This document shows, piece after piece, positions 1 through 64,000 of a DNA stretch of 64,000 nucleotides (position 1 is its first letter; every line of letters starts with the position of its first letter). The translations under genes and the position numbers were made by a program. The notes below the pieces were generated by a model that ran no database searches, was not told the origin of the DNA, and worked only from the letters and a program-made list of their open reading frames with translations. Origin of the DNA: Streptomyces sp. NBC_00306. Lineage in GTDB: Bacteria > Actinomycetota > Actinomycetes > Streptomycetales > Streptomycetaceae. The stretch lies in contig NZ_CP108032.1 of assembly GCF_036169555.1 (NCBI RefSeq), forward strand, positions 6,076,001 to 6,140,000, read 5' to 3'.

Positions 1-895
1 GGTCAAGGACTACCTGAAGCAGATCGGCAAGGTCCCCCTCCTCAACGCCGAGCAGGAGGTCGAGCTCGCCAAGCGCATCGAGGCCGGCCTGTTCGCCGAG
101 GACAAGCTGGCGAACTCCGACAAGCTGGCGCCGAAGCTCAAGCGCGAGCTGGAGATCATCGCCGAGGACGGCCGCCGCGCCAAGAACCACCTGCTGGAGG
201 CCAACCTCCGGCTGGTCGTCTCGCTGGCCAAGCGCTACACCGGTCGCGGCATGCTCTTCCTGGACCTCATCCAGGAGGGCAACCTCGGTCTGATCCGCGC
301 GGTCGAGAAGTTCGACTACACCAAGGGCTACAAGTTCTCCACGTACGCCACCTGGTGGATCCGTCAGGCCATCACCCGCGCCATGGCCGACCAGGCCCGC
401 ACCATCCGTATCCCGGTGCACATGGTCGAGGTCATCAACAAGCTCGCGCGCGTGCAGCGCCAGATGCTCCAGGACCTGGGCCGCGAGCCCACCCCGGAGG
501 AGCTGGCCAAGGAACTCGACATGACCCCCGAGAAGGTCATCGAGGTCCAGAAGTACGGCCGTGAGCCGATCTCCCTGCACACCCCGCTGGGCGAGGACGG
601 CGACAGCGAATTCGGTGACCTCATCGAGGACTCCGAGGCGGTCGTCCCGGCCGACGCGGTCAGCTTCACCCTGCTGCAGGAGCAGCTCCACTCGGTGCTC
701 GACACGCTCTCCGAGCGTGAGGCCGGTGTCGTCTCCATGCGCTTCGGTCTCACCGACGGTCAGCCGAAGACGCTGGACGAGATCGGCAAGGTCTACGGCG
801 TGACGCGTGAGCGGATTCGCCAGATCGAGTCGAAGACGATGTCGAAGCTGCGCCACCCGTCGCGTTCGCAGGTGCTGCGCGACTACCTCGACTAG
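1..895 (+). CDS. hrdB: Principal RNA polymerase sigma factor HrdB, C-terminal part (5' end outside window)
   Basis: Sigma-70 group 1 factor that directs RNA polymerase to housekeeping promoters. The window starts inside the gene; 297 residues are visible, reading from base 2 with no start codon in view. Region 1.2 opens the fragment ([13 protein letters not shown]). Region 2 follows, with [20 protein letters not shown] and the -10 recognition helix [19 protein letters not shown]. Region 3 and region 4.2 come next, the latter with the -35 recognition helix [19 protein letters not shown], and the protein ends in RDYLD. The match to the streptomycete HrdB C-terminus is essentially complete. A perfect 16-bp hairpin follows 25 nt after the stop. 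The position next to a trypsin-like protease and parE agrees with the S. coelicolor order as I remember it. Confidence 0.97.
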
Positions 896-920
896 TCGGC
901 ACAGTCGATTTTCGGTCGTT

Positions 921-956
921 CGAGGGCCCGGATCCCGTCAGGGATCCGGGCCCTCG
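921..956 (+). terminator. Rho-independent-like hairpin after hrdB
   Basis: Perfect 16-bp inverted repeat (cgagggcccggatccc) with a 4-nt loop gtca, 25 nt after the hrdB stop. There is no U-run, which is usual for streptomycete terminators. Confidence 0.85.
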
Positions 957-990
957 GCCTGTGTGAGGGTGCGGCCGCGGTCGACGTGCG

Positions 991-1023
991 TGACTCTGAG
1001 TGGACTCCATTCACGCAGAGTCA
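991..1023 (+). promoter_or_regulatory. Inverted repeat abutting the protease Shine-Dalgarno
   Basis: tgactctg (991-998) and cagagtca (1016-1023) form a perfect 8-bp inverted repeat with a 17-nt spacer. It ends at the first base of the AGGAGG ribosome site (1023-1028). It could be an operator for a dimeric regulator or a leader hairpin limiting ribosome access; the sequence does not decide between them. Confidence 0.4.
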
Positions 1024-1032
1024 GGAGGCCGT

Positions 1033-1848
1033 ATGCGTCGTCCCCTCGTCCGAGCCTTGACAGGGGCGCTGGCCCTCATGTCCTCGGCGGTTCTCGCGCC
1101 CCTGGCGGCGTCCGTCCCGGCAGCCGCCGACGGCGTAGTCGTGGGTGGCTCCCCGGTACGCGCCGCCGACAGTCCCTGGGTGGTGGCCCTCTCCAGCCGT
1201 GACCGGTTCGGAGGAACCCGCGCGGGTCAGTTCTGCGGCGGCGTCGTGGTGGCGCCGACCAAGGTGATGACCGCGGCGCACTGCCTGAGCCGGACCGTGC
1301 TGGGTCAGAAGGTGAGCGACGTCGCGGACCTGCGGGTCATCGCCGGACGGTCGGCGCTGGCCGGCGCGGGCGGGCAGGAGATCGCCGTCAGTGACAGCTG
1401 GGTCTCGCCCCGTTACGACCCTGCGACCAACAGTGCGGACATGGCGGTGCTGACGCTGGCGAAGGCCCTCCCGGCGTCCTTCGTCCTGCCGCTGGCGGGT
1501 GCCGGTGACGCCGCGTACGCGCCGGGCACCAGCGCCACCGTCTACGGATGGGGCGACATGAGCGGCAGCGGCCTCTACGCCTCGTCGCTGCGTGCCGCCC
1601 CGGTGACCGTCCTGTCGGACGGGACCTGCGAGCAGGCCTATCCCGGCGGTCTGGGGGGCCGCTACGTGGCTTCCACGATGCTCTGCGCCGGAGACCCCCG
1701 AGGAGGCCACGACGCCTGTCAGGGGGACAGTGGAGGCCCGCTGGTGGCCCAGGGCCGCCTCATCGGGCTGGTGTCCTGGGGGAGCGGCTGCGGGCGGGCC
1801 GACAGTCCGGGGGTGTACACGCGGGTCTCCGCGGTGTCCGGGACCTAA
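1033..1848 (+). CDS. Secreted trypsin-like serine protease (S1 family)
   Basis: Extracellular endopeptidase. The start is the ATG at 1033, preceded by AGGAGG at 1023-1028; an in-frame GTG at 1000 has no such site. Residues 1-34 are a Sec signal peptide (MRRPLVRALTG, a hydrophobic core, then AAADG). The mature chain begins VVVGGSPV, close to the IVGG neo-N-terminus of trypsins. The catalytic triad is visible: His in TAAHC, Asp in SADMAVLTL and Ser in CQGDSGGPL. Six cysteines are in trypsin-like positions. The protein (271 aa) stops right after GVYTRVSAVSGT. It therefore lacks most of the C-terminal helix usual in this family, which could reflect a late frameshift or simply a short variant. It is transcribed alone behind the hrdB terminator. 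Confidence 0.9.
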   Translation: MRRPLVRALTGALALMSSAVLAPLAASVPAAADGVVVGGSPVRAADSPWVVALSSRDRFGGTRAGQFCGGVVVAPTKVMTAAHCLSRTVLGQKVSDVADLRVIAGRSALAGAGGQEIAVSDSWVSPRYDPATNSADMAVLTLAKALPASFVLPLAGAGDAAYAPGTSATVYGWGDMSGSGLYASSLRAAPVTVLSDGTCEQAYPGGLGGRYVASTMLCAGDPRGGHDACQGDSGGPLVAQGRLIGLVSWGSGCGRADSPGVYTRVSAVSGT

Positions 1849-1978
1849 AAGGCCTCCGGGTCAGAACGGACCGCTGACGCGGTCACGGTACGAGAGCGGG
1901 CGGCCGCCCCTGGTGTTCAGGGGCTGCCGCCCGTCAGCCGGTCCTGGACCGACCTTGGCTCGTCGTGGATGTGAGGTA

Positions 1979-2209
1979 TCAGTGATCCTCTTCACCGACG
2001 GCGGCCGGTACGGCCGTGAGTCGGTCGGTCTCATCCTGTATTTCTGCGGCGATCTTCTTGAGTTCCGGCTCGAACTTGCGTCCATGGTGGGCGCAGAAGA
2101 GCAGTTCACCGCCGCTGGTCAGGACGACACGCAGATAGGCCTGCGCACCGCAGCGGTCGCAGCGGTCACCGGCCGTCAGCGGGCTCGCGGGGGTCAGAAC
2201 AGTAGTCAC
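1979..2209 (-). CDS. Small DUF7455-type zinc-ribbon-like protein
   Basis: A 76-residue protein starting at GTG 2209. It carries CDRCGAQAY (residues 17-25) and CAHHGRKFEP (about 39-48), a Cys-x2-Cys plus Cys-x-His-His arrangement that suggests one bound metal ion, followed by a short amphipathic helix. Proteins of this type sit between hrdB and parE in streptomycetes and are annotated DUF7455; no function is known to me. It is transcribed divergently from parE across a 433-bp gap. The reading frame follows the typical GC3 pattern, so it is a real gene despite its size. Confidence 0.8.
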   Translation of the reverse strand: MTTVLTPASPLTAGDRCDRCGAQAYLRVVLTSGGELLFCAHHGRKFEPELKKIAAEIQDETDRLTAVPAAVGEEDH

Positions 2210-2642
2210 GTCGCCTCTTCTCTAGCTCGACGAGCTGTCGTACCAGGGTCAACATCCAACCAGCCCGAAAACGTTCCCGCTCGGGGCTTTTCCTCGAAAC
2301 TTCTTCTCGAGGTAGCTGTCTGCTGCCGGTTGGCGGCGAATGAGCCGTATTGCTTCGCTCTACGGATTTCGCGTTGCTTGTCTCGATTGGCCCTCCCGGC
2401 TGGGTTGCCGGTTGTTGATGAGGACGTGCCCGGAGCCTAAATGGTTCATGCCTCGAAGGGAACGTGATGTACGCGTCACCCCATCGAGGGATCGAACATG
2501 TATGCGAGGCTGGACTAGCATGAAAAATCACGTGGGTGGCGTTACATCGGCTCTACCAGGCCTCGGTACCCTCTGACCGGCGACCGACGCCGGGCCTCTA
2601 CCCCACTTGGCCACATCTGAAATTCAGCGAGGAGCGAACCGC
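2210..2642. other. Divergent intergenic region between DUF7455 gene and parE
   Basis: 433 bp with lower GC than its surroundings; it must hold the promoters of both flanking genes. It contains a small palindrome agctcg-a-cgagct at 2224-2236, close to the start of the leftward gene. I found no open frame with coding character and no confident -10/-35 pair. Confidence 0.5.
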
Positions 2643-4760
2643 GTGACCGCCGAAACGTCCGTGCCGTCCAGTGCGGTACTGACCGCAGACCGTGACGGGT
2701 CCAACTACACCGCGCGGCACCTGCTCGTCCTCGAAGGGCTCGAAGCGGTCCGCAAGCGCCCCGGCATGTACATCGGGTCGACCGACAGCCGCGGTCTGAT
2801 GCACTGTCTCTGGGAGATCATCGACAACTCCGTCGACGAGGCTCTCGGTGGCTATTGCGACCACATCGAAGTGATCCTGCACGACGACAGCTCTGTCGAG
2901 GTCCGGGACAACGGCCGGGGCATCCCGGTCGACGTGGAGCCCAAGACCGGCCTGTCCGGCATCGAGGTCGTGATGACCAAGCTGCACGCCGGCGGCAAGT
3001 TCGGCGGTGGCTCCTACGCCGCCTCCGGCGGTCTGCACGGCGTGGGTGCGTCCGTGGTCAACGCGCTCTCGGCCCGCCTCGACGTCGAGGTCGACCGCAA
3101 CAGCGCCACCCACGCGATCAGCTTCCGCCGCGGTGTGCCCGGCATCTTCACCGAGCAGGGCCCCGACGCCCCCTTCGACCCGGCGAACGGCCTGCTGAAG
3201 GGCAAGCGGGTGCCCAAGGCCCGTACCGGCACCCGTGTGCGGTACTGGGCGGACCGCCAGATCTTCCTCAAGGACGCCAAGCTCAACCTGGACACGCTCC
3301 ACCAGCGCGCCCGCCAGACCGCCTTCCTGGTGCCCGGTCTCACCATCGTCGTGCGCGACGAGCGGGACCTGGAGGGCCAGGGCAAGAGCGAGGAGATCTT
3401 CCGCTTCGACGGAGGCATCAGCGAGTTCTGCGAGTACCTCGCCCAGGACAAGGCCGTCTGCGACGTCGTACGGCTCAACGGCACCGGCAGCTTCAAGGAG
3501 ACCGTCCCGGTCCTGGACGACCGCGGCCACATGACCCCGACCGAGGTCACCCGGGAGCTCGGCGTCGACATCGCACTGCGCTGGGGCACCGGCTACGACA
3601 GCACGGTCAAGTCCTTCGTGAACATCATCGCCACCCCCAAGGGCGGCACCCACGTCTCCGGCTTCGAGCGCTCGCTGACCCGGACGGTGAACGAAGTGCT
3701 CCGTTCGGCCAAGATGCTGCGCGTCGCCGAGGACGACATCGTCAAGGACGACGCCCTGGAGGGCATCACCGCGGTCGTCACCGTCCGGCTGGCGGAGCCC
3801 CAGTTCGAGGGCCAGACCAAGGAGGTGCTGGGCACCTCGGCCGCCAACAGGATCGTCGCAGCCGTCGTCGCCAAGGAGCTCAAGGCCTTCCTGACCTCCA
3901 CCAAGCGTGACGCGAAGGCGCAGGCCAGGGCCGTCCTGGAGAAGGCCGTCTCCGCCGCGCGCACCCGGATCGCCGCCCGGCAGCACAAGGAGGCGCAGCG
4001 CCGGAAGACGGCCCTGGAGTCGTCCTCGCTGCCGGCCAAGCTCGCCGACTGCCGCAGCGACGACGTGGAGCGCAGCGAGCTCTTCATCGTCGAGGGGGAC
4101 TCCGCGCTCGGTACCGCCAAGCTCGCGCGGAACAGCGAGTTCCAGGCGCTGCTGCCGATCCGCGGAAAGATCCTCAACGTCCAGAAGTCGTCCGTGTCGG
4201 ACATGCTGAAGAACGCCGAGTGCGGCGCGATCATCCAGGTCATAGGAGCCGGCTCGGGCCGGACGTTCGACATCGACGCCGCCCGCTACGGAAAGATCGT
4301 GCTGCTCGTCGACGCCGACGTCGACGGGGCCCACATCCGCTGCCTGCTGCTGACCCTGTTCCAGCGCTACATGCGCCCGATGGTGGAGGCGGGCCGGGTC
4401 TTCGCCGCGGTCCCGCCGCTGCACCGGATCGAGCTGGTCCAGCCCAAGAAGGGCCAGGACAAGTACGTCTACACCTACTCCGACAACGAGCTGCGGCAGA
4501 CCCTGCTGGAGTTCCAGCGCAAGGGGGTCCGCTTCAAGGACTCCATCCAGCGCTACAAGGGTCTCGGCGAGATGGACGCCGACCAGCTGGCGGAGACGAC
4601 GATGGACCCGCGTCACCGCACGCTGCGCCGGATCAACATCGGTGACCTCGACTCCTCCGAGCAGGTTTTCGACCTGCTGATGGGCAACGAGGTCGCGCCC
4701 CGCAAGGAATTCATCACCAGCTCCGCGGCCACGCTGGACCGGTCCCGGATCGACGCCTGA
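2643..4760 (+). CDS. parE: DNA topoisomerase IV subunit B (ParE)
   Basis: ATPase subunit of type IIA topoisomerase, which with ParC decatenates and relaxes DNA. The start is the GTG at 2643, with GGAG 8 nt upstream (2631-2634); an in-frame TTG at 2607 lacks a ribosome site. Length is 705 aa, the size expected of actinobacterial ParE. The order is a GHKL ATPase (NSVDEALGG, DNGRGIPVDVE, GLHGVGASVVNALS), a transducer domain, then TOPRIM with EGDSALGTAKLAR, the metal-binding DADVDGAHIR and the C-terminal QRYKGLGEMD. It is ParE rather than GyrB because it lies near hrdB and a matching subunit A gene lies about 21 kb downstream in the opposite orientation, whereas gyrB normally sits beside gyrA at the origin. 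Confidence 0.93.
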   Translation: MTAETSVPSSAVLTADRDGSNYTARHLLVLEGLEAVRKRPGMYIGSTDSRGLMHCLWEIIDNSVDEALGGYCDHIEVILHDDSSVEVRDNGRGIPVDVEPKTGLSGIEVVMTKLHAGGKFGGGSYAASGGLHGVGASVVNALSARLDVEVDRNSATHAISFRRGVPGIFTEQGPDAPFDPANGLLKGKRVPKARTGTRVRYWADRQIFLKDAKLNLDTLHQRARQTAFLVPGLTIVVRDERDLEGQGKSEEIFRFDGGISEFCEYLAQDKAVCDVVRLNGTGSFKETVPVLDDRGHMTPTEVTRELGVDIALRWGTGYDSTVKSFVNIIATPKGGTHVSGFERSLTRTVNEVLRSAKMLRVAEDDIVKDDALEGITAVVTVRLAEPQFEGQTKEVLGTSAANRIVAAVVAKELKAFLTSTKRDAKAQARAVLEKAVSAARTRIAARQHKEAQRRKTALESSSLPAKLADCRSDDVERSELFIVEGDSALGTAKLARNSEFQALLPIRGKILNVQKSSVSDMLKNAECGAIIQVIGAGSGRTFDIDAARYGKIVLLVDADVDGAHIRCLLLTLFQRYMRPMVEAGRVFAAVPPLHRIELVQPKKGQDKYVYTYSDNELRQTLLEFQRKGVRFKDSIQRYKGLGEMDADQLAETTMDPRHRTLRRINIGDLDSSEQVFDLLMGNEVAPRKEFITSSAATLDRSRIDA

Positions 4761-4777
4761 TCCACCGTCCGCCCACC

Positions 4778-4806
4778 CAGGGGTGGAGCCGCCGGCTCCA
4801 CCCCTG
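4778..4806 (+). terminator. Hairpin terminator after parE
   Basis: Perfect 13-bp arms (caggggtggagcc / ggctccacccctg) with a 3-nt loop, 17 nt after the parE stop. Confidence 0.8.
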
Positions 4807-4861
4807 AGCCGATTCCGGGCGGCGGCCCTCCTCCGTAGCATCGAGGCGACGGAGGAGGGGC

Positions 4862-6031
4862 ATGAACGTGCTGAGCAGCAGAGGGACCGCGTGGCCCACG
4901 CGGGAGTCGCTGTCCCGGATCGGTGTGCCGCGCACCCGCGCGGTCCTCGACGGCATCGTGCTCGCCGCACTGGCCACCTGGGCGCTGGCCGGCTCCTACG
5001 CCTCGGGCGCCTTCAGCGGCCTGGAGACGGTCCTGCCGCCCGTCGGGCTGCTGCTCTGCGCCGGCGCCTTCCTCGCTTTCCACGAGACGACCCTCAAGCA
5101 CCGGCTGCTGCCGTCCCTCGGCATGCTGCTCGTCCTCGCCGGGGTGGGCTGGGGGGCGTACGCGGAGGGTGCCGAGGTGGCCGCGGCCGTCCCGTGGATC
5201 ACGGCGGCCATCCTGGCGATGGAGCGGCTGCCGCTCGCGTACGGCCTGGCCACCGGGGTGCTGATGGTCGGCTCCTTCGCGATGATGCAGCAGGGCGGAC
5301 CGCTCGGCTCGGTCATCACCGTCGCCGCGATCCTCTTCGGCGGCTATTCGCTCCGGCTGGACGGGCAGGCCCGCGGTGCGGGGTTCCGGCTGCTCGCACA
5401 GGAGCGGGCCGCGCGCGAGGCCGAGGCCGTCTCGGCGGCTCTCGGGGAACGCGCGCGGATCGCCAGGGAGATCCACGACGTCCTCGCCCACAGTCTCTCC
5501 GCGCAGCTCGTGCACCTGGAGGCCGCCCGGATCCAGATCGAGAGAGAGCCGGAAGGGCCCTTCCGTGACCGGATCCTGGAGCGGGTGGTCGCGGCCCGCG
5601 GCATGGCGCGCGAAGGGCTCGCCGAGACCAGACAGGCGCTGTCCGCGCTCCGTGGCGAGATGGTGCCCGTCGAGGACTTCCTGCGGGAGCCGGCCGTCGC
5701 CGACGGAGCCGCGACCGAGGTGAGGGGCGCCCCGAGGCTGCTGACCGCCGAGGCTTCACAAGCTGTACGCAGAGTGGCCCAGGAGGCCCTCACGAACGCG
5801 CGCAAGCACGCCCCCGGCGCCACGGTGCGGGTGCTGCTCGCCTACGAGACGGACCACGTGATGCTGGAAGTACGGGATTCGGGCACGGCCGAGAAGACGG
5901 GCGAGCTCGGGGCCTCCGGGTCCGGGTACGGTCTGCTGGGAATGCGCGAGCGGGCCGAACTCCTCGGCGGCAGCCTGGAGGCGGGACCGGAGGGAGAGGG
6001 TTTCGTGGTGCGGCTGCGAGTGCCGGCATGA
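4862..6031 (+). CDS. Sensor histidine kinase, NarL-system type (HisKA_3)
   Basis: Membrane sensor kinase, 389 aa, ATG preceded by GGAGGAGGGG. Residues about 20-165 hold hydrophobic segments consistent with five or six membrane spans and no large extracellular domain. The signal may therefore be sensed in or at the membrane. The dimerisation/phosphoacceptor motif is ARIAREIHDVLAHSLSAQL with the phosphorylated His near residue 205. The HATPase_c domain shows VAQEALTNARKHAPGA, an N-box, and GSGYGLLGMRERAELLGG. The gene overlaps its response regulator by 4 bp (ATGA), so the two are translationally coupled. The stimulus and target genes are unknown. Confidence 0.92.
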   Translation: MNVLSSRGTAWPTRESLSRIGVPRTRAVLDGIVLAALATWALAGSYASGAFSGLETVLPPVGLLLCAGAFLAFHETTLKHRLLPSLGMLLVLAGVGWGAYAEGAEVAAAVPWITAAILAMERLPLAYGLATGVLMVGSFAMMQQGGPLGSVITVAAILFGGYSLRLDGQARGAGFRLLAQERAAREAEAVSAALGERARIAREIHDVLAHSLSAQLVHLEAARIQIEREPEGPFRDRILERVVAARGMAREGLAETRQALSALRGEMVPVEDFLREPAVADGAATEVRGAPRLLTAEASQAVRRVAQEALTNARKHAPGATVRVLLAYETDHVMLEVRDSGTAEKTGELGASGSGYGLLGMRERAELLGGSLEAGPEGEGFVVRLRVPA

Positions 6032-6702
6032 GCGAGCAGAACGCCAGAGTGATCGTCGCCGACGACCAGGCGGTGGTGCGCGAGGGGATCGTGATGCTGC
6101 TGGGGCTGCTGCCCGGCATCGAGGTCGTCGGCTCGGCCAAGGACGGCGACGAAGCGGTCGCCCTGGTCGCCGAACTCGCCCCCGATGTCGTGCTGATGGA
6201 TCTCCGGATGCCCCGCTGCGACGGGGTCGAGGCCACGCGCCGGATCCGCAGCGAGTACCCCGCGACCCAGATCGTGGTGCTGACGACGTACGCCGACGAC
6301 GAGTCCCTCTTCCCCGCTCTGCGGGCGGGAGCGCGCGGCTATCTCACCAAGGACGCCGACGGCGACGAGATCGTCCGGGCGATCCAGGACGTCATGGCCG
6401 GGCGGGCCGGGCTCTCACCGGTCGTCCAGCGCCGTCTGCTGGAGCAGGTCACCGCCGCCGGCCCGCCGGCCGCGCCGCAGCTGCCCGACGGGCTGACCGC
6501 CCGCGAGGGCGAGGTGCTCACCCTCATCGCGGAAGGGCTCACCAACGCCGAGATCGCCCGCCGGCTGCACATCTCCACCGCCACCGTGAAGACCCACATC
6601 AACAACCTGTTCTCGAAGGCCGATCTGCACGACCGCGCCCAGGCCGTGCGCTACGCCTATCGGGAAGGTCTGGCGCAGCCACCTGGGACGAGCGTCACCT
6701 GA
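6028..6702 (+). CDS. Response regulator, NarL/FixJ (LuxR-type HTH)
   Basis: 224 aa. The N-terminal receiver domain has the acidic pocket VADDQ and phospho-acceptor Asp58 in VLMDLRMP, plus the switch Thr in LTTYADD and Lys in LTKDADG. The C-terminal LuxR-type helix-turn-helix (about residues 150-210) reads LTAREGEVLTLIAEGLTNAE and then RLHISTATVKTHINNLFSK. It is the cognate partner of the overlapping upstream kinase. It probably acts as a DNA-binding activator; no target site is evident in the window. Confidence 0.93.
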   Translation: MSEQNARVIVADDQAVVREGIVMLLGLLPGIEVVGSAKDGDEAVALVAELAPDVVLMDLRMPRCDGVEATRRIRSEYPATQIVVLTTYADDESLFPALRAGARGYLTKDADGDEIVRAIQDVMAGRAGLSPVVQRRLLEQVTAAGPPAAPQLPDGLTAREGEVLTLIAEGLTNAEIARRLHISTATVKTHINNLFSKADLHDRAQAVRYAYREGLAQPPGTSVT

Positions 6703-6800
6703 TGGGGTGAAGACCGGCGGGAGAAGAGTCCGGGATCTTCCCGCTCTGTCCATCCTTGGGCACGCGGCCGAAACGGTTCGCTGACAAGGAGAGTTGATCG

Positions 6801-7298
6801 GTGGAGAAGCAGGACGGGCAGGACGCCGCCGCGGTGCGGCTCGACGACCCGTGGTACGACGCACTGGCCGCCGGCTGGGGCGAACTGGACAGCACGGGTG
6901 CGCCCGCCACCGCCGTACCGGTCCAGCCCGTGGAGCGGGCCGCCGACCGGCCCGGGACCGCGGAGATCTACCTGGAGGTGCACCGCAGCGCCGCCTTCCA
7001 GGAGGTCCGCAGCCGCTACCGCCGCTTCGTCGTCCCTGCCGCCCTCGCCTTCCTCCTCTGGTACCTGGCCTACGTCGTGGCGGCCACCGCAGCCCCCGGT
7101 CTGATGGCCCGGCCCGTCGCGGGCGCCGTGAACGTGGCCATGGTCGCGGGCCTCGGCCAGTTCCTCACCACCTTCCTGCTGACCTGGGCGTACGCCCGCC
7201 ATGCGCGACTGCGCCGGGACCGGGCCGCGCTCGATCTGCGCTGGACCGTGTTCGACCGGGCGCGGGCGCAGGAGACGGCCCGGGGGCGCGAGCGGTGA
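6801..7298 (+). CDS. DUF485 membrane protein, partner of the downstream symporter
   Basis: 165 aa, GTG start with AAGGAGAG about 8 nt upstream. An N-terminal soluble stretch is followed by the DUF485 signature: YRRFVVPAALAFLLWYLAY forming TM1 (about 75-97) and a second span around 110-135 (GLGQFLTTFLLTWAYARHA). DUF485 proteins (YjcH in E. coli) are encoded just upstream of acetate/pyruvate-type sodium symporters. Here the stop overlaps the symporter GTG (GTGA), indicating translational coupling. Their exact role is not known to me; a small accessory subunit or stabiliser is likely. The 98-bp gap upstream should hold the operon promoter. Confidence 0.88.
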   Translation: MEKQDGQDAAAVRLDDPWYDALAAGWGELDSTGAPATAVPVQPVERAADRPGTAEIYLEVHRSAAFQEVRSRYRRFVVPAALAFLLWYLAYVVAATAAPGLMARPVAGAVNVAMVAGLGQFLTTFLLTWAYARHARLRRDRAALDLRWTVFDRARAQETARGRER

Positions 7299-8887
7299 CC
7301 GGCGACCACCAGACCCTGGCGCTGCTGTTGTTCAGCGCGTTCATCGCGGTCACGCTCGGCATCACCACCTGGGTGAGCCGCAACAGACACGGCTCGGCGG
7401 AGGAGTTCTACGCCGGCGGCCGGCTGTTCTCCCCGATGGAGAACGGCTTCGCCATCGCCGGCGACTACATGTCCGCCGCCTCCTTCCTCGGCATCTCCGG
7501 ACTGATCGCGCTCTACGGGTACGACGGCATGCTCTACTCCGTCGGCTTCCTCGTGGCCTGGCTGGTCGTGCTGCTGTTCGTCGCCGAACTCGTGCGCAAC
7601 TGCGGCCGGTTCACCCTCGCCGACGTCATCGCGTCGAGGATGCGCGAGCGCCCGGTGCGTATCGCGTCGGGTACGTCGTCGGTCACCGTGTCGGTGCTCT
7701 ACCTGGTGGCGCAGATGGTCGGCGCCGGCAGCCTCGTCGCGCTGCTCCTCGGCGGCACCAGCGAGGCCGCTCAGTCCTGGACGGTGATCGGCGTGGGCGC
7801 GCTGATGGTCATCTATGTGTCGTTCGGCGGCATGCGGGCGACGACCTGGATCCAGATCGTCAAGGCCGTGCTGCTGATGGCGGGTGCGATCGCCATGACG
7901 CTGCTGGTCCTCGCCCGCTTCCAGGGCGATGTGAACCACCTGCTCAACACCGCCGCCGAACGCAGCGGCCACGGCAAGGACTTCCTCGCGCCCGGTTTGC
8001 GGTACGGCGGGGACTGGACCGCGCGACTGGACTTCATCAGCCTCGGTCTCGCGCTCGTCCTGGGCACGGCCGGCCTGCCGCACATCCTGTCGCGCTTCTA
8101 CACCGTGCCCACCGCGCGGGCCGCCCGCCGTTCGGTGGTCTGGTCGATCGGCCTCATCGGCAGCTTCTATCTGATGACGATCGTGCTCGGTTTCGGTGCC
8201 GCCGCCGTGCTCGGCACCGAGGAGGTCCGTGCCTCGAACGCCGCGGGGAACACGGCCGTACCGCTGCTCGCTCTGGACCTCGGAGGCGGCGCGGGCTCCA
8301 CCGGAGGCACGGTGCTGTTCGCGGTGGTCGCCGCGGTCGCCTTCGCGACGATCCTGGCAGTGGTCGCCGGCATCACCCTGGCCTCGTCGGCCTCGGTCGC
8401 CCACGATCTGTACGCCTCGCTCAAGCGCCGGCACGCCAAGCAGCGCAGCGAGGTCGCGGTCGCGCGGCTCGCCGCCGCCGGGATCGGTGCCGTGGCGATC
8501 GCCCTCGGCCTGCTGGCCCGCGATCTGAATGTGGCGTTCCTGGTGGGCCTGGCCTTCGCGGTCGCCGCGTCCGCCAATCTGCCCGTCCTGCTCTACTCGC
8601 TGTTCTGGCGGAACTTCACGACGCGCGGCGCCGTCTGGTCGGTGTACGGGGGACTGATCCCCGCCATGCTGCTGGTGGTGCTCTCACCGGTGGTCTCCGG
8701 CAGCCCGGAGTCCCTGTTCCCGGGAGTCGACTTCCATGTCTTCCCGCTGCAGAACCCGGGCGTGATCTCCATTCCGCTGGGCTTCCTCGCGGGCTGGATC
8801 GGCACCGTCACGTCCTCGGAACCCCCGGACGACGCCCGGCACGCCGAGACGGAGGTACGGGCGCTGACCGGCGCGGGCGCGGTCTGA
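7295..8887 (+). CDS. Sodium:solute symporter, ActP/MctC-type monocarboxylate permease
   Basis: Cytoplasmic-membrane SSF-family symporter of 530 aa, starting at the GTG that overlaps the DUF485 stop. The first span is DHQTLALLLFSAFIAVTLG, followed by the family motif NRHGSAEEFYAGGRLFSPM and then GFAIAGDYMSAASFLGI. GTAGLPHILSRFYTVP is the core SSF signature with the Na+ site region. About 13 membrane spans are apparent. With DUF485 upstream, the best fit is the acetate/propionate/pyruvate subgroup (E. coli ActP, corynebacterial MctC); the exact substrate cannot be read from the sequence. A CitAB-type two-component system is encoded convergently next door and is a plausible regulator. Confidence 0.9.
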   Translation: MTGDHQTLALLLFSAFIAVTLGITTWVSRNRHGSAEEFYAGGRLFSPMENGFAIAGDYMSAASFLGISGLIALYGYDGMLYSVGFLVAWLVVLLFVAELVRNCGRFTLADVIASRMRERPVRIASGTSSVTVSVLYLVAQMVGAGSLVALLLGGTSEAAQSWTVIGVGALMVIYVSFGGMRATTWIQIVKAVLLMAGAIAMTLLVLARFQGDVNHLLNTAAERSGHGKDFLAPGLRYGGDWTARLDFISLGLALVLGTAGLPHILSRFYTVPTARAARRSVVWSIGLIGSFYLMTIVLGFGAAAVLGTEEVRASNAAGNTAVPLLALDLGGGAGSTGGTVLFAVVAAVAFATILAVVAGITLASSASVAHDLYASLKRRHAKQRSEVAVARLAAAGIGAVAIALGLLARDLNVAFLVGLAFAVAASANLPVLLYSLFWRNFTTRGAVWSVYGGLIPAMLLVVLSPVVSGSPESLFPGVDFHVFPLQNPGVISIPLGFLAGWIGTVTSSEPPDDARHAETEVRALTGAGAV

Positions 8888-8897
8888 CGCGGGCCCC

Positions 8898-8911
8898 ATC
8901 CGCCGGCGGAT
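8898..8911. terminator. Weak palindrome between convergent symporter and regulator genes
   Basis: atccgcc-ggcggat, 7-bp arms without spacer, in the 36-bp gap between two convergent stops. It is a possible bidirectional terminator but short. Confidence 0.4.
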
Positions 8912-8923
8912 CCTGGCGATCGG

Positions 8924-9655
8924 TCAGAGGCTCGCGGCCCAGGAGTAGCGGTGCTCGGGGCGGCCGGTCTCGCCGTACCGCAGACTCAGCTGTACGCGGC
9001 TCGTGCGCTCCAGCAGCTTCAGATAGCGCTGGGCGGTCTGTCTGCTGACGCCCGCCCGGTCCGCGATCTCCTGTGTGGACAGCGGCCCGTCGGCCGCCAG
9101 CAGCACCTGGCGTACGGCTTCGGCGGTGGTCGGTGAGTGGCCCTTGGGCAGATCGGGGGCGACCGATCCGGCCGACAGGGCGCCGAAGATCCGGTCCACC
9201 TCGGCCTGTTCCGCCTCCCCGCCACCGCGCAGGGTGCGGCGCAGCCCCGCGTACGCCTCCAACTTGGCCCGCAGACCGGCGAAGTTGAACGGTTTCACCA
9301 GGTACTGGAGCGCGCCGTGGCGCATCGCCGCCTGGACGGTGGCCACGTCGCGCGCCGCCGTCACCATGATCACGTCGGTCTGATGACCCAGCCGGCGAAG
9401 CTCCCGGACGACCGCGAGGCCGTTCCCGTCCGGCAGATAGTGGTCCATGAGCACCAGGTCCACGGGGGTGTCGGCGATCCGGGCGAGTGCCTCGCTCGCC
9501 GAATGCGCTGTCGCCGCGACGTGGAAGCCCGGCACCTTCGCCACGTAGGCCGCGTTGATCGCCGCCACGCGTACGTCGTCGTCCACGACGAGGACCTCGA
9601 CGGGATTCTCGGCGGTCTCGGTGATCCCGGTGGTCTCGGCGGGTCGGTCGTTCAC
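8924..9655 (-). CDS. Response regulator, CitB/DcuR family
   Basis: 243 aa, GTG start overlapping the kinase stop by 4 bp. The receiver domain (about 19-135) has VDDD, phospho-acceptor Asp71 in LVLMDHYLPDG, switch Thr in VMVTAARD and Lys in LVKPFNF. A linker leads to a C-terminal winged-helix-type domain with PLSTQEIADRAGVSRQTAQR, the form seen in CitB/DcuR regulators of di- and tricarboxylate or acetate uptake. It is encoded tail-to-tail with the ActP-type symporter, so control of that transporter is the natural inference. The N-terminal extension of about 18 residues is Thr/Glu-rich and unremarkable. Confidence 0.92.
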   Translation of the reverse strand: MNDRPAETTGITETAENPVEVLVVDDDVRVAAINAAYVAKVPGFHVAATAHSASEALARIADTPVDLVLMDHYLPDGNGLAVVRELRRLGHQTDVIMVTAARDVATVQAAMRHGALQYLVKPFNFAGLRAKLEAYAGLRRTLRGGGEAEQAEVDRIFGALSAGSVAPDLPKGHSPTTAEAVRQVLLAADGPLSTQEIADRAGVSRQTAQRYLKLLERTSRVQLSLRYGETGRPEHRYSWAASL

Positions 9656-11304
9656 GGTGCCTCCCCGGCGACGGCCGGCTCCGGATCGGCCAGTTCGGTC
9701 AGTGCCTCGGGGAGCACGACGGTGAACTCCGCGCCTCCGCCGGCCGCTTCGCCGACCAGGGCGCTGCCGCCCTGCCGTTCCGCGAGTCGGCGCACCAGTG
9801 CCAGCCCGATGCCGCGCTTGCCGTGGGCCGGGAGTTCCTTGGTGGACCAGCCCTCGGTGAAGATCTGCTCACGCTGTTCGGGCGGCACTCCGGGGCCGCT
9901 GTCCGAGATCCGCAGCACCGCGGTACGCCCCTCTGCCCGCAGGCGGACCTCGACGCGTGCGTCCGTTGAGCCGGCTGCGGCGTCCATGGCGTTGTCGACG
10001 AGGTTGCCGACCACCGTGACGATGCCGCGCGGATCCACCAGGCGGTCGGGCAGCAGGGTGTCCGGTGCGATGCGCAGGGAGACCCCGCGCTCGGCCGCGA
10101 CGGTCGCCTTGCCCACCAGCAGCGAGGCCAGCAGCGGGTCATGGATCTTCTCGGTGACCTGCTCGGCGGTGGCCCGGTGCACCCCGACGACCTCGGTGAC
10201 GAACTCCACCGCTTCCTCGTGCATCTCCAGCTCGAGCAGCCCGAGCAGGGTGTGCATCCGGTTGGCGTGCTCGTGGTCCTGGGCCCGCAGGGCGTCGATG
10301 AGTCCGCGGGTGGAGTCCAGTTCCCGGCCCAGCTGCTCCAGCTCGGTGCGGTCGCGCAGGGTGGCGACGGCGCCGCCGTCGTCCGTGGGCATCCGGTTGG
10401 CGATCAGCACTCGGTGGCCGCGCACGGTGACGAGGTCCTCGCCGGCGACGCGGCCGGTCAGGACGTCGGCCGTACGGCCCTCGCCCAGCACCTCGGTGAG
10501 CGGCCGGCCTCTGACGTCGGAGCCGAGGCCGAGCAGCCGCTCCGCCTCGTCGTTCATCAGCCGGATCCTGCCTGTCGCATCGAGGGCCACGACGCCCTCG
10601 CGGATGCCGTGCAGCATCGCCTCGCGCTCGGCCAGCAGCGCGGAGATGTCGGAGAAGGCCAGGTCATGGGTCTGGCGCTGGAGTCTGCGGGAGATCAGAT
10701 AGGCGGCCAGCGCCCCGACGGCCAGGGCGCCCCCGGCGTAGGCGAGCAGGCCGGGGATCGCCGCGAGGAGACGGGCGCGGACGCTGTCGTACTCGATACC
10801 GACGGACACCGCTCCGACGATCGCGCCGCTGTCGTCGCGCAGGGGCACCTTGCCCCGGGCGGAGCGGCCGAGCGTGCCGCTGTCGATCTCCATGACGTCC
10901 CGGCCCGCGAGCGCTTCGCTCGGGTCGGTCGAGACGACCCGCCCGATCTCGGCGGGGGAGGTGTGCGACCAGCGCACCCCGGTCCGGTCCATGATCACGA
11001 CGTACTCGGCGCCGGTGGCCCTGCGGATCCGCTCGGCCTCGGTCTGGACCGGTCCGGTGGCCGTGGGCTCGGTGGCGGTGAGGTCCTCGGCGACCTCGGT
11101 GGACGCCGTGGTCTCGGCGATCGCCAGCGCCCTGCGCATGGCCTGGTCGTCGAGCTGCTCGCTGAGAGGCGCCAGAAAGAGACCGGTGGCCAGGACGGTC
11201 ACACCGGTCGCGATGGCCAGCTGCATCAGCAGGACCTGGGAGAAGACCCGCTGCGGCCAGCCGAACCGCCGACGTCCGGCCGGCGGGGTCGGTTCGGGAC
11301 TCAT
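9652..11304 (-). CDS. Sensor histidine kinase, CitA/DcuS family
   Basis: 550 aa. TM1 lies at about 22-46. An extracytoplasmic PAS/Cache-like ligand domain spans about 47-172 (RRATGAEYVVIMDRTGVRWSH, then a GRSARGKVPLRD segment typical of CitA/DcuS). TM2 is at about 180-205. A cytoplasmic PAS follows around 225-320 (MLHGIREGVVALDATGRIRL), then an SpoOB-type phosphoacceptor helix LRAQDHEHANRMHTL with the His near 344, and HATPase_c with VVGNLVDNAMDAA and GKRGIGLALVRRLAE. Known members bind carboxylates such as citrate, fumarate or acetate-like ligands directly. The ATG is at 11304; upstream lies the palindrome also found at the lacI gene, 53 bp from this start. Confidence 0.92.
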   Translation of the reverse strand: MSPEPTPPAGRRRFGWPQRVFSQVLLMQLAIATGVTVLATGLFLAPLSEQLDDQAMRRALAIAETTASTEVAEDLTATEPTATGPVQTEAERIRRATGAEYVVIMDRTGVRWSHTSPAEIGRVVSTDPSEALAGRDVMEIDSGTLGRSARGKVPLRDDSGAIVGAVSVGIEYDSVRARLLAAIPGLLAYAGGALAVGALAAYLISRRLQRQTHDLAFSDISALLAEREAMLHGIREGVVALDATGRIRLMNDEAERLLGLGSDVRGRPLTEVLGEGRTADVLTGRVAGEDLVTVRGHRVLIANRMPTDDGGAVATLRDRTELEQLGRELDSTRGLIDALRAQDHEHANRMHTLLGLLELEMHEEAVEFVTEVVGVHRATAEQVTEKIHDPLLASLLVGKATVAAERGVSLRIAPDTLLPDRLVDPRGIVTVVGNLVDNAMDAAAGSTDARVEVRLRAEGRTAVLRISDSGPGVPPEQREQIFTEGWSTKELPAHGKRGIGLALVRRLAERQGGSALVGEAAGGGAEFTVVLPEALTELADPEPAVAGEAP

Positions 11305-11633
11305 GCCTACGAACGGTAGAGGTCGAGCAGCCCTTTATGAAATTTCCGGACTGTGCCGCAAGCCGCTTGCGTGGATTGCCGTCTGTTTGCGATTTCCTGA
11401 AAGTCGGCGATAAAGCCGCTGGTGTGGGCGGATTCGCGAGTTCCCCAGCGATCGGCGAGCGAATTTGACGCGGTCATGGCGGTAGACGACTTAGCAGTTC
11501 TCTGCAACTCTCTGACCGCTGAACGCAAAAGTCTCAGTTCAACCGTGCACAAACGCCAGTCGCACGGGCACGTCGTCATGTACGCCGACAGAGCCGCGCC
11601 TCGCCTCGGCGCGAGGCCGAAGATCGGGGACAA
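11305..11633. other. Divergent regulatory region between CitA-type kinase and GH87 glucanase
   Basis: 329 bp without coding character. It contains a LacI-type palindrome at 11357-11371 and a small stem (gcctcg 11598-11603 / cgaggc 11612-11617) just before the glucanase ribosome site GGGGA. The operator is nearer to the leftward kinase gene than to the glucanase start, so the glucanase leader may be long. Confidence 0.6.
11357..11371. promoter_or_regulatory. LacI-type operator upstream of GH87 glucanase
   Basis: cgcaagc-c-gcttgcg is a perfect 7+1+7 palindrome with the odd-length, central-CG style of LacI/GalR operators. The core gcaagccgcttgc recurs exactly at 15977-15989, in front of the lacI gene. 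Two exact copies flanking one carbohydrate locus make an operator very likely. Confidence 0.75.
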
Positions 11634-14600
11634 ATGAGACCGCAACGCCGGAGTTGGCGGGTGCTCTCCGCCGTGATCACGACCAGCCTTCTGCTGATCG
11701 GATGGCCGACGCTCACCGCCTCGGCGGCCGACGGCCCCAATATCGCCGCGGGCAGACCCGCGACCGCCAGCACCGCCCATGCCGAGTACCCCGCCGGGAA
11801 CATCACCGACGGCAGCCAGGGGACGTACTGGCAGAGCGCCGGCCCGGGCCTTCCCCAGTGGGTGCAGACCGATCTCGGGGCCACCAGCCGGGTCGACGAG
11901 GTGGTGCTGAAGCTGCCCGCGGGCTGGGAGAGCCGCAGCCAGACGCTGTCCGTGCAGGGCAGCGCCGACGGCACCAGCTTCACCACGATCAAGAGCTCTG
12001 CCGCCTACAGCTTCCAGCAGGGCTCGGCCAACATCGTGACGGTCGGCTTCCCGGCCACGCAGACCAGATTCGTCCGCATCCACATCACGGCCAACACCGG
12101 CTGGGCCGCCGCCCAGCTCAGTGAGCTGGAGGTGCACGCGGCCGGCGAGTCGTCCGTCGATCTGGCCCGCGGCAAGACGCTCACCGCGAGCAGCCACACC
12201 GAGGTCTACACCGCGGCCAACGCGAACGACGGCAACAAGGCCAGCTACTGGGAGAGCGCCAACGGCAGCCTCCCGCAGTGGATCCGCGCCGACCTCGGCG
12301 CATCCGTCCGCATCGACCGCGTGGTGCTACGGCTGCCGGACGGCTGGCCGGATCGAACGCAGACCCTCCAGATCCAGGGCAGCGCCAACGGCACCGACTA
12401 CACGGACCTGACCGCGTCCAAGGCGTACGCCTTCAACGCGGCCGGCGGGCAGTCGGCGACGATCACCTTCGACGCCGCCACCACGCGGTACGTCCGGGTC
12501 CTCGTCACCGCCAACTCCGGCAGGGCGGCAGCCCAGCTGTCCGAGCTGGAGATCTACGGACCGGCCACCGGGGACACGCAGGCTCCGACCGCACCCACCG
12601 AACTCGCTTACACGGAACCGGCCACAGGACAGATCAGGCTGGCCTGGAAGCCGTCCACCGACAACACCGCGGTGACCGGCTACGACATCTACGCAGGCGG
12701 CGACCTGCGGACCAGCGTGGCGGGCAATGTCACGACGTTCACGGACACCCAGCCGGCGAGTGCGACCGTGTCGTACTTCGTGCGGGCCAAGGACGCTGCC
12801 GGCAACCAGTCCGCCAACAGCAACACCGTCACCCGCAGGGGCGACACAGGCGACACCCAGGCCCCGACGGCCCCGGCCGGCCTCGCCTTCACCGAACCCG
12901 GCGCCGGACAGATCAGGCTGACCTGGGGCGCGTCCACCGACAACACGGCGGTGACCGGATACGACATCTACGCGAACAACTCGCTGCGCCAGAGCGTGGC
13001 GGGCAATGTCACGACGTTCACGGACACCCAGTCGGCGAGTGCGACCGTGTCGTACTTCGTGCGGGCCAAGGACGCTGCCGGGAACCTGTCCGGCAACAGC
13101 AACACCGTCACCCGCAACGGCAGTGGGGTCAACGGGTCCAACCTCGCGGTCGGCAGGCCGATCACCGCGTCGTCCGTGATCCACACGTTCGTCGCCGAGA
13201 ACGCCAACGACAACAGCCTTGCCACCTACTGGGAGGGCGCGGCGGGCAGCTACCCGAACACCCTCACCGTCAAGCTGGGTGCCAACGCGGACGTCAGCAG
13301 TCTCGTCCTGAAGCTCAACCCCGACAGCTCCTGGGGCAGCCGCACTCAGAACATCCAGGTCCTCGGCCGTGAACAGAGCGCATCCGGCTTCACCGGCCTG
13401 GTGGCCGCCAGGGACTACACCTTCAACCCCGCGAGCCAGAACACCGTGACGGTCCCGGTCGACGCCCGCGTCGCGGACGTCCAGCTGAGGTTCACCTCCA
13501 ACACCGGCTCGTCCGCGGGGCAGATCGCCGAGTTCCAGGTCATCGGAGTCGCCGCGCCCAACCCGGACCTGGAGGTCACCGGTCTCACGGCCGCGCCCGC
13601 CGCGCCCGTCGAGTCGGATCCGATCACGCTGTCCGCCACCGTCCGCAACAGCGGTCCCGCGGCCTCCGCCGCGAGCACCCTCGCCTTCCGCCTCGGCGGG
13701 ACGAAGGTGGGCTCGGCCGCGGTCGGGGCCCTCGCGGCCGGGGCGCAGACCGTCGTCAGTGCCACCATCGGCGCCCGCGACGCGGGTACCTACCAGCTGA
13801 GCGCGGTGGCCGACGAGGCGAACGCCGTCATCGAGCAGAACGAGTCCAACAACACCTACACCAGCCCCACCTCGCTGGTGGTGAAGCCCGTCGACAGCTC
13901 CGACCTGATCGCCTCGGCCGTGAACTGGACGCCGAGCGGCGCCTCCGCGGGTGACACCGTCACCTTCTCCGTGGCCCTGAAGAACCAGGGCACGATCGCC
14001 TCGACAGGCGGAAGTCACGGCATCACACTGACCCTGACCGACTCCAAGGGCGCCACGGTGAAGACCCTCACCGGCGCGCACAGCGGGGTCATCGCCGCGG
14101 GTGCGACCGCTGCGCCGGTCGGCCTCGGCACCTGGGCCGCCGCCAACGGCTCGTACACCGTGAAGGTGGTCGTCGCCGACGACGCCAACGAACTGCCCGT
14201 GAAGCGCGCCAACAACACGAGCAGCCAGTCGCTGTTCATCGGCCGCGGGGCGAACATGCCCTACGACATGTACGAGGCCGAGGACGGCTCCGCGGGCGGC
14301 GGAGCGGCCGTCGTCGGGCCGAACCGCACGGTGGGCGACATCGCGGGAGAAGCCTCGGGCCGCAAGGCGGTCACCCTCGACAACACCGGCAACTACGTCG
14401 AGTTCACGACCAGGGCCAGTACGAACACCCTGGTGACCCGGTTCTCCATCCCGGACGCGCCCGGCGGCGGAGGCATCGACTCCACGCTGAACGTGTACGT
14501 CAACGGCACCTTCCGCAAGGCCATCGACCTCACGTCGAAGTACTCCTGGCTGTACGGCGCGGAGGCGAGCCCCGGGAACTCGCCGGGCTCCGGCGCCCCT

Positions 14601-15923
14601 CGGCACATCTACGACGAGGCGCACGTGATGCTGGGCGAGACCGTCCCGGCGGGCAGCACGATCAGGCTGCAGAAGGACGCGGCGAACACCTCGCGCTACG
14701 CGATCGACTTCGTCAGCCTGGAGCAGGTCGCGCCGGTCGCCAACCCGGACCCGGCGAGGTACACCGTCCCGGCCGGATTCACGCACCAGGACGTGCAGAA
14801 CGCCCTGGACAAGGTGCGCATGGACACCACCGGCACGCTGGTCGGCGTGTATCTGCCGGCGGGTGACTACCAGACGGCGAGCAAGTTCCAGGTCTACGGC
14901 AAGGCCGTCAAGGTGGCCGGCGCGGGGCCCTGGTACACCCGGTTCAACGCCCCCTCGACGCAGGACAACACCGATGTGGGCTTCCGGGCGGAGGCAGCGG
15001 CGAAGGGCTCGTCGTTCACGGGCTTCGCCTACTTCGGGAACTACACCTCGCGCATCGACGGCCCGGGCAAGGTGTTCGACTTCTCCAACGTCACCGACAT
15101 CGTGATCGACAACATCTGGAACGAGCACATGGTGTGCCTCTACTGGGGCGCGAACACCGACAGGATCACGATCAAGAACTCGCGGATCCGCAACATGTTC
15201 GCCGACGGCATCAACATGACCAACGGGTCCACGGACAACCTCGTCACCAACAACGAGGCCCGGGCCACCGGCGACGACAGTTTCGCCCTGTTCTCGGCGA
15301 TCGACGCCGGCGGGGCGGACATGAAGAACAACGTCTACGAGAACCTGACGTCGATCCTCACCTGGCGTGCGGCGGGTATTGCCGTCTACGGCGGCTACAA
15401 CAACACCTTCCGCAACATCCACATCGCGGACACCCTCGTCTACTCGGGCATCACGATCAGCTCGCTGGACTTCGGGTATCCGATGAACGGCTTCGGGACC
15501 GAGCCGACGACCGTCGAGAACGTCTCGATCGTCCGGGCCGGCGGCCACTTCTGGGGCGCGCAGACCTTCCCCGGGATCTGGCTCTTCTCGGCCTCGAAGG
15601 TGTTCCAGGGGATCCGCGTCAACAACGTCGACATCGTCGATCCGACGTACAGCGGGATCATGTTCCAGACCAACTACGTGGGAGGACAGCCGCAGTTCCC
15701 GATCAAGGACACCGTGCTCAGTGACATCTCGATCACCGGTGCACGCAAAAGCGGCGACGCCTTCGACGCCAAGTCCGGCTTCGGTCTCTGGGCGAACGAG
15801 ATGCCCGAGGCGGGGCAGGGCCCCGCGGTGGGTGAGGTCACCTTCAACGGCCTGCGGTTCGCCGGCAACGCCCAGGACATCAAGAACACCACCTCCACCT
15901 TCAAGATCAAGATCAACCCCTAG
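11634..15923 (+). CDS. Secreted multidomain GH87 alpha-1,3-glucanase (mutanase/mycodextranase type)
   Basis: 1429-aa extracellular polysaccharide hydrolase. Order by approximate residue: Sec signal peptide 1-32 (LTASAADG); discoidin-like (F5/8 type C) domains 33-172 and 173-313; fibronectin III 315-403 and 408-496; third discoidin-like domain 502-640; CARDB-like 643-754 and 755-868; CBM6/35-like 877-1033 (YDMYEAEDGSAGGG); right-handed beta-helix catalytic domain 1042-1429. The catalytic segment contains FADGINMTNGS (Asp1191) and TGDDSFALFS (Asp1214, Asp1215). These reproduce the three-Asp signature and its 23/24-residue spacing known for GH87 enzymes of Paenibacillus/Bacillus. The likely substrate is insoluble alpha-1,3-glucan of fungal walls or dental-type mutan. 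The neighbouring importer, alpha-glucosidase and shared operator support this. Confidence 0.85.
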   Translation: MRPQRRSWRVLSAVITTSLLLIGWPTLTASAADGPNIAAGRPATASTAHAEYPAGNITDGSQGTYWQSAGPGLPQWVQTDLGATSRVDEVVLKLPAGWESRSQTLSVQGSADGTSFTTIKSSAAYSFQQGSANIVTVGFPATQTRFVRIHITANTGWAAAQLSELEVHAAGESSVDLARGKTLTASSHTEVYTAANANDGNKASYWESANGSLPQWIRADLGASVRIDRVVLRLPDGWPDRTQTLQIQGSANGTDYTDLTASKAYAFNAAGGQSATITFDAATTRYVRVLVTANSGRAAAQLSELEIYGPATGDTQAPTAPTELAYTEPATGQIRLAWKPSTDNTAVTGYDIYAGGDLRTSVAGNVTTFTDTQPASATVSYFVRAKDAAGNQSANSNTVTRRGDTGDTQAPTAPAGLAFTEPGAGQIRLTWGASTDNTAVTGYDIYANNSLRQSVAGNVTTFTDTQSASATVSYFVRAKDAAGNLSGNSNTVTRNGSGVNGSNLAVGRPITASSVIHTFVAENANDNSLATYWEGAAGSYPNTLTVKLGANADVSSLVLKLNPDSSWGSRTQNIQVLGREQSASGFTGLVAARDYTFNPASQNTVTVPVDARVADVQLRFTSNTGSSAGQIAEFQVIGVAAPNPDLEVTGLTAAPAAPVESDPITLSATVRNSGPAASAASTLAFRLGGTKVGSAAVGALAAGAQTVVSATIGARDAGTYQLSAVADEANAVIEQNESNNTYTSPTSLVVKPVDSSDLIASAVNWTPSGASAGDTVTFSVALKNQGTIASTGGSHGITLTLTDSKGATVKTLTGAHSGVIAAGATAAPVGLGTWAAANGSYTVKVVVADDANELPVKRANNTSSQSLFIGRGANMPYDMYEAEDGSAGGGAAVVGPNRTVGDIAGEASGRKAVTLDNTGNYVEFTTRASTNTLVTRFSIPDAPGGGGIDSTLNVYVNGTFRKAIDLTSKYSWLYGAEASPGNSPGSGAPRHIYDEAHVMLGETVPAGSTIRLQKDAANTSRYAIDFVSLEQVAPVANPDPARYTVPAGFTHQDVQNALDKVRMDTTGTLVGVYLPAGDYQTASKFQVYGKAVKVAGAGPWYTRFNAPSTQDNTDVGFRAEAAAKGSSFTGFAYFGNYTSRIDGPGKVFDFSNVTDIVIDNIWNEHMVCLYWGANTDRITIKNSRIRNMFADGINMTNGSTDNLVTNNEARATGDDSFALFSAIDAGGADMKNNVYENLTSILTWRAAGIAVYGGYNNTFRNIHIADTLVYSGITISSLDFGYPMNGFGTEPTTVENVSIVRAGGHFWGAQTFPGIWLFSASKVFQGIRVNNVDIVDPTYSGIMFQTNYVGGQPQFPIKDTVLSDISITGARKSGDAFDAKSGFGLWANEMPEAGQGPAVGEVTFNGLRFAGNAQDIKNTTSTFKIKINP
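12715..13085 (+). repeat. Near-identical DNA repeat encoding the two fibronectin III modules
   Basis: Bases 12715-12806 and 12994-13085 (offset 279 bp, 93 codons) match at nearly every position, including synonymous sites. They cover the second half of each FN3 domain (GNVTTFTDTQ, VSYFVRAKDAAGN). The first halves of the modules differ more. This points to recent duplication or gene conversion. Confidence 0.85.
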
Positions 15924-15934
15924 GCCGGCCCCGG

Positions 15935-15950
15935 GATCACGCCCGTGATC
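15935..15950 (+). terminator. Short hairpin after GH87 gene
   Basis: gatcacg-cc-cgtgatc, 7-bp arms, 12 nt after the stop, in the 90-bp gap before lacI. It is a modest terminator candidate. Confidence 0.45.
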
Positions 15951-15971
15951 GGCTTCTGATCGAAACGCGGA

Positions 15972-16003
15972 CTAGCGCAAGCCGCTTGCATGGCTTGCGC
16001 TAG
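15972..16003. promoter_or_regulatory. Nested operator at the lacI promoter
   Basis: ctagcgcaagcc (15972-15983) and ggcttgcgctag (15992-16003) form a perfect 12-bp inverted repeat. Inside it lies the shared palindrome gcaagc-c-gcttgc at 15977-15989. The right arm overlaps the presumed -10 box, so a bound repressor would block lacI transcription (autoregulation). Confidence 0.75.
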
Positions 16004-16013
16004 TCTTGCGTGC
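16001..16013 (+). promoter_or_regulatory. -10 box of a leaderless lacI promoter
   Basis: TAGTCT (16001-16006) followed by exactly 7 nt and then the ATG at 16014. No Shine-Dalgarno sequence is present, so transcription probably starts at or next to the A of the start codon. Confidence 0.55.
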
Positions 16014-17024
16014 ATGACGCGACGACTTGCTCAGGTGGCGAAGAAGGTAGGGGTCAGCGAGGCCACGGTCAGCCGGGTGCTCAACGGCAAGCCGGGGGTC
16101 TCCGAGGCCACCCGCCAGTCCGTCCTGACCGCGCTGGACGTCCTCGGCTACGAGCGCCCCACCCAGCTGCGCGGCGAGCGCGCGCGCCTCGTGGGCCTCG
16201 TGCTGCCGGAGCTCCAGAACCCGATCTTCCCGGCGTTCGCCGAAGTGATCGGCGGAGCGCTGGCCCAGCAGGGCCTCACACCGGTCCTGTGCACCCAGAC
16301 GAAGGGCGGGGTCTCCGAGGCGGACTACGTCGAACTGCTGCTCCAGCAGCAGGTGTCCGGCGTGGTGTTCGCCGGCGGGCTCTTCGCCCAGGAGGACGCC
16401 CCGCACGACCACTACCGGCTGCTGGCCGAACGCCGGATTCCGGTGGTGCTCATCAATGCCGCCATCGAGAATCTCGACTTCCCCTGCATCGCGTGCGACG
16501 ACGCCGTGGCGGTCGAGCAGGCCTGGCGCCACCTCGCCTCGCTCGGCCACGACCGCATCGGTCTCGTCCTCGGCCCGCTCGACCACGTGCCGTCCCGGCG
16601 CAAGCTCGCGGCTGCCCACGCGGCCGCGAAGGCATCCGGCGGGGAGCTGACCGACGAGCGCGTCGAGCGCTCCATGTTCTCCCTGGAAGGCGGGCAGGCG
16701 GCGGCCTCCAGGCTGCTGGACCGCGGTGTCACCGGCATCATCTGCGCGAGCGATCCGCTCGCCCTCGGTGCCGTACGCGCGGCGCGCCGGCGGGGGCTCG
16801 CCGTTCCGGGAGACATCTCCGTCGTGGGCTACGACGACTCCGCCTTCATGAACTGCACCGAGCCGCCGCTGACGACCGTCCGTCAGCCCATCGAGGCCAT
16901 GGGCCGTGCCGCGGTCGAACTGCTCTGTGCGCAGATCCAGGGCGGCGAGGTCCCGCCCGGTGAGCTGCTCTTCGAGCCGGAACTGGTGGTGCGCGGCTCC
17001 ACCGCAAAGGCTCCGCGCTCCTGA
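16014..17024 (+). CDS. LacI-family transcriptional repressor of the glucan locus
   Basis: 336 aa. The N-terminal HTH reads LAQVAKKVGVSEATVSRVLNG, with the hinge helix following. A periplasmic-binding-protein-like sugar sensor domain (about 60-330) contains ARLVGLVLPELQNPIF, GVVFAGGLF, ICASDPLALGAVRAAR and the C-terminal SVVGYDDSAFM. The start is ATG 16014, 7 nt behind a -10 box; an in-frame ATG at 15990 lies inside the operator and is unlikely. The palindrome in its own promoter also occurs before the glucanase gene, so it probably represses both until a sugar inducer (perhaps an alpha-1,3-linked oligosaccharide) binds. It lies directly upstream of the ABC importer genes on the same strand. 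Confidence 0.9.
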   Translation: MTRRLAQVAKKVGVSEATVSRVLNGKPGVSEATRQSVLTALDVLGYERPTQLRGERARLVGLVLPELQNPIFPAFAEVIGGALAQQGLTPVLCTQTKGGVSEADYVELLLQQQVSGVVFAGGLFAQEDAPHDHYRLLAERRIPVVLINAAIENLDFPCIACDDAVAVEQAWRHLASLGHDRIGLVLGPLDHVPSRRKLAAAHAAAKASGGELTDERVERSMFSLEGGQAAASRLLDRGVTGIICASDPLALGAVRAARRRGLAVPGDISVVGYDDSAFMNCTEPPLTTVRQPIEAMGRAAVELLCAQIQGGEVPPGELLFEPELVVRGSTAKAPRS

Positions 17025-17158
17025 TTCAACCGCCTGTCAATCATTTACGAAATCGGCGCGACATATTGCGGTCTTCTGTCGCCGGTGGTTGAGTGTGCCG
17101 CGTTCCCGCTGCGTGTCAGCCGCGGGTCATCCACGCTCAGGCCCGAAGGGGACCACCG

Positions 17159-18571
17159 ATGAGAAGTGCTGGGTTCCGCCGTACGCGCCGTTCCGCCGCG
17201 ACCGCGCTCGTCTCCGCGCTCGCCCTGACCGCCCTGGCCGCCTGCGGCACGAGCAGCAGCGGTGACAACGACGAGGGATCCGGCGGCGGTTCGTCCGACC
17301 CGTCAGCTCCGCTGGACCCGAAGACCAAGCTGACGCTGACGATCGACTGCATGCCGCCGGCTGCGAAGGCCGCGGAACTCAAGGAGTGGAAAGAGGACGT
17401 CAAGGCGTTCAACAAGACGTACCCGAACATCAGGATCGAGGGCCGGTCCACCCCCGGCCAGTGCCTGGAGCCGCCGCGGTTCACCGCGATGCTCAAGGCC
17501 AAGTCCCAGCCGGACGTCTTCTACACGTACTTCACGGACCTGACGCAGGTGCTGGACAACGCCGGCGGCGAGGACATCACCGCGTACGTCACCCCGAAGA
17601 CCGTCCCGGCGATCGCGGACATCGACCCGAACGTCCTGAACTCCCTGAAGAAGGACGGCAAGCTCTACGGCCTGCCCACCAGCAACTACACCATGGGCCT
17701 GCTGATCAACCGCAAGCTCTTCCAGCAGGCCGGACTCGATCCCGACGCCCCGCCGACGACCTGGGAGGGCGTCCGCGCGGCCGCGAAGAAGATCGCCGGA
17801 CTCGGCAACGGCATCGCCGGGTTCGGGGAGTACAGCGCCGGCAACACCGGCGGCTGGCACTTCACCGCCCAGATGTACGGCCTCGGCGGGAACATCGTGG
17901 ACGAGAGCGGCAAGAAGGCCGCCTTCAACGACGCGACCGGCAAGCAGGTCGTCGAGAACCTCAAGGCGATGCGCTGGCAGGACGACAGCATGGGCAAGAC
18001 CCAGCTGCTCAAGTGGGGCGACCTGCAGAAGCAGATAGCCAGCGACAAGCTCGGCATGTTCCTCGCCGCGCCCGACGACATCGCGTACATGGTCCAGCAA
18101 CTCGGCGCCAAGTACGAGAACTTCGGCATGGGCCCGATCCCCGGCCAGAAGGCCACCCTCTTCGGCGGCAACAACTACATGGTCAAGAAGGGCATCTCGC
18201 CCGACAAGATCAAGGCCGCCGTCGCCTGGCTCAACTTCAAGAACCTCACGGTCGGCAAGGGCCAGTTCGACTGGGCCCGCACCAAGGCCGACGGTCTGCC
18301 CGTCGGTGTGCCGCAGCCCAACTTCTGGCTGGGCGGCAGCAAGACGAAGGACGACGCGGCGCGCGCGGCCAACGCCACCATGCCGGTCGAGAACTTCAAG
18401 CCCTTCATGGACAACCCGGTGCAGGGCAAGGCGGAGCCGCCCAAGGCGCAGGAGATCTACAAGGTCCTCGACAACGTGATGTCGGGCGTCCTGACCAACA
18501 AGAACGCGGACGCGGGCAAGCTGCTGGCCACCGCCGAGTCGCAGGTCAACCAGATCCTGGCGAACCAGTAG
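17159..18571 (+). CDS. ABC sugar transporter, substrate-binding lipoprotein
   Basis: 470 aa, ATG 17159 with GAAGGGGA ahead. The lipoprotein signal has twin arginines (RRTRRSAATALVSALALTALAAC) and the lipobox LAAC, so the protein is anchored to the outer face of the membrane. It is a family 1 extracellular solute-binding protein, with INRKLFQQAGLDPDAPPTTW, FGEYSAGNTGGWHFTAQMYG and GGNNYMVKKG. It delivers an oligosaccharide to the two permeases encoded 3 bp and about 1 kb downstream. Given the GH87 glucanase and GH13 enzyme in the same locus, alpha-1,3-glucan oligosaccharides are the inferred cargo. The 134-bp gap after lacI shows no copy of the operator, so this operon may be read through from lacI or use its own promoter. 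Confidence 0.92.
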   Translation: MRSAGFRRTRRSAATALVSALALTALAACGTSSSGDNDEGSGGGSSDPSAPLDPKTKLTLTIDCMPPAAKAAELKEWKEDVKAFNKTYPNIRIEGRSTPGQCLEPPRFTAMLKAKSQPDVFYTYFTDLTQVLDNAGGEDITAYVTPKTVPAIADIDPNVLNSLKKDGKLYGLPTSNYTMGLLINRKLFQQAGLDPDAPPTTWEGVRAAAKKIAGLGNGIAGFGEYSAGNTGGWHFTAQMYGLGGNIVDESGKKAAFNDATGKQVVENLKAMRWQDDSMGKTQLLKWGDLQKQIASDKLGMFLAAPDDIAYMVQQLGAKYENFGMGPIPGQKATLFGGNNYMVKKGISPDKIKAAVAWLNFKNLTVGKGQFDWARTKADGLPVGVPQPNFWLGGSKTKDDAARAANATMPVENFKPFMDNPVQGKAEPPKAQEIYKVLDNVMSGVLTNKNADAGKLLATAESQVNQILANQ

Positions 18572-18574
18572 CCG

Positions 18575-19531
18575 ATGTCGGCCCCCACTCTCATCCCACG
18601 CAAGGCCGCACCGCGTCCCGGGCGCGGCGGCGGGCCCCGTACGAACGCGTCGAGGGAGGCGTTCGTACGGGCCCTGCGCCGCAATCTGTCGGCGCACGGC
18701 TTTCTGATCGGCGCCGTCGTCTGCTTCTCGTTCTTCTCCTGGTATCCCATGGTCAGGGAGTTCATCCTGGCCTTCCAGAAGACCGAGAACGGACAGACCA
18801 CCTGGGCCGGCTGGTCCAACCTGACCACCGTCTTCAACGACCCGGCGTTCTGGCAGGCCTGGCGCAACACCCTCCTGTTCACGGGGCTCGCGCTGGTCTT
18901 CGGATTCATCGTCCCGTTCGTCGTCGCCCTGGTCCTCAACGAGTTCCGCCACGGACAGGGGTTCCTGCGCCTGCTCGTCTACCTGCCCGTGATGCTGCCG
19001 CCGGTCGCCTCGGTCCTGCTGTTCAAGTACCTCTACGACCCGGGCTACGGACTGCTGAACCGGCTCCTGGAGCTCGCGCACCTTCCCCAGCAGCAATGGC
19101 TCCAGGATCCCGACACCGCGATGCTCTCCGTGGTCATCGCCGCCACCTGGATGAACATGGGCGGCGCCACCCTCATCTACCTGGCCGCCCTCCAGGGCAT
19201 ACCGGGGGAGCTCTACGAGGCGGCCGAGCTGGACGGCGCCGGCGTGCTGCGCAAGATCTGGTACGTCACCATCCCGCAGACCCGGCTCATCCTCTCGCTG
19301 ATGCTGCTGATGCAGATCATCGCGACGATGCAGGTCTTCACCGAGCCGTTCCTGCTCGCCGGCGGCGCCGGCCCCGAGGGCTCGACCACCACGGTCGTCT
19401 ATCTGATCTACCAGTACGCCTTCAACTTCAACAACTACGGCAGCGCGGCCGCGCTCGGCCTGGTCCTGCTCGTACTGCTCGCGGGATTCTCCGCGGCGTA
19501 CGTCCGGCTCAGCCGCGCCGAGGAAGAGTAG
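18575..19531 (+). CDS. ABC sugar transporter permease, MalF type
   Basis: 318 aa, beginning 3 bp after the binding-protein stop. An N-terminal basic tail of about 40 residues precedes six membrane spans. The EAA loop that contacts the ATPase reads YEAAELDGAGVLRKIWYVTIP. An extended periplasmic loop after TM1 (EFILAFQKTENGQTTWAGW) is typical of the first permease of carbohydrate importers of the CUT1 class. It pairs with the next gene. No ATP-binding subunit is encoded anywhere in the locus; streptomycetes commonly use the shared ATPase MsiK for such systems. Confidence 0.92.
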   Translation: MSAPTLIPRKAAPRPGRGGGPRTNASREAFVRALRRNLSAHGFLIGAVVCFSFFSWYPMVREFILAFQKTENGQTTWAGWSNLTTVFNDPAFWQAWRNTLLFTGLALVFGFIVPFVVALVLNEFRHGQGFLRLLVYLPVMLPPVASVLLFKYLYDPGYGLLNRLLELAHLPQQQWLQDPDTAMLSVVIAATWMNMGGATLIYLAALQGIPGELYEAAELDGAGVLRKIWYVTIPQTRLILSLMLLMQIIATMQVFTEPFLLAGGAGPEGSTTTVVYLIYQYAFNFNNYGSAAALGLVLLVLLAGFSAAYVRLSRAEEE

Positions 19532-19545
19532 GCGGGAAGACGGCC

Positions 19546-20421
19546 ATGACCACACGTACGCTCATCTCACCGGCCCAACTCGCCAGGCCCCGCGGCAGAC
19601 TGCTCTACTGGACCGCCTTCGTCCTGGTGATGGTCCTGTTCACGCTCGTCTTCCTCGGACCGCTCTACTGGATGGTCTCCGGCGGGCTCAAGACCACCCA
19701 GGAAGTCGTCCAGTCGCCGCCCACCCTGGTCCCGGGCTCGGTGAATCCGGAGAACTACTCCCGGGCCTGGGAGGTGATGGACCTCTCCCGGCTGCTGTTC
19801 AACACGCTCTACTACGCCTTCGGGGCGCTCGCGTTCCAGCTGGTCTTCGACGTCGCCGCGGCCTACTCGCTCTCCCGGCTGCGGCCCGTCTTCGGCAAGG
19901 CCATCCTCGCGATGATGCTGGTGACGCTCATGATCCCGGCCACCGTTCTCGTCGTACCCCAGTACCTGACGGTGCTGGACGTCCCGATCGTCGAGCGCAA
20001 CCTGCTCAACTCGCCCTGGGCGATCTGGCTTCCGTCGGTCACCAACGCCTTCAACATCTTCCTGCTCAAGCGGTTCTTCGACTCGATCCCGCACGAGCTG
20101 CTCGACGCGGCCGCCATCGACGGCGCGTCCCGGTTCAGAACCCTGTGGTCGGTGGTGCTGCCGATCTCGCGGCCCATCCTGGGTGTCGTGTCGATCTTCG
20201 CGGTCGTCGGCGTCTGGAAGGACTTCCTCTGGCCGATGCTCACCCTGCCCGACCCGACCAAACAGACGCTCAACGTCGGTATCTACTCGCTCTCCAACGG
20301 CGTGCCGGAGAACGTGCTGATCGCCGCGCTCACGATCGCCTCGATCCCCACACTCCTGATCTTCCTCGCCTTCCAGCGCAACATCATGAGCGGTCTCACC
20401 GCGGGCGGACTCAAGGGCTGA
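19546..20421 (+). CDS. ABC sugar transporter permease, MalG type
   Basis: 291 aa, ATG 19546 behind GGGAAGA, 14 bp after the first permease. Six spans; the EAA motif is HELLDAAAIDGASRFRTLWSVVLP. The protein ends NIMSGLTAGGLKG, the usual C-terminus of CUT1 MalG-like permeases. It is the second half of the membrane channel for the sugar captured by the upstream lipoprotein. Confidence 0.92.
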   Translation: MTTRTLISPAQLARPRGRLLYWTAFVLVMVLFTLVFLGPLYWMVSGGLKTTQEVVQSPPTLVPGSVNPENYSRAWEVMDLSRLLFNTLYYAFGALAFQLVFDVAAAYSLSRLRPVFGKAILAMMLVTLMIPATVLVVPQYLTVLDVPIVERNLLNSPWAIWLPSVTNAFNIFLLKRFFDSIPHELLDAAAIDGASRFRTLWSVVLPISRPILGVVSIFAVVGVWKDFLWPMLTLPDPTKQTLNVGIYSLSNGVPENVLIAALTIASIPTLLIFLAFQRNIMSGLTAGGLKG

Positions 20422-20453
20422 CCTCGGCCCGCACCGCCCGTTCCCCCTCGAGT

Positions 20454-20504
20454 CTCCGCCGCCGGCCCTGCCCTGGCGCCCCGCTGTCCGGGCCGGCGGC
20501 GGAG
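20454..20504 (+). terminator. Long-stem hairpin between permease and alpha-glucosidase genes
   Basis: Perfect 15-bp arms (ctccgccgccggccc / gggccggcggcggag) around a 21-nt loop, in the 108-bp gap. It could terminate part of the transcripts or protect the importer mRNA 3' end, lowering expression of the downstream hydrolase. Confidence 0.6.
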
Positions 20505-20529
20505 TCCCACCTGCCCGAAAGGACCTCAC

Positions 20530-22131
20530 GTGGCAGCCCCTCTGGATCACACGGACGACTGGTGGCGCGCCGCCGCCATCTATCAGGTCTACGTACGCAG
20601 CTTCGCCGACGGTGACGGCGACGGCACCGGTGATCTCGCCGGGGTGCGGGCCCGGCTGCCCTACCTCGCCGAACTCGGCATCGACGCCATCTGGTTCAAC
20701 CCCTGGTACCTCTCACCGATGGCGGACGGCGGCTACGACGTCGCCGACTACCGTGCCATCGACCCGGCCTTCGGCACCCTCGCCGAGGCCGAGAAGCTCA
20801 TCAGCGAGGCACGCGGACTGGGCATCCGCACCATCGTCGACATCGTGCCCAACCATCTGTCGGACCAGCACGCCTGGTTCCGGGCCGCGGTCGCGGCAGG
20901 GCCCGGCAGCGCGGAGCGCGAGCTGTTCCACTTCCGTCCCGGCCGTGGCGAGAACGGTGAACTGCCGCCCAACAACTGGCCGTCGCAGTTCTCGGGGGAG
21001 ACCTGGACCAGGGTCGCGGACGGCGAGTGGTATCTGCATCTGTTCACGCCCGAGCAGCCGGACCTCAACTGGAGTCACCCGGTCGTCCGCCAGGAGCACG
21101 AGGACGTCCTGCGCTTCTGGTTCGAGCGGGGAGCCGCCGGCGTCCGCATCGACTCGGCCGCCCTGTGCGCCAAGGACCCCGATCTGCCGGACGCCGCCGA
21201 GGACGACACCACCCCTTACGTCGACCGCGACGAACTGCACGACATCTACCGCTCCTGGCGGGCCGTCGCCGACGAGTACAACGGTGTCCTCATCGGCGAA
21301 CTGTGGGTGCCCGACCCGGACCGGTTCTCGCGCTATCTGCGCCCCGACGAGCTGCACACCGCGTTCAACTTCGACTTTCTCGCCCGGCCCTGGGACGCGG
21401 CGGAGCTGCGTGCCTCCATCGACACGACGCTGGCCTTCCACGCGCCGGTGGGCGCGCCCGCCACCTGGGTGCTCTGCAACCACGACGTGACCCGCACGGT
21501 CACCCGCTACGGACGGGCCGAGGACACCGGCTTCGACTTCGCCAAGAAGCGCTTCGGTACACCGTCCGACCTGGTGACCGGAACCCGGCGGGCACGCGCC
21601 GCCGCCCTGCTCTCGCTCGCGCTGCCCGGCAGCGTCTATCTGTTCCAGGGCGAGGAACTGGGCCTCCCCGAGGCGGACATACCGCTGGACCGCATCCAGG
21701 ACCCGATGCATTTCCGTTCGCTCGGGGTGGACCCCGGACGGGACGGCTGCCGGGTGCCCCTGCCGTGGCGCGCGGACGCCCCGCACTACGGCTTCGGTTC
21801 CGAGCAGGAGCCCTGGCTGCCGCAGCCCGCGGACTGGTCTGCCTACGCAGCCGACCGGCAGGCCGCGACGGAGGACTCCATGCTCGTCCTCTACCGCGAA
21901 GCCCTGCGCCTGCGCCGCACCGAAACGGGCTTCGGCGACGGTCCCCTGAACTGGCTGCCATCCGCCCAGGACGTCCTCGCCTTCGTCCGGACCGGCGGGC
22001 TGATCTGCGTCGTCAACCTCTCCGAGGAACCCGTCGAACTCCCCGGCCACACAAGGGTCCTGCTGACGAGCGGCCCTCTGGACGACGGCGGGCGGCTCCC
22101 GCAGGACACGGCGGCCTGGCTGCGGTCCTGA
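20530..22131 (+). CDS. GH13 alpha-glucosidase (oligo-alpha-glucosidase type)
   Basis: 533 aa with no signal peptide, so intracellular. GTG 20530 with AAAGGACC ahead. The classical GH13 regions are present: IDAIWFNPWY; DIVPNH (region I); GVRIDSAAL with nucleophile Asp208 (region II); LIGELWVPD with acid/base Glu257 (region III); CNHDVTR with Asp319 (region IV). The N-terminal WWRAAAIYQVYVRSFADGDGDGTGDL is typical of oligo-1,6-glucosidases and alpha-glucosidases, and FQGEELGLPE follows. It probably releases glucose from imported alpha-gluco-oligosaccharides. Linkage specificity (1,3, 1,4 or 1,6) cannot be read from the sequence. Last gene of the locus. Confidence 0.9.
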   Translation: MAAPLDHTDDWWRAAAIYQVYVRSFADGDGDGTGDLAGVRARLPYLAELGIDAIWFNPWYLSPMADGGYDVADYRAIDPAFGTLAEAEKLISEARGLGIRTIVDIVPNHLSDQHAWFRAAVAAGPGSAERELFHFRPGRGENGELPPNNWPSQFSGETWTRVADGEWYLHLFTPEQPDLNWSHPVVRQEHEDVLRFWFERGAAGVRIDSAALCAKDPDLPDAAEDDTTPYVDRDELHDIYRSWRAVADEYNGVLIGELWVPDPDRFSRYLRPDELHTAFNFDFLARPWDAAELRASIDTTLAFHAPVGAPATWVLCNHDVTRTVTRYGRAEDTGFDFAKKRFGTPSDLVTGTRRARAAALLSLALPGSVYLFQGEELGLPEADIPLDRIQDPMHFRSLGVDPGRDGCRVPLPWRADAPHYGFGSEQEPWLPQPADWSAYAADRQAATEDSMLVLYREALRLRRTETGFGDGPLNWLPSAQDVLAFVRTGGLICVVNLSEEPVELPGHTRVLLTSGPLDDGGRLPQDTAAWLRS

Positions 22132-22135
22132 CCCG

Positions 22136-22154
22136 CGGCCGGGGCCGCCGGCCG
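22136..22154. terminator. Hairpin between convergent GH13 and citrate synthase genes
   Basis: cggccgg / ccggccg, 7-bp arms with a 5-nt loop, 4 nt after the GH13 stop. Possible terminator. Confidence 0.4.
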
Positions 22155-22225
22155 TCCGTAGGTCTCAGGGCCTGCCGCTGCCGACGGACGCGCGCCGCCC
22201 GCCCACCATGGCCCTCTCCGCCCGT

Positions 22226-23461
22226 TCACGGCGCGGGCCTGGGCGGGCGGGGGCCGCTGTAGTGACCGCTCGGCCGCATCCGCAGCGGCTGCTCCTCGTA
22301 CTCCTCGAGCGCATGCGCGATCCAGCCTGCCGTACGCGCCACGGCGAACACGGTCTCACCCGCCTCGGCCGGCATCCCCGACGACAGCGAGAGCACGGCG
22401 AGCGCCATGTCGACATTGGCGTGCAACTCCACATGACGGGCGGTCGTCGACTCCACCTCACGAGCCGCGTCCAGTGCCGGACCGGCGGCCGGGATCTGCT
22501 CCAACGCACCGAACAGGGCCTCGGCGCGCGGGTCCTGGGCCGGGTACAGACGGTGCCCGAGCCCCGGGACCCGGCGTCCCGCCCGAAGATGGTCGGCGAC
22601 GACCGGTGCCGCCCCGCCGCGTTCGAGCACATCGGCGAGCATCCGGTGGGCGAGCCCGCTGGCCGCCCCGTGCAGCGGCCCGTCCAGCGCGCCGAGTCCG
22701 GCGGACACGACGGCGTACGGATGGGCGCGCGCGGAGGCGGCGACCCGCACCGCGAGGGTGGACGCGGCCAGGTCGTGGTCGATGAGCAGCGAGAGCGCCA
22801 TGTCCAGGGCGCGCAGAAACGCCTCGTCGGGGCGCATCGCGGTGAGCCGTGACCACAGCCGCCAGGCCAGCCGGCCCTCTCCCCGGTGCGGCTCACCGAC
22901 CCTGGGGAGCGCGTCGACCAGGACGGGGATCAGGGAGCGGGCGCTGCCGAGGACGGCGTCACGGCCGAGGTCGAAGCGGAGCGGATCGGCGACGGCCGCG
23001 GCGATGGCCGCCACCCGGAGCCGGTCCGTGGACCCGCTGTGCACGGGCAGCGCCTCGACCGCCCGGCGGGCGGCGGCCAGCGGCTCGGGCGGGGAGGTGA
23101 AGCGGATGCCGCTGTGCAGTGTGCCGGTCCAGAGCCAGTCGGCGATCTCCTCGTAGGAGTGGCTGCGGGCCAGCTCCGTGGCGTCCACCCCGCGGAAGTA
23201 GTACCGGTCCTTGTCGATCAGCGTGATGCCGGTACGGATCCGCTGGGTGACGTCACTGCCGGCCGAGGGCTCGCGCCGCCCCTTGCGGACGAGCGCGTCG
23301 ACCTCCTTGGCGTCGAAGGTGCTGCCGCGGCCGGTGGGGTCGCGGCGGCTGGAGAGCTGTCCGCGGCTGACGTACGCGTACACCGTCTCGGGTTTCACGC
23401 CGAGCCGCTCGGCCGCCTCGCGCGTGGTGATCCGGTCCGTCTCCGGTGCGTTCTCCGTCAT
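22226..23461 (-). CDS. Citrate synthase homologue with N-terminal helix-turn-helix domain
   Basis: 411 aa. Residues about 8-62 are a MerR/excisionase-like DNA-binding domain: ITTREAAERLGVKPETVYAY, then SRGQLSSRRDPTGRGSTFD. The rest is a citrate synthase fold keeping the main active-site residues: His in DHDLAAST, His in GPLHGAA, GLGHRLYP, and Asp in HANVDMALA. The ATG at 23461 follows a -10-like TACGGT by 7 nt; an ATG at 23479 lies inside the operator palindrome. It is divergent from a conventional citrate synthase gene. Such fusions are known in actinobacteria, but I know no proven function. An acyl-CoA- or oxaloacetate-sensing regulator that also controls its own promoter is a reasonable hypothesis, and catalysis is not excluded. 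Confidence 0.85.
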   Translation of the reverse strand: MTENAPETDRITTREAAERLGVKPETVYAYVSRGQLSSRRDPTGRGSTFDAKEVDALVRKGRREPSAGSDVTQRIRTGITLIDKDRYYFRGVDATELARSHSYEEIADWLWTGTLHSGIRFTSPPEPLAAARRAVEALPVHSGSTDRLRVAAIAAAVADPLRFDLGRDAVLGSARSLIPVLVDALPRVGEPHRGEGRLAWRLWSRLTAMRPDEAFLRALDMALSLLIDHDLAASTLAVRVAASARAHPYAVVSAGLGALDGPLHGAASGLAHRMLADVLERGGAAPVVADHLRAGRRVPGLGHRLYPAQDPRAEALFGALEQIPAAGPALDAAREVESTTARHVELHANVDMALAVLSLSSGMPAEAGETVFAVARTAGWIAHALEEYEEQPLRMRPSGHYSGPRPPRPAP

Positions 23462-23468
23462 GAGGAAC

Positions 23469-23474
23469 ACCGTA
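23469..23474 (-). promoter_or_regulatory. -10 box of leftward (HTH-citrate synthase) promoter
   Basis: On the minus strand TACGGT, 7 nt before ATG 23461. The palindrome 23478-23496 fills the space where the spacer and -35 box would be. Confidence 0.5.
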
Positions 23475-23477
23475 CAC

Positions 23478-23513
23478 ATATTGATTCAATCAATATTGAC
23501 AGTGATGCAATCA
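23478..23513. promoter_or_regulatory. AT-rich double operator between divergent citrate synthase genes
   Basis: A perfect palindrome atattgatt-c-aatcaatat (23478-23496) contains TGATTCAATCA (23482-23492). A second copy, TGATGCAATCA, lies at 23503-23513, exactly 21 bp (two helical turns) away. The stretch is strikingly AT-rich for this genome. One copy sits in each divergent core promoter, so one regulator could control both genes. Confidence 0.75.
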
Positions 23514-23525
23514 AGCATGGACAGT
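23496..23525 (+). promoter_or_regulatory. Rightward promoter of citrate synthase gene
   Basis: A consensus -35 TTGACA (23496-23501), 18-nt spacer, then GACAGT (23520-23525), which keeps the A2 and T6 of a -10 box. The spacer contains the second TGATnCAATCA copy. Confidence 0.6.
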
Positions 23526-23548
23526 CGAATCTATTCAAGGAGGCTGTT

Positions 23549-24685
23549 ATGCAGATGGACGTACCGCGCGGACTCGCCGGGGTCGTGGTCACCGACACCG
23601 CACTGGGAGATGTCCGGGGGCGGGAGGGCTTCTACCACTACCGCCAGTACTCGGCCGTCGAGCTCGCGCAGAGCACCGGGTTCGAGGACGTCTGGCATCT
23701 GATGTTCTACGGGGAGCTCCCCGACGCCGACCGGCGCCGGACCTTCCTCGCCGAGACGGCGTCCTTGCGCCGGCTGCCCGACGTCGTACGGGCGGCACTG
23801 CCGGGGATCGCCCGCGCCGGCGCGCCGTCCGGCCAGCTGTCCGGGCTGCGGACGGCGCTCTCGCTGCTGGGAGCCGCCTCCGGACTGCGGCCGGTCTACG
23901 ACCTCGACACCGAGTCCCGCCGCAGGGACGCGCTGGCCGCGTGCGCCGTCGTCCCGACGCTGCTCACCGCGCTGTACCGGCTGGGCCGGGGGCTCGAACC
24001 GGTCGAACCGCGCGAGGACCTGCCGTTCGCGGCCAACTACCTCTACATGCTGTCCGGTTCGGAGCCGGAACCCGCCCGGGCCAGGGCGATCGAGCAGTAC
24101 CTCATCTCCACCGTCGACCACGGCTTCAACGCTTCCACCTTCACCGCCCGGGTCATCGCGTCCACGGGCGCGGACCTCGCGGCCTGCCTGGTCGGCGCGA
24201 CGGGCGCGCTCTCGGGCCCTCTGCACGGCGGCGCCCCGAGCCGCGCCCTGGACACCCTCGACGCCATCGGCACCCCGGACCGCATCGACCCCTGGATCCG
24301 CGAACGGGTCCTCGCGGGCGAACGCATCATGGGCTTCGGCCACCCCGTCTACCGCACCGAGGACCCGCGCTCCCGCATGCTGCGCGGCATCGCGGAGAGC
24401 TTCGGTGGCCCCCTGGTGGAGTTCGCGGTCCAGGTGGAGGCGCAGGTCGAGGCGATCCTGGCGGAACTGAAGCCGGGCCGGGAACTGCACACGAACGTGG
24501 AGTTCTACGCGGGCGTGGTCATGGAGCTGTGCGGACTGCCGCGGGAGATGTTCACGCCGACGTTCTGCGCGGCGAGGGTGGTGGGCTGGAGCGCGAACAT
24601 CCTGGAGCAGTCAGAGGACTCCAAGATCATCCGCCCGGCGGCGAGGTATGTCGGGCCGCCGCCGGTGCTGCCGCGGGCGTCCTGA
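23549..24685 (+). CDS. Citrate synthase (2-methylcitrate synthase possible)
   Basis: 378 aa, ATG 23549 with a strong AAGGAGG 5 nt upstream. Condenses acetyl-CoA (or propionyl-CoA) with oxaloacetate. Active-site segments: TVDHGFNASTFTARV, LSGPLHGGAPSRA, IMGFGHPVYRTEDPR and HTNVEFYAGVVM. The usual catalytic Asp of the last motif is Glu here, a variant I recall in other short actinobacterial citrate synthases. ILEQSEDSKIIRPAARYVG is the conserved C-terminus. It is paired head-to-head with a homologue carrying a DNA-binding domain. The main housekeeping citrate synthase is probably elsewhere; this one may serve a conditional carbon route. Confidence 0.88.
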   Translation: MQMDVPRGLAGVVVTDTALGDVRGREGFYHYRQYSAVELAQSTGFEDVWHLMFYGELPDADRRRTFLAETASLRRLPDVVRAALPGIARAGAPSGQLSGLRTALSLLGAASGLRPVYDLDTESRRRDALAACAVVPTLLTALYRLGRGLEPVEPREDLPFAANYLYMLSGSEPEPARARAIEQYLISTVDHGFNASTFTARVIASTGADLAACLVGATGALSGPLHGGAPSRALDTLDAIGTPDRIDPWIRERVLAGERIMGFGHPVYRTEDPRSRMLRGIAESFGGPLVEFAVQVEAQVEAILAELKPGRELHTNVEFYAGVVMELCGLPREMFTPTFCAARVVGWSANILEQSEDSKIIRPAARYVGPPPVLPRAS

Positions 24686-24723
24686 AGCGCCGTGCGCGGC
24701 CCGGAGTTGTCGGTCGCGTCCAC

Positions 24724-24729
24724 TACGCT
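24724..24729 (+). promoter_or_regulatory. -10 box, leaderless promoter of COG0523 gene
   Basis: TACGCT, 8 nt before ATG 24738; no ribosome site precedes the start. Confidence 0.45.
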
Positions 24730-24737
24730 CGACCCCC

Positions 24738-25817
24738 ATGACCAGCAAACCCGTGCCCGTCATCGTCCTCGCGGGCTTCCTGGGATCCGGCAAGACCACC
24801 CTGCTCAACCACCTTCTCCGCGCGAGCCGTGGCACCCGTATCGGCGTCGTCGTCAACGACTTCGGGGCCATCGAGATCGACGCCATGACCGTGGCCGGGC
24901 AGCTCGGGGACTCCACCGTGTCCCTCGGGAACGGCTGTCTGTGCTGTGCCGTCGACGCGAGCGAGCTCGACGTCTTCCTGGACCGGCTCACCCGCCCCGA
25001 CGCCCGCCTCGATGTCATCGTCATCGAGGCGAGCGGGCTCGCCGAGCCGCAGGAACTCGTCCGGATGGTGCTCGCCAGTGAGAACGAGCGCGGCATGTAC
25101 GGCGGGCTCGTCGAGGTCGTCGACGCGGCCGAGTTCGACGCCACCCTGGAACGGCACCCCGAGATCGCGCGGCACCTGGGCATCGCCGATCTCGTCGTGC
25201 TCAACAAGGCGGACCGGGTCGACGACGCGGCCGGGCAGCGGCTGCGGGATCGGATCCGCGGGCTCGGCGGCGGGGCGCTGGTCAGCGCGACGTTCGGTCG
25301 GATCGACCCGGAGCTGCTCTTCGAGTGCCGGCCCCGCGGCGAGCGCGTCGGCCAGCTCTCGTTCGAGGACCTGCGCGAGGAGGAGGACGGCGACGGGCAC
25401 CAGGACGGTGACGGCCACCCTCATGGGCAGGCGCACGACGGCCATCTGCATGCCGCTTACGAGAGCGTCTCCTTCACCGCGGACGAGCCCCTGCACCCGC
25501 GCCGTCTGCTGGACTTCCTCGACTCACGGCCCGAAGGCCTGTACCGCATCAAGGGATTCGTCGACTTCGGCGCTCTCGATCCGCGCAGTCGCTACGCCGT
25601 CCACGCCGTCGGCCGGTTCCTCCGGTTCCACCCGGAGCCCTGGCCGGCGGGCGAGCGGCGGCAGAGCGGGATCGTCCTGATCGGCTCGGGCATTGACACC
25701 GCGGCCCTGCGCAAGGAGCTCGACGCCCTGCCCGTGGCCGGGCCGCAGGACGCCCCCGATGAACACACCATGTGGGGCGTCCTGCGTTTCGTACCCGACG
25801 TGCCGGAGGGCTCGTAA
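24738..25817 (+). CDS. COG0523/CobW-family metal chaperone GTPase
   Basis: 359 aa. G3E-family GTPase with Walker A GFLGSGKTTLLNHLL, the family metal site GNGCLCCAV (Cys-x-Cys-Cys), Walker B VIVIEASGLAEPQ, and the base-specificity motif LNKAD. Between the GTPase and the C-terminal CobW_C domain lies a His/Asp-rich loop (about residues 215-240: GHQDGDGHPHGQAHDGHLH), suited to bind zinc or another transition metal. COG0523 members deliver metal ions to target enzymes, often under zinc limitation. No zinc-uptake or cobalamin gene lies nearby, so the client is unknown. The start is ATG 24738 without Shine-Dalgarno. The stop codon lies in the loop of a terminator hairpin. Confidence 0.9.
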   Translation: MTSKPVPVIVLAGFLGSGKTTLLNHLLRASRGTRIGVVVNDFGAIEIDAMTVAGQLGDSTVSLGNGCLCCAVDASELDVFLDRLTRPDARLDVIVIEASGLAEPQELVRMVLASENERGMYGGLVEVVDAAEFDATLERHPEIARHLGIADLVVLNKADRVDDAAGQRLRDRIRGLGGGALVSATFGRIDPELLFECRPRGERVGQLSFEDLREEEDGDGHQDGDGHPHGQAHDGHLHAAYESVSFTADEPLHPRRLLDFLDSRPEGLYRIKGFVDFGALDPRSRYAVHAVGRFLRFHPEPWPAGERRQSGIVLIGSGIDTAALRKELDALPVAGPQDAPDEHTMWGVLRFVPDVPEGS

Positions 25818-25830
25818 GGCCCTCCGGCAC
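25800..25830. terminator. Hairpin terminator enclosing the stop codon of the COG0523 gene
   Basis: Perfect 12-bp arms (gtgccggagggc / gccctccggcac) with loop tcgtaag; the TAA stop (25815-25817) lies in the loop. It sits between convergent genes and probably serves both. Confidence 0.8.
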
Positions 25831-25850
25831 GTCCTTCGGCAGAGCCGCGA

Positions 25851-28301
25851 TCAGCTCGAAGGACCGGCCAGCACCGCCACCGGCGACGGCGGCGGGGTGC
25901 CCGAGCCGTCACGGCGCGGGTCCAGATCCGGGAGCCGCGCCGGGGAGCCGTTCGGCTGGGCCGCCCGGACCGGATTCGCGCCCGCCCAGGCCAGCAGCAG
26001 GATGTCCTCGCCCTTCAGGAAGCGCTGGCAGCGCACGCCACCCGTCGCCCGCCCCTTGCGCGGGTACTGGTCGAACGGCGTCATCTTCACCGTCGTGATC
26101 GAGTCGTCCAGCGCGCCCGTGGAGCCCGCGGCCGTGAACACCACCGCGTCCGCGGCCGGGTCCACCGCGGTGAACGAGATCACCTGCGCGCCGTCCGCGA
26201 GCTTGATGCCGGCCATGCCGCCCGCCGCCCGGCCCTGCGGCCGCACCTGCGACGCCTGGTAGCGCAGCAACTGGGCGTCGGAGGCGATGAAGACCAGGTC
26301 CTCCTCGCCGGTCCGCAGCTCGACGCCGCCGACGATCCGGTCACCCTCCTTGAGGGTGATGACTTCCAGCTCGTCCTTGTTCGCCGGATAGTCGGGCACC
26401 ACCCGCTTGACGACACCCTGGAGTGTGCCGAGCGCGAGGCCCGGGGACGACTCGTCGAGCGTGGTCAGGCAGATCACCGTCTCGTCCGTCTCCAGCGAGA
26501 GGAACTCCGAGAGCGGTGCGCCTCCCGACAGGTTCGGCGCGGACGCGGTGTGCGGCAGCTGCGGCAGGTCGATCACCGAGATCCGCAGCAGCCGGCCCGT
26601 CGACGTCACCGCTCCCACATCGCCTCGCGCGGTCGCGGGGACGGCGGAGACGATCACATCGTGCTTGGCGCGCTTGCCCTCGTCGTCAGGGATCGGCTCG
26701 CCGGTCACGGTACGCGCCAGCAGTCCGGTCGAGGACAGCAGCACCCGGCACGGGTCGTCCGCGACCTCCAGCGCCACCGCCGCGACCGGCGTGGCACCGG
26801 ACTCCAGCAGCACCGTGCGCCGGTCGGTGCCGAACTTCTTCGCCACCGCGGCCAGTTCGCCCGAGACCAGCTTCCGCAACTCGGCGTCGGACTCCAGGAT
26901 CGCCGTCAGCTCGTCGATCTCGGTGTTCAGCCGGTCGCGCTCGCTCTCCAGCTCCAGCCGGTCGAACTTGGTCAGCCGGCGCAGCGGGGTGTCGAGGATG
27001 TACTGCGTCTGGATGTCGCTCAGCGAGAAGCGCTCGATCAGCCGCTGCTTCGCCTCCGCGGAGTTCTCGCTGGACCGGATGAGCCGGATGACCTCGTCGA
27101 TGTCGATCAGGGCGACGAGCAGGCCCTCGACCAGGTGCAGCCGGTCGCGGCGCTTGGTGCGCCGGAACTCGCTGCGCCGGCGCACGACCTCGAAGCGGTG
27201 GTCGAGGTAGACCTCCAGCAGCTCCTTCAGCCCCAGCGTCAGCGGCTGGCCGTCCACCAGCGCCACGTTGTTGATGCCGAAGGACTCCTCCATCGGCGTC
27301 AGCTTGTAGAGCTGCTCCAGGACGGCCTCGGGAACGAAGCCGTTCTTGATCTCGATGACCAGGCGCAGTCCGTGCGCACGGTCGGTGAGGTCCTTGACGT
27401 CAGCGATGCCCTGGAGCTTCTTCGCGGCGACCAGGTCCTTGATCTTCGCGATCACCTTCTCCGGACCGACCGTGAAGGGCAGTTCGGTGACGACGAGGCC
27501 CTTGCGGCGGGGAGTGACGTCCTCGATCGTGACCGTGGCACGGATCTTGAAGGTGCCGCGGCCGGACTCGTACGCGTCCTTGATGCCCGTGAGGCCCACG
27601 ATCCGCCCGCCGGTCGGCAGGTCGGGCCCCGGGACGTACCGCATGAGGGTCTCGAGGTCCGCGCCCGGGTGCTTGATCAGATGGCGGGCCGCGGCGATGA
27701 CCTCGCCCAGATTGTGCGGCGGCATGTTGGTCGCCATGCCGACCGCGATGCCGGACGCGCCGTTGACCAGAAGGTTCGGGAAGGCCGCCGGAAGAGCGAC
27801 CGGTTCCCGCTCCTGGCCGTCGTAGTTCGGCGAGAAATCGACGGTGTCCTCGTCGATCGACTCGGTCATCAGCGACGTCGCGTCGGCCATCCGGCACTCG
27901 GTGTAACGCATCGCCGCGGGCGGGTCGTCATTGCCGAGCGAGCCGAAGTTTCCGTGCCCGTCGACCAGGGGCACCCGCATGGAGAAGGGCTGCGCCATCC
28001 GCACCAGGGCGTCGTAGATCGAGGCGTCGCCATGGGGGTGCAGCTTGCCCATCACCTCGCCGACGACACGTGCACACTTGACGTATCCGCGGTCGGGCCG
28101 CAGGCCCATCTCGTTCATCTGGTAGACGATGCGGCGGTGCACCGGCTTCATGCCGTCGCGGGCGTCGGGCAGGGCGCGCGAGTAGATCACGGAGTACGCG
28201 TACTCGAGGAAGGAGCCCTGCATCTCGTCGACGACGTCGATGTCGAGGATCCGCTCCTCGAAGTCGTCGGGCGGAGGGGTCTTCGTGCTGCGGCGGGCCA
28301 T
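25851..28301 (-). CDS. parC: DNA topoisomerase IV subunit A (ParC)
   Basis: 816 aa, ATG 28301 with AAGGAGCAGC upstream. This is the breakage-reunion subunit acting with ParE. Key parts: N-terminal winged helix with [17 protein letters not shown] and the quinolone-region [17 protein letters not shown]; active-site Tyr133 in [10 protein letters not shown]; tower and coiled-coil around 350-470; C-terminal beta-pinwheel (about 490-800) without a clear GyrA-box of the QRRGG type, which favours ParC over GyrA. Location and orientation, about 21 kb from parE and pointing back toward it, match other streptomycetes. The last 30 residues are Pro/Ser/Asp-rich and variable. Confidence 0.93.
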
Positions 28302-28412
28302 CGCGGCTGCTGCTCCTTCACGTACCGGATCTGGATCTGACGCGGACCATTGTGGACCGTCCCACTGACAACGCAGACCACGACCCGGGAACTTCGCCAG
28401 GTGTCAGCCCGC

Positions 28413-28441
28413 TTGCATACAGTGGCAGCACTCTCCATATC
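28413..28441 (+). promoter_or_regulatory. Candidate promoter of the M16 peptidase operon
   Basis: TTGCAT, 17-nt spacer, CATATC; 18 nt upstream of the ATG at 28460. Confidence 0.45.
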
Positions 28442-28459
28442 GCGATCGAAGGGACGTAC

Positions 28460-29809
28460 ATGCCCATGGGTCACACGGCCACAGCGCAGGCCGGCTCCGG
28501 CGGCCTGACAGCGACTGAGCATCGGCTGGCCAACGGCCTGCGCGTGGTGCTCTCCGAGGACCACCTGACCCCGGTCGCCGCGGTCTGCCTCTGGTACGAC
28601 GTGGGCTCGCGCCACGAGGTCAAGGGCCGTACAGGGCTTGCTCACCTCTTCGAGCACCTGATGTTCCAGGGCTCGGGCCAGGTGAAGGGGAACGGTCACT
28701 TCGAGCTCGTGCAGGGCGCCGGCGGCTCGCTGAACGGCACCACCAGCTTCGAGCGCACCAACTATTTCGAGACGATGCCCACCCACCAGTTGGAGCTGGC
28801 GCTCTGGCTGGAGGCCGACCGTATGGGCTCCCTGCTCGCCGCCCTCGACGACGAGTCCATGGAGAACCAGCGCGACGTCGTCAAGAACGAGCGCCGTCAG
28901 CGCTACGACAATGTGCCGTACGGCACGGCGTTCGAGAAGCTGACCGCCCTCGCCTACCCCGAGGGCCACCCGTACCACCACACCCCGATCGGCTCGATGG
29001 CCGACCTCGACGCCGCGACCCTCGAGGACGCCCGCGCCTTCTTCCGTACGTACTACGCGCCGAACAACGCGGTGCTGTCGGTCGTCGGCGACATCGACCC
29101 GGAGCAGACGCTCGCCTGGATCGAGAAGTACTTCGGCTCCATCCCCTCCCACGACGGCAAGCAGCCGCCGCGCGACGGCTCCCTGCCGGAGATCATCGGT
29201 GAGCAGCTGCGCGAGGAGATCCGGGAGGAGGTCCCGGCGCGTGCGCTGATGGCCGCCTACCGGCTGCCGCACGACGGCACCCGCGAGGCCGACGCGGCCG
29301 ACCTGGCGCTCACCGTCCTCGGCGGCGGCGAGTCCTCACGGCTGCACAACCGTCTGGTGCGGCGGGACCGTACGGCCGTCGCCGCCGGGTTCGGTCTGCT
29401 GCGTCTGTCCGGTGCTCCCTCGCTCGGCTGGCTGGACGTGAAGACGTCCGGTGGCGTCGAGGTCCCGCAGATCGAGTCCGCCGTCGACGAGGAGCTCGCG
29501 CGGTTCGCCGCAGAGGGCCCGACGCCGGAGGAGATGGAGCGCGCGCAGGCGCAGCTGGAGCGCGAATGGCTGGACCGGCTCAGCACGGTCGCCGGCCGCG
29601 CCGACGAACTGGCCCGCTACGCCGTGCTGTTCGGCGACCCGCAGCTCGCGCTGACGGCCGTCAACCGCGTGCTGGACATCACCGCCGAGGAGGTGCAGGC
29701 GGTCGCCCAGGCCCGGCTGCGCCCCGACAACAGGGCGGTGCTGGTGTACGAACCGGTCTCCGCCGACCAGGACGACCAGAGCGACGAGGAAGAAGGGGCG
29801 GACCAGTGA
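28460..29809 (+). CDS. M16-family zinc peptidase, catalytic subunit
   Basis: 449 aa. Start ATG 28460 behind GAAGGGA; a second ATG two codons on is possible. The inverted zinc motif HxxEH is intact: GLAHLFEHLMFQGS, with the downstream Glu in ENQRDVVKNERRQRYD. Two M16 domains follow (about 20-220 and 220-440). It is an insulinase/processing-peptidase-type enzyme with no signal peptide, so cytoplasmic. The next gene overlaps (GTGA) and encodes a homologue without the zinc site. The two therefore likely form a heterodimer like mitochondrial processing peptidase or other bacterial M16 pairs. Confidence 0.92.
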   Translation: MPMGHTATAQAGSGGLTATEHRLANGLRVVLSEDHLTPVAAVCLWYDVGSRHEVKGRTGLAHLFEHLMFQGSGQVKGNGHFELVQGAGGSLNGTTSFERTNYFETMPTHQLELALWLEADRMGSLLAALDDESMENQRDVVKNERRQRYDNVPYGTAFEKLTALAYPEGHPYHHTPIGSMADLDAATLEDARAFFRTYYAPNNAVLSVVGDIDPEQTLAWIEKYFGSIPSHDGKQPPRDGSLPEIIGEQLREEIREEVPARALMAAYRLPHDGTREADAADLALTVLGGGESSRLHNRLVRRDRTAVAAGFGLLRLSGAPSLGWLDVKTSGGVEVPQIESAVDEELARFAAEGPTPEEMERAQAQLEREWLDRLSTVAGRADELARYAVLFGDPQLALTAVNRVLDITAEEVQAVAQARLRPDNRAVLVYEPVSADQDDQSDEEEGADQ

Positions 29810-31203
29810 GCGACGCCGCCGAGCCGTTGACCGCCATGACGTTCCACCCGCAGCCGCAGGCGGGTACCGCCAAGCCGTGGGCCTTCCCCGCGCCCGACCG
29901 CGGCACCCTGGACAACGGTCTGACCGTGCTGCGCTGCCACCGGCCCGGTCAGCAGGTCGTGGCCGTCGAGATCTCTCTCGACGCCCCGCTCGACGCCGAG
30001 CCGGAGGGCCTCGACGGCGTCGCCACGATCATGGCGCGCGCCCTGTCCGAGGGCACCGACAAGCACTCCGCCGAGGAGTTCGCCGCCGAGCTGGAGCGCT
30101 GCGGGGCCACCCTCGACGCGCACGCCGACCATGCCGGCGTCCGGGTCTCGCTGGAGGTGCCGGTCTCCCGGCTGCTGAAGGCGCTCGGGCTGCTCGCCGA
30201 GGCCCTGCGCGCGCCCGCCTTCGACGACAGCGAGGTCGAGCGGCTGGTGCGCAACCGGCTGGACGAGATTCCGCACGAGATGGCCAACCCGGCCCGCCGC
30301 GCAGCCAAGGAGCTGTCCAAGCAGCTCTTCCCGGCATCGCTGCGGATGTCGCGCCCGCGTCAGGGCACCGAGGAGACCGTGGCCCGGATCGACGCCGCGG
30401 GCGTCCGGGCGTTCTACGACGCCCACGTCCGGCCCGCGACCGCGACCGCGGTGATCGTCGGCGACCTCACCGGGGTCGACCTCGACGCCGTGCTCGCCGA
30501 GACCCTCGGCGACTGGACGGGCGACACCGCGCAGTCCCGGCCCGTCCCGGCGATCACCGCCGACGACACCGGCCGCGTGATCATCGTGGACCGGCCCGGA
30601 GCCGTTCAGACGCAGCTGCTGATCGGCCGCGTCGGCCCGGACCGCCACGACCGCGTCTGGCCCGCCCAGGTACTCGGTGCGTACTGCCTCGGCGGCACGC
30701 TCACCTCCCGTCTCGACCGCGTGCTGCGCGAGGAGAAGGGCTACACCTACGGCGTACGGGCGTTCGGTCAGGTCCTGCGTTCGGCGCCCGACGGCACGGG
30801 TGCCTCGATGCTCGCCATCAGCGGCTCGGTGGACACGCCCAACACCGGCCCGGCGCTGGACGATCTGTGGAAGGTGCTGCGCACGCTGGCGGCCGAGGGT
30901 CTCACCGACGCCGAGCGCGATGTGGCCGTGCAGAACCTGGTGGGCGTCGCCCCGCTGAAGTACGAGACGGCGGCGTCCGTCGCGAGCACGCTCGTCGACC
31001 AGGTGGAGCAGCATCTGCCCGACGACTACCAGGCGCAGCTGTACGTGCGGCTGGCCGAGACGGGCACGGTGGAGGCGACGGCAGCGGCCGTCAGCGCCTT
31101 CCCCCAGGACCGTCTCGTCACGGTGCTCGTCGGTGACGCGTCCGCTATCGAGGAGCCGGTCAAGGCGCTCGGTATCGGTGAAGTGACGGTTGTCACCGGC
31201 TGA
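29806..31203 (+). CDS. M16-family peptidase homologue, non-catalytic partner subunit
   Basis: 465 aa, GTG 29806 overlapping the previous stop. The M16 fold is recognisable (DNGLTVLRCHRPGQQVVAVE, then EEKGYTYGVRAFGQV with the R/Y pair that binds substrate). The position of the zinc motif reads GVATIMARALSEG, so His and Glu ligands are missing. Members without the motif act as substrate-holding partners of an active M16 subunit. Here the active one is encoded immediately upstream with overlapping codons, fitting a 1:1 complex. Physiological substrates are unknown. Confidence 0.9.
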   Translation: MSDAAEPLTAMTFHPQPQAGTAKPWAFPAPDRGTLDNGLTVLRCHRPGQQVVAVEISLDAPLDAEPEGLDGVATIMARALSEGTDKHSAEEFAAELERCGATLDAHADHAGVRVSLEVPVSRLLKALGLLAEALRAPAFDDSEVERLVRNRLDEIPHEMANPARRAAKELSKQLFPASLRMSRPRQGTEETVARIDAAGVRAFYDAHVRPATATAVIVGDLTGVDLDAVLAETLGDWTGDTAQSRPVPAITADDTGRVIIVDRPGAVQTQLLIGRVGPDRHDRVWPAQVLGAYCLGGTLTSRLDRVLREEKGYTYGVRAFGQVLRSAPDGTGASMLAISGSVDTPNTGPALDDLWKVLRTLAAEGLTDAERDVAVQNLVGVAPLKYETAASVASTLVDQVEQHLPDDYQAQLYVRLAETGTVEATAAAVSAFPQDRLVTVLVGDASAIEEPVKALGIGEVTVVTG

Positions 31204-31299
31204 TTGAGGCCGTCGGCCGCTTCCCCTCGCGGCGGAGCAGCCTCTGCCTCCCGGTGGAGCGGCCTCCGCGGTCCGGTGGGGCAGTGGGCGCGGCCAGGG

Positions 31300-31325
31300 A
31301 CCCCGGCATCACACGATGCCGGGGT
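31300..31325 (+). terminator. Hairpin terminator after the M16 operon
   Basis: Perfect 11-bp arms accccggcatc / gatgccggggt with loop acac, followed by tccgtcgttt. Confidence 0.8.
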
Positions 31326-31381
31326 TCCGTCGTTTGCCCGATTTGCTGCGGGGCTTCCGCTCTGCCCTGTGGCATGCGCTA

Positions 31382-31401
31382 CAAACAGGGCTGTCTGTTT
31401 G
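31382..31401. promoter_or_regulatory. Inverted repeat upstream of riboswitch
   Basis: caaacag (31382-31388) and ctgtttg (31395-31401), 6-nt spacer, in an AT-richer patch about 75 bp before the riboswitch. Likely promoter or operator region for the M23 gene. Confidence 0.4.
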
Positions 31402-31474
31402 GTGATTGAAAGTTGCCACGCTTAGCGTCGGTCCGGCTGTTCGCCAGTACCGCCGCATCCGCGGCACGGACAGC

Positions 31475-31636
31475 CATCGCCGAGTCCCCGTCAGGCGCGA
31501 GCCTGGGGAGCCGGGGACCCACACGAAGTCCCTGGGGTGAATCGGATGCCTTCGCGGCTGTGTCGCGGCGGAGGCGCCCGTAGGAGACCTTCCTGCTCCG
31601 AACCCGTCAGCTAACCCGGTAGGCGAGAAGGAAGGA
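31475..31636 (+). ncRNA. c-di-AMP riboswitch (ydaO-yuaA type)
   Basis: The conserved elements of the ydaO class occur in order: cgccgagtccccgtcaggcg at the 5' side; GGGGAGCCGGGGACCCA; ctGGGGTGAATCGGATGCC; a variable GC stem (cgcggctgtgtcgcgg); then CCGAACCCGTCAGCTAACC and GGTAGGCGAGAAGG. The distinctive GGGGTGAAT and GTCAGCTAACC blocks leave little doubt. It ends about 16 nt before the ATG of an M23 hydrolase, next to the ribosome site AAGGAAAGGA. Actinobacterial ydaO riboswitches are known upstream of cell-wall hydrolases such as RpfA and M23/NlpC proteins, where high c-di-AMP lowers expression. Boundaries are approximate. Confidence 0.92.
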
Positions 31637-31652
31637 AAGGACCAGCCACTTC

Positions 31653-32444
31653 ATGGCGTTCGCCCGTCCCACCGGGAAGCACCGTGCCCCGAGCCGTATG
31701 ACGCGCAGAGGCGCGAGCATCGCCGGCGTCGCGGCCCTGGCCACCACCGGCGTCATCGGAACCCTCGCCTCTCCGTCGCTGGCCGCCGAGTCCGGAGCCG
31801 CCGCTCCCGAGTCCGGCACCGTCACTCTCGAGAGCACCGGGCTGAGTACGGCCGTCGCCGCCGACTCGCTCGCCACCGAGATAGCCGACCAGGCCGCGGC
31901 CCAGGAGCAGGAGGCCGAAGAGGCCGTCGCCCGCGCCAAGGCCGCAGCCGAGGCCAAGCGCAAGGCCGAGGCCCGCGCCAAGGAGGCCCGCGAGGCCCGG
32001 GAGCGCGCCGCCCGCGAGGCCGAGCGCAAGCGTCTGAACGCCTTCGTGTCACCCATCTCCGGCTCGTACGTCTCCACGGGCTACCAGGCAGGCGGAGCCG
32101 TCTGGTCCTCCGGCAGCCACACCGGCATCGACTTCCACGCCGCCACCGGCACCCCGGTGCACGCGGTCGGCGCGGGCACCGTCGTCGAGGCCGGCTGGGG
32201 CGGCGCCTACGGCAACAACATCGTGATCAAGATGAAGGACGGCTCGTACACCCAGTACGGCCACCTCTCGTCGCTGAACGTCTCGGTCGGCGAAAGTGTC
32301 ACCCCGGGCCGGCAGATCGGCCTCGCCGGCTCGACCGGAAACACCACCGGACCGCACCTGCACTTCGAGGCCCGCAGCGGCGCCGAGTACGGATCGGACA
32401 TCGACCCGGTCTCGTACCTGCGCTCGCACGGCGTCAACATCTGA
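31653..32444 (+). CDS. Secreted M23 (LytM-type) peptidoglycan endopeptidase
   Basis: 263 aa, ATG 31653 behind AAGGAAAGGA. Sec signal peptide ending near residue 47 (LASPSLAAES). An Ala/Glu/Arg-rich coiled coil follows (about 75-128: QAAAQEQEAEEAVARAKAA and repeats), then a C-terminal M23 domain. Zinc ligands: SSGSHTGIDFHAATGTPVH and GPHLHFEARSG. It cuts peptide cross-links in the cell wall. The riboswitch ahead ties its expression to c-di-AMP, i.e. to wall stress, germination and potassium/osmotic state. It is the only gene of its transcription unit, followed by a strong terminator. Confidence 0.93.
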   Translation: MAFARPTGKHRAPSRMTRRGASIAGVAALATTGVIGTLASPSLAAESGAAAPESGTVTLESTGLSTAVAADSLATEIADQAAAQEQEAEEAVARAKAAAEAKRKAEARAKEAREARERAAREAERKRLNAFVSPISGSYVSTGYQAGGAVWSSGSHTGIDFHAATGTPVHAVGAGTVVEAGWGGAYGNNIVIKMKDGSYTQYGHLSSLNVSVGESVTPGRQIGLAGSTGNTTGPHLHFEARSGAEYGSDIDPVSYLRSHGVNI

Positions 32445-32814
32445 GCCACGTGACGGCAGAGCCGCGGTGCCGACAGGGCCGCGTGACCACTGAGCCACGT
32501 GACCGACAGAGCCGCGTGACCATCTGACCGGCTCGACCGTCTGACGGCTCTGACGGCCGGGAGGCGCCGTGTGCGCCCGGCGTCCGCGTACCGCACCCAA
32601 GGCCCCGGCCCACCGCCGGGGCCTTTCGTGTGCGCCGATGTGTGTGCGCCGGTGTGGGTATGCCGCGCGAGGTACGCGTGATGTACGCCGGCTACTGGCC
32701 AAAAGATATCCATGAATGCCCGCCGGGCATCGGAAAATGTGGACCGCTGCAATAGAGTCACCGAACGGTCGTCAATCGGCTGCGTTTCGCGCGGATTAAA
32801 GCGGAGGTTCGGTC
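32445..32814. other. Intergenic region between M23 and GntR genes
   Basis: 370 bp. The left part has imperfect reiterations of gagccgcgtgacc / gagccacgtgacc. A terminator lies at 32599-32625. The right part (about 32685-32800) is AT-rich and must contain the gntR promoter. No credible gene. Confidence 0.6.
32599..32625 (+). terminator. Hairpin terminator after the M23 gene
   Basis: Perfect 11-bp arms aaggccccggc / gccggggcctt with loop ccacc, followed by tcgtgt. Confidence 0.85.
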
Positions 32815-33492
32815 ATGCGCATTCCCGCGCACTCGGTATGCACGGCGATCCGCGACGACATCGTCTCCGGTGTGTTCGGGCGCGGCAGCAGACTCACCGA
32901 GGAGCAGCTGGCCCGCCGCTACGGCGTCTCCCGCGTCCCGGTGCGCGAGGCCCTGCGGACCCTGGAGTCGGAGGGCTTCGTCACCACCCGGCGTCACGCG
33001 GGCGCGTGTGTCGCGGAGCCGACCGAGCGGGAGGCGGCCGATCTGCTGGAGGTGCGGATGCTGCTGGAGCCGCTGGGCGCGGCGCGGGCGGCCCAACGGC
33101 GCACCGAGGCCCATCTCAAGGTGTTGCGCGGCCTGGTGAGGCTGGGCCAGGAGCGCGCCCGCCGTGGTCAGGGCGAGGATCTGCGCTCGCTCGGCGGCTG
33201 GTTCCACGAGACGCTCGCCCAGGCCTCCGGCAGCCCGGGCCTGATCGCTCTGCTCACCCAACTGCGGCACAAGATCGCCTGGATGTACGTCGTGGAGCAG
33301 CCGGCCGCGCCCGTCGAGTCGTGGGCCGAGCACGGCGCGATCGTGGATGCCGTCGCGCGGGGCGACGCCGAGCGGGCCCGGGCGCTGACCGCCCTGCACA
33401 CCGAGCGGGCTGCGGCCGCGCACCGGCTGCGGATCACGGAACGCGTGAGGACTTCGCAACATCCCGTAAACACCGCGAGCGCCCGCAATTAA
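32815..33492 (+). CDS. GntR-family regulator, FadR/FCD subgroup
   Basis: 225 aa, ATG 32815 with GGAGG 8 nt upstream. The N-terminal winged HTH reads RLTEEQLARRYGVSRVPVREALRTL (about 23-47). The C-terminal all-helical FCD ligand domain (about 75-215) contains LLEVRMLLEPLGAARAA, GGWFHETLAQASG and EHGAIVDAVARGDAERA, supplying the His/Asp metal ligands typical of FCD proteins. These usually sense organic acids or acyl-CoA. It stands alone between the cell-wall hydrolase and HPr; a role in sugar or carboxylate control is possible but unproven. Confidence 0.9.
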   Translation: MRIPAHSVCTAIRDDIVSGVFGRGSRLTEEQLARRYGVSRVPVREALRTLESEGFVTTRRHAGACVAEPTEREAADLLEVRMLLEPLGAARAAQRRTEAHLKVLRGLVRLGQERARRGQGEDLRSLGGWFHETLAQASGSPGLIALLTQLRHKIAWMYVVEQPAAPVESWAEHGAIVDAVARGDAERARALTALHTERAAAAHRLRITERVRTSQHPVNTASARN

Positions 33493-33642
33493 CAGTCGCG
33501 CCGTATACAAAGAGGGAACTGTTGGCGGGGCTTCTTTCCGGCTGCCCGAATTCGTTTTTCACGGGCCCGGAATGGCCGGGCGGTGCAGTCCGAATAATCA
33601 GGATGCCCGGGAAATGACGGACGGGCCGGGGCGGGAAATGCA

Positions 33643-33680
33643 GGAGCCGCGGCCTCCCGTATCCGGGATGCCGCAGCTCC
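33643..33680. terminator. Bidirectional hairpin between gntR and ptsH
   Basis: ggagccgcggcctcccg / cgggatgccgcagctcc, a 17-bp stem with two mismatches and a tiny loop, between convergent genes. Confidence 0.65.
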
Positions 33681-33701
33681 TTGCCGCCGGACCGTCGGGT
33701 G

Positions 33702-33983
33702 TCAGACGGTCTCGGGAAGCTCGTCGAGGCCCTCGGCCACCAGCTTGGCGAGCCGGTCCAGGGCGGCGTCGGCGCCGTCCGCGTCGGAGGCCAGCACGAT
33801 CTCCTCGCCACCCTGGGCGCCCAGGCCGAGCACGGCGAGCATCGAGGCGGCGTTGACCGGGTTGCCGTCGGCCTTGGCGATCGTCACGGGGACGCCGGAG
33901 GCCGTGGCGGCACGGACGAAGATGGAAGCGGGGCGGGCGTGAAGGCCCTCGGCCCAGCCGACGTTGACGCGGCGCTCAGCCAT
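33702..33983 (-). CDS. ptsH: Phosphocarrier protein HPr of the PTS
   Basis: 93 aa, ATG 33983 with AAGGGCAAC upstream. It carries the phosphoryl group from enzyme I to sugar-specific enzymes IIA. The phosphorylation site is His in GWAEGLHARPASIFV (His15). The regulatory-site helix reads NAASMLAVLGLGAQ with a Ser in the Ser46 region. Length and fold match HPr exactly. No enzyme I or EII gene is nearby, as usual in streptomycetes, where ptsH stands alone. Confidence 0.95.
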   Translation of the reverse strand: MAERRVNVGWAEGLHARPASIFVRAATASGVPVTIAKADGNPVNAASMLAVLGLGAQGGEEIVLASDADGADAALDRLAKLVAEGLDELPETV

Positions 33984-34133
33984 GGTGTTGCCCTTCAAGT
34001 CTTAGCGGTTGTCTAGACCAGTCTCTCATGTGCGGTCGCGGGTGGGCACCGGCCCCGGGTCCGACCGCGGACGCCCGCGGGCCATCCTCAGACTGCCGCG
34101 CCCCAACACCCTCCGCGACCGGTGATCGCGCCG

Positions 34134-34139
34134 TACGCT
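34134..34139 (+). promoter_or_regulatory. -10 box, leaderless promoter of the acetyltransferase gene
   Basis: TACGCT, exactly 7 nt before ATG 34147, no Shine-Dalgarno. Confidence 0.5.
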
Positions 34140-34146
34140 TTCTGCC

Positions 34147-37017
34147 ATGCAGACCCAGCCGGACCACGCCTACCCCGCTCACTGGGAAGCAGACGTGGTG
34201 CTGCGCGACGGAGGCACCGCGCGCATCAGGCCGATCACCACCGAGGACGCGGATCGCCTGGTCAGCTTCTACGAACAGGTCTCGGACGAGTCGAAGTACT
34301 ACCGCTTCTTCGCGCCCTACCCCCGGCTGTCCGCCAAGGACGTCCACCGGTTCACCCATCACGACTACGTGGACCGGGTGGGTCTCGCGGTCACGGTCGG
34401 CGGCGAGTTCATCGCGACCGTCCGCTTCGACCGGATCGACCCCACGGGACGCCCGGCGAGCGCGCCCGCGGATGAGGCCGAGGTCGCGTTCCTGGTCCAG
34501 GACGCGCACCAGGGCCGGGGCGTGGCCTCCGCGTTGCTCGAACACATCGCGGCGGTGGCCCGGGAGCGGGGCATCCGCCGCTTCGCGGCCGAGGTGCTGC
34601 CCGCGAACAGCAAGATGATCAAGGTGTTCCGGGACGCCGGCTACACCCAGAAGCGCAGCTTCGAGGACGGCTCGGTCCATCTCACCCTCGACCTCGAACC
34701 GACGGCGGAGTCCCTCGCGGTGCAGCGCGGCCGCGAGCAGCGTGCGGAGGCGCGCTCGGTGCAGCGGCTGCTCGCGCCGCGCTCGGTCGCGGTCATCGGC
34801 ACCGGACGGGCGCCCGGCGGTGTGGGCCGCACGGTGCTGCGCAATCTGCTGGGGGCCGGCTACACCGGCCGTACGTATGCGGTGAACCGGGCCTTCCCCG
34901 AGTCGCAGACGGAGCTGGAGGGCGTGCCGGCGTTCCGCTCGGTCGGCGAGATCGTGGCCGGGACGGCGGAGCCGGTCGACCTGGCGATCGTCGCCGTGCC
35001 CGCCGAACGGGTGCCGGAGGTCGTCGCCGACTGCGGTGAGCACGGCGTCCAGGGCCTGGTCGTGCTCTCCGCCGGATACGCGGAGTCGGGTGCCGAGGGC
35101 CGGCTTCTCCAGCGGGAACTGGTGCGCCAGGCGCGGTCGTACGGCATGCGGATCATCGGTCCGAACGCCTTCGGCATCATCAACACCGCGCAGGCTGTCC
35201 GGCTGAACGCCTCGCTGGCGCCCGAGACCCCGGCCGCCGGCCGCATCGGTCTGTTCACCCAGTCCGGGGCGATCGGCATCGCGCTCCTCGCGGGACTGCA
35301 CCGCAGGGGCGCCGGGCTGTCCTCCTTCATCTCGTCCGGCAACCGCGCGGACGTGTCCGGCAACGACTTCCTCCAGTACTGGTACGAGGACCAGGACACC
35401 GATGTCGTCCTGCTCTACCTGGAGACGATCGGCAATCCGCGCAAGTTCTCCCGCCTCGCCCGGCGCACGGCGGCGGTCAAGCCGGTCGTGGTCGTCAAGG
35501 GCGCGCGGCACAGCGGCAGTGAGCCGCCCGGGCATGCGGTGCCGGTGACCCGCGTCCCGGACGCGACGGTCGGTGCGCTGCTCCGCCAGGCGGGTGTGAT
35601 CCGCGTCGACACCGTCACGGAACTCGTCGACGCCGGCATCCTCCTCGCCGACCAGCCCCTGCCCGCGGGCCCGCGGGTCGCCGTCCTCGGCAATTCCGAG
35701 TCCCTCGGTCTGCTCACCTACGACGCCTGCCTCGCGGCCGGTCTGCGTCCGCTGCCCCCGCTGGACCTGACGACGGCGGCGACGCCGTCGGACTTCCGCG
35801 CGGCGCTGGCCCGGGCCCTGGCGGACGAGGGCTGCGACTCGGTGGTCGTGACGGCGATTCCGTGGGTGGGGGAGGACGGAGACCCCCAGGCGGGCGACGG
35901 CGAGGTCCTGGCCACCGCGCTCCGCGACGCGGCCGCCACCGCCCCGGCCAAGCCGGTCATGGTGGTGCACGTCGAACTCGGCGGTCTCGCGGACGCCCTC
36001 TCGGCGGCGACCAGCACCCGGACCGCACCCGGACAGCCGTCTCCGGCCGCGCCGCCGGCCGGGGGCATCCGGGACACGCGCGGTCCCGCGGACGCGAGCG
36101 AGGCCGACGGCGGTGCACAGGAGACGCCCGGCGCCCGGCCCGCGGGCAGCCGCATCCCCGCCTATCCCGCGGCCGAGCGTGCCGTCCGCGCCCTGGCGGA
36201 GGCGGTCGGATACGCCCAGTGGCGACGGCAGGCGGCCGAGCCCGGGCGCGTCCCCGAGTACGAGGACATCGACGAGGGCGGCGCCGGCGCCAGGATCGAG
36301 GCGCTGCTCCAGGCCCCCGGGGACGCCCGGGGCATCACCCTCGCCGCGGCCGACGCCCATGATCTGCTGGCGCGGTACGGGATCCATGTGCGGCCGACCC
36401 TGCCCGCTCCCGGACCGGACGACGCCGTACGGGCGGCCGGCCGGCTCGGCTACCCCGTCGCGCTCAAGACCACCGCCCCCCATCTGCGGCACCGTGCCGA
36501 TCTCGGCGGCGTGCGGCTTGACCTGGCCAACGAGGAGCAACTGCGTCAGGCGTACGCCGAGTTGACCGAGCTGCTCGGCAAGCCCGAGGAGCTTCAGCCG
36601 GTCGTGCAGGCGATGGCCCCGCGGGGGGTCGACACCGTGGTGCGTGCCGCCCTCGATCCCGCCGTGGGCGCGGTGCTCTCCTTCGGGCTCGCGGGCGCTC
36701 CCTCCGAGCTGCTCGGGGACACCTCGCACCGTCTCGTTCCGGCCACCGATCGCGATGCGGCCGAGCTGATCAGGTCCATCCGCAGTGCCCCGCTGCTGTT
36801 CGGCTGGCGGGGTTCGGCGCCGGTCGACACCCCCGCCCTGGAGGAACTGCTGCTCCGCGTGTCACGACTGGTCGACGACCATCCGGAAGTGATCGGGATC
36901 AGTCTTGAACCGGTCGTCGTCGCTCAACACGGGCTCACGGTCCTCGGCGCGTCCGTACGCCTCGCCCCACCTGCCACCCAGACCGACCTGGGACCCCGAC
37001 GACTCCCCAGCTACTGA
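34147..37017 (+). CDS. Protein lysine acetyltransferase: N-terminal GNAT plus NDP-forming acyl-CoA synthetase domains (PatA-like)
   Basis: 956 aa. Residues about 15-180 form a GNAT acetyltransferase domain (DEAEVAFLVQDAHQGRGVAS with the Q-G-R-G-V-A acetyl-CoA loop). A CoA-binding/succinyl-CoA-ligase-like part follows at about 205-640 (RSVAVIGTGRAPGGVGRTVL, LVVLSAGYAESG, GLFTQSGAIGIALL). A Pro/Ala-rich linker lies at about 620-680 and an ATP-grasp-like C-terminus at about 710-940 (RYGIHVRPTLP, LGYPVALKTTAPH, DLGGVRLDL). The N-terminal position of GNAT is the reversed order reported for S. lividans PatA, which acetylates acetoacetyl-CoA synthetase. Likely role: acetyl-CoA-dependent control of acyl-CoA synthetases. 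Leaderless start. It is divergent from ptsH. Confidence 0.88.
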   Translation: MQTQPDHAYPAHWEADVVLRDGGTARIRPITTEDADRLVSFYEQVSDESKYYRFFAPYPRLSAKDVHRFTHHDYVDRVGLAVTVGGEFIATVRFDRIDPTGRPASAPADEAEVAFLVQDAHQGRGVASALLEHIAAVARERGIRRFAAEVLPANSKMIKVFRDAGYTQKRSFEDGSVHLTLDLEPTAESLAVQRGREQRAEARSVQRLLAPRSVAVIGTGRAPGGVGRTVLRNLLGAGYTGRTYAVNRAFPESQTELEGVPAFRSVGEIVAGTAEPVDLAIVAVPAERVPEVVADCGEHGVQGLVVLSAGYAESGAEGRLLQRELVRQARSYGMRIIGPNAFGIINTAQAVRLNASLAPETPAAGRIGLFTQSGAIGIALLAGLHRRGAGLSSFISSGNRADVSGNDFLQYWYEDQDTDVVLLYLETIGNPRKFSRLARRTAAVKPVVVVKGARHSGSEPPGHAVPVTRVPDATVGALLRQAGVIRVDTVTELVDAGILLADQPLPAGPRVAVLGNSESLGLLTYDACLAAGLRPLPPLDLTTAATPSDFRAALARALADEGCDSVVVTAIPWVGEDGDPQAGDGEVLATALRDAAATAPAKPVMVVHVELGGLADALSAATSTRTAPGQPSPAAPPAGGIRDTRGPADASEADGGAQETPGARPAGSRIPAYPAAERAVRALAEAVGYAQWRRQAAEPGRVPEYEDIDEGGAGARIEALLQAPGDARGITLAAADAHDLLARYGIHVRPTLPAPGPDDAVRAAGRLGYPVALKTTAPHLRHRADLGGVRLDLANEEQLRQAYAELTELLGKPEELQPVVQAMAPRGVDTVVRAALDPAVGAVLSFGLAGAPSELLGDTSHRLVPATDRDAAELIRSIRSAPLLFGWRGSAPVDTPALEELLLRVSRLVDDHPEVIGISLEPVVVAQHGLTVLGASVRLAPPATQTDLGPRRLPSY

Positions 37018-37040
37018 ACGCTCACCGCTGTCGGGGCCCG

Positions 37041-37046
37041 TAGGAT
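37041..37046 (+). promoter_or_regulatory. -10 box, leaderless promoter of DUF5998 gene
   Basis: TAGGAT, exactly 7 nt before ATG 37054. Confidence 0.5.
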
Positions 37047-37053
37047 GGGCCCC

Positions 37054-37638
37054 ATGGCGAAGACCGGTACGACGACCCAGGGGCTGCGCGCGGCGATCGA
37101 GCGCAGCGGCTACTACCCGGCTCTCGTGGCCGAGGCGGTGGAGGCCGCCGTCGGAGGCGAGCAGATCGCGTCCTACCTGGTGCACCAGGAGACCACGTTC
37201 GACGCCAACGAAGTGCGCCGCCATGTGACGGTCCTCGTGCTGACGGCCAACCGCTTCATCGTGAGCCACACCGACGAGCAGGCCGCCGACACCAGCTCCC
37301 CGACGCCGTACGCCACCACCTCCACCGAATCGGTCAAGCTCAGCCGGATCTCGTCGGTCGTGGTCAGCCGGGTCGTCGCCAATCCTGAGTCGTACACCCC
37401 GGGCACCCTGCCGCGTGAGGTCGTCCTCACCATCGGCTGGGGCGCCGTCTCCCGTCTCGACCTGGAGCCCGCCGCCTGCGGCGACCCCAACTGCGAGGCG
37501 GACCACGGCTACACCGGCAGCTCCACGGCGGACGATCTGAGCCTGCGGGTCAGCGAGGCCGGAGACGGACCCGACACGGTCCGCCAGACCCTCGCCTTCG
37601 CCCAGGCGCTCTCCGAAGCCACGGCAGCCACGCGCTGA
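37054..37638 (+). CDS. DUF5998 family protein
   Basis: 194 aa, no signal peptide or membrane span. It opens MAKTGTTTQGLRAAIERSGYYP, with HVTVLVLTANRFIVSHTDEQ and a CGDPNCEADHGYTG segment near residue 150. The two Cys and one His in that loop could bind metal. The family is restricted to actinobacteria and has no known function that I can name. The gene starts leaderless, and its TGA overlaps the next ATG (TGATG), so it is translationally coupled to a phosphodiesterase/phosphatase-type enzyme; the two may act together. I prefer ATG 37054 over the in-frame ATG 37045 because of the promoter spacing. Confidence 0.85.
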   Translation: MAKTGTTTQGLRAAIERSGYYPALVAEAVEAAVGGEQIASYLVHQETTFDANEVRRHVTVLVLTANRFIVSHTDEQAADTSSPTPYATTSTESVKLSRISSVVVSRVVANPESYTPGTLPREVVLTIGWGAVSRLDLEPAACGDPNCEADHGYTGSSTADDLSLRVSEAGDGPDTVRQTLAFAQALSEATAATR

Positions 37639-38873
37639 TGGCCCAGCCCGCTGCCTGGCGAGACGACTCGACCCCGGCCCCGGAGCCTGCGGGCTGGGGG
37701 AACGTCCACCCCGCCCCGCTCGCCGTCGACACCGCGCCCGTGCCCGCCTACGGCACCGGCTCCCTCGCCGATCTGCTGCCGACGCTCGCCGCCGGCCAGG
37801 GCGTCCCCGGCTTCACCCACAGCATCCCCGAGCTCACCCCCGCCGACCGGAACTGCGTCTTCCTGATCGACGGCCTGGGCTGGGAGCAGATCAAGAACCA
37901 TCCTGACGAGGCCCCGTACCTCACCTCGCTGCTCGGCACCTCGCGCGGCGGCACGGGACGTCCCATCACCGTCGGCTTCCCCGCCACCACCGCGACCTCA
38001 CTGGCCTCCGTCGGCACGGGCCTGCCGCCCGGCGTCCACGGCCTCCCCGGCTACACCGTCCGCGACCCCGACTCGGGCGCGCTGATGAACCAGCTGCGCT
38101 GGAAGCCGTGGACCCCGCCGAAGGTCTGGCAGCCGTACCCCACCGTCTTCCAGCTCGCGGACGCGGCGGGTGTGCACACCGCGCAGGTCTCCTCACCCAC
38201 CTTCGAGCAGACCCCGCTCACCCAGGTCGCGCTCAGCGGAGGAACGTTTCACGGACGGCTCGGGGCCGAGGAGCGGATGGACCTGGCGGCCGAGCAACTG
38301 GCCGCCGGTGACCGCTCGCTGGTCTACACGTACTACAGCGAGGTCGACGGCAAGGGCCACCGTTTCGGTGTCGACTCGGACGCCTGGCGCGGCCAGCTGA
38401 TGTACGTCGACCGGCTGGTACAGCGCCTGGCCGAGCAACTGCCGCCCCGCTCCGCGCTGTACGTCACCGCCGACCACGGCATGATCGACATCCCCTTCGA
38501 CGAGCAGTCGCGCATCGACTTCGACGAGGACTGGGAACTGCGCGCCGGAGTCGCCCTGCTGGGCGGTGAGGGCCGCGCCCGTCATGTCTACGCGGTCCCC
38601 GGCGCCGAGGCCGATGTCCTCGCCGTCTGGCGCGAGGTGCTCGGCGAGCAGTTCTGGGTGGCGGGCCGCGAGGAGGCGATCGAGGCGGGCTGGTTCGGGC
38701 CCGTGATCGACGACCGCGTCCACGGCCGGATCGGCGATGTGGTGGCCGCGGCCTGCGACGACGTCGTGGTGACCGCCTCCGTACGCGAGCCGAACGAGTC
38801 GGCGATGGTCGGGATGCACGGCTCGATGACCCCCGTCGAGCAGCTCGTGCCGCTGATCGAAGTACGCTCGTAG
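37638..38873 (+). CDS. Alkaline-phosphatase-superfamily phosphodiesterase (nucleotide pyrophosphatase-like)
   Basis: 411 aa, with ATG overlapping the previous stop. AlkP-superfamily metal sites: NCVFLIDGLGWEQI (metal Asp), a nucleophile loop GFPATTATSLASVGTGLPPG (Thr nucleophile), TYYSEVDGKGHRFG (Asp/His) and YVTADHGMIDIP (Asp-His). The C-terminal His is in MVGMHGSMTP. No signal peptide, so it probably works in the cytoplasm on nucleotide or phosphodiester substrates. The family resembles nucleotide pyrophosphatase/phosphodiesterases (NPP). The substrate is unknown. Confidence 0.88.
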   Translation: MAQPAAWRDDSTPAPEPAGWGNVHPAPLAVDTAPVPAYGTGSLADLLPTLAAGQGVPGFTHSIPELTPADRNCVFLIDGLGWEQIKNHPDEAPYLTSLLGTSRGGTGRPITVGFPATTATSLASVGTGLPPGVHGLPGYTVRDPDSGALMNQLRWKPWTPPKVWQPYPTVFQLADAAGVHTAQVSSPTFEQTPLTQVALSGGTFHGRLGAEERMDLAAEQLAAGDRSLVYTYYSEVDGKGHRFGVDSDAWRGQLMYVDRLVQRLAEQLPPRSALYVTADHGMIDIPFDEQSRIDFDEDWELRAGVALLGGEGRARHVYAVPGAEADVLAVWREVLGEQFWVAGREEAIEAGWFGPVIDDRVHGRIGDVVAAACDDVVVTASVREPNESAMVGMHGSMTPVEQLVPLIEVRS

Positions 38874-38940
38874 CCGTCCCGCCGCCCCCGTACCTCACCC
38901 CCGAACGACGCCCACAGAGCCGAAAGGTCCTCAACCTCCC

Positions 38941-39606
38941 ATGCCCGAGCTGGTGTTCTTCTCCGGAACCATGGACTGCGGAAAGAGCACCCTCGCTCTT
39001 CAGATCGAGCACAACCGGTCCACGCGCGGTCTCCAGGGCATGATCTTCACGCGCGACGACCGGGCCGGCGAGGGCAAGCTCTCTTCCCGGCTCGGCCTGG
39101 TGACCGACGCGGTCGAGGCCGCGGAGGGCTTCGACTTCTACGCGTACCTGGTCGAGAGCCTCTCCCAGGGCGGCCGTTGCGACTATGTGATCGCCGACGA
39201 GGCGCAGTTCCTCGCGCCGGAGCAGATCGACCAGCTCGCCCGTGTGGTGGACGACCTGGACCTGGACGTCTTCGCCTTCGGCATCACGACCGACTTCCGC
39301 TCCAAGCTCTTCCCGGGCTCGCAGCGGCTGGTGGAACTCGCCGACCGGGTCGAGGTGCTTCAGGTCGAGGCGCTGTGCTGGTGCGGCGCTCGGGCCACGC
39401 ACAACGCCCGTACGGTCGGCGGGGTGATGGTCGTCGAAGGCGCCCAGGTCGTGGTCGGAGACGTCAACGCGGGCGACGAGGTCGGCTACGAGGTGTTGTG
39501 CCGGCGGCACCACCGGCGCCGGATGACCGCCGCGAGCGCCCGTGCGGCGACGCTGTCCCCGGACGTCCTGCCGGTGGACGTCAACGGAGTGACCGTACGA
39601 TCGTGA
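38941..39606 (+). CDS. tdk: Thymidine kinase, type II
   Basis: 221 aa, ATG 38941 with GAAAGG upstream. Phosphorylates thymidine with ATP (salvage). Walker A FFSGTMDCGKSTLAL; Walker B IADEAQFLAPEQ with the catalytic Glu; GITTDFRSKLFPGS (lasso start); nucleoside-binding and zinc region with CWCGARATHNAR and CRRHHRRR, where only part of the usual four-Cys zinc site is kept. The C-terminus (VNGVTVRS) overlaps the end of a convergent VOC gene by 26 bp. Confidence 0.92.
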   Translation: MPELVFFSGTMDCGKSTLALQIEHNRSTRGLQGMIFTRDDRAGEGKLSSRLGLVTDAVEAAEGFDFYAYLVESLSQGGRCDYVIADEAQFLAPEQIDQLARVVDDLDLDVFAFGITTDFRSKLFPGSQRLVELADRVEVLQVEALCWCGARATHNARTVGGVMVVEGAQVVVGDVNAGDEVGYEVLCRRHHRRRMTAASARAATLSPDVLPVDVNGVTVRS

Positions 39607-40348
39607 ACACCGCGCCCTCCGGGTCGGCGACCCTCGCGAGCCGTCCGTGGGGGCCGTCCGCGGGGGGTTCGAGGACCTGACCGCCGATCCTCGTGATCTG
39701 GCGTGCGGTCATGTCGGGGTCCTCGACCTCGAACCAGGTCATCCAGTGGCTGCCCCGGTCGCGGGTCCGGGACGGGACGCCGTGCAGGGCGGCCACGGGA
39801 CGGCCGTCGAGGCAGAGCGTCACCCGGTCCTCGCCGGGATCGCCGTCGGGCTTGGTCTCGTAGCCGAAGACGGCTTGGTAGAACTTCGTGACGGACTGCG
39901 TCTCCGTGGTGAGCAGCTCGTTCCACACCGGCGTGCCATGTGTGCCGTGCAGGGCGGTGCCCGCGTGTGCGGCCGGTTGCCACAGACCGAACACGGCGCC
40001 CGCCGGGTCGGTCACGATCGCCATGCGGCCGGCGTCGCCGGCGTCCAGCGGGCCGACGCCCACCGTGCCCCCGCGGCTGCGGATCGCCTCCGCGGTCACA
40101 TCCGCGTCGTCGGTCGCCAGATACGGCGTCCATGCGGTCGGCAGATGCCGGTCGACGGGCAGCCGCCCGATGCCCGCGACCTCATTGCCGTCGATCAGGG
40201 CGCGGACGTACGGGCCGAGTTGCTGCGGCCCGGGAGCGAACTCCCAGCCGAACAGCTCGCCGTAGAAAGCCTGAGTCGCCTCAAGGCCGTGCACCATCAA
40301 GCTGACCCAGCAGGGTGTGCCGGGCGTGTGCCGAGTCGCCTCGGTCAT
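39581..40348 (-). CDS. Two-domain VOC (glyoxalase/bleomycin-resistance fold) protein
   Basis: 255 aa, ATG 40348 with GAGAGAAGA upstream. Two VOC half-domains: residues about 5-125 (GTPCWVSLMVHGLEATQAFY, GELFGWEFAPG) and about 130-250 (GTPVWNELLTTETQSVTKFY, QAVFGYETKP). Each ends in a TDPAGAVFGLWQ / ADPEGAVFTIV strand. Such proteins bind metal or small hydrophobic ligands; many streptomycete copies are of unknown substrate, and a hydrolase or ligand-sequestering role is possible. The stop lies inside the thymidine kinase gene (convergent overlap). An upstream extension of the frame has no ribosome site and is not included. Confidence 0.88.
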   Translation of the reverse strand: MTEATRHTPGTPCWVSLMVHGLEATQAFYGELFGWEFAPGPQQLGPYVRALIDGNEVAGIGRLPVDRHLPTAWTPYLATDDADVTAEAIRSRGGTVGVGPLDAGDAGRMAIVTDPAGAVFGLWQPAAHAGTALHGTHGTPVWNELLTTETQSVTKFYQAVFGYETKPDGDPGEDRVTLCLDGRPVAALHGVPSRTRDRGSHWMTWFEVEDPDMTARQITRIGGQVLEPPADGPHGRLARVADPEGAVFTIVRSLR

Positions 40349-40562
40349 TGTCTTCTCTCTCCTCGGACCATCGTGGTGGCCGTGCGGGGGAACAGGATGT
40401 GGGCCGTTGTGCGGAACGGCCGGTCGCCCCAGCAGATGCTTGCACCCCGAAGCGTCCGACGCGCCCCGGCCGCGCCGGATTTGGCGGGTTCCCGATGGAG
40501 GATGCCCGTTTTGAGGCGGCACATCCGAATCAGCGGCGTTACGGGAGGGCCTGATGCTGCGC

Positions 40563-40568
40563 GAGGAT
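40563..40568 (+). promoter_or_regulatory. -10 box, leaderless promoter of sulfurtransferase gene
   Basis: GAGGAT, exactly 7 nt before ATG 40576. Confidence 0.4.
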
Positions 40569-40575
40569 GGCTTTC

Positions 40576-41403
40576 ATGAACCCCATCATCACTGCTGCCG
40601 ATCTTGCGAATGAGCTGGCCGGCCCCCGCCCGCCGGTGCTCCTCGACGTGCGCTACCAGCTCGGCGGGCCGCACGGGCGGCCCGACTACGACGCCGGTCA
40701 CATCCCCGGCGCGGTCTTCGTCGACCTGGACGCGGAACTGGCCACCCCGCCCGGAGCGGCGGGCCGCCATCCGCTGCCCGATCCCTCGGTGTTCGGAGCG
40801 GTGATGCGCCGCGCCGGCGTCTCGGCCGGCACGCCCGTCGTCGCGTACGACGCTGCCCAGGGGTGGGCGGCCGCCCGCGCCTGGTGGCTCCTGCGCTGGA
40901 CCGGCCACACGGAGGTACGCGTCCTGGACGGCGGCCTCGCGGCGTGGACCGGGCCGCTGGAGACCGCGACGCCGGAGCCCGCGGAGGGCGACTTCATGCC
41001 CGCCCCGGGGGCGCTGCGGGTCCTGACGGCGGACACCGCGGCCGCGCTGGCGCGCTCGGGCCTGCTCCTGGACGCCCGCGCGGGGGAGCGGTACCGGGGT
41101 GAGGTCGAGCCGATCGACAAGGTGGCGGGCCACATCCCCGGCGCGGTCTCGGCCCCGACGACCGAGAACCTGGACGACAAGGGCCACTACCTCCCGCCCC
41201 AGGCGCTGGGGGCACGCTTCGCGGCGCTGGGAGCCGAACCCGGTACGGAGATCGGGGTCTACTGCGGTTCGGGCGTCTCCGCCGCCCAGGAGATCCTCGC
41301 TCTGGAACTGGCGGGCTTCCACCCCGCCCTCTACGCCGGCTCCTGGTCGGAGTGGTCCCAGGACCCGGACCGCCCGGTGGCGACGGGCCCGGACAGGGGC
41401 TGA
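40576..41403 (+). CDS. Two-rhodanese-domain sulfurtransferase (thiosulfate / 3-mercaptopyruvate type)
   Basis: 275 aa. The N-terminal inactive rhodanese domain contains VLLDVRYQLGGPHGRPDYDAG and HIPGAVFVDLD. The C-terminal active domain has LLLDARAGERYRGEVEPID, GHIPGAVSAPT and the catalytic loop YCGSGVSAAQ. The CGSGV loop is closer to 3-mercaptopyruvate sulfurtransferases than to thiosulfate rhodaneses (CRKGV type). It transfers sulfane sulfur to cyanide or thiols. I favour ATG 40576 (7 nt behind a -10-like hexamer) over ATG 40567. Single gene ended by a very strong hairpin. Confidence 0.9.
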   Translation: MNPIITAADLANELAGPRPPVLLDVRYQLGGPHGRPDYDAGHIPGAVFVDLDAELATPPGAAGRHPLPDPSVFGAVMRRAGVSAGTPVVAYDAAQGWAAARAWWLLRWTGHTEVRVLDGGLAAWTGPLETATPEPAEGDFMPAPGALRVLTADTAAALARSGLLLDARAGERYRGEVEPIDKVAGHIPGAVSAPTTENLDDKGHYLPPQALGARFAALGAEPGTEIGVYCGSGVSAAQEILALELAGFHPALYAGSWSEWSQDPDRPVATGPDRG

Positions 41404-41429
41404 GACCCCCGCCGGCATCCGGACGGGAC

Positions 41430-41470
41430 ACGCGAAGGGCCCGGCACCCACGGTGCCGGGCCCTTCGCGT
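41430..41470. terminator. Strong bidirectional terminator between sulfurtransferase and sepH
   Basis: Perfect 19-bp arms (acgcgaagggcccggcacc / ggtgccgggcccttcgcgt) with a 3-nt loop, placed between convergent genes. Confidence 0.9.
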
Positions 41471-41481
41471 CACTGCGCCTG

Positions 41482-42519
41482 CTACTCCTGCTTCTTGCGC
41501 CGCGTGCCGAAGACGATCTCGTCCCAGCTCGGGACCGCCGCACGGCGGCCCGGTCGGACGCCGTCCGCCTCGGCCTGGCGGTCGGTGGTGCCGGTCAGAC
41601 GGTCGCGGTGACCCGCCACCGACCGGGGCATCAGCACATCCGCGTACGCCGAACCGGCGCCCGCGGACGCCGCCGGGGCAACCGGCTCCTCCGCCTCGGG
41701 CTCCTGCGCAGGCTCCGTCGGCGGCTCGGGCGGGGCCGGGCGCTCCGGCACCACCATGTCGCCGCGGAAGCTCGGCACCGCCTCCAGCAGACTCGTCAGC
41801 GAATCGCGCTCACTGGTGCCGTTGCCGTTGTCCTCCGCCGACGGGGGCTCCGCCGGACGCTCCGTGCCACGGTCCAGCGGCCGGTCCCTCGGCAGCCGTG
41901 CGATGCGCGGAACGAACGGGAAGCTCGGCTCCTGCGAGGCGATCGTGTCGTCGGTCTCGCCGATCAGCGCGCGCGCCTCGTCGTCGACGGCCTGGACGAG
42001 CCGCCGCGGCGGGTCGTACGTCCAGCTCGCCGAGTGCGGTTCGCCCGCCACCCGGTAGACCAGCAGCACTTCCCAGGTGCCGTCGTCGCGGCGCCACGAG
42101 TCCCACTGCACGGCGTCCTTCTCCGCGCCGCGCAGGGTCAGCCTCTCCTGCACGGCCTCGCCGAGCTGCGGTCCGGTGTTCTCGCCGGGGCGGCGCACGG
42201 GAGTCTTGCGGGCCCGCTCCGCCATGAACGCGCGCTCGGCGAGCACGGGTCCCTCGAAGCGGCGTACGCGGTCGACCGGGATGCCGGCCATCTGCGCGAC
42301 CTCTTCGGCGGAGGCACCTGCGCGTATACGTGCCTGGATGTCGCGGGGACGGAGGTGGCTCTCCACCTCGATCTCGATCTGCCCGAGGCGGGCGCGGTCG
42401 TTGCGCACGGCGGCGCGCAGCCGCTCATCGATCGGAAGCGTGTATTCCGTGCTGTCCGCAGCCTTGAGCACCAGTCGTGTGCCGTCGTTGGAGACGGCCA
42501 CGACACGCAGTTCGGGCAT
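41482..42519 (-). CDS. sepH: Cell-division regulator SepH (DUF3071)
   Basis: 345 aa, ATG 42519 with GGGAGG upstream. The N-terminal DUF3071 domain (about 1-170) begins MPELRVVAVSNDGTRLVLKA. It carries a helix-turn-helix-like segment RIRAGASAEEVAQMAGIPVD and then RVRRFEGPVLAERAF. The rest (about 180-345) is long, acidic and Pro-rich, ending in a conserved basic tail PSWDEIVFGTRRKKQE. SepH was shown in S. venezuelae to bind FtsZ and stimulate its assembly during sporulation septation. The conserved N-terminal and C-terminal motifs make the assignment firm. A palindrome lies about 170 bp upstream. Confidence 0.92.
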   Translation of the reverse strand: MPELRVVAVSNDGTRLVLKAADSTEYTLPIDERLRAAVRNDRARLGQIEIEVESHLRPRDIQARIRAGASAEEVAQMAGIPVDRVRRFEGPVLAERAFMAERARKTPVRRPGENTGPQLGEAVQERLTLRGAEKDAVQWDSWRRDDGTWEVLLVYRVAGEPHSASWTYDPPRRLVQAVDDEARALIGETDDTIASQEPSFPFVPRIARLPRDRPLDRGTERPAEPPSAEDNGNGTSERDSLTSLLEAVPSFRGDMVVPERPAPPEPPTEPAQEPEAEEPVAPAASAGAGSAYADVLMPRSVAGHRDRLTGTTDRQAEADGVRPGRRAAVPSWDEIVFGTRRKKQE

Positions 42520-43001
42520 GGGGACCTCCCGGGTGGTGCCTGCCGACGTCACGTGCGTCGCTGCTTCCGCTAGTCGAGTGTGGCCTGCCCGGGTGCAGCC
42601 TGCCACAACCTTGCCGAGTTGCCCGGCGTGTCGGGCACAGGCCCTGGATCGCCGTTATGGCACGGTTACCTGTTCGGCACTCAGCGTGACCGACGGTCAC
42701 TCTGTGTGCAGGTTCCCGTGCGGTACCGCGGCGCCGCCGGATCGAGCGCCAGATTCGGCCCCCTACCTGGGGTCCTGACATCCACAAGGGACGCCGGGCC
42801 CAGGGCTCGCCACAGTACTCCATTCGGGCCATGTGGGTGGACTGCCGCGCCGCCGAACTTCTGCCTGCGTACGGCAGTTCGGGGCCGGGACATGGGTGAC
42901 GGGTGTCGTGATTCACAGAATCTTCCCAAAGGGAACTATTCACTTCGCTCGTTTGTCCTTCATTGGTACAGACGTGACAGAAGGGCAAGCAGGGACTGAG
43001 G
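42520..43001. other. Divergent region between sepH and a membrane-protein gene
   Basis: 482 bp. An open frame across its right part lacks coding character. It contains the palindrome gtgaccg-a-cggtcac (42686-42700) and AT-richer sequence at about 42900-42990, probably the promoter of the rightward gene. Confidence 0.6.
42686..42700. promoter_or_regulatory. Palindrome upstream of sepH
   Basis: gtgaccg-a-cggtcac, perfect 7-bp arms with a single central base, 167 bp before the sepH start. Candidate operator; regulator unknown. Confidence 0.4.
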
Positions 43002-43841
43002 ATGCATCAGAAGCCGGACACCGGAGCACAGCGCACGGAAGAGGGAGGACAGCGACTGGACCTGAGCGTCCCGCAAGTGGCGGGCAGCGCGCTCGCGGCG
43101 ATCGCGGCGGCGGTGCTCGCCTCCCAACTCGGCGTCTACGGCACGATCATCGGGGCGGGCCTCGTCAGTGTCGTCGCCACCTGTGGCGGCTCGGTGTTCC
43201 AGCACTTCTTCCGCCGCACCGGAGAGCAGATACGCGATGTGACGGTCCAGGCGAAGCCGAAGGGCCGTCAGGTGCCGCTGCCGCCGGCCGACGACGCGAC
43301 ACAGATGCTCCGGCAGGTCCACCGGGACGAGGCCCGCGAGGAGTTCAGCGCGGCGAGCACCCACGGCACCCGCGTCCGCGGCTGGAAGCGGCCCCTCGTC
43401 GCGGCGTCCGTCGTGTTCGGGGTGGCCATGCTCGGCATCACCGGGTACGAGGTGGCCTCCGGGTCCGAACTGGGCGGCGGCAACGGCACGACCGTCGGCT
43501 CGGCCGTCCGCGGCGGGGGCAGCGGAGGCGGGGGCGGCGGACACCCCACGCCGGCCACCAGCCCGTCGCAGAGCCCCGACGAAGACCGCGATCAGCGGCG
43601 CTCTCCGGAAGGGGACACGAACTCGAGCCCCGGTGACGGCCGTTCACAGGATTCCGGGACCGGCCGGCAGGGCGACGGCGAGGACACCGAGCCCACGACC
43701 CCCGACTCGTCCCCGTCCACCGGTGACGAGGGGACGCAGAGCCCGACGCCCACGCCCACACCGACTCCCACGCCGTCCGGCTCCGCCCCGGATCCCGGTA
43801 CCGGAACCGGCACGGACGCGGGCACCGACGACGCCCGGTGA
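43002..43841 (+). CDS. Membrane protein with Pro/Thr-Ser-rich C-terminal tail, unknown function
   Basis: 279 aa. The N-terminus is basic/acidic soluble. A conserved membrane-linked part follows, with LDLSVPQVAGSALAAIAAAV and VYGTIIGAGLVSVVATCGGS (about 20-65) and FQHFFRRTGEQIRDV. A clear span lies at about 131-150 (PLVAASVVFGVAMLGITGY). The remaining about 130 residues are low-complexity Gly/Ser/Asp with a PTPTPTPTPTP stretch, likely an extracellular disordered tail. I do not recognise a family with known function. The stop codon lies inside a 30-bp tandem duplication. Confidence 0.75.
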   Translation: MHQKPDTGAQRTEEGGQRLDLSVPQVAGSALAAIAAAVLASQLGVYGTIIGAGLVSVVATCGGSVFQHFFRRTGEQIRDVTVQAKPKGRQVPLPPADDATQMLRQVHRDEAREEFSAASTHGTRVRGWKRPLVAASVVFGVAMLGITGYEVASGSELGGGNGTTVGSAVRGGGSGGGGGGHPTPATSPSQSPDEDRDQRRSPEGDTNSSPGDGRSQDSGTGRQGDGEDTEPTTPDSSPSTGDEGTQSPTPTPTPTPTPSGSAPDPGTGTGTDAGTDDAR

Positions 43842-43889
43842 GCGGACCGCGGCGACGGTGACGCCCGGTGAACGGACCGCGGCGACGAC
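43830..43889 (+). repeat. 30-bp tandem duplication across a stop codon
   Basis: gacgcccggtgagcggaccg... (43830-43859) is repeated directly at 43860-43889 with about three differences. The unit contains the last codons and TGA of the membrane-protein gene, so the gene end is present twice. Confidence 0.85.
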
Positions 43890-43903
43890 GATGCCGGGGG
43901 CGG

Positions 43904-45226
43904 TCAGTCGCCCAGGACCCGCCGCAGATAGTCGTTCCCGAACCGCCGCTCCGGGTCCAGCCGATCGCGCAATGCCGTGAACTCGCCGAAGCGCGGGTAC
44001 ACCCCGGCGAAGTACTCCGCGTCGCGGGTGTTCACCTTGCCCCAGTGCGGCCGTCCGCCGTGCGCGGTCATGATCCGCTCGACCGCGGTGAAGTACGACT
44101 GGTACGGCGTCCCCCGGTACATGTGCACCGCGATGTAGGCGCTCTCCCGGCCCGAGGCGGTGGACAGCGTGATGTCGTCGGCCGGAGCCGTGCGGACCTC
44201 CACCGGGAAGCTGACCCTGAGCGGGGAGCGCTCGATCATCGCCTTCACCTCGCGCAGCGCCGCGACCGCGGTCTCGCGCGGGAGCGCGTACTCCATCTCC
44301 ACGAAGCGCACCCGGCGCGGCGAGGTGAAGACCTTGTACGGGATGTCGGTGTAGGTGCGGGCGGACAGGGCCCGGCTGGAGACCTTGGCGATCGCGGGGA
44401 TGGTCGCCGGCACGGCCCGGCCCACCGAATTGACCACCTGGAACAGCCCGTTGGAGAGCAGTTCGTCCTCGATCCAGCCGCTGACCGTGCCGGGAGGGGC
44501 CGCCGGGCCCATGCTGCGGTTGTTGCGCTTGGTGTTGCAGTTGCCGGTGTGCGGGAACCAGTAGAACTCGAAGTGCTCGTTCTCCGCGTGCAGCGCGTCG
44601 AACTCCGCGGTGACCTTGTCGAAGGTCATCGGTTCCTCGCGCGCCGTCAGCAGAAAGATCGGCTCCACGGCGAAGGTGATCGCGGTGATCACGCCAAGTG
44701 CGCCGAGACCGACCCGGGCCGCCGCGAAGACCTCCGGACGCTCCTTCTCCGAGCACGTCAGCAACGAGCCGTCGGCCGTCACCAATTCGAGGCCCCTGAT
44801 CTGGGCGGCGATCGAGGCGGACTCGCGGCCCGTGCCGTGGGTACCGGTGCTGGTCGCGCCCGCCACCGTCTGCTCCATGATGTCGCCCATGTTCGTGAGC
44901 GACAGGCCCTCGCGGGCCAGGGCCGCGTTCAGCCGCTTCAGCGGGGTGCCCGACTCGACCGTCACGGTCATCGCCGTGCGGTCGATGTGCCGGATGCCCG
45001 TGAGCAGGTCGGGCCGTATGAGCAGTCCGTCGGTGGCGGCGACCGCCGTGAAGGAGTGGCCGGCACCCGCCGTCTTCACCCGCAGACCGGCCTCGGCCGC
45101 CTGCCGTACGACGTCGGCGACCTCCTCGGCCGATGCGGGGGAGGCCTCCCTGGCCGGACGAGCGGAGACGTTCCCGGCCCAGTTGCGCCACGTGCGGCTC
45201 GTGCTCGTCGTGCTGATCGTGCTCAT
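43904..45226 (-). CDS. FAD-linked sugar-lactone oxidase (D-arabinono-1,4-lactone oxidase family)
   Basis: 440 aa, ATG 45226. The FAD-binding PCMH-type domain begins NWAGNVSARPAREASPASAE and has VKTAGAGHSFTAVAATDG, whose His usually binds FAD covalently. It also has TSTGTHGTGRESASIA and an ALO C-terminal domain ending with RPHWGKVNTRDAEYF, YPRFGEF and LDPERRFGNDYLRRVLGD. It oxidises aldonolactones or related polyols at the expense of O2 or another acceptor. Physiological substrate in streptomycetes not settled; the related alditol oxidases are an alternative. The ATG overlaps the expected end of the MFS gene (ATGA), so the two probably form an operon. Confidence 0.9.
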   Translation of the reverse strand: MSTISTTSTSRTWRNWAGNVSARPAREASPASAEEVADVVRQAAEAGLRVKTAGAGHSFTAVAATDGLLIRPDLLTGIRHIDRTAMTVTVESGTPLKRLNAALAREGLSLTNMGDIMEQTVAGATSTGTHGTGRESASIAAQIRGLELVTADGSLLTCSEKERPEVFAAARVGLGALGVITAITFAVEPIFLLTAREEPMTFDKVTAEFDALHAENEHFEFYWFPHTGNCNTKRNNRSMGPAAPPGTVSGWIEDELLSNGLFQVVNSVGRAVPATIPAIAKVSSRALSARTYTDIPYKVFTSPRRVRFVEMEYALPRETAVAALREVKAMIERSPLRVSFPVEVRTAPADDITLSTASGRESAYIAVHMYRGTPYQSYFTAVERIMTAHGGRPHWGKVNTRDAEYFAGVYPRFGEFTALRDRLDPERRFGNDYLRRVLGD

Positions 45227-46430
45227 CGGCCCGCCCCTCCCGCGTCGGCACCGGCCTGTTCAGCCGGCGATACCCCAGGAACGCCACCACGGCCGCGACC
45301 GCTCCCGCGACAGCGGGCACCGCGTACCCCGCGTCCGCTCCGGCGGCATCGACCGTCCAGCCGGCGGCCGAGGAGCCGAGCGCCACTCCGACCGCGAGGC
45401 CGGTGCTGATCCAGGTCATGCCTTCGGTCAGTTTGGTGCGCGGTACGTGCGCTTCGACGAGAGCCATAGTGGTCACCATCGTCGGTGCGATGGACAGGCC
45501 CGCGACAAAGAGCGCCACGGCCAGGAACGTGAGGCTCCCGGCCAGTTGGAGGGGGATCATACTCACGGCCATCGCACAGACTCCCACCAGCCACCTCCGG
45601 CCGGCCGGACCCTTCAGGTGCAGCAGTCCGAAGACGAGGCCCGCGACGCAGGAGCCGAGCGCGTAGACCGCCAGCACCACACTGGCCGCGGCCTTGTGCC
45701 CCTGCTCCTCGGCGAACGCCACGGTGACCACGTCGACCGCCCCGAAGATCGCGCCCGTGGCCACGAAGGTGAGCACCAGGACCTGAAGTCCGCCGGAGCG
45801 CATGGCCGAGGCCCGGGTGTGCTGCTCGCGCGGATGCGGCACCGGCTCGGTGGAGCGCTGAGCGGTCAGCCAGAAGACGCCGATGAGCAGCAGAACGGCG
45901 GCCAGCAGCGGTCCCGCCTCGGGGAACCACGCCGTGGACAGACCGATGGCGATGATCGGACCGAGGACGAAGCACGCCTCGTCGACGATCGACTCCCATG
46001 CGTACGCGGTGTGCAGCTCGCGCGGCGACCCTCGGTAGATCGCGGCCCACCGGGCGCGGACCATCGAGCCCACGCTCGGCACGCACCCGGCAGCGGCGGA
46101 GAAGACGAACAGCGTCCAGTCGGGCGCACCCTGCTGCGCGCAGACCAGCAGGCCCGCCACCGCGGCCACCGACGCGAGGGTGGCCGGACGCAGCACCCTG
46201 GCCTGGCCGTGCCGGTCGACCAGCCGGGAGATCTGCGGTCCCATCACCGCGGCCGACATCGCCAGCGTCGCCGAGAGCGCGCCGGCCAGCCCGTAACGGC
46301 CGGTGAGCTGGGAAATCATGGTCACGACGCCGATGCCCATCATCGACAGCGGCATTCGGCCGAAGAACCCCGCGAAGGAGAAACCCTTGCTGCCGGGGGC
46401 GGCGAAGATGGCGCGGTAGGGACTCGGCAA
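45223..46430 (-). CDS. MFS transporter (frame not closed as sequenced; probable single-base indel near 3' end)
   Basis: Major facilitator with about 12 spans in roughly 390 residues, starting at TTG 46430 behind CGGAG. Recognisable: [24 protein letters not shown] (start), [13 protein letters not shown] (loop 2-3 A-motif variant) and [17 protein letters not shown]. After residue about 395 the frame should stop at the ATGA overlap with the oxidase gene. As written it misses that stop and stays open to 43644, running through the whole oxidase gene in another frame (928 codons). One extra G in the G-rich run at 45228-45240 would restore a 402-aa protein ending on TGA 45223-45225. The end given is this inferred one. 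Substrate unknown. Confidence 0.75.
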
Positions 46431-46554
46431 CGGGGGGCTCCGTAAGGCGTATCAGTGACGTTGACAGATTACGTCCGTCGGCGGGGGCCGCGCACCGCCG
46501 TTTCCGGTTCACCGGCGTGGGGTGGGTCCCCGCCGGACGGCGCGGGGGTGGTGG

Positions 46555-46560
46555 CAGGAT
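46555..46560 (+). promoter_or_regulatory. -10 box, leaderless promoter of ferrochelatase gene
   Basis: CAGGAT, exactly 7 nt before ATG 46568. Confidence 0.4.
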
Positions 46561-46567
46561 CGTTTTC

Positions 46568-47695
46568 ATGTCCGACGATCGCGATCCCACCCCCTGTGAC
46601 GCCCTGCTGCTGCTCTCCTTCGGCGGCCCCGAGGGCCCGGACGATGTCGTTCCGTTCCTGGAGAACGTGACGCGCGGCCGCGGTATCCCCACGGAGCGGC
46701 TCAAGGAGGTGGGGCAGCACTACTTCCTGTTCGGCGGCGTCAGCCCCATCAACGACCAGAACCGTGCCCTGCTGGGCGCCCTGCGCAAGGACTTCGCGGA
46801 CCACGGACTGGATCTCCCGGTGTACTGGGGCAACCGCAACTGGGCGCCGTATCTGACCGACACGCTCCGCGAGATGACCCGCGACGGCCACCGCCGCATC
46901 GCGGTCCTCGCCACCAGCGCCTACGCCTCGTACTCGGGCTGCCGCCAGTACCGCGAGAACCTCGCGGACGCGCTCGCCACCCTGGAGGCGGAGGGGCTGG
47001 AGCTTCCGCGCGTCGACAAGCTTCGGCACTACTTCAACCACCCCGGCTTCGTCGGCCCCATGACCGAGGGGGTGCTGCGCGCCCTCGCGGACCTCCCCGC
47101 AGACGTACGCGAAGGAGCGCACCTCGCCTTCACCACCCACTCGATCCCGACCGCCGCGGCCGACACCTCGGGCCCCGTCGCGGACCACGGGGCCGGTGGC
47201 GCCTACGTACGCCAGCACCTGGACGTGGCCCGGCAGATCGCCGACGCCGTGCGCGCGGAGACCGGCACCGAGCACCCCTGGGAGCTCGTCTACCAGTCCC
47301 GCAGCGGCGCCCCGCACATCCCGTGGCTGGAGCCGGACATCTGCGACCACCTGGAGGAGCTGCACGGCTCCGGCGTGCCGGCGGTGGTGATGGTGCCGAT
47401 CGGCTTCGTCTCCGACCACATGGAGGTCCTGTACGACCTCGACACCGAGGCCACCGCCAAGGCGGCCGAGCTGGGGCTGCCCGTACGCCGCTCGGCGACC
47501 GTGGGCGCCGACCCGCGCTTCGCCGAAGCCGTCCGCGACCTGGTGCTGGAGCGCGCCGCCACCGAGCGCGGTGTGCCCGCCGAGCGCTGCGCGCTGGGCG
47601 CCCTCGGCCCCTCCCACGACCTCTGCCCCATCGGCTGCTGCCCGGCCCGGGCCCCTCGCCCCGCGGCCGCCGGCGCCGACAGCCCGTACGCATGA
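46568..47695 (+). CDS. hemH: Ferrochelatase (coproporphyrin ferrochelatase, CpfC/HemH)
   Basis: 375 aa. Inserts Fe2+ into the porphyrin; in actinobacteria the substrate is coproporphyrin III of the coproheme pathway. The metal-binding His is in FTTHSIPTA and the Glu in [13 protein letters not shown]. The porphyrin cleft begins [17 protein letters not shown], with [13 protein letters not shown] next. The C-terminus carries four Cys (ERCALG, then DLCPIGCCP), the pattern of the [2Fe-2S] cluster found in actinobacterial ferrochelatases. Start ATG 46568, 7 nt after CAGGAT and without a ribosome site, hence probably leaderless. The next gene follows after 22 bp. Confidence 0.94.
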
Positions 47696-47717
47696 TCCGT
47701 ACGCCCAAGGAGTCGCC

Positions 47718-48518
47718 GTGACCGACCCTCTCCTGTCCGAACTGCTCGACATCGCCCTGGAGGCCGCCCGACGGGCGGGGGAGCTGCTGCGGGACGGCCG
47801 CCCCGCCGACCTCGGTGTCGCCGCCACCAAGTCCAGTCCCATCGATGTCGTCACCGAGATGGACATCGCCGCCGAGAAGCTGATCACCGGATTCCTGGCC
47901 GAGCGCCGTCCCGACGACGGAGTACTCGGCGAGGAGGGCGCGTCCAGCGCCGGCACCAGCGGCATCCGCTGGGTCGTGGACCCGCTCGACGGCACGGTGA
48001 ACTATCTGTACGGCCTGCCGACCTGGGCCGTCTCCATCGCCGCCGAGCGCGACGGCGAGACGCTCGTCGGTGTCGTCGAGGCTCCCATGCGCCGCGAGAC
48101 CTACCGTGCGGTCACCGGCGGCGGCGCGTACGCCGGTGACCGGCCGCTGCGGTGCCGGCCCGCGCCTCCGCTGGCGGAGGCGCTCGTCTCCACCGGCTTC
48201 AACTACGTGGCGACCGTGCGCAGCCACCAGGCGGACGTCGCCCAGCGGCTGATCCCGCGGCTGCGCGACATCCGCCGCAGCGGTTCGGCGGCCGTGGACC
48301 TCTGCGATGTCGCGGCGGGCCGCCTCGACGGGTACTACGAGCGCGGGCTGAGCCCCTGGGACCTGGCGGCCGGTGACCTCATCGCCCGCGAGGCGGGCGC
48401 GCTGACCGGCGGGCGCCCCGGGGAGCGGCCGTCCTACGACCTCACGCTGGCGGCGAGCCCGGGCGTCTTCGAGCCGCTCCAGGGGCTGCTGGAGGAGTTC
48501 GGGGCCTGGCACGACTGA
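47718..48518 (+). CDS. Inositol monophosphatase family protein
   Basis: 266 aa, GTG 47718 with AAGGAG upstream. Mg2+-dependent phosphatase: SSPIDVVTEMDIAAEKLI, the metal Glu in VLGEEGASS, the signature WVVDPLDGTVNYLYGLPTW, and the C-terminal GLSPWDLAAGDLIAREAGA. It may act on inositol phosphates (for mycothiol or phosphoinositide supply), or on histidinol phosphate or other substrates, since the family is versatile. It follows hemH by 22 bp in the same direction and ends at a strong hairpin. In Mycobacterium the corresponding suhB gene also lies near dut and ceoBC, supporting orthology. Confidence 0.9.
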   Translation: MTDPLLSELLDIALEAARRAGELLRDGRPADLGVAATKSSPIDVVTEMDIAAEKLITGFLAERRPDDGVLGEEGASSAGTSGIRWVVDPLDGTVNYLYGLPTWAVSIAAERDGETLVGVVEAPMRRETYRAVTGGGAYAGDRPLRCRPAPPLAEALVSTGFNYVATVRSHQADVAQRLIPRLRDIRRSGSAAVDLCDVAAGRLDGYYERGLSPWDLAAGDLIAREAGALTGGRPGERPSYDLTLAASPGVFEPLQGLLEEFGAWHD

Positions 48519-48566
48519 CGCCTCGCCGCGCGCACGGAACTCCGAGCACGCGGCGGAACCCGCACA

Positions 48567-48609
48567 CACAGGGGCCCCGACGCCGTCCCGCGGCGTCGGG
48601 GCCCCTGTG
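48567..48609. terminator. Strong bidirectional terminator between IMPase gene and small gene
   Basis: Perfect 19-bp arms (cacaggggccccgacgccg / cggcgtcggggcccctgtg) with a 5-nt loop, between convergent genes. Confidence 0.9.
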
Positions 48610-48621
48610 CGTGGTCCGGCG

Positions 48622-48807
48622 TCAGGCTGCGCCGACCCGCTGCTCCTCGTCGACGTGGACACCGTGCTCGGCGGCCAGGCGGTGCAGATCGTCCAGCTCC
48701 GCCTGCTCGACATCCGCCAGGAAGTCGTCGCCCGTCTCACGCGCCAGTGTCAGGTCGGTCTCCGCGGCCTTTATGCGCTGAAGCAGTCCTGCGGTGAATG
48801 CGTCCAT
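48622..48807 (-). CDS. Small acidic helical protein, unknown function
   Basis: 61 aa, ATG 48807 with GAGGGGGCG upstream. The sequence is mostly helix-forming (FTAGLLQRIKAAETDLTLAR, then DFLADVEQAELDDLHRLA), acidic, soluble, without cysteines. The frame has normal GC3 bias and a strong terminator just after the stop, so it is a real gene. No family with known function recognised; similar short proteins occur next to cutR in other streptomycetes as far as I recall. Confidence 0.75.
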   Translation of the reverse strand: MDAFTAGLLQRIKAAETDLTLARETGDDFLADVEQAELDDLHRLAAEHGVHVDEEQRVGAA

Positions 48808-49139
48808 GTGCGCCCCCTCGTCGTGGGTCGGTGGCACGGGGGTGTGCCTTCGGGGTCCCCCTGCCGCAGCAGGGGTGGGGTGATCAACCCTGGAACAAGT
48901 CGTGGCGTGCCACATACAGGGCGTGATCGCGGGTGTTTAGTCGTCCTCCCCAGCGCTTCCCTCAGAGAAACCTCAACTGGCCCAGGAATCCGCCCCTTTC
49001 CGGAAGACCCTGGTCCGCCGGGGCCGGCCCTCCTCGCCTTACAGCCGGTTTACGCGCGTAACGGGCAGGATGGAGACACACAGACAGTGCACAACCAGCC
49101 CTGATCATGGGTGACGGGCCCCGGAGGAAGGAACGCGAC
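48808..49139. other. Divergent intergenic region before cutR
   Basis: 332 bp with promoters for the small gene and cutRS. A 7-bp-arm hairpin cccctgc/gcagggg lies at 48858-48875. No other structure recognised. Confidence 0.5.
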
Positions 49140-49793
49140 GTGCGCGTACTCGTCGTCGAGGACGAGCAGCTGCTCGCCGATGCGGTGGCCACCGGACTGC
49201 GCCGGGAGGCCATGGCCGTCGACGTCGTGTACGACGGCTCGGCGGCCCTGGAACGGATCGGTGTCAACGACTACGACGTGGTCGTCCTGGACCGCGACCT
49301 CCCCCTCGTCCACGGCGACGACGTCTGCCGGAAGATCGTCGAGCTGGGCATGCCGACCCGCGTGCTGATGCTGACGGCCTCCGGCGACGTCAGCGACCGG
49401 GTCGAGGGCCTGGAGCTCGGCGCCGACGACTATCTGCCGAAGCCGTTCGCCTTCACCGAGCTCACCGCCCGGGTGCGCGCGCTCGGCCGGCGTACGACGG
49501 TGCCGCTGCCGCCGGTCCTGGAGCGCGCCGGGATCAAGCTGGATCCCAACCGCCGGGAGATCTTCCGCGACGGCAGGGAGATCCAGCTCGCCCCCAAGGA
49601 GTTCGCGGTCCTGGAGGTCCTCATGCGCAGCGAGGGCGCGGTCGTCTCGGCCGAGCAGCTGCTGGAGAAGGCCTGGGACGAGAACACCGACCCGTTCACC
49701 AACGTCGTGCGCGTGACCGTCATGACGCTGCGCCGCAAGCTCGGCGAACCGGCCGTGATCGTCACCGTGCCCGGCTCCGGATACCGGATCTGA
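49140..49793 (+). CDS. cutR: Response regulator CutR (OmpR family)
   Basis: 217 aa, GTG 49140 with GGAGGAAG about 10 nt upstream; an ATG 33 bp earlier in frame lacks such a site. Receiver domain MRVLVVEDEQLLADAVATG, phospho-acceptor Asp51 in VVVLDRDLPLVHGDD, Lys in YLPKPFAF. The C-terminal winged helix (about 125-215) has IQLAPKEFAVLEVLMRSEGA and TLRRKLGEPAVIVTVPGSGY. It matches CutR of the S. lividans/S. coelicolor CutRS system, in which disruption raises antibiotic (actinorhodin) production. It is followed 4 bp later by the kinase. Confidence 0.92.
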   Translation: MRVLVVEDEQLLADAVATGLRREAMAVDVVYDGSAALERIGVNDYDVVVLDRDLPLVHGDDVCRKIVELGMPTRVLMLTASGDVSDRVEGLELGADDYLPKPFAFTELTARVRALGRRTTVPLPPVLERAGIKLDPNRREIFRDGREIQLAPKEFAVLEVLMRSEGAVVSAEQLLEKAWDENTDPFTNVVRVTVMTLRRKLGEPAVIVTVPGSGYRI

Positions 49794-49797
49794 CCCC

Positions 49798-51036
49798 GTG
49801 ACCGCCGCTCCGGCGCCGCCCACGGCGCCCCCGAAGCCGACCTGGGACCCGCGCGACCCGGTACGCCCCCTGCTCCGCCCGACGATCCGGATACGGCTCA
49901 CGCTGCTGTACGGCGGGATGTTCCTGATCGCGGGCATCCTGCTGCTGTCGATCATCTACCTGCTGACCGCGCAGGCCCTGCACGCCGGTAACGGTGTGCC
50001 GATCAAGCTGCTGCCCGACAGCAGGGTGCAGCTGACCGACAACAGCTGTGCGGGCCTGACCTCGGACCTCTCCGCCGACGAGGCGAACGCCGCGCTGCGG
50101 GCCTGCGTCTCGCACCAGCGCGAGATCGCCCTGGACAACCTGCTGCGCCGCTCGCTCTTCGCGCTGCTCGGCCTCAGCATCATCGCCTTCGCCTTCGGCT
50201 ACGCGATGGCGGGCCGCGTCCTGTCGCCGCTCGGCCGGATCACCCGCACTGCCCGCCAGGTCGCCGGCTCGGACCTCTCGCGCCGTATCGAGCTCGACGG
50301 GCCCGACGACGAGCTGAAGGAGCTGTCCGACACCTTCGACGAGATGCTGGACCGCCTGGAGCGGGCCTTCACCGCCCAGCAGCGCTTCGTCGCGAACGCC
50401 TCGCACGAGCTGCGGACCCCCCTCGCCATCAACCGCACGCTGCTGGAGGTCCACCTCTCCGACCCCGGGGCACCCGTCGAGCTCCAGCAGCTCGGCAAGA
50501 CCCTGCTGGCCACGAACGAGCGCAGCGAACAGCTGGTCGAGGGTCTGCTGCTGCTCGCCCGCAGCGACAACCAGGTCATCGAACGCAAGCCGGTGGACCT
50601 GGCGGAGGTCGCCACCCGGGCGGTCGACCAGACACGGGGTGAGGCCGAGGCCAAGGGGGTGGAGATCCGCGGCGAGCGCGGGCCCGCCACCGTGCAGGGC
50701 AACGGCGTCCTGCTGGAGCGGATCGCGCTGAACCTCGTACAGAACGCCGTGCGCTACAACGTGCCGGACGACGGCTGGGTGGAGGTCACCACGGAGACGG
50801 ACGGCGGCCAGGCGGTCCTGGTGGTCTCGAACACCGGACCGGTGGTTCCCGCGTACGAGATCGACAACCTCTTCGAGCCGTTCAGAAGGCTGCGGCAGGA
50901 GCGCACGGGCAGCGACAAGGGGGTGGGCCTGGGGCTCTCGATCGCCCGCTCGGTGGCCAGGGCTCACGGAGGCCGTATCATCGCGGAGCCTCGCGAGGGC
51001 GGAGGCCTCGTGATGCGAGTCACCCTGCCCGTCTGA
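49798..51036 (+). CDS. cutS: Sensor histidine kinase CutS
   Basis: 412 aa, GTG 49798. TM1 at about 33-55 (LLYGGMFLIAGILLLSIIY). A short extracellular loop of about 65 residues contains one Cys pair (NSCAGLTSD and LRACVSHQ), apt to form a disulfide. TM2 at about 118-140, then HAMP (AGRVLSPLGRITRTARQVAG), HisKA with His203 in FVANASHELRTPLAINR, and HATPase with NLVQNAVRYNVPDDG and GVGLGLSIARSVARAHGG. The two extracellular cysteines suggest sensing of redox or secretion conditions, which is inference. Confidence 0.92.
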   Translation: MTAAPAPPTAPPKPTWDPRDPVRPLLRPTIRIRLTLLYGGMFLIAGILLLSIIYLLTAQALHAGNGVPIKLLPDSRVQLTDNSCAGLTSDLSADEANAALRACVSHQREIALDNLLRRSLFALLGLSIIAFAFGYAMAGRVLSPLGRITRTARQVAGSDLSRRIELDGPDDELKELSDTFDEMLDRLERAFTAQQRFVANASHELRTPLAINRTLLEVHLSDPGAPVELQQLGKTLLATNERSEQLVEGLLLLARSDNQVIERKPVDLAEVATRAVDQTRGEAEAKGVEIRGERGPATVQGNGVLLERIALNLVQNAVRYNVPDDGWVEVTTETDGGQAVLVVSNTGPVVPAYEIDNLFEPFRRLRQERTGSDKGVGLGLSIARSVARAHGGRIIAEPREGGGLVMRVTLPV

Positions 51037-51430
51037 GACAGTGGTCGGCACCTGCGCACTTGGTTCGCTTTACGCGGAATTTTCGGGACCTGTTCCGAAG
51101 TTGAGGGTGTGGGATCGATCACAGATATGAATTTCAGGCCATCTACTCTCCGTGATCAAGACTCTTGCCGGAAAGCCGGGAAAAGTCCGGGTTTCCGGGG
51201 GTCCGGATCACGGGAAGTACACGGGGTGGCGCTGTGAAGTGCGGCATTCGGACCGTGTACGGTCCCCTTCGCCACTCAACGGATCACCTCTCGAGGGATC
51301 CGGTTGGGTGTCGATTGAGTAACAGACCTTGATGTGAGGCAAAATCTCCGCCTCAGGTCGGGCACAAGTCCGGCCTCTCACGCGTTACGTGCGCTGGAGA
51401 CACCGCAACCACCCAGAGGGGGAGAGCGAC
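51037..51430. other. Intergenic region between cutS and DUF4193 gene, with inverted repeats
   Basis: 394 bp, AT-richer than its surroundings. Inverted repeats: ccggaaa (51168-51174) / tttccgg (51192-51198), and ggaccgt-gt-acggtcc (51250-51265). No gene. It must contain the promoter of the DUF4193 gene; no confident -10 chosen. Confidence 0.55.
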
Positions 51431-51727
51431 ATGGCAACGGACTACGACACCCCACGCAAGACCGACGACGACGTCGATTCCGACAGCCTTGAGGAACTGA
51501 AGGCCCGCCGGAACGACAAGTCGACCTCGACCGTCGACGTCGACGAGTTCGAGGCAGCCGAGGGCATGGAACTGCCCGGCGCGGACCTTTCCAACGAGGA
51601 ACTGGCCGTCCGGGTCCTTCCCAAGCAGGCCGATGAGTTCACCTGCATGAGCTGCTTCCTCGTGCACCACCGCAGTCAGCTGGCGCGCGAGAAGAACGGC
51701 CAGCCCATCTGCCGCGACTGCGACTGA
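51431..51727 (+). CDS. DUF4193 small zinc-ribbon protein
   Basis: 98 aa, ATG 51431 behind GGGGGAGAG. The N-terminal half is very acidic (PRKTDDDVDSDSLEELKARR; DVDEFEAAEGMELPG). The C-terminal half carries two Cys-x2-Cys pairs, EFTCMSCFLVHHRSQLA and CRDCD at the very end, a zinc ribbon of four Cys. Widespread and conserved in actinobacteria (Rv2699c family by memory). Function unknown; the acidic arm plus zinc ribbon resembles small RNA-polymerase-binding proteins, which is only a suggestion. Confidence 0.88.
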   Translation: MATDYDTPRKTDDDVDSDSLEELKARRNDKSTSTVDVDEFEAAEGMELPGADLSNEELAVRVLPKQADEFTCMSCFLVHHRSQLAREKNGQPICRDCD

Positions 51728-51740
51728 GGACTGGTCGGCC

Positions 51741-52670
51741 GTGGCAGACGACACACCGTCCAGGAAGCGGCGTTTCCGGCGTCAGAAGCCGTCGGAGACG
51801 CCCTGGGGCGGTTCGGGACCCGCAGAAGGCGCCACGCCTTCTGACGGGCACTCGGCCGTCCTCCTGCCCCACGGCGCAGGAGACGTCGGGCGGGGCCTTC
51901 CGGCCTCGTTCGAAGGACCCCCGCACGCGGCGGACGGACCCGGGACCCCGGCCAAGCCGGGGCGTCTGGCCGCGGTGCGCCAGGGCGTCCGCAAGAGCGG
52001 CGAGAACGCCAAGGCGGCGCTCGGCCACCTCGCGGACCGGATCATCGAGATCGCGCCGCGTGTGCCGGTGCGTGATCTCGAGACACTCCGCCGGCAGTTC
52101 CCGGGCCTCGGCCCGGAGCAGCTCGCGGACAAACTCGTCGCGGGCGCCGCCAACGCCACCTCGACGGTGGGCGCCGGCATCGGAGCCGCCGCGATGATGC
52201 CCGTACCTCCGGCGATGCCCGCCGAACTGGCCGCGGAGATCGCCGGCGTATCGGCGATCGAAATGAAGCTCATCGCCGAGCTCCACGAGGTCTACGGCAT
52301 GAGGCCGGAAGGCAATCTCAGGGAGCGGAGCACCGCGTATCTGACCGCCTGGACGGAGGAGCGCGGACTCGATGTGACCAAGCCGGCCACCTACAAGAAC
52401 ATCGCGCTGAGCGGCGGTCTCAAGCGCGAGCTGCGCCAGCAGATCATGAAGCGCACGATCCGCAACCTGCCGAACCTGATGCCGTTCATGGTCGGCGCCG
52501 CGGTCGGTGCGGTGATGAACCGGCGGGACACCAGAAAGCTCGCGGACCGCATCCGCAAGGATCTGCGCACCCGGCAGGTGCCCTGGGACGCCCTGCCCGC
52601 CCTGCCGCCCCTGGAGCAGCACAAGGACGCCCTGGACGCGAGCCAGTGGCCCCGGGAGCTCGGGCACTGA
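51741..52670 (+). CDS. Conserved protein of unknown function, possibly EcsC-like
   Basis: 309 aa, GTG 51741, 13 bp after the DUF4193 stop. The first about 75 residues are basic then Gly/Pro-rich and disordered (RKRRFRRQKPSETPWG). The rest is mostly helical, with an Ala/Gly/Pro-rich hydrophobic stretch at about 140-170 (GAGIGAAAMMPVPPAMPAEL), LIAELHEVYGM, and a hydrophobic element near 245-260 (NLMPFMVGAAVGAVMNRRDT). The NxxPFMVGA...VMNRR pattern recalls EcsC-family C-termini, without certainty. Peripheral membrane association is likely. Confidence 0.75.
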   Translation: MADDTPSRKRRFRRQKPSETPWGGSGPAEGATPSDGHSAVLLPHGAGDVGRGLPASFEGPPHAADGPGTPAKPGRLAAVRQGVRKSGENAKAALGHLADRIIEIAPRVPVRDLETLRRQFPGLGPEQLADKLVAGAANATSTVGAGIGAAAMMPVPPAMPAELAAEIAGVSAIEMKLIAELHEVYGMRPEGNLRERSTAYLTAWTEERGLDVTKPATYKNIALSGGLKRELRQQIMKRTIRNLPNLMPFMVGAAVGAVMNRRDTRKLADRIRKDLRTRQVPWDALPALPPLEQHKDALDASQWPRELGH

Positions 52671-52691
52671 GCCCGAGCGCCGGTCCTGGCG

Positions 52692-53150
52692 TCAGGCCGC
52701 CCGCACCGCGGTCAGGGCCGCCGCCAGCGCCTGAGGATCGCGCGTCGACAGATACACGTACGGAGTCGGGTCGTCCGGGTCCGTGATCTCCACCTTCAGC
52801 GCGGTGGGCACGTAGCTGCGCAGCAGCATGAACGCCCGCGGATCGGCCTTGTACGACCGCCAGGCACGCGCCTCCTCGGCATCCAGCGCCACGGGCTCAC
52901 CGAGCGCCGTCAGCGGGATGCGCGCATCGCCCGCGACCAGCGAGCCGGCCACCACCCGGATGCGGACCGAGCCGTAGGAACTGACCACGACGGCCGCCAG
53001 CGCGGAGGCGCCCACGAGCCCCGCGAGCATCGGCAGCGTGCCGAGCGGGAGGGCGACGAGACCGCCCGAGATCCCGAGGAGAGCGGTGATGGCCCACCAC
53101 GAAGCGGGAGCGGTCAGACGTTCGTCGTACTGCGGGGCGGAAGGCTGCAT
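52692..53150 (-). CDS. DUF3093 membrane protein
   Basis: 152 aa, ATG 53150, 7 nt behind the -10-like CAAGCT on the minus strand (leaderless). It opens YDERLTAPASWWAITALLGI, the DUF3093 hallmark. Two membrane spans lie at about 14-35 and 38-58; then a cytoplasmic beta-rich domain with VAGSLVAGDARIPLTALGEP and RAFMLLRSYVPTALKVEITD. Conserved in actinobacteria beside dut (Rv2698 in M. tuberculosis by memory). Function unknown. It is divergent from the thioesterase/dut operon with only 58 bp between start codons. Confidence 0.88.
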   Translation of the reverse strand: MQPSAPQYDERLTAPASWWAITALLGISGGLVALPLGTLPMLAGLVGASALAAVVVSSYGSVRIRVVAGSLVAGDARIPLTALGEPVALDAEEARAWRSYKADPRAFMLLRSYVPTALKVEITDPDDPTPYVYLSTRDPQALAAALTAVRAA

Positions 53151-53157
53151 GCGCTCA

Positions 53158-53200
53158 AGCTTGGCACGGTGCGGCCGGGGGGTATTCGCGCGGGTAAGGT
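53158..53200. promoter_or_regulatory. Divergent leaderless -10 boxes between DUF3093 and thioesterase genes
   Basis: Minus strand: CAAGCT at 53158-53163, 7 nt before ATG 53150. Plus strand: TAAGGT at 53195-53200, 8 nt before GTG 53209. The two promoters share a 58-bp gap. Confidence 0.45.
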
Positions 53201-53208
53201 CTGCGCCT

Positions 53209-53862
53209 GTGAGTACTGCGAAATCCCGGGGGGAGAACCCCGGATCCTCCCCCTCCGCCCCCGGGGCGCGGGGAGACCGCCAGGACCGGGCCTCGGCTCT
53301 GATCCCGCCGGCCGACGCCATAGCGCCGGCCCGCCACCCGGACGCCCCGGCCCCCGGTGAACTCCTCGGCGCTCACTACGACCACTGCTTCGGCTGCGGC
53401 GAGGGCCAGCCCCACGGACTCCATCTCCAGGCGCGGGCCGGTGAAGGCGTGAGCATCACCGCCGAGTTCACCGTCAAGGAGGCCCACCAGGGAGCGCCGG
53501 GCCTCGCGCACGGCGGGGTCCTCGCCACCGCCCTGGACGAGACGCTCGGCTCGCTGAACTGGCTGCTGCGGACCATCGCGGTCACCGGCCGGCTGGAGAC
53601 CGACTTCGTGCGCCCGGTGCCCGTGGACACCGTGCTCCATCTGAAGGCCGAGGTCACCGCCGTCGCCGGCCGCAAGATCTACTCCACCGCCGTCGGCCGG
53701 ATCGGCGGCCCCGAAGGGCCCGTCGCCGTCCGCGCCAACGCTCTCTTCATCGAGGTCAAGGTCGACCACTTCATCGACAACGGCCGTACGGAGGAGATCC
53801 GCGCGGCCATGGCCGACCCCGATCAGATCCGGCGCGCACGCGCCTTCGAGGTGAACCCCTGA
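53209..53862 (+). CDS. Hotdog-fold thioesterase (PaaI/4HBT type)
   Basis: 217 aa from GTG 53209 (leaderless pattern). The first about 55 residues are a disordered Pro/Ala/Gly extension. The hotdog domain begins HYDHCFGCGEGQPHGLHLQA, which includes a Cys-x2-Cys seen in this subgroup. The catalytic region reads HQGAPGLAHGGVLATALDET with the conserved Asp/Glu and HGG loop; VRPVPVDTVLHLKAEV follows. It hydrolyses acyl-CoA thioesters, substrate unknown. Its TGA overlaps the dut ATG (TGATG), so the two are co-translated. Confidence 0.88.
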   Translation: MSTAKSRGENPGSSPSAPGARGDRQDRASALIPPADAIAPARHPDAPAPGELLGAHYDHCFGCGEGQPHGLHLQARAGEGVSITAEFTVKEAHQGAPGLAHGGVLATALDETLGSLNWLLRTIAVTGRLETDFVRPVPVDTVLHLKAEVTAVAGRKIYSTAVGRIGGPEGPVAVRANALFIEVKVDHFIDNGRTEEIRAAMADPDQIRRARAFEVNP

Positions 53863-54374
53863 TGCCCAACCCTGTCGACGTGCTGATCCGTCGTGTGGAC
53901 CCCGAGGTTCCGCTGCCGGCGTACGCGCACCCCGGCGATGCCGGTGCCGATCTGGTGACCTGCGAGGCCGCCGAACTCGCCCCCGGTGAGCGCGCCGTGC
54001 TGCCGACGGGGGTGTCCATCGCACTCCCCGACGGGTACGCGGCCTTCGTGCACCCGCGATCGGGTCTCGCCGCCCGCTGCGGAGTAGCCCTCGTGAATGC
54101 CCCGGGGACGGTGGATGCCGGGTACCGTGGGGAGATCAAGGTGATCGTGGTCAACCTGGACCCGCGCGAGAGTGTGCGGTTCGATCGGTTCGACCGGATT
54201 GCCCAACTGGTCGTCCAGCAGGTCGAGAAGGTGCGCTTCCACGAGGTGGCGGAGCTTCCCGGCTCGGCGCGGGCCGAAGGGGGCTTCGGGTCCACCGGCG
54301 GTCACTCCGTCGTGGACGGCTCTACGGGTGGGAATCGATACGCTTCGGCCGTATCCGACCGGGAAGGACAGTGA
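53862..54374 (+). CDS. dut: dUTP diphosphatase (dUTPase)
   Basis: 170 aa. Hydrolyses dUTP to dUMP, keeping uracil out of DNA and supplying dTMP synthesis. All five trimeric-dUTPase motifs are present: AYAHPGDAGADLVT (I), HPRSGLAARCGV (II), NAPGTVDAGYRGEIKV (III), RFDRIAQLVV (IV), and GSARAEGGFGSTGGH (V, the P-loop-like C-terminal arm), followed by about 20 extra residues. ATG overlaps the thioesterase stop; the DUF3710 gene begins 2 bp after its stop. Confidence 0.96.
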   Translation: MPNPVDVLIRRVDPEVPLPAYAHPGDAGADLVTCEAAELAPGERAVLPTGVSIALPDGYAAFVHPRSGLAARCGVALVNAPGTVDAGYRGEIKVIVVNLDPRESVRFDRFDRIAQLVVQQVEKVRFHEVAELPGSARAEGGFGSTGGHSVVDGSTGGNRYASAVSDREGQ

Positions 54375-54375
54375 C

Positions 54376-55158
54376 GTGTTCGGACGTCGCAAGAAGAGTG
54401 GTTCCGCGGAGGACGCGGACGCAACGGGCGAGGCCGAGCGAGTCGCAGACTTGTCTGCCGAGCGCGACACGGAGTATGCCGACGACGAGGACGGCCCCCG
54501 CCGGACGAATCTTCCGCCGGCGCCGCGGCCCGACGGCCCCTGGGACCTCTCCGAGGTCTCCAAGCCCGGCGAGGGCCGGGTCGATCTGGGCGGCCTCTTC
54601 GTGCCCGGAGTCGAGGGCATGGAGCTGCGCGTCGAGGTAGCGGGTGACGCGATCGTCGCCGCGACGGTCGTCCTGCGCGACAGCGCGGTCCAGCTCCAGG
54701 CGTTCGCCGCGCCCAAGAAGGAAGGCATCTGGGGCGAGGTCCGCGAGGAGATCGCCTCGGGCATCACCCAGCAGGGCGGCATCATCGACGAGGTCGAGGG
54801 CCCGCTCGGCTGGGAACTGCGGGCCCAGGTACCGGTCCAGCTCCCGGACGGCACCGGCGGTGTGCAGCTCGTGCGCTTCGTCGGCGTCGACGGCCCCCGC
54901 TGGTTCCTGCGCGGAGTGATCTCCGGCCAGGGAGCGGTGCAGCCGGAGGCCGCCGGTCTGCTCGAGCAGATCTTCCGGGACGCGGTCGTCGTACGCGGCG
55001 AGGGCCCGATGGCTCCGCGCGACCCGATCGTCCTCAAGCTGCCCGACGATGCCCAGATGGTGCCCGAGGGTGTCCAGCAGGAGGAGCAGGAAGGCTCCCG
55101 CTTCTCCGGAGGCATGGGACAGCTGCAGCGGGGCCCCGAGATCACCGAGGTCCGCTGA
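54376..55158 (+). CDS. DUF3710 family protein
   Basis: 260 aa, GTG 54376 with GGAAGGA ahead, 1 bp after dut. Starts MFGRRKKSG; residues about 15-60 are acidic and disordered. Domain DUF3710 follows (GRVDLGGLFVPGVEGMELRV, QLQAFAAPKKEGIWGEVREE, GPRWFLRGVISGQGAV). No membrane span. Conserved in actinobacteria directly downstream of dut (Rv2696c in M. tuberculosis by memory), function unknown. In this genome the ancestral neighbour order is interrupted right after it by the KdpD/KdpE pair. Confidence 0.88.
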   Translation: MFGRRKKSGSAEDADATGEAERVADLSAERDTEYADDEDGPRRTNLPPAPRPDGPWDLSEVSKPGEGRVDLGGLFVPGVEGMELRVEVAGDAIVAATVVLRDSAVQLQAFAAPKKEGIWGEVREEIASGITQQGGIIDEVEGPLGWELRAQVPVQLPDGTGGVQLVRFVGVDGPRWFLRGVISGQGAVQPEAAGLLEQIFRDAVVVRGEGPMAPRDPIVLKLPDDAQMVPEGVQQEEQEGSRFSGGMGQLQRGPEITEVR

Positions 55159-55431
55159 CGCCGGTCACGCACGACGGATCGCTGACAGCGTTCCAGCACG
55201 ACGGATGGGCCGTACTCCCCGAGCGGGGGTGCGGCCCGTCCGGCTGTCCGGGCGCCGTGGCGTGGCGGGCGCCGGAACCGGCGGTGGGCGAGGCCCCCGA
55301 CACCGCGGCCGCACACGCATCAGAATCACGTCAAAGACGCCGGTCGGGACGGCCATCGGTCCGATATGTCCGAAACCCCCGCCGTAGGGTGCACGCAGGT
55401 TGACGGGCAGTTTCTGAAAGACAATGGGGCC

Positions 55432-57975
55432 ATGGCACGCGGCAAGCTTCGGATATACCTCGGTGCGGCGCCGGGTGTGGGCAAGACCTACGCCATGCTC
55501 TCCGAGGCACACCGCCGTGTGGAGCGGGGGACGGACTGTGTCGTGGCCTTCGTGGAGCACCACGACCGTCCCCGTACCGAGGTCATGCTGCACGGCCTCG
55601 AACAGATCCGGCGACGTGAGATCGAGTACCGCGGCAGCGTCTTCACGGAAATGGACGTCGACGCCGTACTGGAGCGACGGCCCGCTGTCGCCCTGGTGGA
55701 CGAACTGGCCCACACCAATGTGCCGGGCTCGCGCAATTCCAAGCGGTGGCAGGACGTCGAGGAACTGCTCGCGGCCGGGATCGACGTCGTGTCGAGCGTC
55801 AACATCCAGCACTTCGAGTCGCTGGGTGACGTGGTCGAGTCGATCACCGGGGTACGGCAGCGCGAGACCGTACCCGACGAGGTCGTCCGCCGTGCCGATC
55901 AGCTCGAACTGGTCGACATGTCGCCACAGGCACTCCGCCGCCGCATGGCCCACGGCAACATCTACAAGCCGGACAAGGTCGACGCGGCCCTCTCCAACTA
56001 CTTCCGCCCCGGCAACCTCACGGCCCTGCGGGAACTGGCGCTCCTGTGGGTCGCCGACCGGGTGGACGAATACCTCCAGCAGTACCGCGGCGAGCACAAC
56101 ATCCGCTCCACCTGGCAGGCCCGGGAACGCATCGTCGTCGGCCTCACCGGCGGACCCGAGGGCCGCACCCTCATCCGGCGCGCCGCCCGCATGGCCGCCA
56201 AGGGTTCCGGCAGCGAGATCCTCGCCGTCTACATCGCCCGCAGCGACGGCTTGACCTCCGCGTCGCCCAAGGAGCTGGCCGTCCAGCGAACCCTCGTCGA
56301 GGACCTCGGCGGCACCTTCCACCACGTCATCGGCGACGACGTCCCGACATCGCTGCTGGACTTCGCGCGTGGGGTCAACGCCACCCAGATCGTGCTCGGC
56401 TCCAGCCGACGGAAGGCCTGGCAGTACATCTTCGGACCCGGCGTGGGAGCCACGGTCGCCCGCGAGTCGGGACCCGATCTGGACGTGCACATCGTCACGC
56501 ACGGCGAGGCCGGCAAGGGCCGCGGGCTGCCGGTGGCCCGCGGCGCGCGGCTCGGCCGCTCCCGGATCATCTGGGGCTGGATCGTCGGCGTCGTCGCCCC
56601 GATACTGCTCTCCCTGCTGCTCACCGCCCTCGACGACCGTCTGGGTCTCGCCAACGACGTCCTGCTCTTCCTGTTCCTGACCGTGCTGGCGGCGCTGCTC
56701 GGCGGGCTGCTGCCCGCCCTGGCCTCCGCGGCGGTGGGCTCGCTGCTGCTGAACTACTACTTCACCCCACCCACGCGCACGCTCACGGTCGCCGACCCCA
56801 AGAACCTCGTCGCCATCGTGATCTTCTTCGCGGTGGGCGTGGCGGTGGCCTCCGTGGTCGATCTCGCCGCCCGGCGCACCCATCAGGCCGCCCGGCTGCG
56901 CGCCGAATCCGAGATCCTCTCCTTCCTCGCCGGCAGCGTGCTGCGCGGCGAGACCACTCTGGACGCCCTGCTGGAACGGGTCCGCGAGACCTTCGCCATG
57001 GAGTCCGTGGCGCTGCTGGAGAGACAGAGCGACGTCGATCCGTGGACCACCGCGGGCAGCGTCGGCCCCAGCTCCGTCGTGCGGCCCGAGGACGCCGAGG
57101 TGGACATGCCCGTCGGCGACCACATGGCGCTCGCGCTCTCCGGACGGGTGCTGCCCGCCGAGGACCGCAGGGTGCTGGCCGCGTTCGCCGCGCAGGCCGC
57201 CGTGGTCCTCGACCGGCAGCGTCTGGTCGGGCAGGCGGAGGAGGCCCGCAGGCTCGCGGAGGGCAACAAGATCCGTACCTCGCTCCTCGCCGCCGTCAGC
57301 CACGATCTGCGCACGCCGCTGGCCGCCATCAAGGCCGCCGTCACCTCGCTGCGGTCCGACGACGTCGCATGGTCGCAGGAGGACCGGGACGAGTTCCTCG
57401 AAGGGATCGAGGACGGCGCCGACCGGCTCGACCATCTCGTCGGCAACCTCCTCGACATGTCCCGCCTCCAGACCGGCACCGTCACCCCGCTGATCCGGGT
57501 GACCGACCTCGACGAGGTGGTGCCGATGGCCCTCGTCTCGGTCCCCGACGACAGCGTCGAACTGGACGTGCCCGAGACCCTGCCGATGGTGGCCGTCGAC
57601 CGTGGCCTGCTGGAGCGCGCCGTCGCGAACATCGTCGAGAACGCCGTCAAGTACAGCCCCGACGCCACCCCCGTCACCGTGGCCGCGAGCGCCCTCGGCG
57701 ACCGGGTCGAGGTGCGCGTCGCCGACCGCGGCCCCGGCGTCCCCGATGACGAGAAGGAGCGGATATTCGAACCGTTCCAGCGCTACGGTGACGCTCCACG
57801 GGGTGCCGGAGTCGGCCTCGGCCTCGCGGTCGCCCGCGGCTTCGTCGAGGCCATGGGCGGCACCCTCACCGCCGAGGACACCCCCGGCGGCGGCATGACC
57901 ATGGTCCTCACCCTCCAGGCGGCCCCTCGCCATGAGCCCGCCGAGCCCGGTCTCTCCTCCGGGATCACCTCGTGA
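55432..57975 (+). CDS. kdpD: KdpD-type sensor histidine kinase
   Basis: 847 aa from ATG 55432 (in-frame ATG 55366 is less likely because the family starts ARGKLRIYLGAAPGVGKTYA). Order: KdpD N-domain with Walker A GAAPGVGKT and Walker B VALVDELAHTN (1-210); universal-stress-protein domain (about 235-360); four membrane spans of DUF4118 (about 380-480); GAF-like region; HisKA with His624 in VSHDLRTPLAAIKA; HATPase with NIVENAVKYSPDA and GVGLGLAVARGFVEAMGG. It senses low potassium/turgor, and the USP domain of homologues binds c-di-AMP. No kdpFABC pump genes are present in the window. Confidence 0.9.
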   Translation: MARGKLRIYLGAAPGVGKTYAMLSEAHRRVERGTDCVVAFVEHHDRPRTEVMLHGLEQIRRREIEYRGSVFTEMDVDAVLERRPAVALVDELAHTNVPGSRNSKRWQDVEELLAAGIDVVSSVNIQHFESLGDVVESITGVRQRETVPDEVVRRADQLELVDMSPQALRRRMAHGNIYKPDKVDAALSNYFRPGNLTALRELALLWVADRVDEYLQQYRGEHNIRSTWQARERIVVGLTGGPEGRTLIRRAARMAAKGSGSEILAVYIARSDGLTSASPKELAVQRTLVEDLGGTFHHVIGDDVPTSLLDFARGVNATQIVLGSSRRKAWQYIFGPGVGATVARESGPDLDVHIVTHGEAGKGRGLPVARGARLGRSRIIWGWIVGVVAPILLSLLLTALDDRLGLANDVLLFLFLTVLAALLGGLLPALASAAVGSLLLNYYFTPPTRTLTVADPKNLVAIVIFFAVGVAVASVVDLAARRTHQAARLRAESEILSFLAGSVLRGETTLDALLERVRETFAMESVALLERQSDVDPWTTAGSVGPSSVVRPEDAEVDMPVGDHMALALSGRVLPAEDRRVLAAFAAQAAVVLDRQRLVGQAEEARRLAEGNKIRTSLLAAVSHDLRTPLAAIKAAVTSLRSDDVAWSQEDRDEFLEGIEDGADRLDHLVGNLLDMSRLQTGTVTPLIRVTDLDEVVPMALVSVPDDSVELDVPETLPMVAVDRGLLERAVANIVENAVKYSPDATPVTVAASALGDRVEVRVADRGPGVPDDEKERIFEPFQRYGDAPRGAGVGLGLAVARGFVEAMGGTLTAEDTPGGGMTMVLTLQAAPRHEPAEPGLSSGITS

Positions 57976-58052
57976 ACGGCCGGGACGGGGGAGCCGGGGG
58001 CAGTGTGGGCGGGGACAGTGGAGAAACGACAGTGCAGAAAGGCAGGCCCGCC

Positions 58053-58742
<690 letters not shown>

Positions 58743-58806
58743 GGCCCCTTCCGGCCGCCCCGGCAGCCGTGGCAATGCGGCACCCGGAGCCGCCGTCGGC
58801 GGCCGG

Positions 58807-58812
58807 TAGGCT
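58807..58812 (+). promoter_or_regulatory. -10 box, leaderless promoter of OB-fold gene
   Basis: TAGGCT, 6 nt before ATG 58819. Confidence 0.45.
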
Positions 58813-58818
58813 TGCTGT

Positions 58819-59235
58819 ATGAGCGCTGTACCCCGTTCCGGGAATGCCGACAGGGCAGAGAAGCCCGCCGGCCGCTTCCGCCGCATGCTCGACCGGCTGT
58901 CCAGCTCGCAGGAAGACCTCGAATCGGAGGAGCTGCGAGAAGACGCGCAGGCATCGGGGTGTACCCGCATATCCGAGTGCAACGACCGCCAGATAGTCCG
59001 GGTGGCTGGTACCTTGCGCACGGTCACCCTGCGCCCGCGGGCCGGAGTGCCCGCTCTGGAGGCGGAGCTCTTCGACGGTACGGCCCCACTGGACGTCGTC
59101 TGGCTCGGCCGCCGGTCGATCGTGGGCATAGAACCGGGCCGCAGGCTGATCGCCTCGGGACGGATCTCCATGAGCCACGGCCGCCGGGTGCTGTTCAATC
59201 CCAAATACGAACTCCGACCACTCGGACAGGAGTAG
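58819..59235 (+). CDS. OB-fold nucleic-acid-binding-type protein
   Basis: 138 aa. N-terminal disordered 40 residues; then CTRISECNDRQIVRVAGTLR, VTLRPRAGVPALEAELFDGT, APLDVVWLGRRSIVGIEPGR and RLIASGRISMSHGRRVLFNP, a compact OB fold of about 90 residues, like a RecG/DNA-helicase OB module. Conserved in actinobacteria beside DUF3159 (Rv2694c by memory). Function unknown. It starts leaderless and is followed after 3 bp by DUF3159, so they form one unit. Confidence 0.87.
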   Translation: MSAVPRSGNADRAEKPAGRFRRMLDRLSSSQEDLESEELREDAQASGCTRISECNDRQIVRVAGTLRTVTLRPRAGVPALEAELFDGTAPLDVVWLGRRSIVGIEPGRRLIASGRISMSHGRRVLFNPKYELRPLGQE

Positions 59236-59238
59236 CCG

Positions 59239-59976
59239 GTGACGTCTGTCGACAAGCCGACCACGACGAACGACCAGCAGCAGCAGGACAGGGACGCCAA
59301 GGCGGTCACCGAGGCGGCCCTGTTCGAGGCCTTCGGCGGCGTGCGCGGCATGGTGGAGACGGTCCTGCCCGGACTGCTTTTCGTCACGATCTTCACGATC
59401 AACAAGGACCTGCACATCGCGGCGATCGCGGCTCTCGCGGTCTCCCTGACGCTCGTCGCGGTCCGCCTGCTGCGCAAGGACACCGTCAAGCACGCCTTCA
59501 GCGGCGTCTTCGGGGTGGCCTTCGGTGTCGTCTTCGCGATGATGACCGGCAACGCCAAGGACTTCTATCTGCCGGGCATGCTCTACACCCTCGGCCTGGC
59601 CCTCGCGTACATCATCACGACCATCGCGGGCGTCCCGCTGATCGGTCTGATCCTCGGACCGGTCTTCAAGGAGAACCTGTCCTGGCGCACCCGTAACCCG
59701 GGCCGCAAGAAGGCGTACGCCAAGGCCAGCTGGGCGTGGGGCCTGATCCTGCTCGCCAAGTGCGCGATTCTCTTCCCGCTCTACTGGTGGGCCGACACCA
59801 CACAGTTCGGCTGGGTCCTGGTCGCCCTCAAGATCCCGCCGTTCCTACTGGCCGTCTATCTGACCTGGCTGTTCCTGGCGAAGGCGCCCCCGCCCATCGA
59901 CGTCTTCGCCGAGATGGAGGCGGAGGAGCTCGCCGAGCAGGAGCGCAAGGCGGCGGCGCAGCAGCGCGAGGCGTAG
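59239..59976 (+). CDS. DUF3159 integral membrane protein
   Basis: 245 aa, GTG 59239 with GACAGGAG upstream, 3 bp after the OB-fold gene. About six membrane spans between residues 40 and 220 (VETVLPGLLFVTIFTI; IAAIAALAVSLTLVAVRLL; VPLIGLILGPVF; WGLILLAKCAILFPLYWWAD). The C-terminus is charged and coiled (EMEAEELAEQERKAAAQQRE). DUF3159 is conserved next to the TrkA-like ceoBC genes in actinobacteria; a transport or ion-related role is inferred from position only. Confidence 0.88.
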   Translation: MTSVDKPTTTNDQQQQDRDAKAVTEAALFEAFGGVRGMVETVLPGLLFVTIFTINKDLHIAAIAALAVSLTLVAVRLLRKDTVKHAFSGVFGVAFGVVFAMMTGNAKDFYLPGMLYTLGLALAYIITTIAGVPLIGLILGPVFKENLSWRTRNPGRKKAYAKASWAWGLILLAKCAILFPLYWWADTTQFGWVLVALKIPPFLLAVYLTWLFLAKAPPPIDVFAEMEAEELAEQERKAAAQQREA

Positions 59977-60005
59977 CCCTCGCCGACAGCGCACGGAGCT
60001 CCGAC

Positions 60006-60049
60006 GACGAGAGGGGCCCGGGACCGATCGGTCCCGGGCCCCTCTCGTC
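60006..60049. terminator. Strong bidirectional terminator between DUF3159 and TrkA genes
   Basis: A perfect 44-bp palindrome (22-bp arms) centred on gatc, between convergent genes; the longest stem in the window. Confidence 0.92.
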
Positions 60050-60061
60050 ATGCTGTGCCGT

Positions 60062-60733
60062 TCAGGAAATCTCCCGGCGGACCGAGAGCAGGTCCTCCAG
60101 TTGTTCCTCGCGGGCCTGGGCCGCCACGAACAGCAGCTCGTCACCCGCCTCCAGCGTCTCCTCCGTGCTGGGCGTGAGCACCCGCGAGCCGCGGATGATC
60201 GTGACCAGGGAGGTGTCCTCCGGCCAGGCCACATCGCCGACCGAGGTGCCCGCCAGCGCCGACTCCGGCGGGAGCGTCAGCTCCACCAGGTTCGCGTCGC
60301 CGTGGCTGAAGCGGAGCAGCCGGACGAGATCACCGACGCTCACCGCCTCCTCCACCAGCGCCGACATCAGGCGCGGTGTGGAGACCGCGACGTCGACGCC
60401 CCAGGACTCGTTGAAGAGCCACTCGTTCTTCGGGTTGTTGACCCGGGCCACCACCCTCGGCACCCCGTACTCGGTCTTCGCCAGCAGCGAGACGACCAGA
60501 TTGACCTTGTCGTCACCGGTCGCCGCGATCACGACGTTGCACCGCTGGAGCGCCGCCTCGTCGAGCGAGGTGATCTCGCACGCGTCGGCGAGCAGCCACT
60601 CGGCCTGCGGCACCCGCTCCACCGAGATGGCGGTCGGTGCCTTGTCGACGAGGAGGACCTCGTGCCCGTTCTCCAGCAGTTCGCCCGCGATGGAACGGCC
60701 CACCGCGCCGGCGCCCGCGATTGCGACGCGCAT
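60062..60733 (-). CDS. TrkA-type RCK potassium-channel regulatory protein (CeoC-like)
   Basis: 223 aa. RCK_N Rossmann domain with the NAD-binding GAGAVGRSIAGEL, acidic LLVDKAP and VVIAATGDDKVNLVV; RCK_C (TrkA_C) at about 140-222 (GDLVRLLRFSHGDANLVELTL, then SALAGTSVGDVAWP). Cytoplasmic gating subunit for a potassium transporter. It overlaps the end of the second trk gene by one base (TGATG), forming a tight pair. RCK_C domains of many Gram-positives bind c-di-AMP, which is possible here. Mycobacterial CeoB/CeoC are the nearest described pair by position. Confidence 0.92.
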   Translation of the reverse strand: MRVAIAGAGAVGRSIAGELLENGHEVLLVDKAPTAISVERVPQAEWLLADACEITSLDEAALQRCNVVIAATGDDKVNLVVSLLAKTEYGVPRVVARVNNPKNEWLFNESWGVDVAVSTPRLMSALVEEAVSVGDLVRLLRFSHGDANLVELTLPPESALAGTSVGDVAWPEDTSLVTIIRGSRVLTPSTEETLEAGDELLFVAAQAREEQLEDLLSVRREIS

Positions 60734-61401
60734 CAGTGACCGCCCCCCTCAGGGCCTTCGGCGAACGCCGCTTCGACCTTCTCGATCTCGTCCGTGCGCA
60801 TCATCACGTGGACGAGGTCGCCTTCCTGGAGCACGGTCTGCGAAGTCGGCAGCTCCGCCTCCCCGAGCCGGGTGAGGAAGGCGACCCGTACGCCGGTCTC
60901 CTCCTGGAGGGTGCTGACCTTGTGCCCGATCCAGGCGGCGGAGGTGTGCACCTCCGCGAGCTGGACCCCGCCGCTCGGGTCGCGCCACAGGGGCTCCGCC
61001 CCCGACGGCAGCAGCCGCCGCAGCATCTGGTCGGCCGTCCAGCGCACCGTGGCGACGGTCGGAATGCCGAGACGCTGGTAGACCTCGGCGCGGCGGGGGT
61101 CGTAGATGCGGGCGGCGACGTTCTCGATGCCGAACATCTCGCGTGCCACCCGCGCCGCGATGATGTTGGAGTTGTCGCCGCTGCTGACGGCTGCGAACGC
61201 GCCGGCTTCCTCGATCCCCGCTTCGCGCAGGGTGTCCTGGTCGAACCCGACTCCGGTGACGCGACGGCCACCGAACCCCGAGCCCAGGCGGCGGAAGGCC
61301 GTGGGGTCCTGGTCGACGACGGCGACCGTGTGCCCCCGCTGCTCCAGGGTCTGCGCGAGAGCGGATCCCACTCGCCCGCATCCCATGATGACGATGTGCA
61401 C
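60733..61401 (-). CDS. TrkA-type RCK potassium-transport regulatory protein (CeoB-like)
   Basis: 222 aa, GTG 61401 behind GAAGGAC. RCK_N: MHIVIMGCGRVGSALAQTLE, VAVVDQDPTAFRRL and AFAAVSSGDNSNIIAARVAR; RCK_C: ELPTSQTVLQEGDLVHVMMR. First gene of the leftward pair, divergent from the KimA-like permease with 184 bp between starts. No TrkH/KtrB pore gene is in the window, so the two RCK proteins either serve a pore elsewhere or regulate the neighbouring permease. Confidence 0.92.
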   Translation of the reverse strand: MHIVIMGCGRVGSALAQTLEQRGHTVAVVDQDPTAFRRLGSGFGGRRVTGVGFDQDTLREAGIEEAGAFAAVSSGDNSNIIAARVAREMFGIENVAARIYDPRRAEVYQRLGIPTVATVRWTADQMLRRLLPSGAEPLWRDPSGGVQLAEVHTSAAWIGHKVSTLQEETGVRVAFLTRLGEAELPTSQTVLQEGDLVHVMMRTDEIEKVEAAFAEGPEGGGH

Positions 61402-61572
61402 GCCCGTCCTTCCGGCTGTCAGTTCTGCAAAGGGCCTTACTCAGGCTTAACAGGGTCTCAGACCGTGGCCCAAGCTACACACGCGCGGTCCGCGCGGGGA
61501 CCCTCGCGAGGCTGGGGGCGAAGAATCCCGGGCGATGGGGGTGGTGGGTGGGCGCTGTTCATATGGACCGCA

Positions 61573-61578
61573 TACGAT
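61573..61578 (+). promoter_or_regulatory. -10 box, leaderless promoter of KimA-like gene
   Basis: TACGAT, exactly 7 nt before GTG 61586, no Shine-Dalgarno. Confidence 0.5.
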
Positions 61579-61585
61579 CCTCTGC

Positions 61586-63634
61586 GTGTCCAAACTGACC
61601 GACATTCCCAAACGGATCCTCATCGGAAGGGCCCTGCGCAGCGACAAGCTGGGGGAGACGTTTCTCCCCAAGCGCATCGCGCTTCCCGTGTTCGCCTCCG
61701 ACCCGCTGTCCTCGGTGGCTTACGCACCCGGTGAAGTCCTGCTCGTGCTCTCCATCGCGGGCGTGTCGGCCTACCACTTCAGCCCGTGGATCGCGCTGGC
61801 CGTCGTGGTTCTGATGTTCACGGTGGTCGCGTCCTACCGGCAGAACGTCCACGCGTACCCGAGCGGCGGCGGCGACTACGAGGTCGCCAACACGAACCTC
61901 GGCCCGAAGGCCGGTCTCACCGTCGCCAGCGCCCTGCTCGTCGACTACGTCCTCACGGTCGCCGTCTCCATCTCCTCCGGCGTGGAGAACCTGGGCTCCG
62001 CGATCCCCTTCGTCGTCGAGCACAAGGTCTTCTGCGCGGTCGGGATAATCGTGCTGCTGACGGTGATGAACCTGCGCGGTGTGAAGGAGTCGGGCAAGCT
62101 CTTCGCGATCCCGACGTACGTCTTCGTCACCGGCGTGTTCATCATGATCGCCTGGGGTGCTTACCGGGGCCTCGTCCTCGACGACACCATGCGGGCCCCG
62201 ACGGCGGACTTCGAGATCAAGCCCGAGCACCAGGGGCTCGCCGGCTTCGCCCTGGTCTTCCTGCTGCTGCGCGCGTTCTCCTCCGGCTGTGCCGCGCTCA
62301 CCGGTGTCGAGGCGATCAGCAACGGAGTGCCGGCCTTCCGCAAGCCGAAGAGCAAGAACGCCGCGACCACGCTGGCCCTGATGGGCGGCCTGGCCGTCAC
62401 CATGTTCTGCGGCATCATCGGCCTGGCCATGGCCACCGACGTGAAGATGGCCGAGCAGCCCGCGCACGATCTGCTCCGCGACGGCACCCCCGTCGGCGAG
62501 AGCTACGTCCAGAACCCGGTGATCTCCCAGGTGGCGGCCGCCGTCTTCGGCGACGGGACGTTCTTCTTCATCGTCCTCGCCGCGGCCACCGCGCTCGTCC
62601 TGTTCCTGGCCGCGAACACCGCGTACAACGGCTTCCCGCTGCTCGGCTCGATCCTCGCGCAGGACCGCTACCTGCCTCGCCAGCTGCACACCCGCGGCGA
62701 CCGGCTCGCGTTCTCCAACGGCATCGTGCTGCTGGCCGGCGCGGCCATCCTGCTCGTCGGGATCTACGGAGCCGACTCCACCAAGCTGATCCAGCTCTAC
62801 ATCGTCGGCGTCTTCGTGTCCTTCACGCTCAGCCAGACCGGCATGGTGCGGCACTGGAACCGTCATCTGCGGACCGAGAAGAACGCCGCCAAGCGCCGCC
62901 ACATGATCCGCTCCCGGGCGATCAACACCTTCGGTGCCTTCTTCACCGGCCTGGTGCTCGTGGTCGTGCTCGCCACCAAGTTCACCCACGGCGCGTGGGT
63001 GGCCCTGCTGGGCATGGTGATCTTCTACGGCACGATGAGCGCGATCCGTAAGCACTACGACCGGGTCTCCGAGGAGATCGCGGCACCGGACGAGCCCAGC
63101 GACGACACCGCGCGGCCCTCCCGGGTGCACGCCATCGTGCTTGTCTCCAAGCTCCACAAGCCCACCCTGCGTGCCCTGTCGTACGCCAAGCTGATGCGGG
63201 TCGACAAGCTCGAGGCGCTCAGCATCAGCGTGGACACGGCCGAGACGAAGGCACTGCGCCAGGAGTGGGACCGGCGGGGCATCAATGTGCCGCTGAAGAT
63301 CCTCGACTCCCCGTATCGCGAGATCACCCGGCCGATCATCGAGTACGTGAAGGGACTGCGCCGCGAGAGCCCGCGGGACGTCGTGAGTGTCGTCATCCCC
63401 GAGTACGTGGTGGGCCACTGGTACGAGCACCTGCTGCACAACCAGAGCGCCCTGCGGCTCAAGGGCCGGCTGCTGTTCACGCCCGGTGTGATGGTCACCT
63501 CGGTGCCGTACCAGCTGGAGTCCTCGGAGGCGGCGAAGAAGCGGGCGCGCAAGCGCCAGGACTGGAGCGCACCCGGCTCGGTACGGCGCGGTCCTGTGGA
63601 CCAGCGGCCCAAGGAGCCGACCGGCAAGGGGTGA
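61586..63634 (+). CDS. APC-superfamily permease, probable KimA-like potassium importer
   Basis: 682 aa from GTG 61586. Twelve membrane spans in residues about 35-480, then a soluble C-terminal domain of about 200 residues (HAIVLVSKLHKPTLRALSYA, EYVVGHWYEHLLHNQSALRL), as in B. subtilis KimA. Diagnostic residues fit: Asp39 and Tyr46 in VFASDPLSSVAYAPGE, Asp120, Tyr121 and Ser128 in LLVDYVLTVAVSISSG. They correspond, with a constant offset of 3, to the K+-coordinating D36, Y43, D117, Y118 and S125 that I recall for KimA. Commonly annotated amino-acid permease; potassium is better supported by these residues and by the divergent RCK pair and KdpDE. Confidence 0.85.
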   Translation: MSKLTDIPKRILIGRALRSDKLGETFLPKRIALPVFASDPLSSVAYAPGEVLLVLSIAGVSAYHFSPWIALAVVVLMFTVVASYRQNVHAYPSGGGDYEVANTNLGPKAGLTVASALLVDYVLTVAVSISSGVENLGSAIPFVVEHKVFCAVGIIVLLTVMNLRGVKESGKLFAIPTYVFVTGVFIMIAWGAYRGLVLDDTMRAPTADFEIKPEHQGLAGFALVFLLLRAFSSGCAALTGVEAISNGVPAFRKPKSKNAATTLALMGGLAVTMFCGIIGLAMATDVKMAEQPAHDLLRDGTPVGESYVQNPVISQVAAAVFGDGTFFFIVLAAATALVLFLAANTAYNGFPLLGSILAQDRYLPRQLHTRGDRLAFSNGIVLLAGAAILLVGIYGADSTKLIQLYIVGVFVSFTLSQTGMVRHWNRHLRTEKNAAKRRHMIRSRAINTFGAFFTGLVLVVVLATKFTHGAWVALLGMVIFYGTMSAIRKHYDRVSEEIAAPDEPSDDTARPSRVHAIVLVSKLHKPTLRALSYAKLMRVDKLEALSISVDTAETKALRQEWDRRGINVPLKILDSPYREITRPIIEYVKGLRRESPRDVVSVVIPEYVVGHWYEHLLHNQSALRLKGRLLFTPGVMVTSVPYQLESSEAAKKRARKRQDWSAPGSVRRGPVDQRPKEPTGKG

Positions 63635-63735
63635 GCCCGCGCTGAGACGTTCATGGCAAGCGGCCGGTCGGGACCCACGTACAGTGGTGGGTTGTTGTCC
63701 GGCCGTTTTCCTTTGATCCCTGGAGTCACCCCGCC

Positions 63736-64000
63736 ATGCAGAACGCACCTGAGTCTTCGCTGGTCGGGGAAGAGTACGAGGTCGAGGTCGGGCCGGTCGC
63801 CCACGGTGGCCACTGCATCGCCCGCACCGAGGAGGGGCGGGTGCTGTTCGTCCGGCACACGCTGCCCGGTGAGAAGGTCGTCGCCCGGGTCACCGAGGGC
63901 GAGGAGGACTCCCGCTTCCTGCGCGCCGACGCCGTACGGATCATCGACGCCTCCAAGGACCGCATCGAGGCGCCGTGCCCGTATTCCGGCCCGGGGAACT
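63736..64000 (+). CDS. TRAM-domain class I SAM-dependent RNA methyltransferase (5' part; 3' end outside window)
   Basis: 88 residues visible, ATG 63736 with CTGGAG upstream. An N-terminal TRAM domain (about 8-68): VGEEYEVEVGPVAHGGHCIA, EGRVLFVRHTLPGEKVVARV, then DRIEAPCPYSGPG, the start of the Cys cluster typical of TrmA/RlmD-type m5U methyltransferases. The catalytic domain is cut off by the window edge. Same neighbour relation as Rv2689c with Rv2690c in M. tuberculosis by memory. Confidence 0.88.
   Translation, partial: MQNAPESSLVGEEYEVEVGPVAHGGHCIARTEEGRVLFVRHTLPGEKVVARVTEGEEDSRFLRADAVRIIDASKDRIEAPCPYSGPGN

Follow-up and report, generated by a model that had tools for sequence, protein, structure and literature searches.

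The union of an enzyme and a DNA-binding repressor in one protein is a well-known design, of which PutA, BirA, and NadR are examples. PutA of enteric bacteria combines an enzyme with a ribbon-helix-helix domain and serves as the autorepressor of putA-putP. In Bacillus subtilis, the gene for the LysR-type regulator CitR stands divergent from that for the minor citrate synthase CitA. In Streptomyces coelicolor, two adjacent citrate synthase genes, SCO5831 (citA3) and SCO5832 (citA4), have a common intergenic region; the accessible text of one report describes binding of MtrA to a probe of the SCO5831-SCO5832 region in EMSA, a MtrA site at -16 of SCO5832, and higher expression of both genes in an mtrA mutant late in growth (PMC12323332). 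The SCO5831 protein has been detected by proteomics, according to the available portions of two studies (PMC8981147, PMC9739823). As far as their accessible text goes, the published sources on these two genes describe both products as citrate synthases, without reference to an HTH or a palindrome. Moreover, a literature search that covered mostly openly accessible papers found no description of a citrate synthase with an HTH or of the palindrome reported below. The original prediction had called catalytic-domain regulators of this kind little described; within that search this holds for citrate synthase, but not for enzyme-repressor fusions as a kind.

The locus of this study lies in a 64,000-nucleotide stretch of the genome of Streptomyces sp. 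NBC_00306 (the window), in which two citrate synthase genes stand divergent with 87 bp between their ATG codons at 23461 and 23549 (Table 1). By Pfam, the leftward gene (the fusion) carries a DNA-binding and an enzyme domain on one polypeptide; the rightward gene encodes a plain citrate synthase. As in PutA, a DNA-binding domain is joined to an apparently intact enzyme and appears, from sequence comparison, to be associated with operators in the region that separates its gene from a divergent neighbour; unlike in PutA, the DNA-binding fold and the enzyme are of other kinds. The resemblance to citR-citA lies in the divergence of a CitA-like minor citrate synthase gene from that of a putative local regulator, but the candidate regulator here is a citrate synthase itself, whereas CitR is a LysR protein.

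Table 1. Features of the divergent citrate synthase locus, numbered by position in the window
Feature	Position	Strand	Remarks
HTH-citrate synthase fusion gene	22226..23461	-	411 aa from ATG at 23461
Citrate synthase domain of the fusion	22271..23239	-	residues 75-397; Pfam, conserved columns, structure match; catalytic positions His264, His303, Asp351 (411-aa numbering)
Winged HTH of the fusion	23279..23428	-	residues 12-61; HTH_17 35.9 bits, MerR 32.4, MerR_1 25.8, all above cut-off
Perfect 19-bp palindrome	23478..23496		
Main operator TTGATTCAATCAATATTGACA	23481..23501		terminates in the plain synthase's -35-like TTGACA
First TGATkCAATCA copy TGATTCAATCAA	starts 23482		both copies 21 bp apart, start to start
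TTGACA	23496-23501		-35-like element of the plain synthase
Second copy TGATGCAATCAA	23503..23514		
Conserved TGGACAGTCGAA	23518..23529	+	-10-like region of the plain synthase; place of the published S. coelicolor MtrA site (correspondence inferred)
GACAGT	23520-23525		
Plain citrate synthase, CitA-like	23549..24685	+	378 aa; Glu instead of catalytic Asp

The ATG at 23461 has GGTG just 5' of it and, judged by eye, is seemingly a better fusion start than the in-frame upstream ATG at 23479 of the open reading frame list, which would give 417 aa. The N-terminal domain was recognized by Pfam as a winged HTH of the MerR type (PF00376 and PF13411 above cut-off), with HTH_17, MerR, and MerR_1 only just above their cut-offs; the NCBIfam excise model also exceeded its cut-off (29.4 bits against 28.8). 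A sequence search of solved structures with the HTH alone gave no match. Unlike in MerR proteins, the HTH is followed by citrate synthase from residue 75 on, and both the C-terminal dimer helix and the effector part of MerR are absent. The enzyme domain scored 207.5 bits with Citrate_synt (PF00285; cut-off 27), and the protein reached the cut-off of no NCBIfam citrate synthase model. An AlphaFold2 model built from 19 sequences (mean pLDDT 78.2, pTM 0.76, the HTH part at lower confidence) has the citrate synthase fold: it aligned with two 2-methylcitrate synthases at a VIA-align Z of 34.4, with an rmsd of 3.3 over 319 residues and, for 6s6f_A, of 2.7 over 315 residues, and solved 2-methylcitrate and citrate synthases matched at Z ∼34.

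For the active site, the numbering and residue roles of pig citrate synthase were assigned to the alignment columns of the fusion, which we take to identify the catalytic His-His-Asp and the substrate-binding Arg residues. All of these are present in the window fusion; the Pfam domains and the catalytic residues thus bear out the predicted combination of a MerR/excisionase-like HTH with a citrate synthase of intact active site. When frames spanning query residue 25 or earlier to residue 380 or later were aligned (shorter frames being left out), the equivalents of pig H238, H274, R329, D375, and R401 were unvaried in 168 of 168 fusion rows (167 different ones, the window being counted as itself and as L203), and that of H320 was kept in 164. 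The H320-equivalent His was lost in L012 and in three g64 sequences of one genus, L075 (Met), L078 (Ile), and L080 (Ala). These three fusions keep the HTH and the operator despite the missing His and look like natural catalysis-poor regulators.

The fusion might thus be a pure transcription factor in which the synthase domain is a ligand-binding and dimer module and citrate making has been lost. Such a loss would agree with the four rows that lack the His, three of them with HTH and operator retained, and with the occurrence of at least one citrate synthase besides the fusion in each of the 15 genomes checked; the NBC_00306 genome has four citrate synthases in total. We regard this reading as possible rather than probable, as neither the catalytic Asp nor the first catalytic His varies in any of the 168 rows, a constancy seemingly beyond what ligand binding alone would need.

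The plain synthases have Glu at the catalytic Asp position in 158 of 159 aligned rows, which include the window twice and two paralogues from its own genome, L003 (Glu) and L004; the latter, a housekeeping paralogue, provides the sole Asp. The aligned sequence of B. subtilis CitA (2c6x) has this Glu as well. Since the partner has Glu for Asp and the fusion has kept its residues, the canonical triad belongs to the fusion and not to the partner.

Regarding the intergenic region, the original prediction was correct in every coordinate and motif: two TGATkCAATCA copies 21 bp apart, a perfect 19-bp palindrome, TTGACA, and GACAGT, all within the 87-bp gap. As a two-copy operator it held only partly among relatives, in which the first copy is nearly perfect but conservation of the second is largely confined to its right half (AGTCAA). 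The relatives have a constant block, TTGATTCAATCAAYRTTGACA, with AGTCAA 21 bp further and TGGACAGTCGAATCAA after that, and the distance of the operator to either gene varies widely. Repression of both genes is suggested by the place of the operator, which in the window enters the plain gene's -35 and sits close upstream of the fusion start. A MerR-type activator that acts by bending the promoter would be an alternative, in keeping with the type of HTH and with the second half-site, which lies between TTGACA and GACAGT of the plain synthase. However, the best-kept palindrome stands directly 5' of TTGACA, with the operator running into this motif rather than lying between -35 and -10, and the 18 bp from TTGACA to GACAGT is an ordinary spacing when compared with the 19-20 bp of MerR promoters. 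An activator is unlikely in our judgement, and a repressor is the reading pursued here.

The 20-bp operator TTGATTSAATCAAYRTTGAC is single in the 8.5-Mb genome of NBC_00306 at up to three mismatches, with 0 matches for the reversed-pattern control. The search for further operator targets in this genome gave 11 other places at two mismatches besides the second copy; four were inspected, and none was clearly linked. Conservation was assessed from a starting set of 182 fusion loci; no fusion N-terminus was obtained for 8 of them, the other 174 were oriented, and merging of identical ones reduced these to 154. Counted over 173 loci, the full motif TTGAY-N(2-7)-RTCAA-YR-TTGA preceded the fusion gene in 111 of 122 Streptomyces-group loci and in 33 of 51 other loci, against shuffle expectations of 0.005 and 0.000, respectively. 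A chance motif was rejected on the basis of these expectations and of the single genomic occurrence with a control of 0. Across 108 Streptomyces-group loci, the mean majority base was 0.956 in the 20-bp core and 0.39 in the left flank. The full motif was missing in 11 Streptomyces-group and 18 other loci; Jiangella-like loci, L181, and L184 have variant operator sites, and no operator was seen in the 260 bp read of L188. The spacer between TTGAY and RTCAA was 3 in 108 of the 111 Streptomyces-group loci and elsewhere mostly 3, 4, or 6; such a clade-dependent spacer is odd for a rigid dimer.

The fusion occurs in 97 of 150 genomes from the window's own genus (the Streptomyces genomes) and in 53 of 296 genomes drawn from the class (both E 1e-50), as well as in 42 of 396 genomes drawn from the phylum (E 1e-35), where four matches stop short of the HTH. 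Among the 94 Streptomyces genomes with the plain gene (best E < 1e-160), 93 also carry the fusion. The co-occurrence of fusion and operator foreseen in the original prediction was observed: at up to two mismatches, the 20-bp operator was present in 90 of 97 genomes with the fusion and in 0 of 53 without it (Fisher 2.8e-33, kinship ignored), and the reversed-pattern control gave 0 in 150 of 150 genomes. The contrary outcome named in that prediction, an operator conserved without the fusion, was therefore not encountered at this type of locus. The seven fusion genomes without an operator match comprised three orphans (G013, G107, and G110), in which the fusion is present with neither the plain synthase nor the cis operator; G060, G105, and G136 (loci L053, L134, and L148), with a changed spacer or extra mismatches; and G102, with a broken-up match.

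The cis operator was lost along with either gene in L158 and in L065, L067, and L152. Each such joint loss may be one deletion and is then weak proof; because adjacent genes can be lost together, separating cases were sought in loci with another neighbour, in G032, in a trans site, and in the orphans. In L170, L171, L176, and L185, a homocitrate/isopropylmalate-synthase-like gene stands beside the fusion and the full operator is kept; L183 has such a neighbour with the operator core only. A specific enzyme name for this neighbour was dropped, as it scored below all NCBIfam cut-offs; our guess is that in these five loci it could be a Re-citrate synthase. In L196 and L202, a cupin gene precedes the synthase and the operator is full, and L191 has a full operator with no synthase found in the stretch beside the fusion. 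In G032 (L208), the plain gene is inverted or re-inserted, and each gene has an operator copy, that at the fusion with two mismatches. In L184, a locus with a variant operator, the neighbouring synthase has by eye an N-terminal CBS-domain-like stretch in the same open frame.

These cases also bear on the ownership of the operator, which might belong to another regulator, such as MtrA, GlnR, or an unknown factor, with the fusion HTH serving something else. MtrA did bind the SCO5831-SCO5832 probe, and both genes were up in the mtrA mutant late in growth, in the accessible text of that report (PMC12323332); negative control of two Saccharopolyspora citrate synthase genes by GlnR is stated in the available part of a review (PMC10704036). 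As far as PMC12323332 describes it, however, the published MtrA site resembles the downstream TGGACAGTCGAATCAA element and not the palindrome, so that MtrA is unlikely to own the latter, with the correspondence to S. coelicolor inferred. Letter for letter, the published site was absent from every locus compared. Its position at -16 of SCO5832 matches the place of the TGGACAGT element, which it resembles, and SCO5832, as far as the site is described, should thus correspond to the plain gene and SCO5831 to the fusion. The palindrome, moreover, is in none of the 53 fusion-less genomes and stays with the fusion at most neighbour-swapped loci. As general regulators, MtrA and GlnR would not be expected to track the fusion in this way. 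Ownership by another regulator appears very improbable to us, and the fusion is the preferred candidate for binding the operator.

Four off-locus operator matches lay at one gene, which encodes a family III CoA-transferase (PF02515). The motif of its promoter, TTGATTSAATCAATACTKCATAGTG, was found at up to three mismatches in 21 of 150 genomes, all of which have the fusion (Fisher 9.2e-5, kinship ignored); 20 of the 21 matches sit at the CoA-transferase match, and that of G102 was outside the placement count. When CoA-transferase promoters were read in 91 of the 94 matching genomes (G130, G075, and G112 were left out), the 13-bp palindrome TTGATTSAATCAA was present upstream at up to two mismatches in 25 of 55 fusion genomes and in 1 of 36 fusion-less genomes (Fisher 3e-6, kinship ignored), and for close orthologues (at least 625 bits) in 23 of 29 and 1 of 11, respectively. 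The three orphan genomes have a zero-mismatch palindrome at this gene, which would account for the intact HTH that their fusions retain. Thirty of the 55 fusion genomes have no good site there, the fusion-less G067 has a site with two mismatches, and the NBC_00306 genome has no CoA-transferase match at E 1e-60. In a tree built from 30 CoA-transferases, genomes without the fusion are dispersed (7 changes), although many forks are weak. In a kinship-corrected pair test on this tree at two mismatches, 1.3 pairs were for, 0 against, and 1.7 undecided; with 3 supported independent pairs, significance was unreachable. The idea that the operator is a mere -35 was rejected, since TTGATT at the CoA-transferase is only 12 bp from CATAGT, too close for a -35/-10 pair, and since all 7 fusion-less orthologues compared keep CATAGT, with palindrome mismatches of at least 4 in five of them, 3 in G063, and 2 in G067. 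By eye, the CoA-transferase gene with the operator adjoins a subtilisin-type protease-like gene in L204-L207. Taken together, these data indicate that fusion and operator are linked in cis, with weaker evidence for such linkage in trans.

We consider it likely, from these sequence comparisons, that the fusion is both a citrate synthase and a DNA-binding autoregulator, which binds the operator, most likely represses both genes, and responds to substrate or product via its intact active site; the best description is probably that of a local autoregulator of the PutA kind, acting as a repressor. The fusion, probably as the usual citrate synthase dimer, would bind through its N-terminal winged HTH to a predicted target composed of the inverted repeat TTGAY-N-RTCAA and the adjoining TTGAC, which lies in the shared promoter region and overlaps the -35 of the plain synthase. 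Bound there, it would most likely repress its own gene and that of the plain synthase. The enzyme domain would make binding depend on oxaloacetate, acetyl-CoA or a related acyl-CoA, or citrate, such that the second citrate synthase, or in other lineages the other enzyme at that promoter, would be made on demand. The original prediction had named acetyl-CoA, propionyl-CoA, or oxaloacetate as the candidate signal. In part of Streptomyces, the fusion may also control the distant family III CoA-transferase gene. A wider reading, between whose truth and falsehood we see an even balance, is that an active citrate synthase would be its own transcription factor across classes of Actinomycetota, with its binding set by substrate, and would have been rewired through one ancient operator to a second citrate synthase, a homocitrate-synthase-like enzyme, or, in trans, a CoA-transferase.

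The fusion and its operator are real, strongly conserved, and, as far as our literature search shows, undescribed. The fusion is a proposed regulator for SCO5831/SCO5832, which the available parts of the literature have so far treated as citrate synthases. Should the proposal hold, a large group of antibiotic-producing bacteria would have a transcription factor in the enzyme that opens the citric acid cycle, and an enzyme could sense acetyl-CoA/oxaloacetate status directly and convert it into gene control. For the coupling of sensing to catalysis, natural test cases are at hand in the operator, the orphan genomes, and the genus that lacks the catalytic His. The conservation described here suggests that a central metabolic enzyme may also switch genes on or off.
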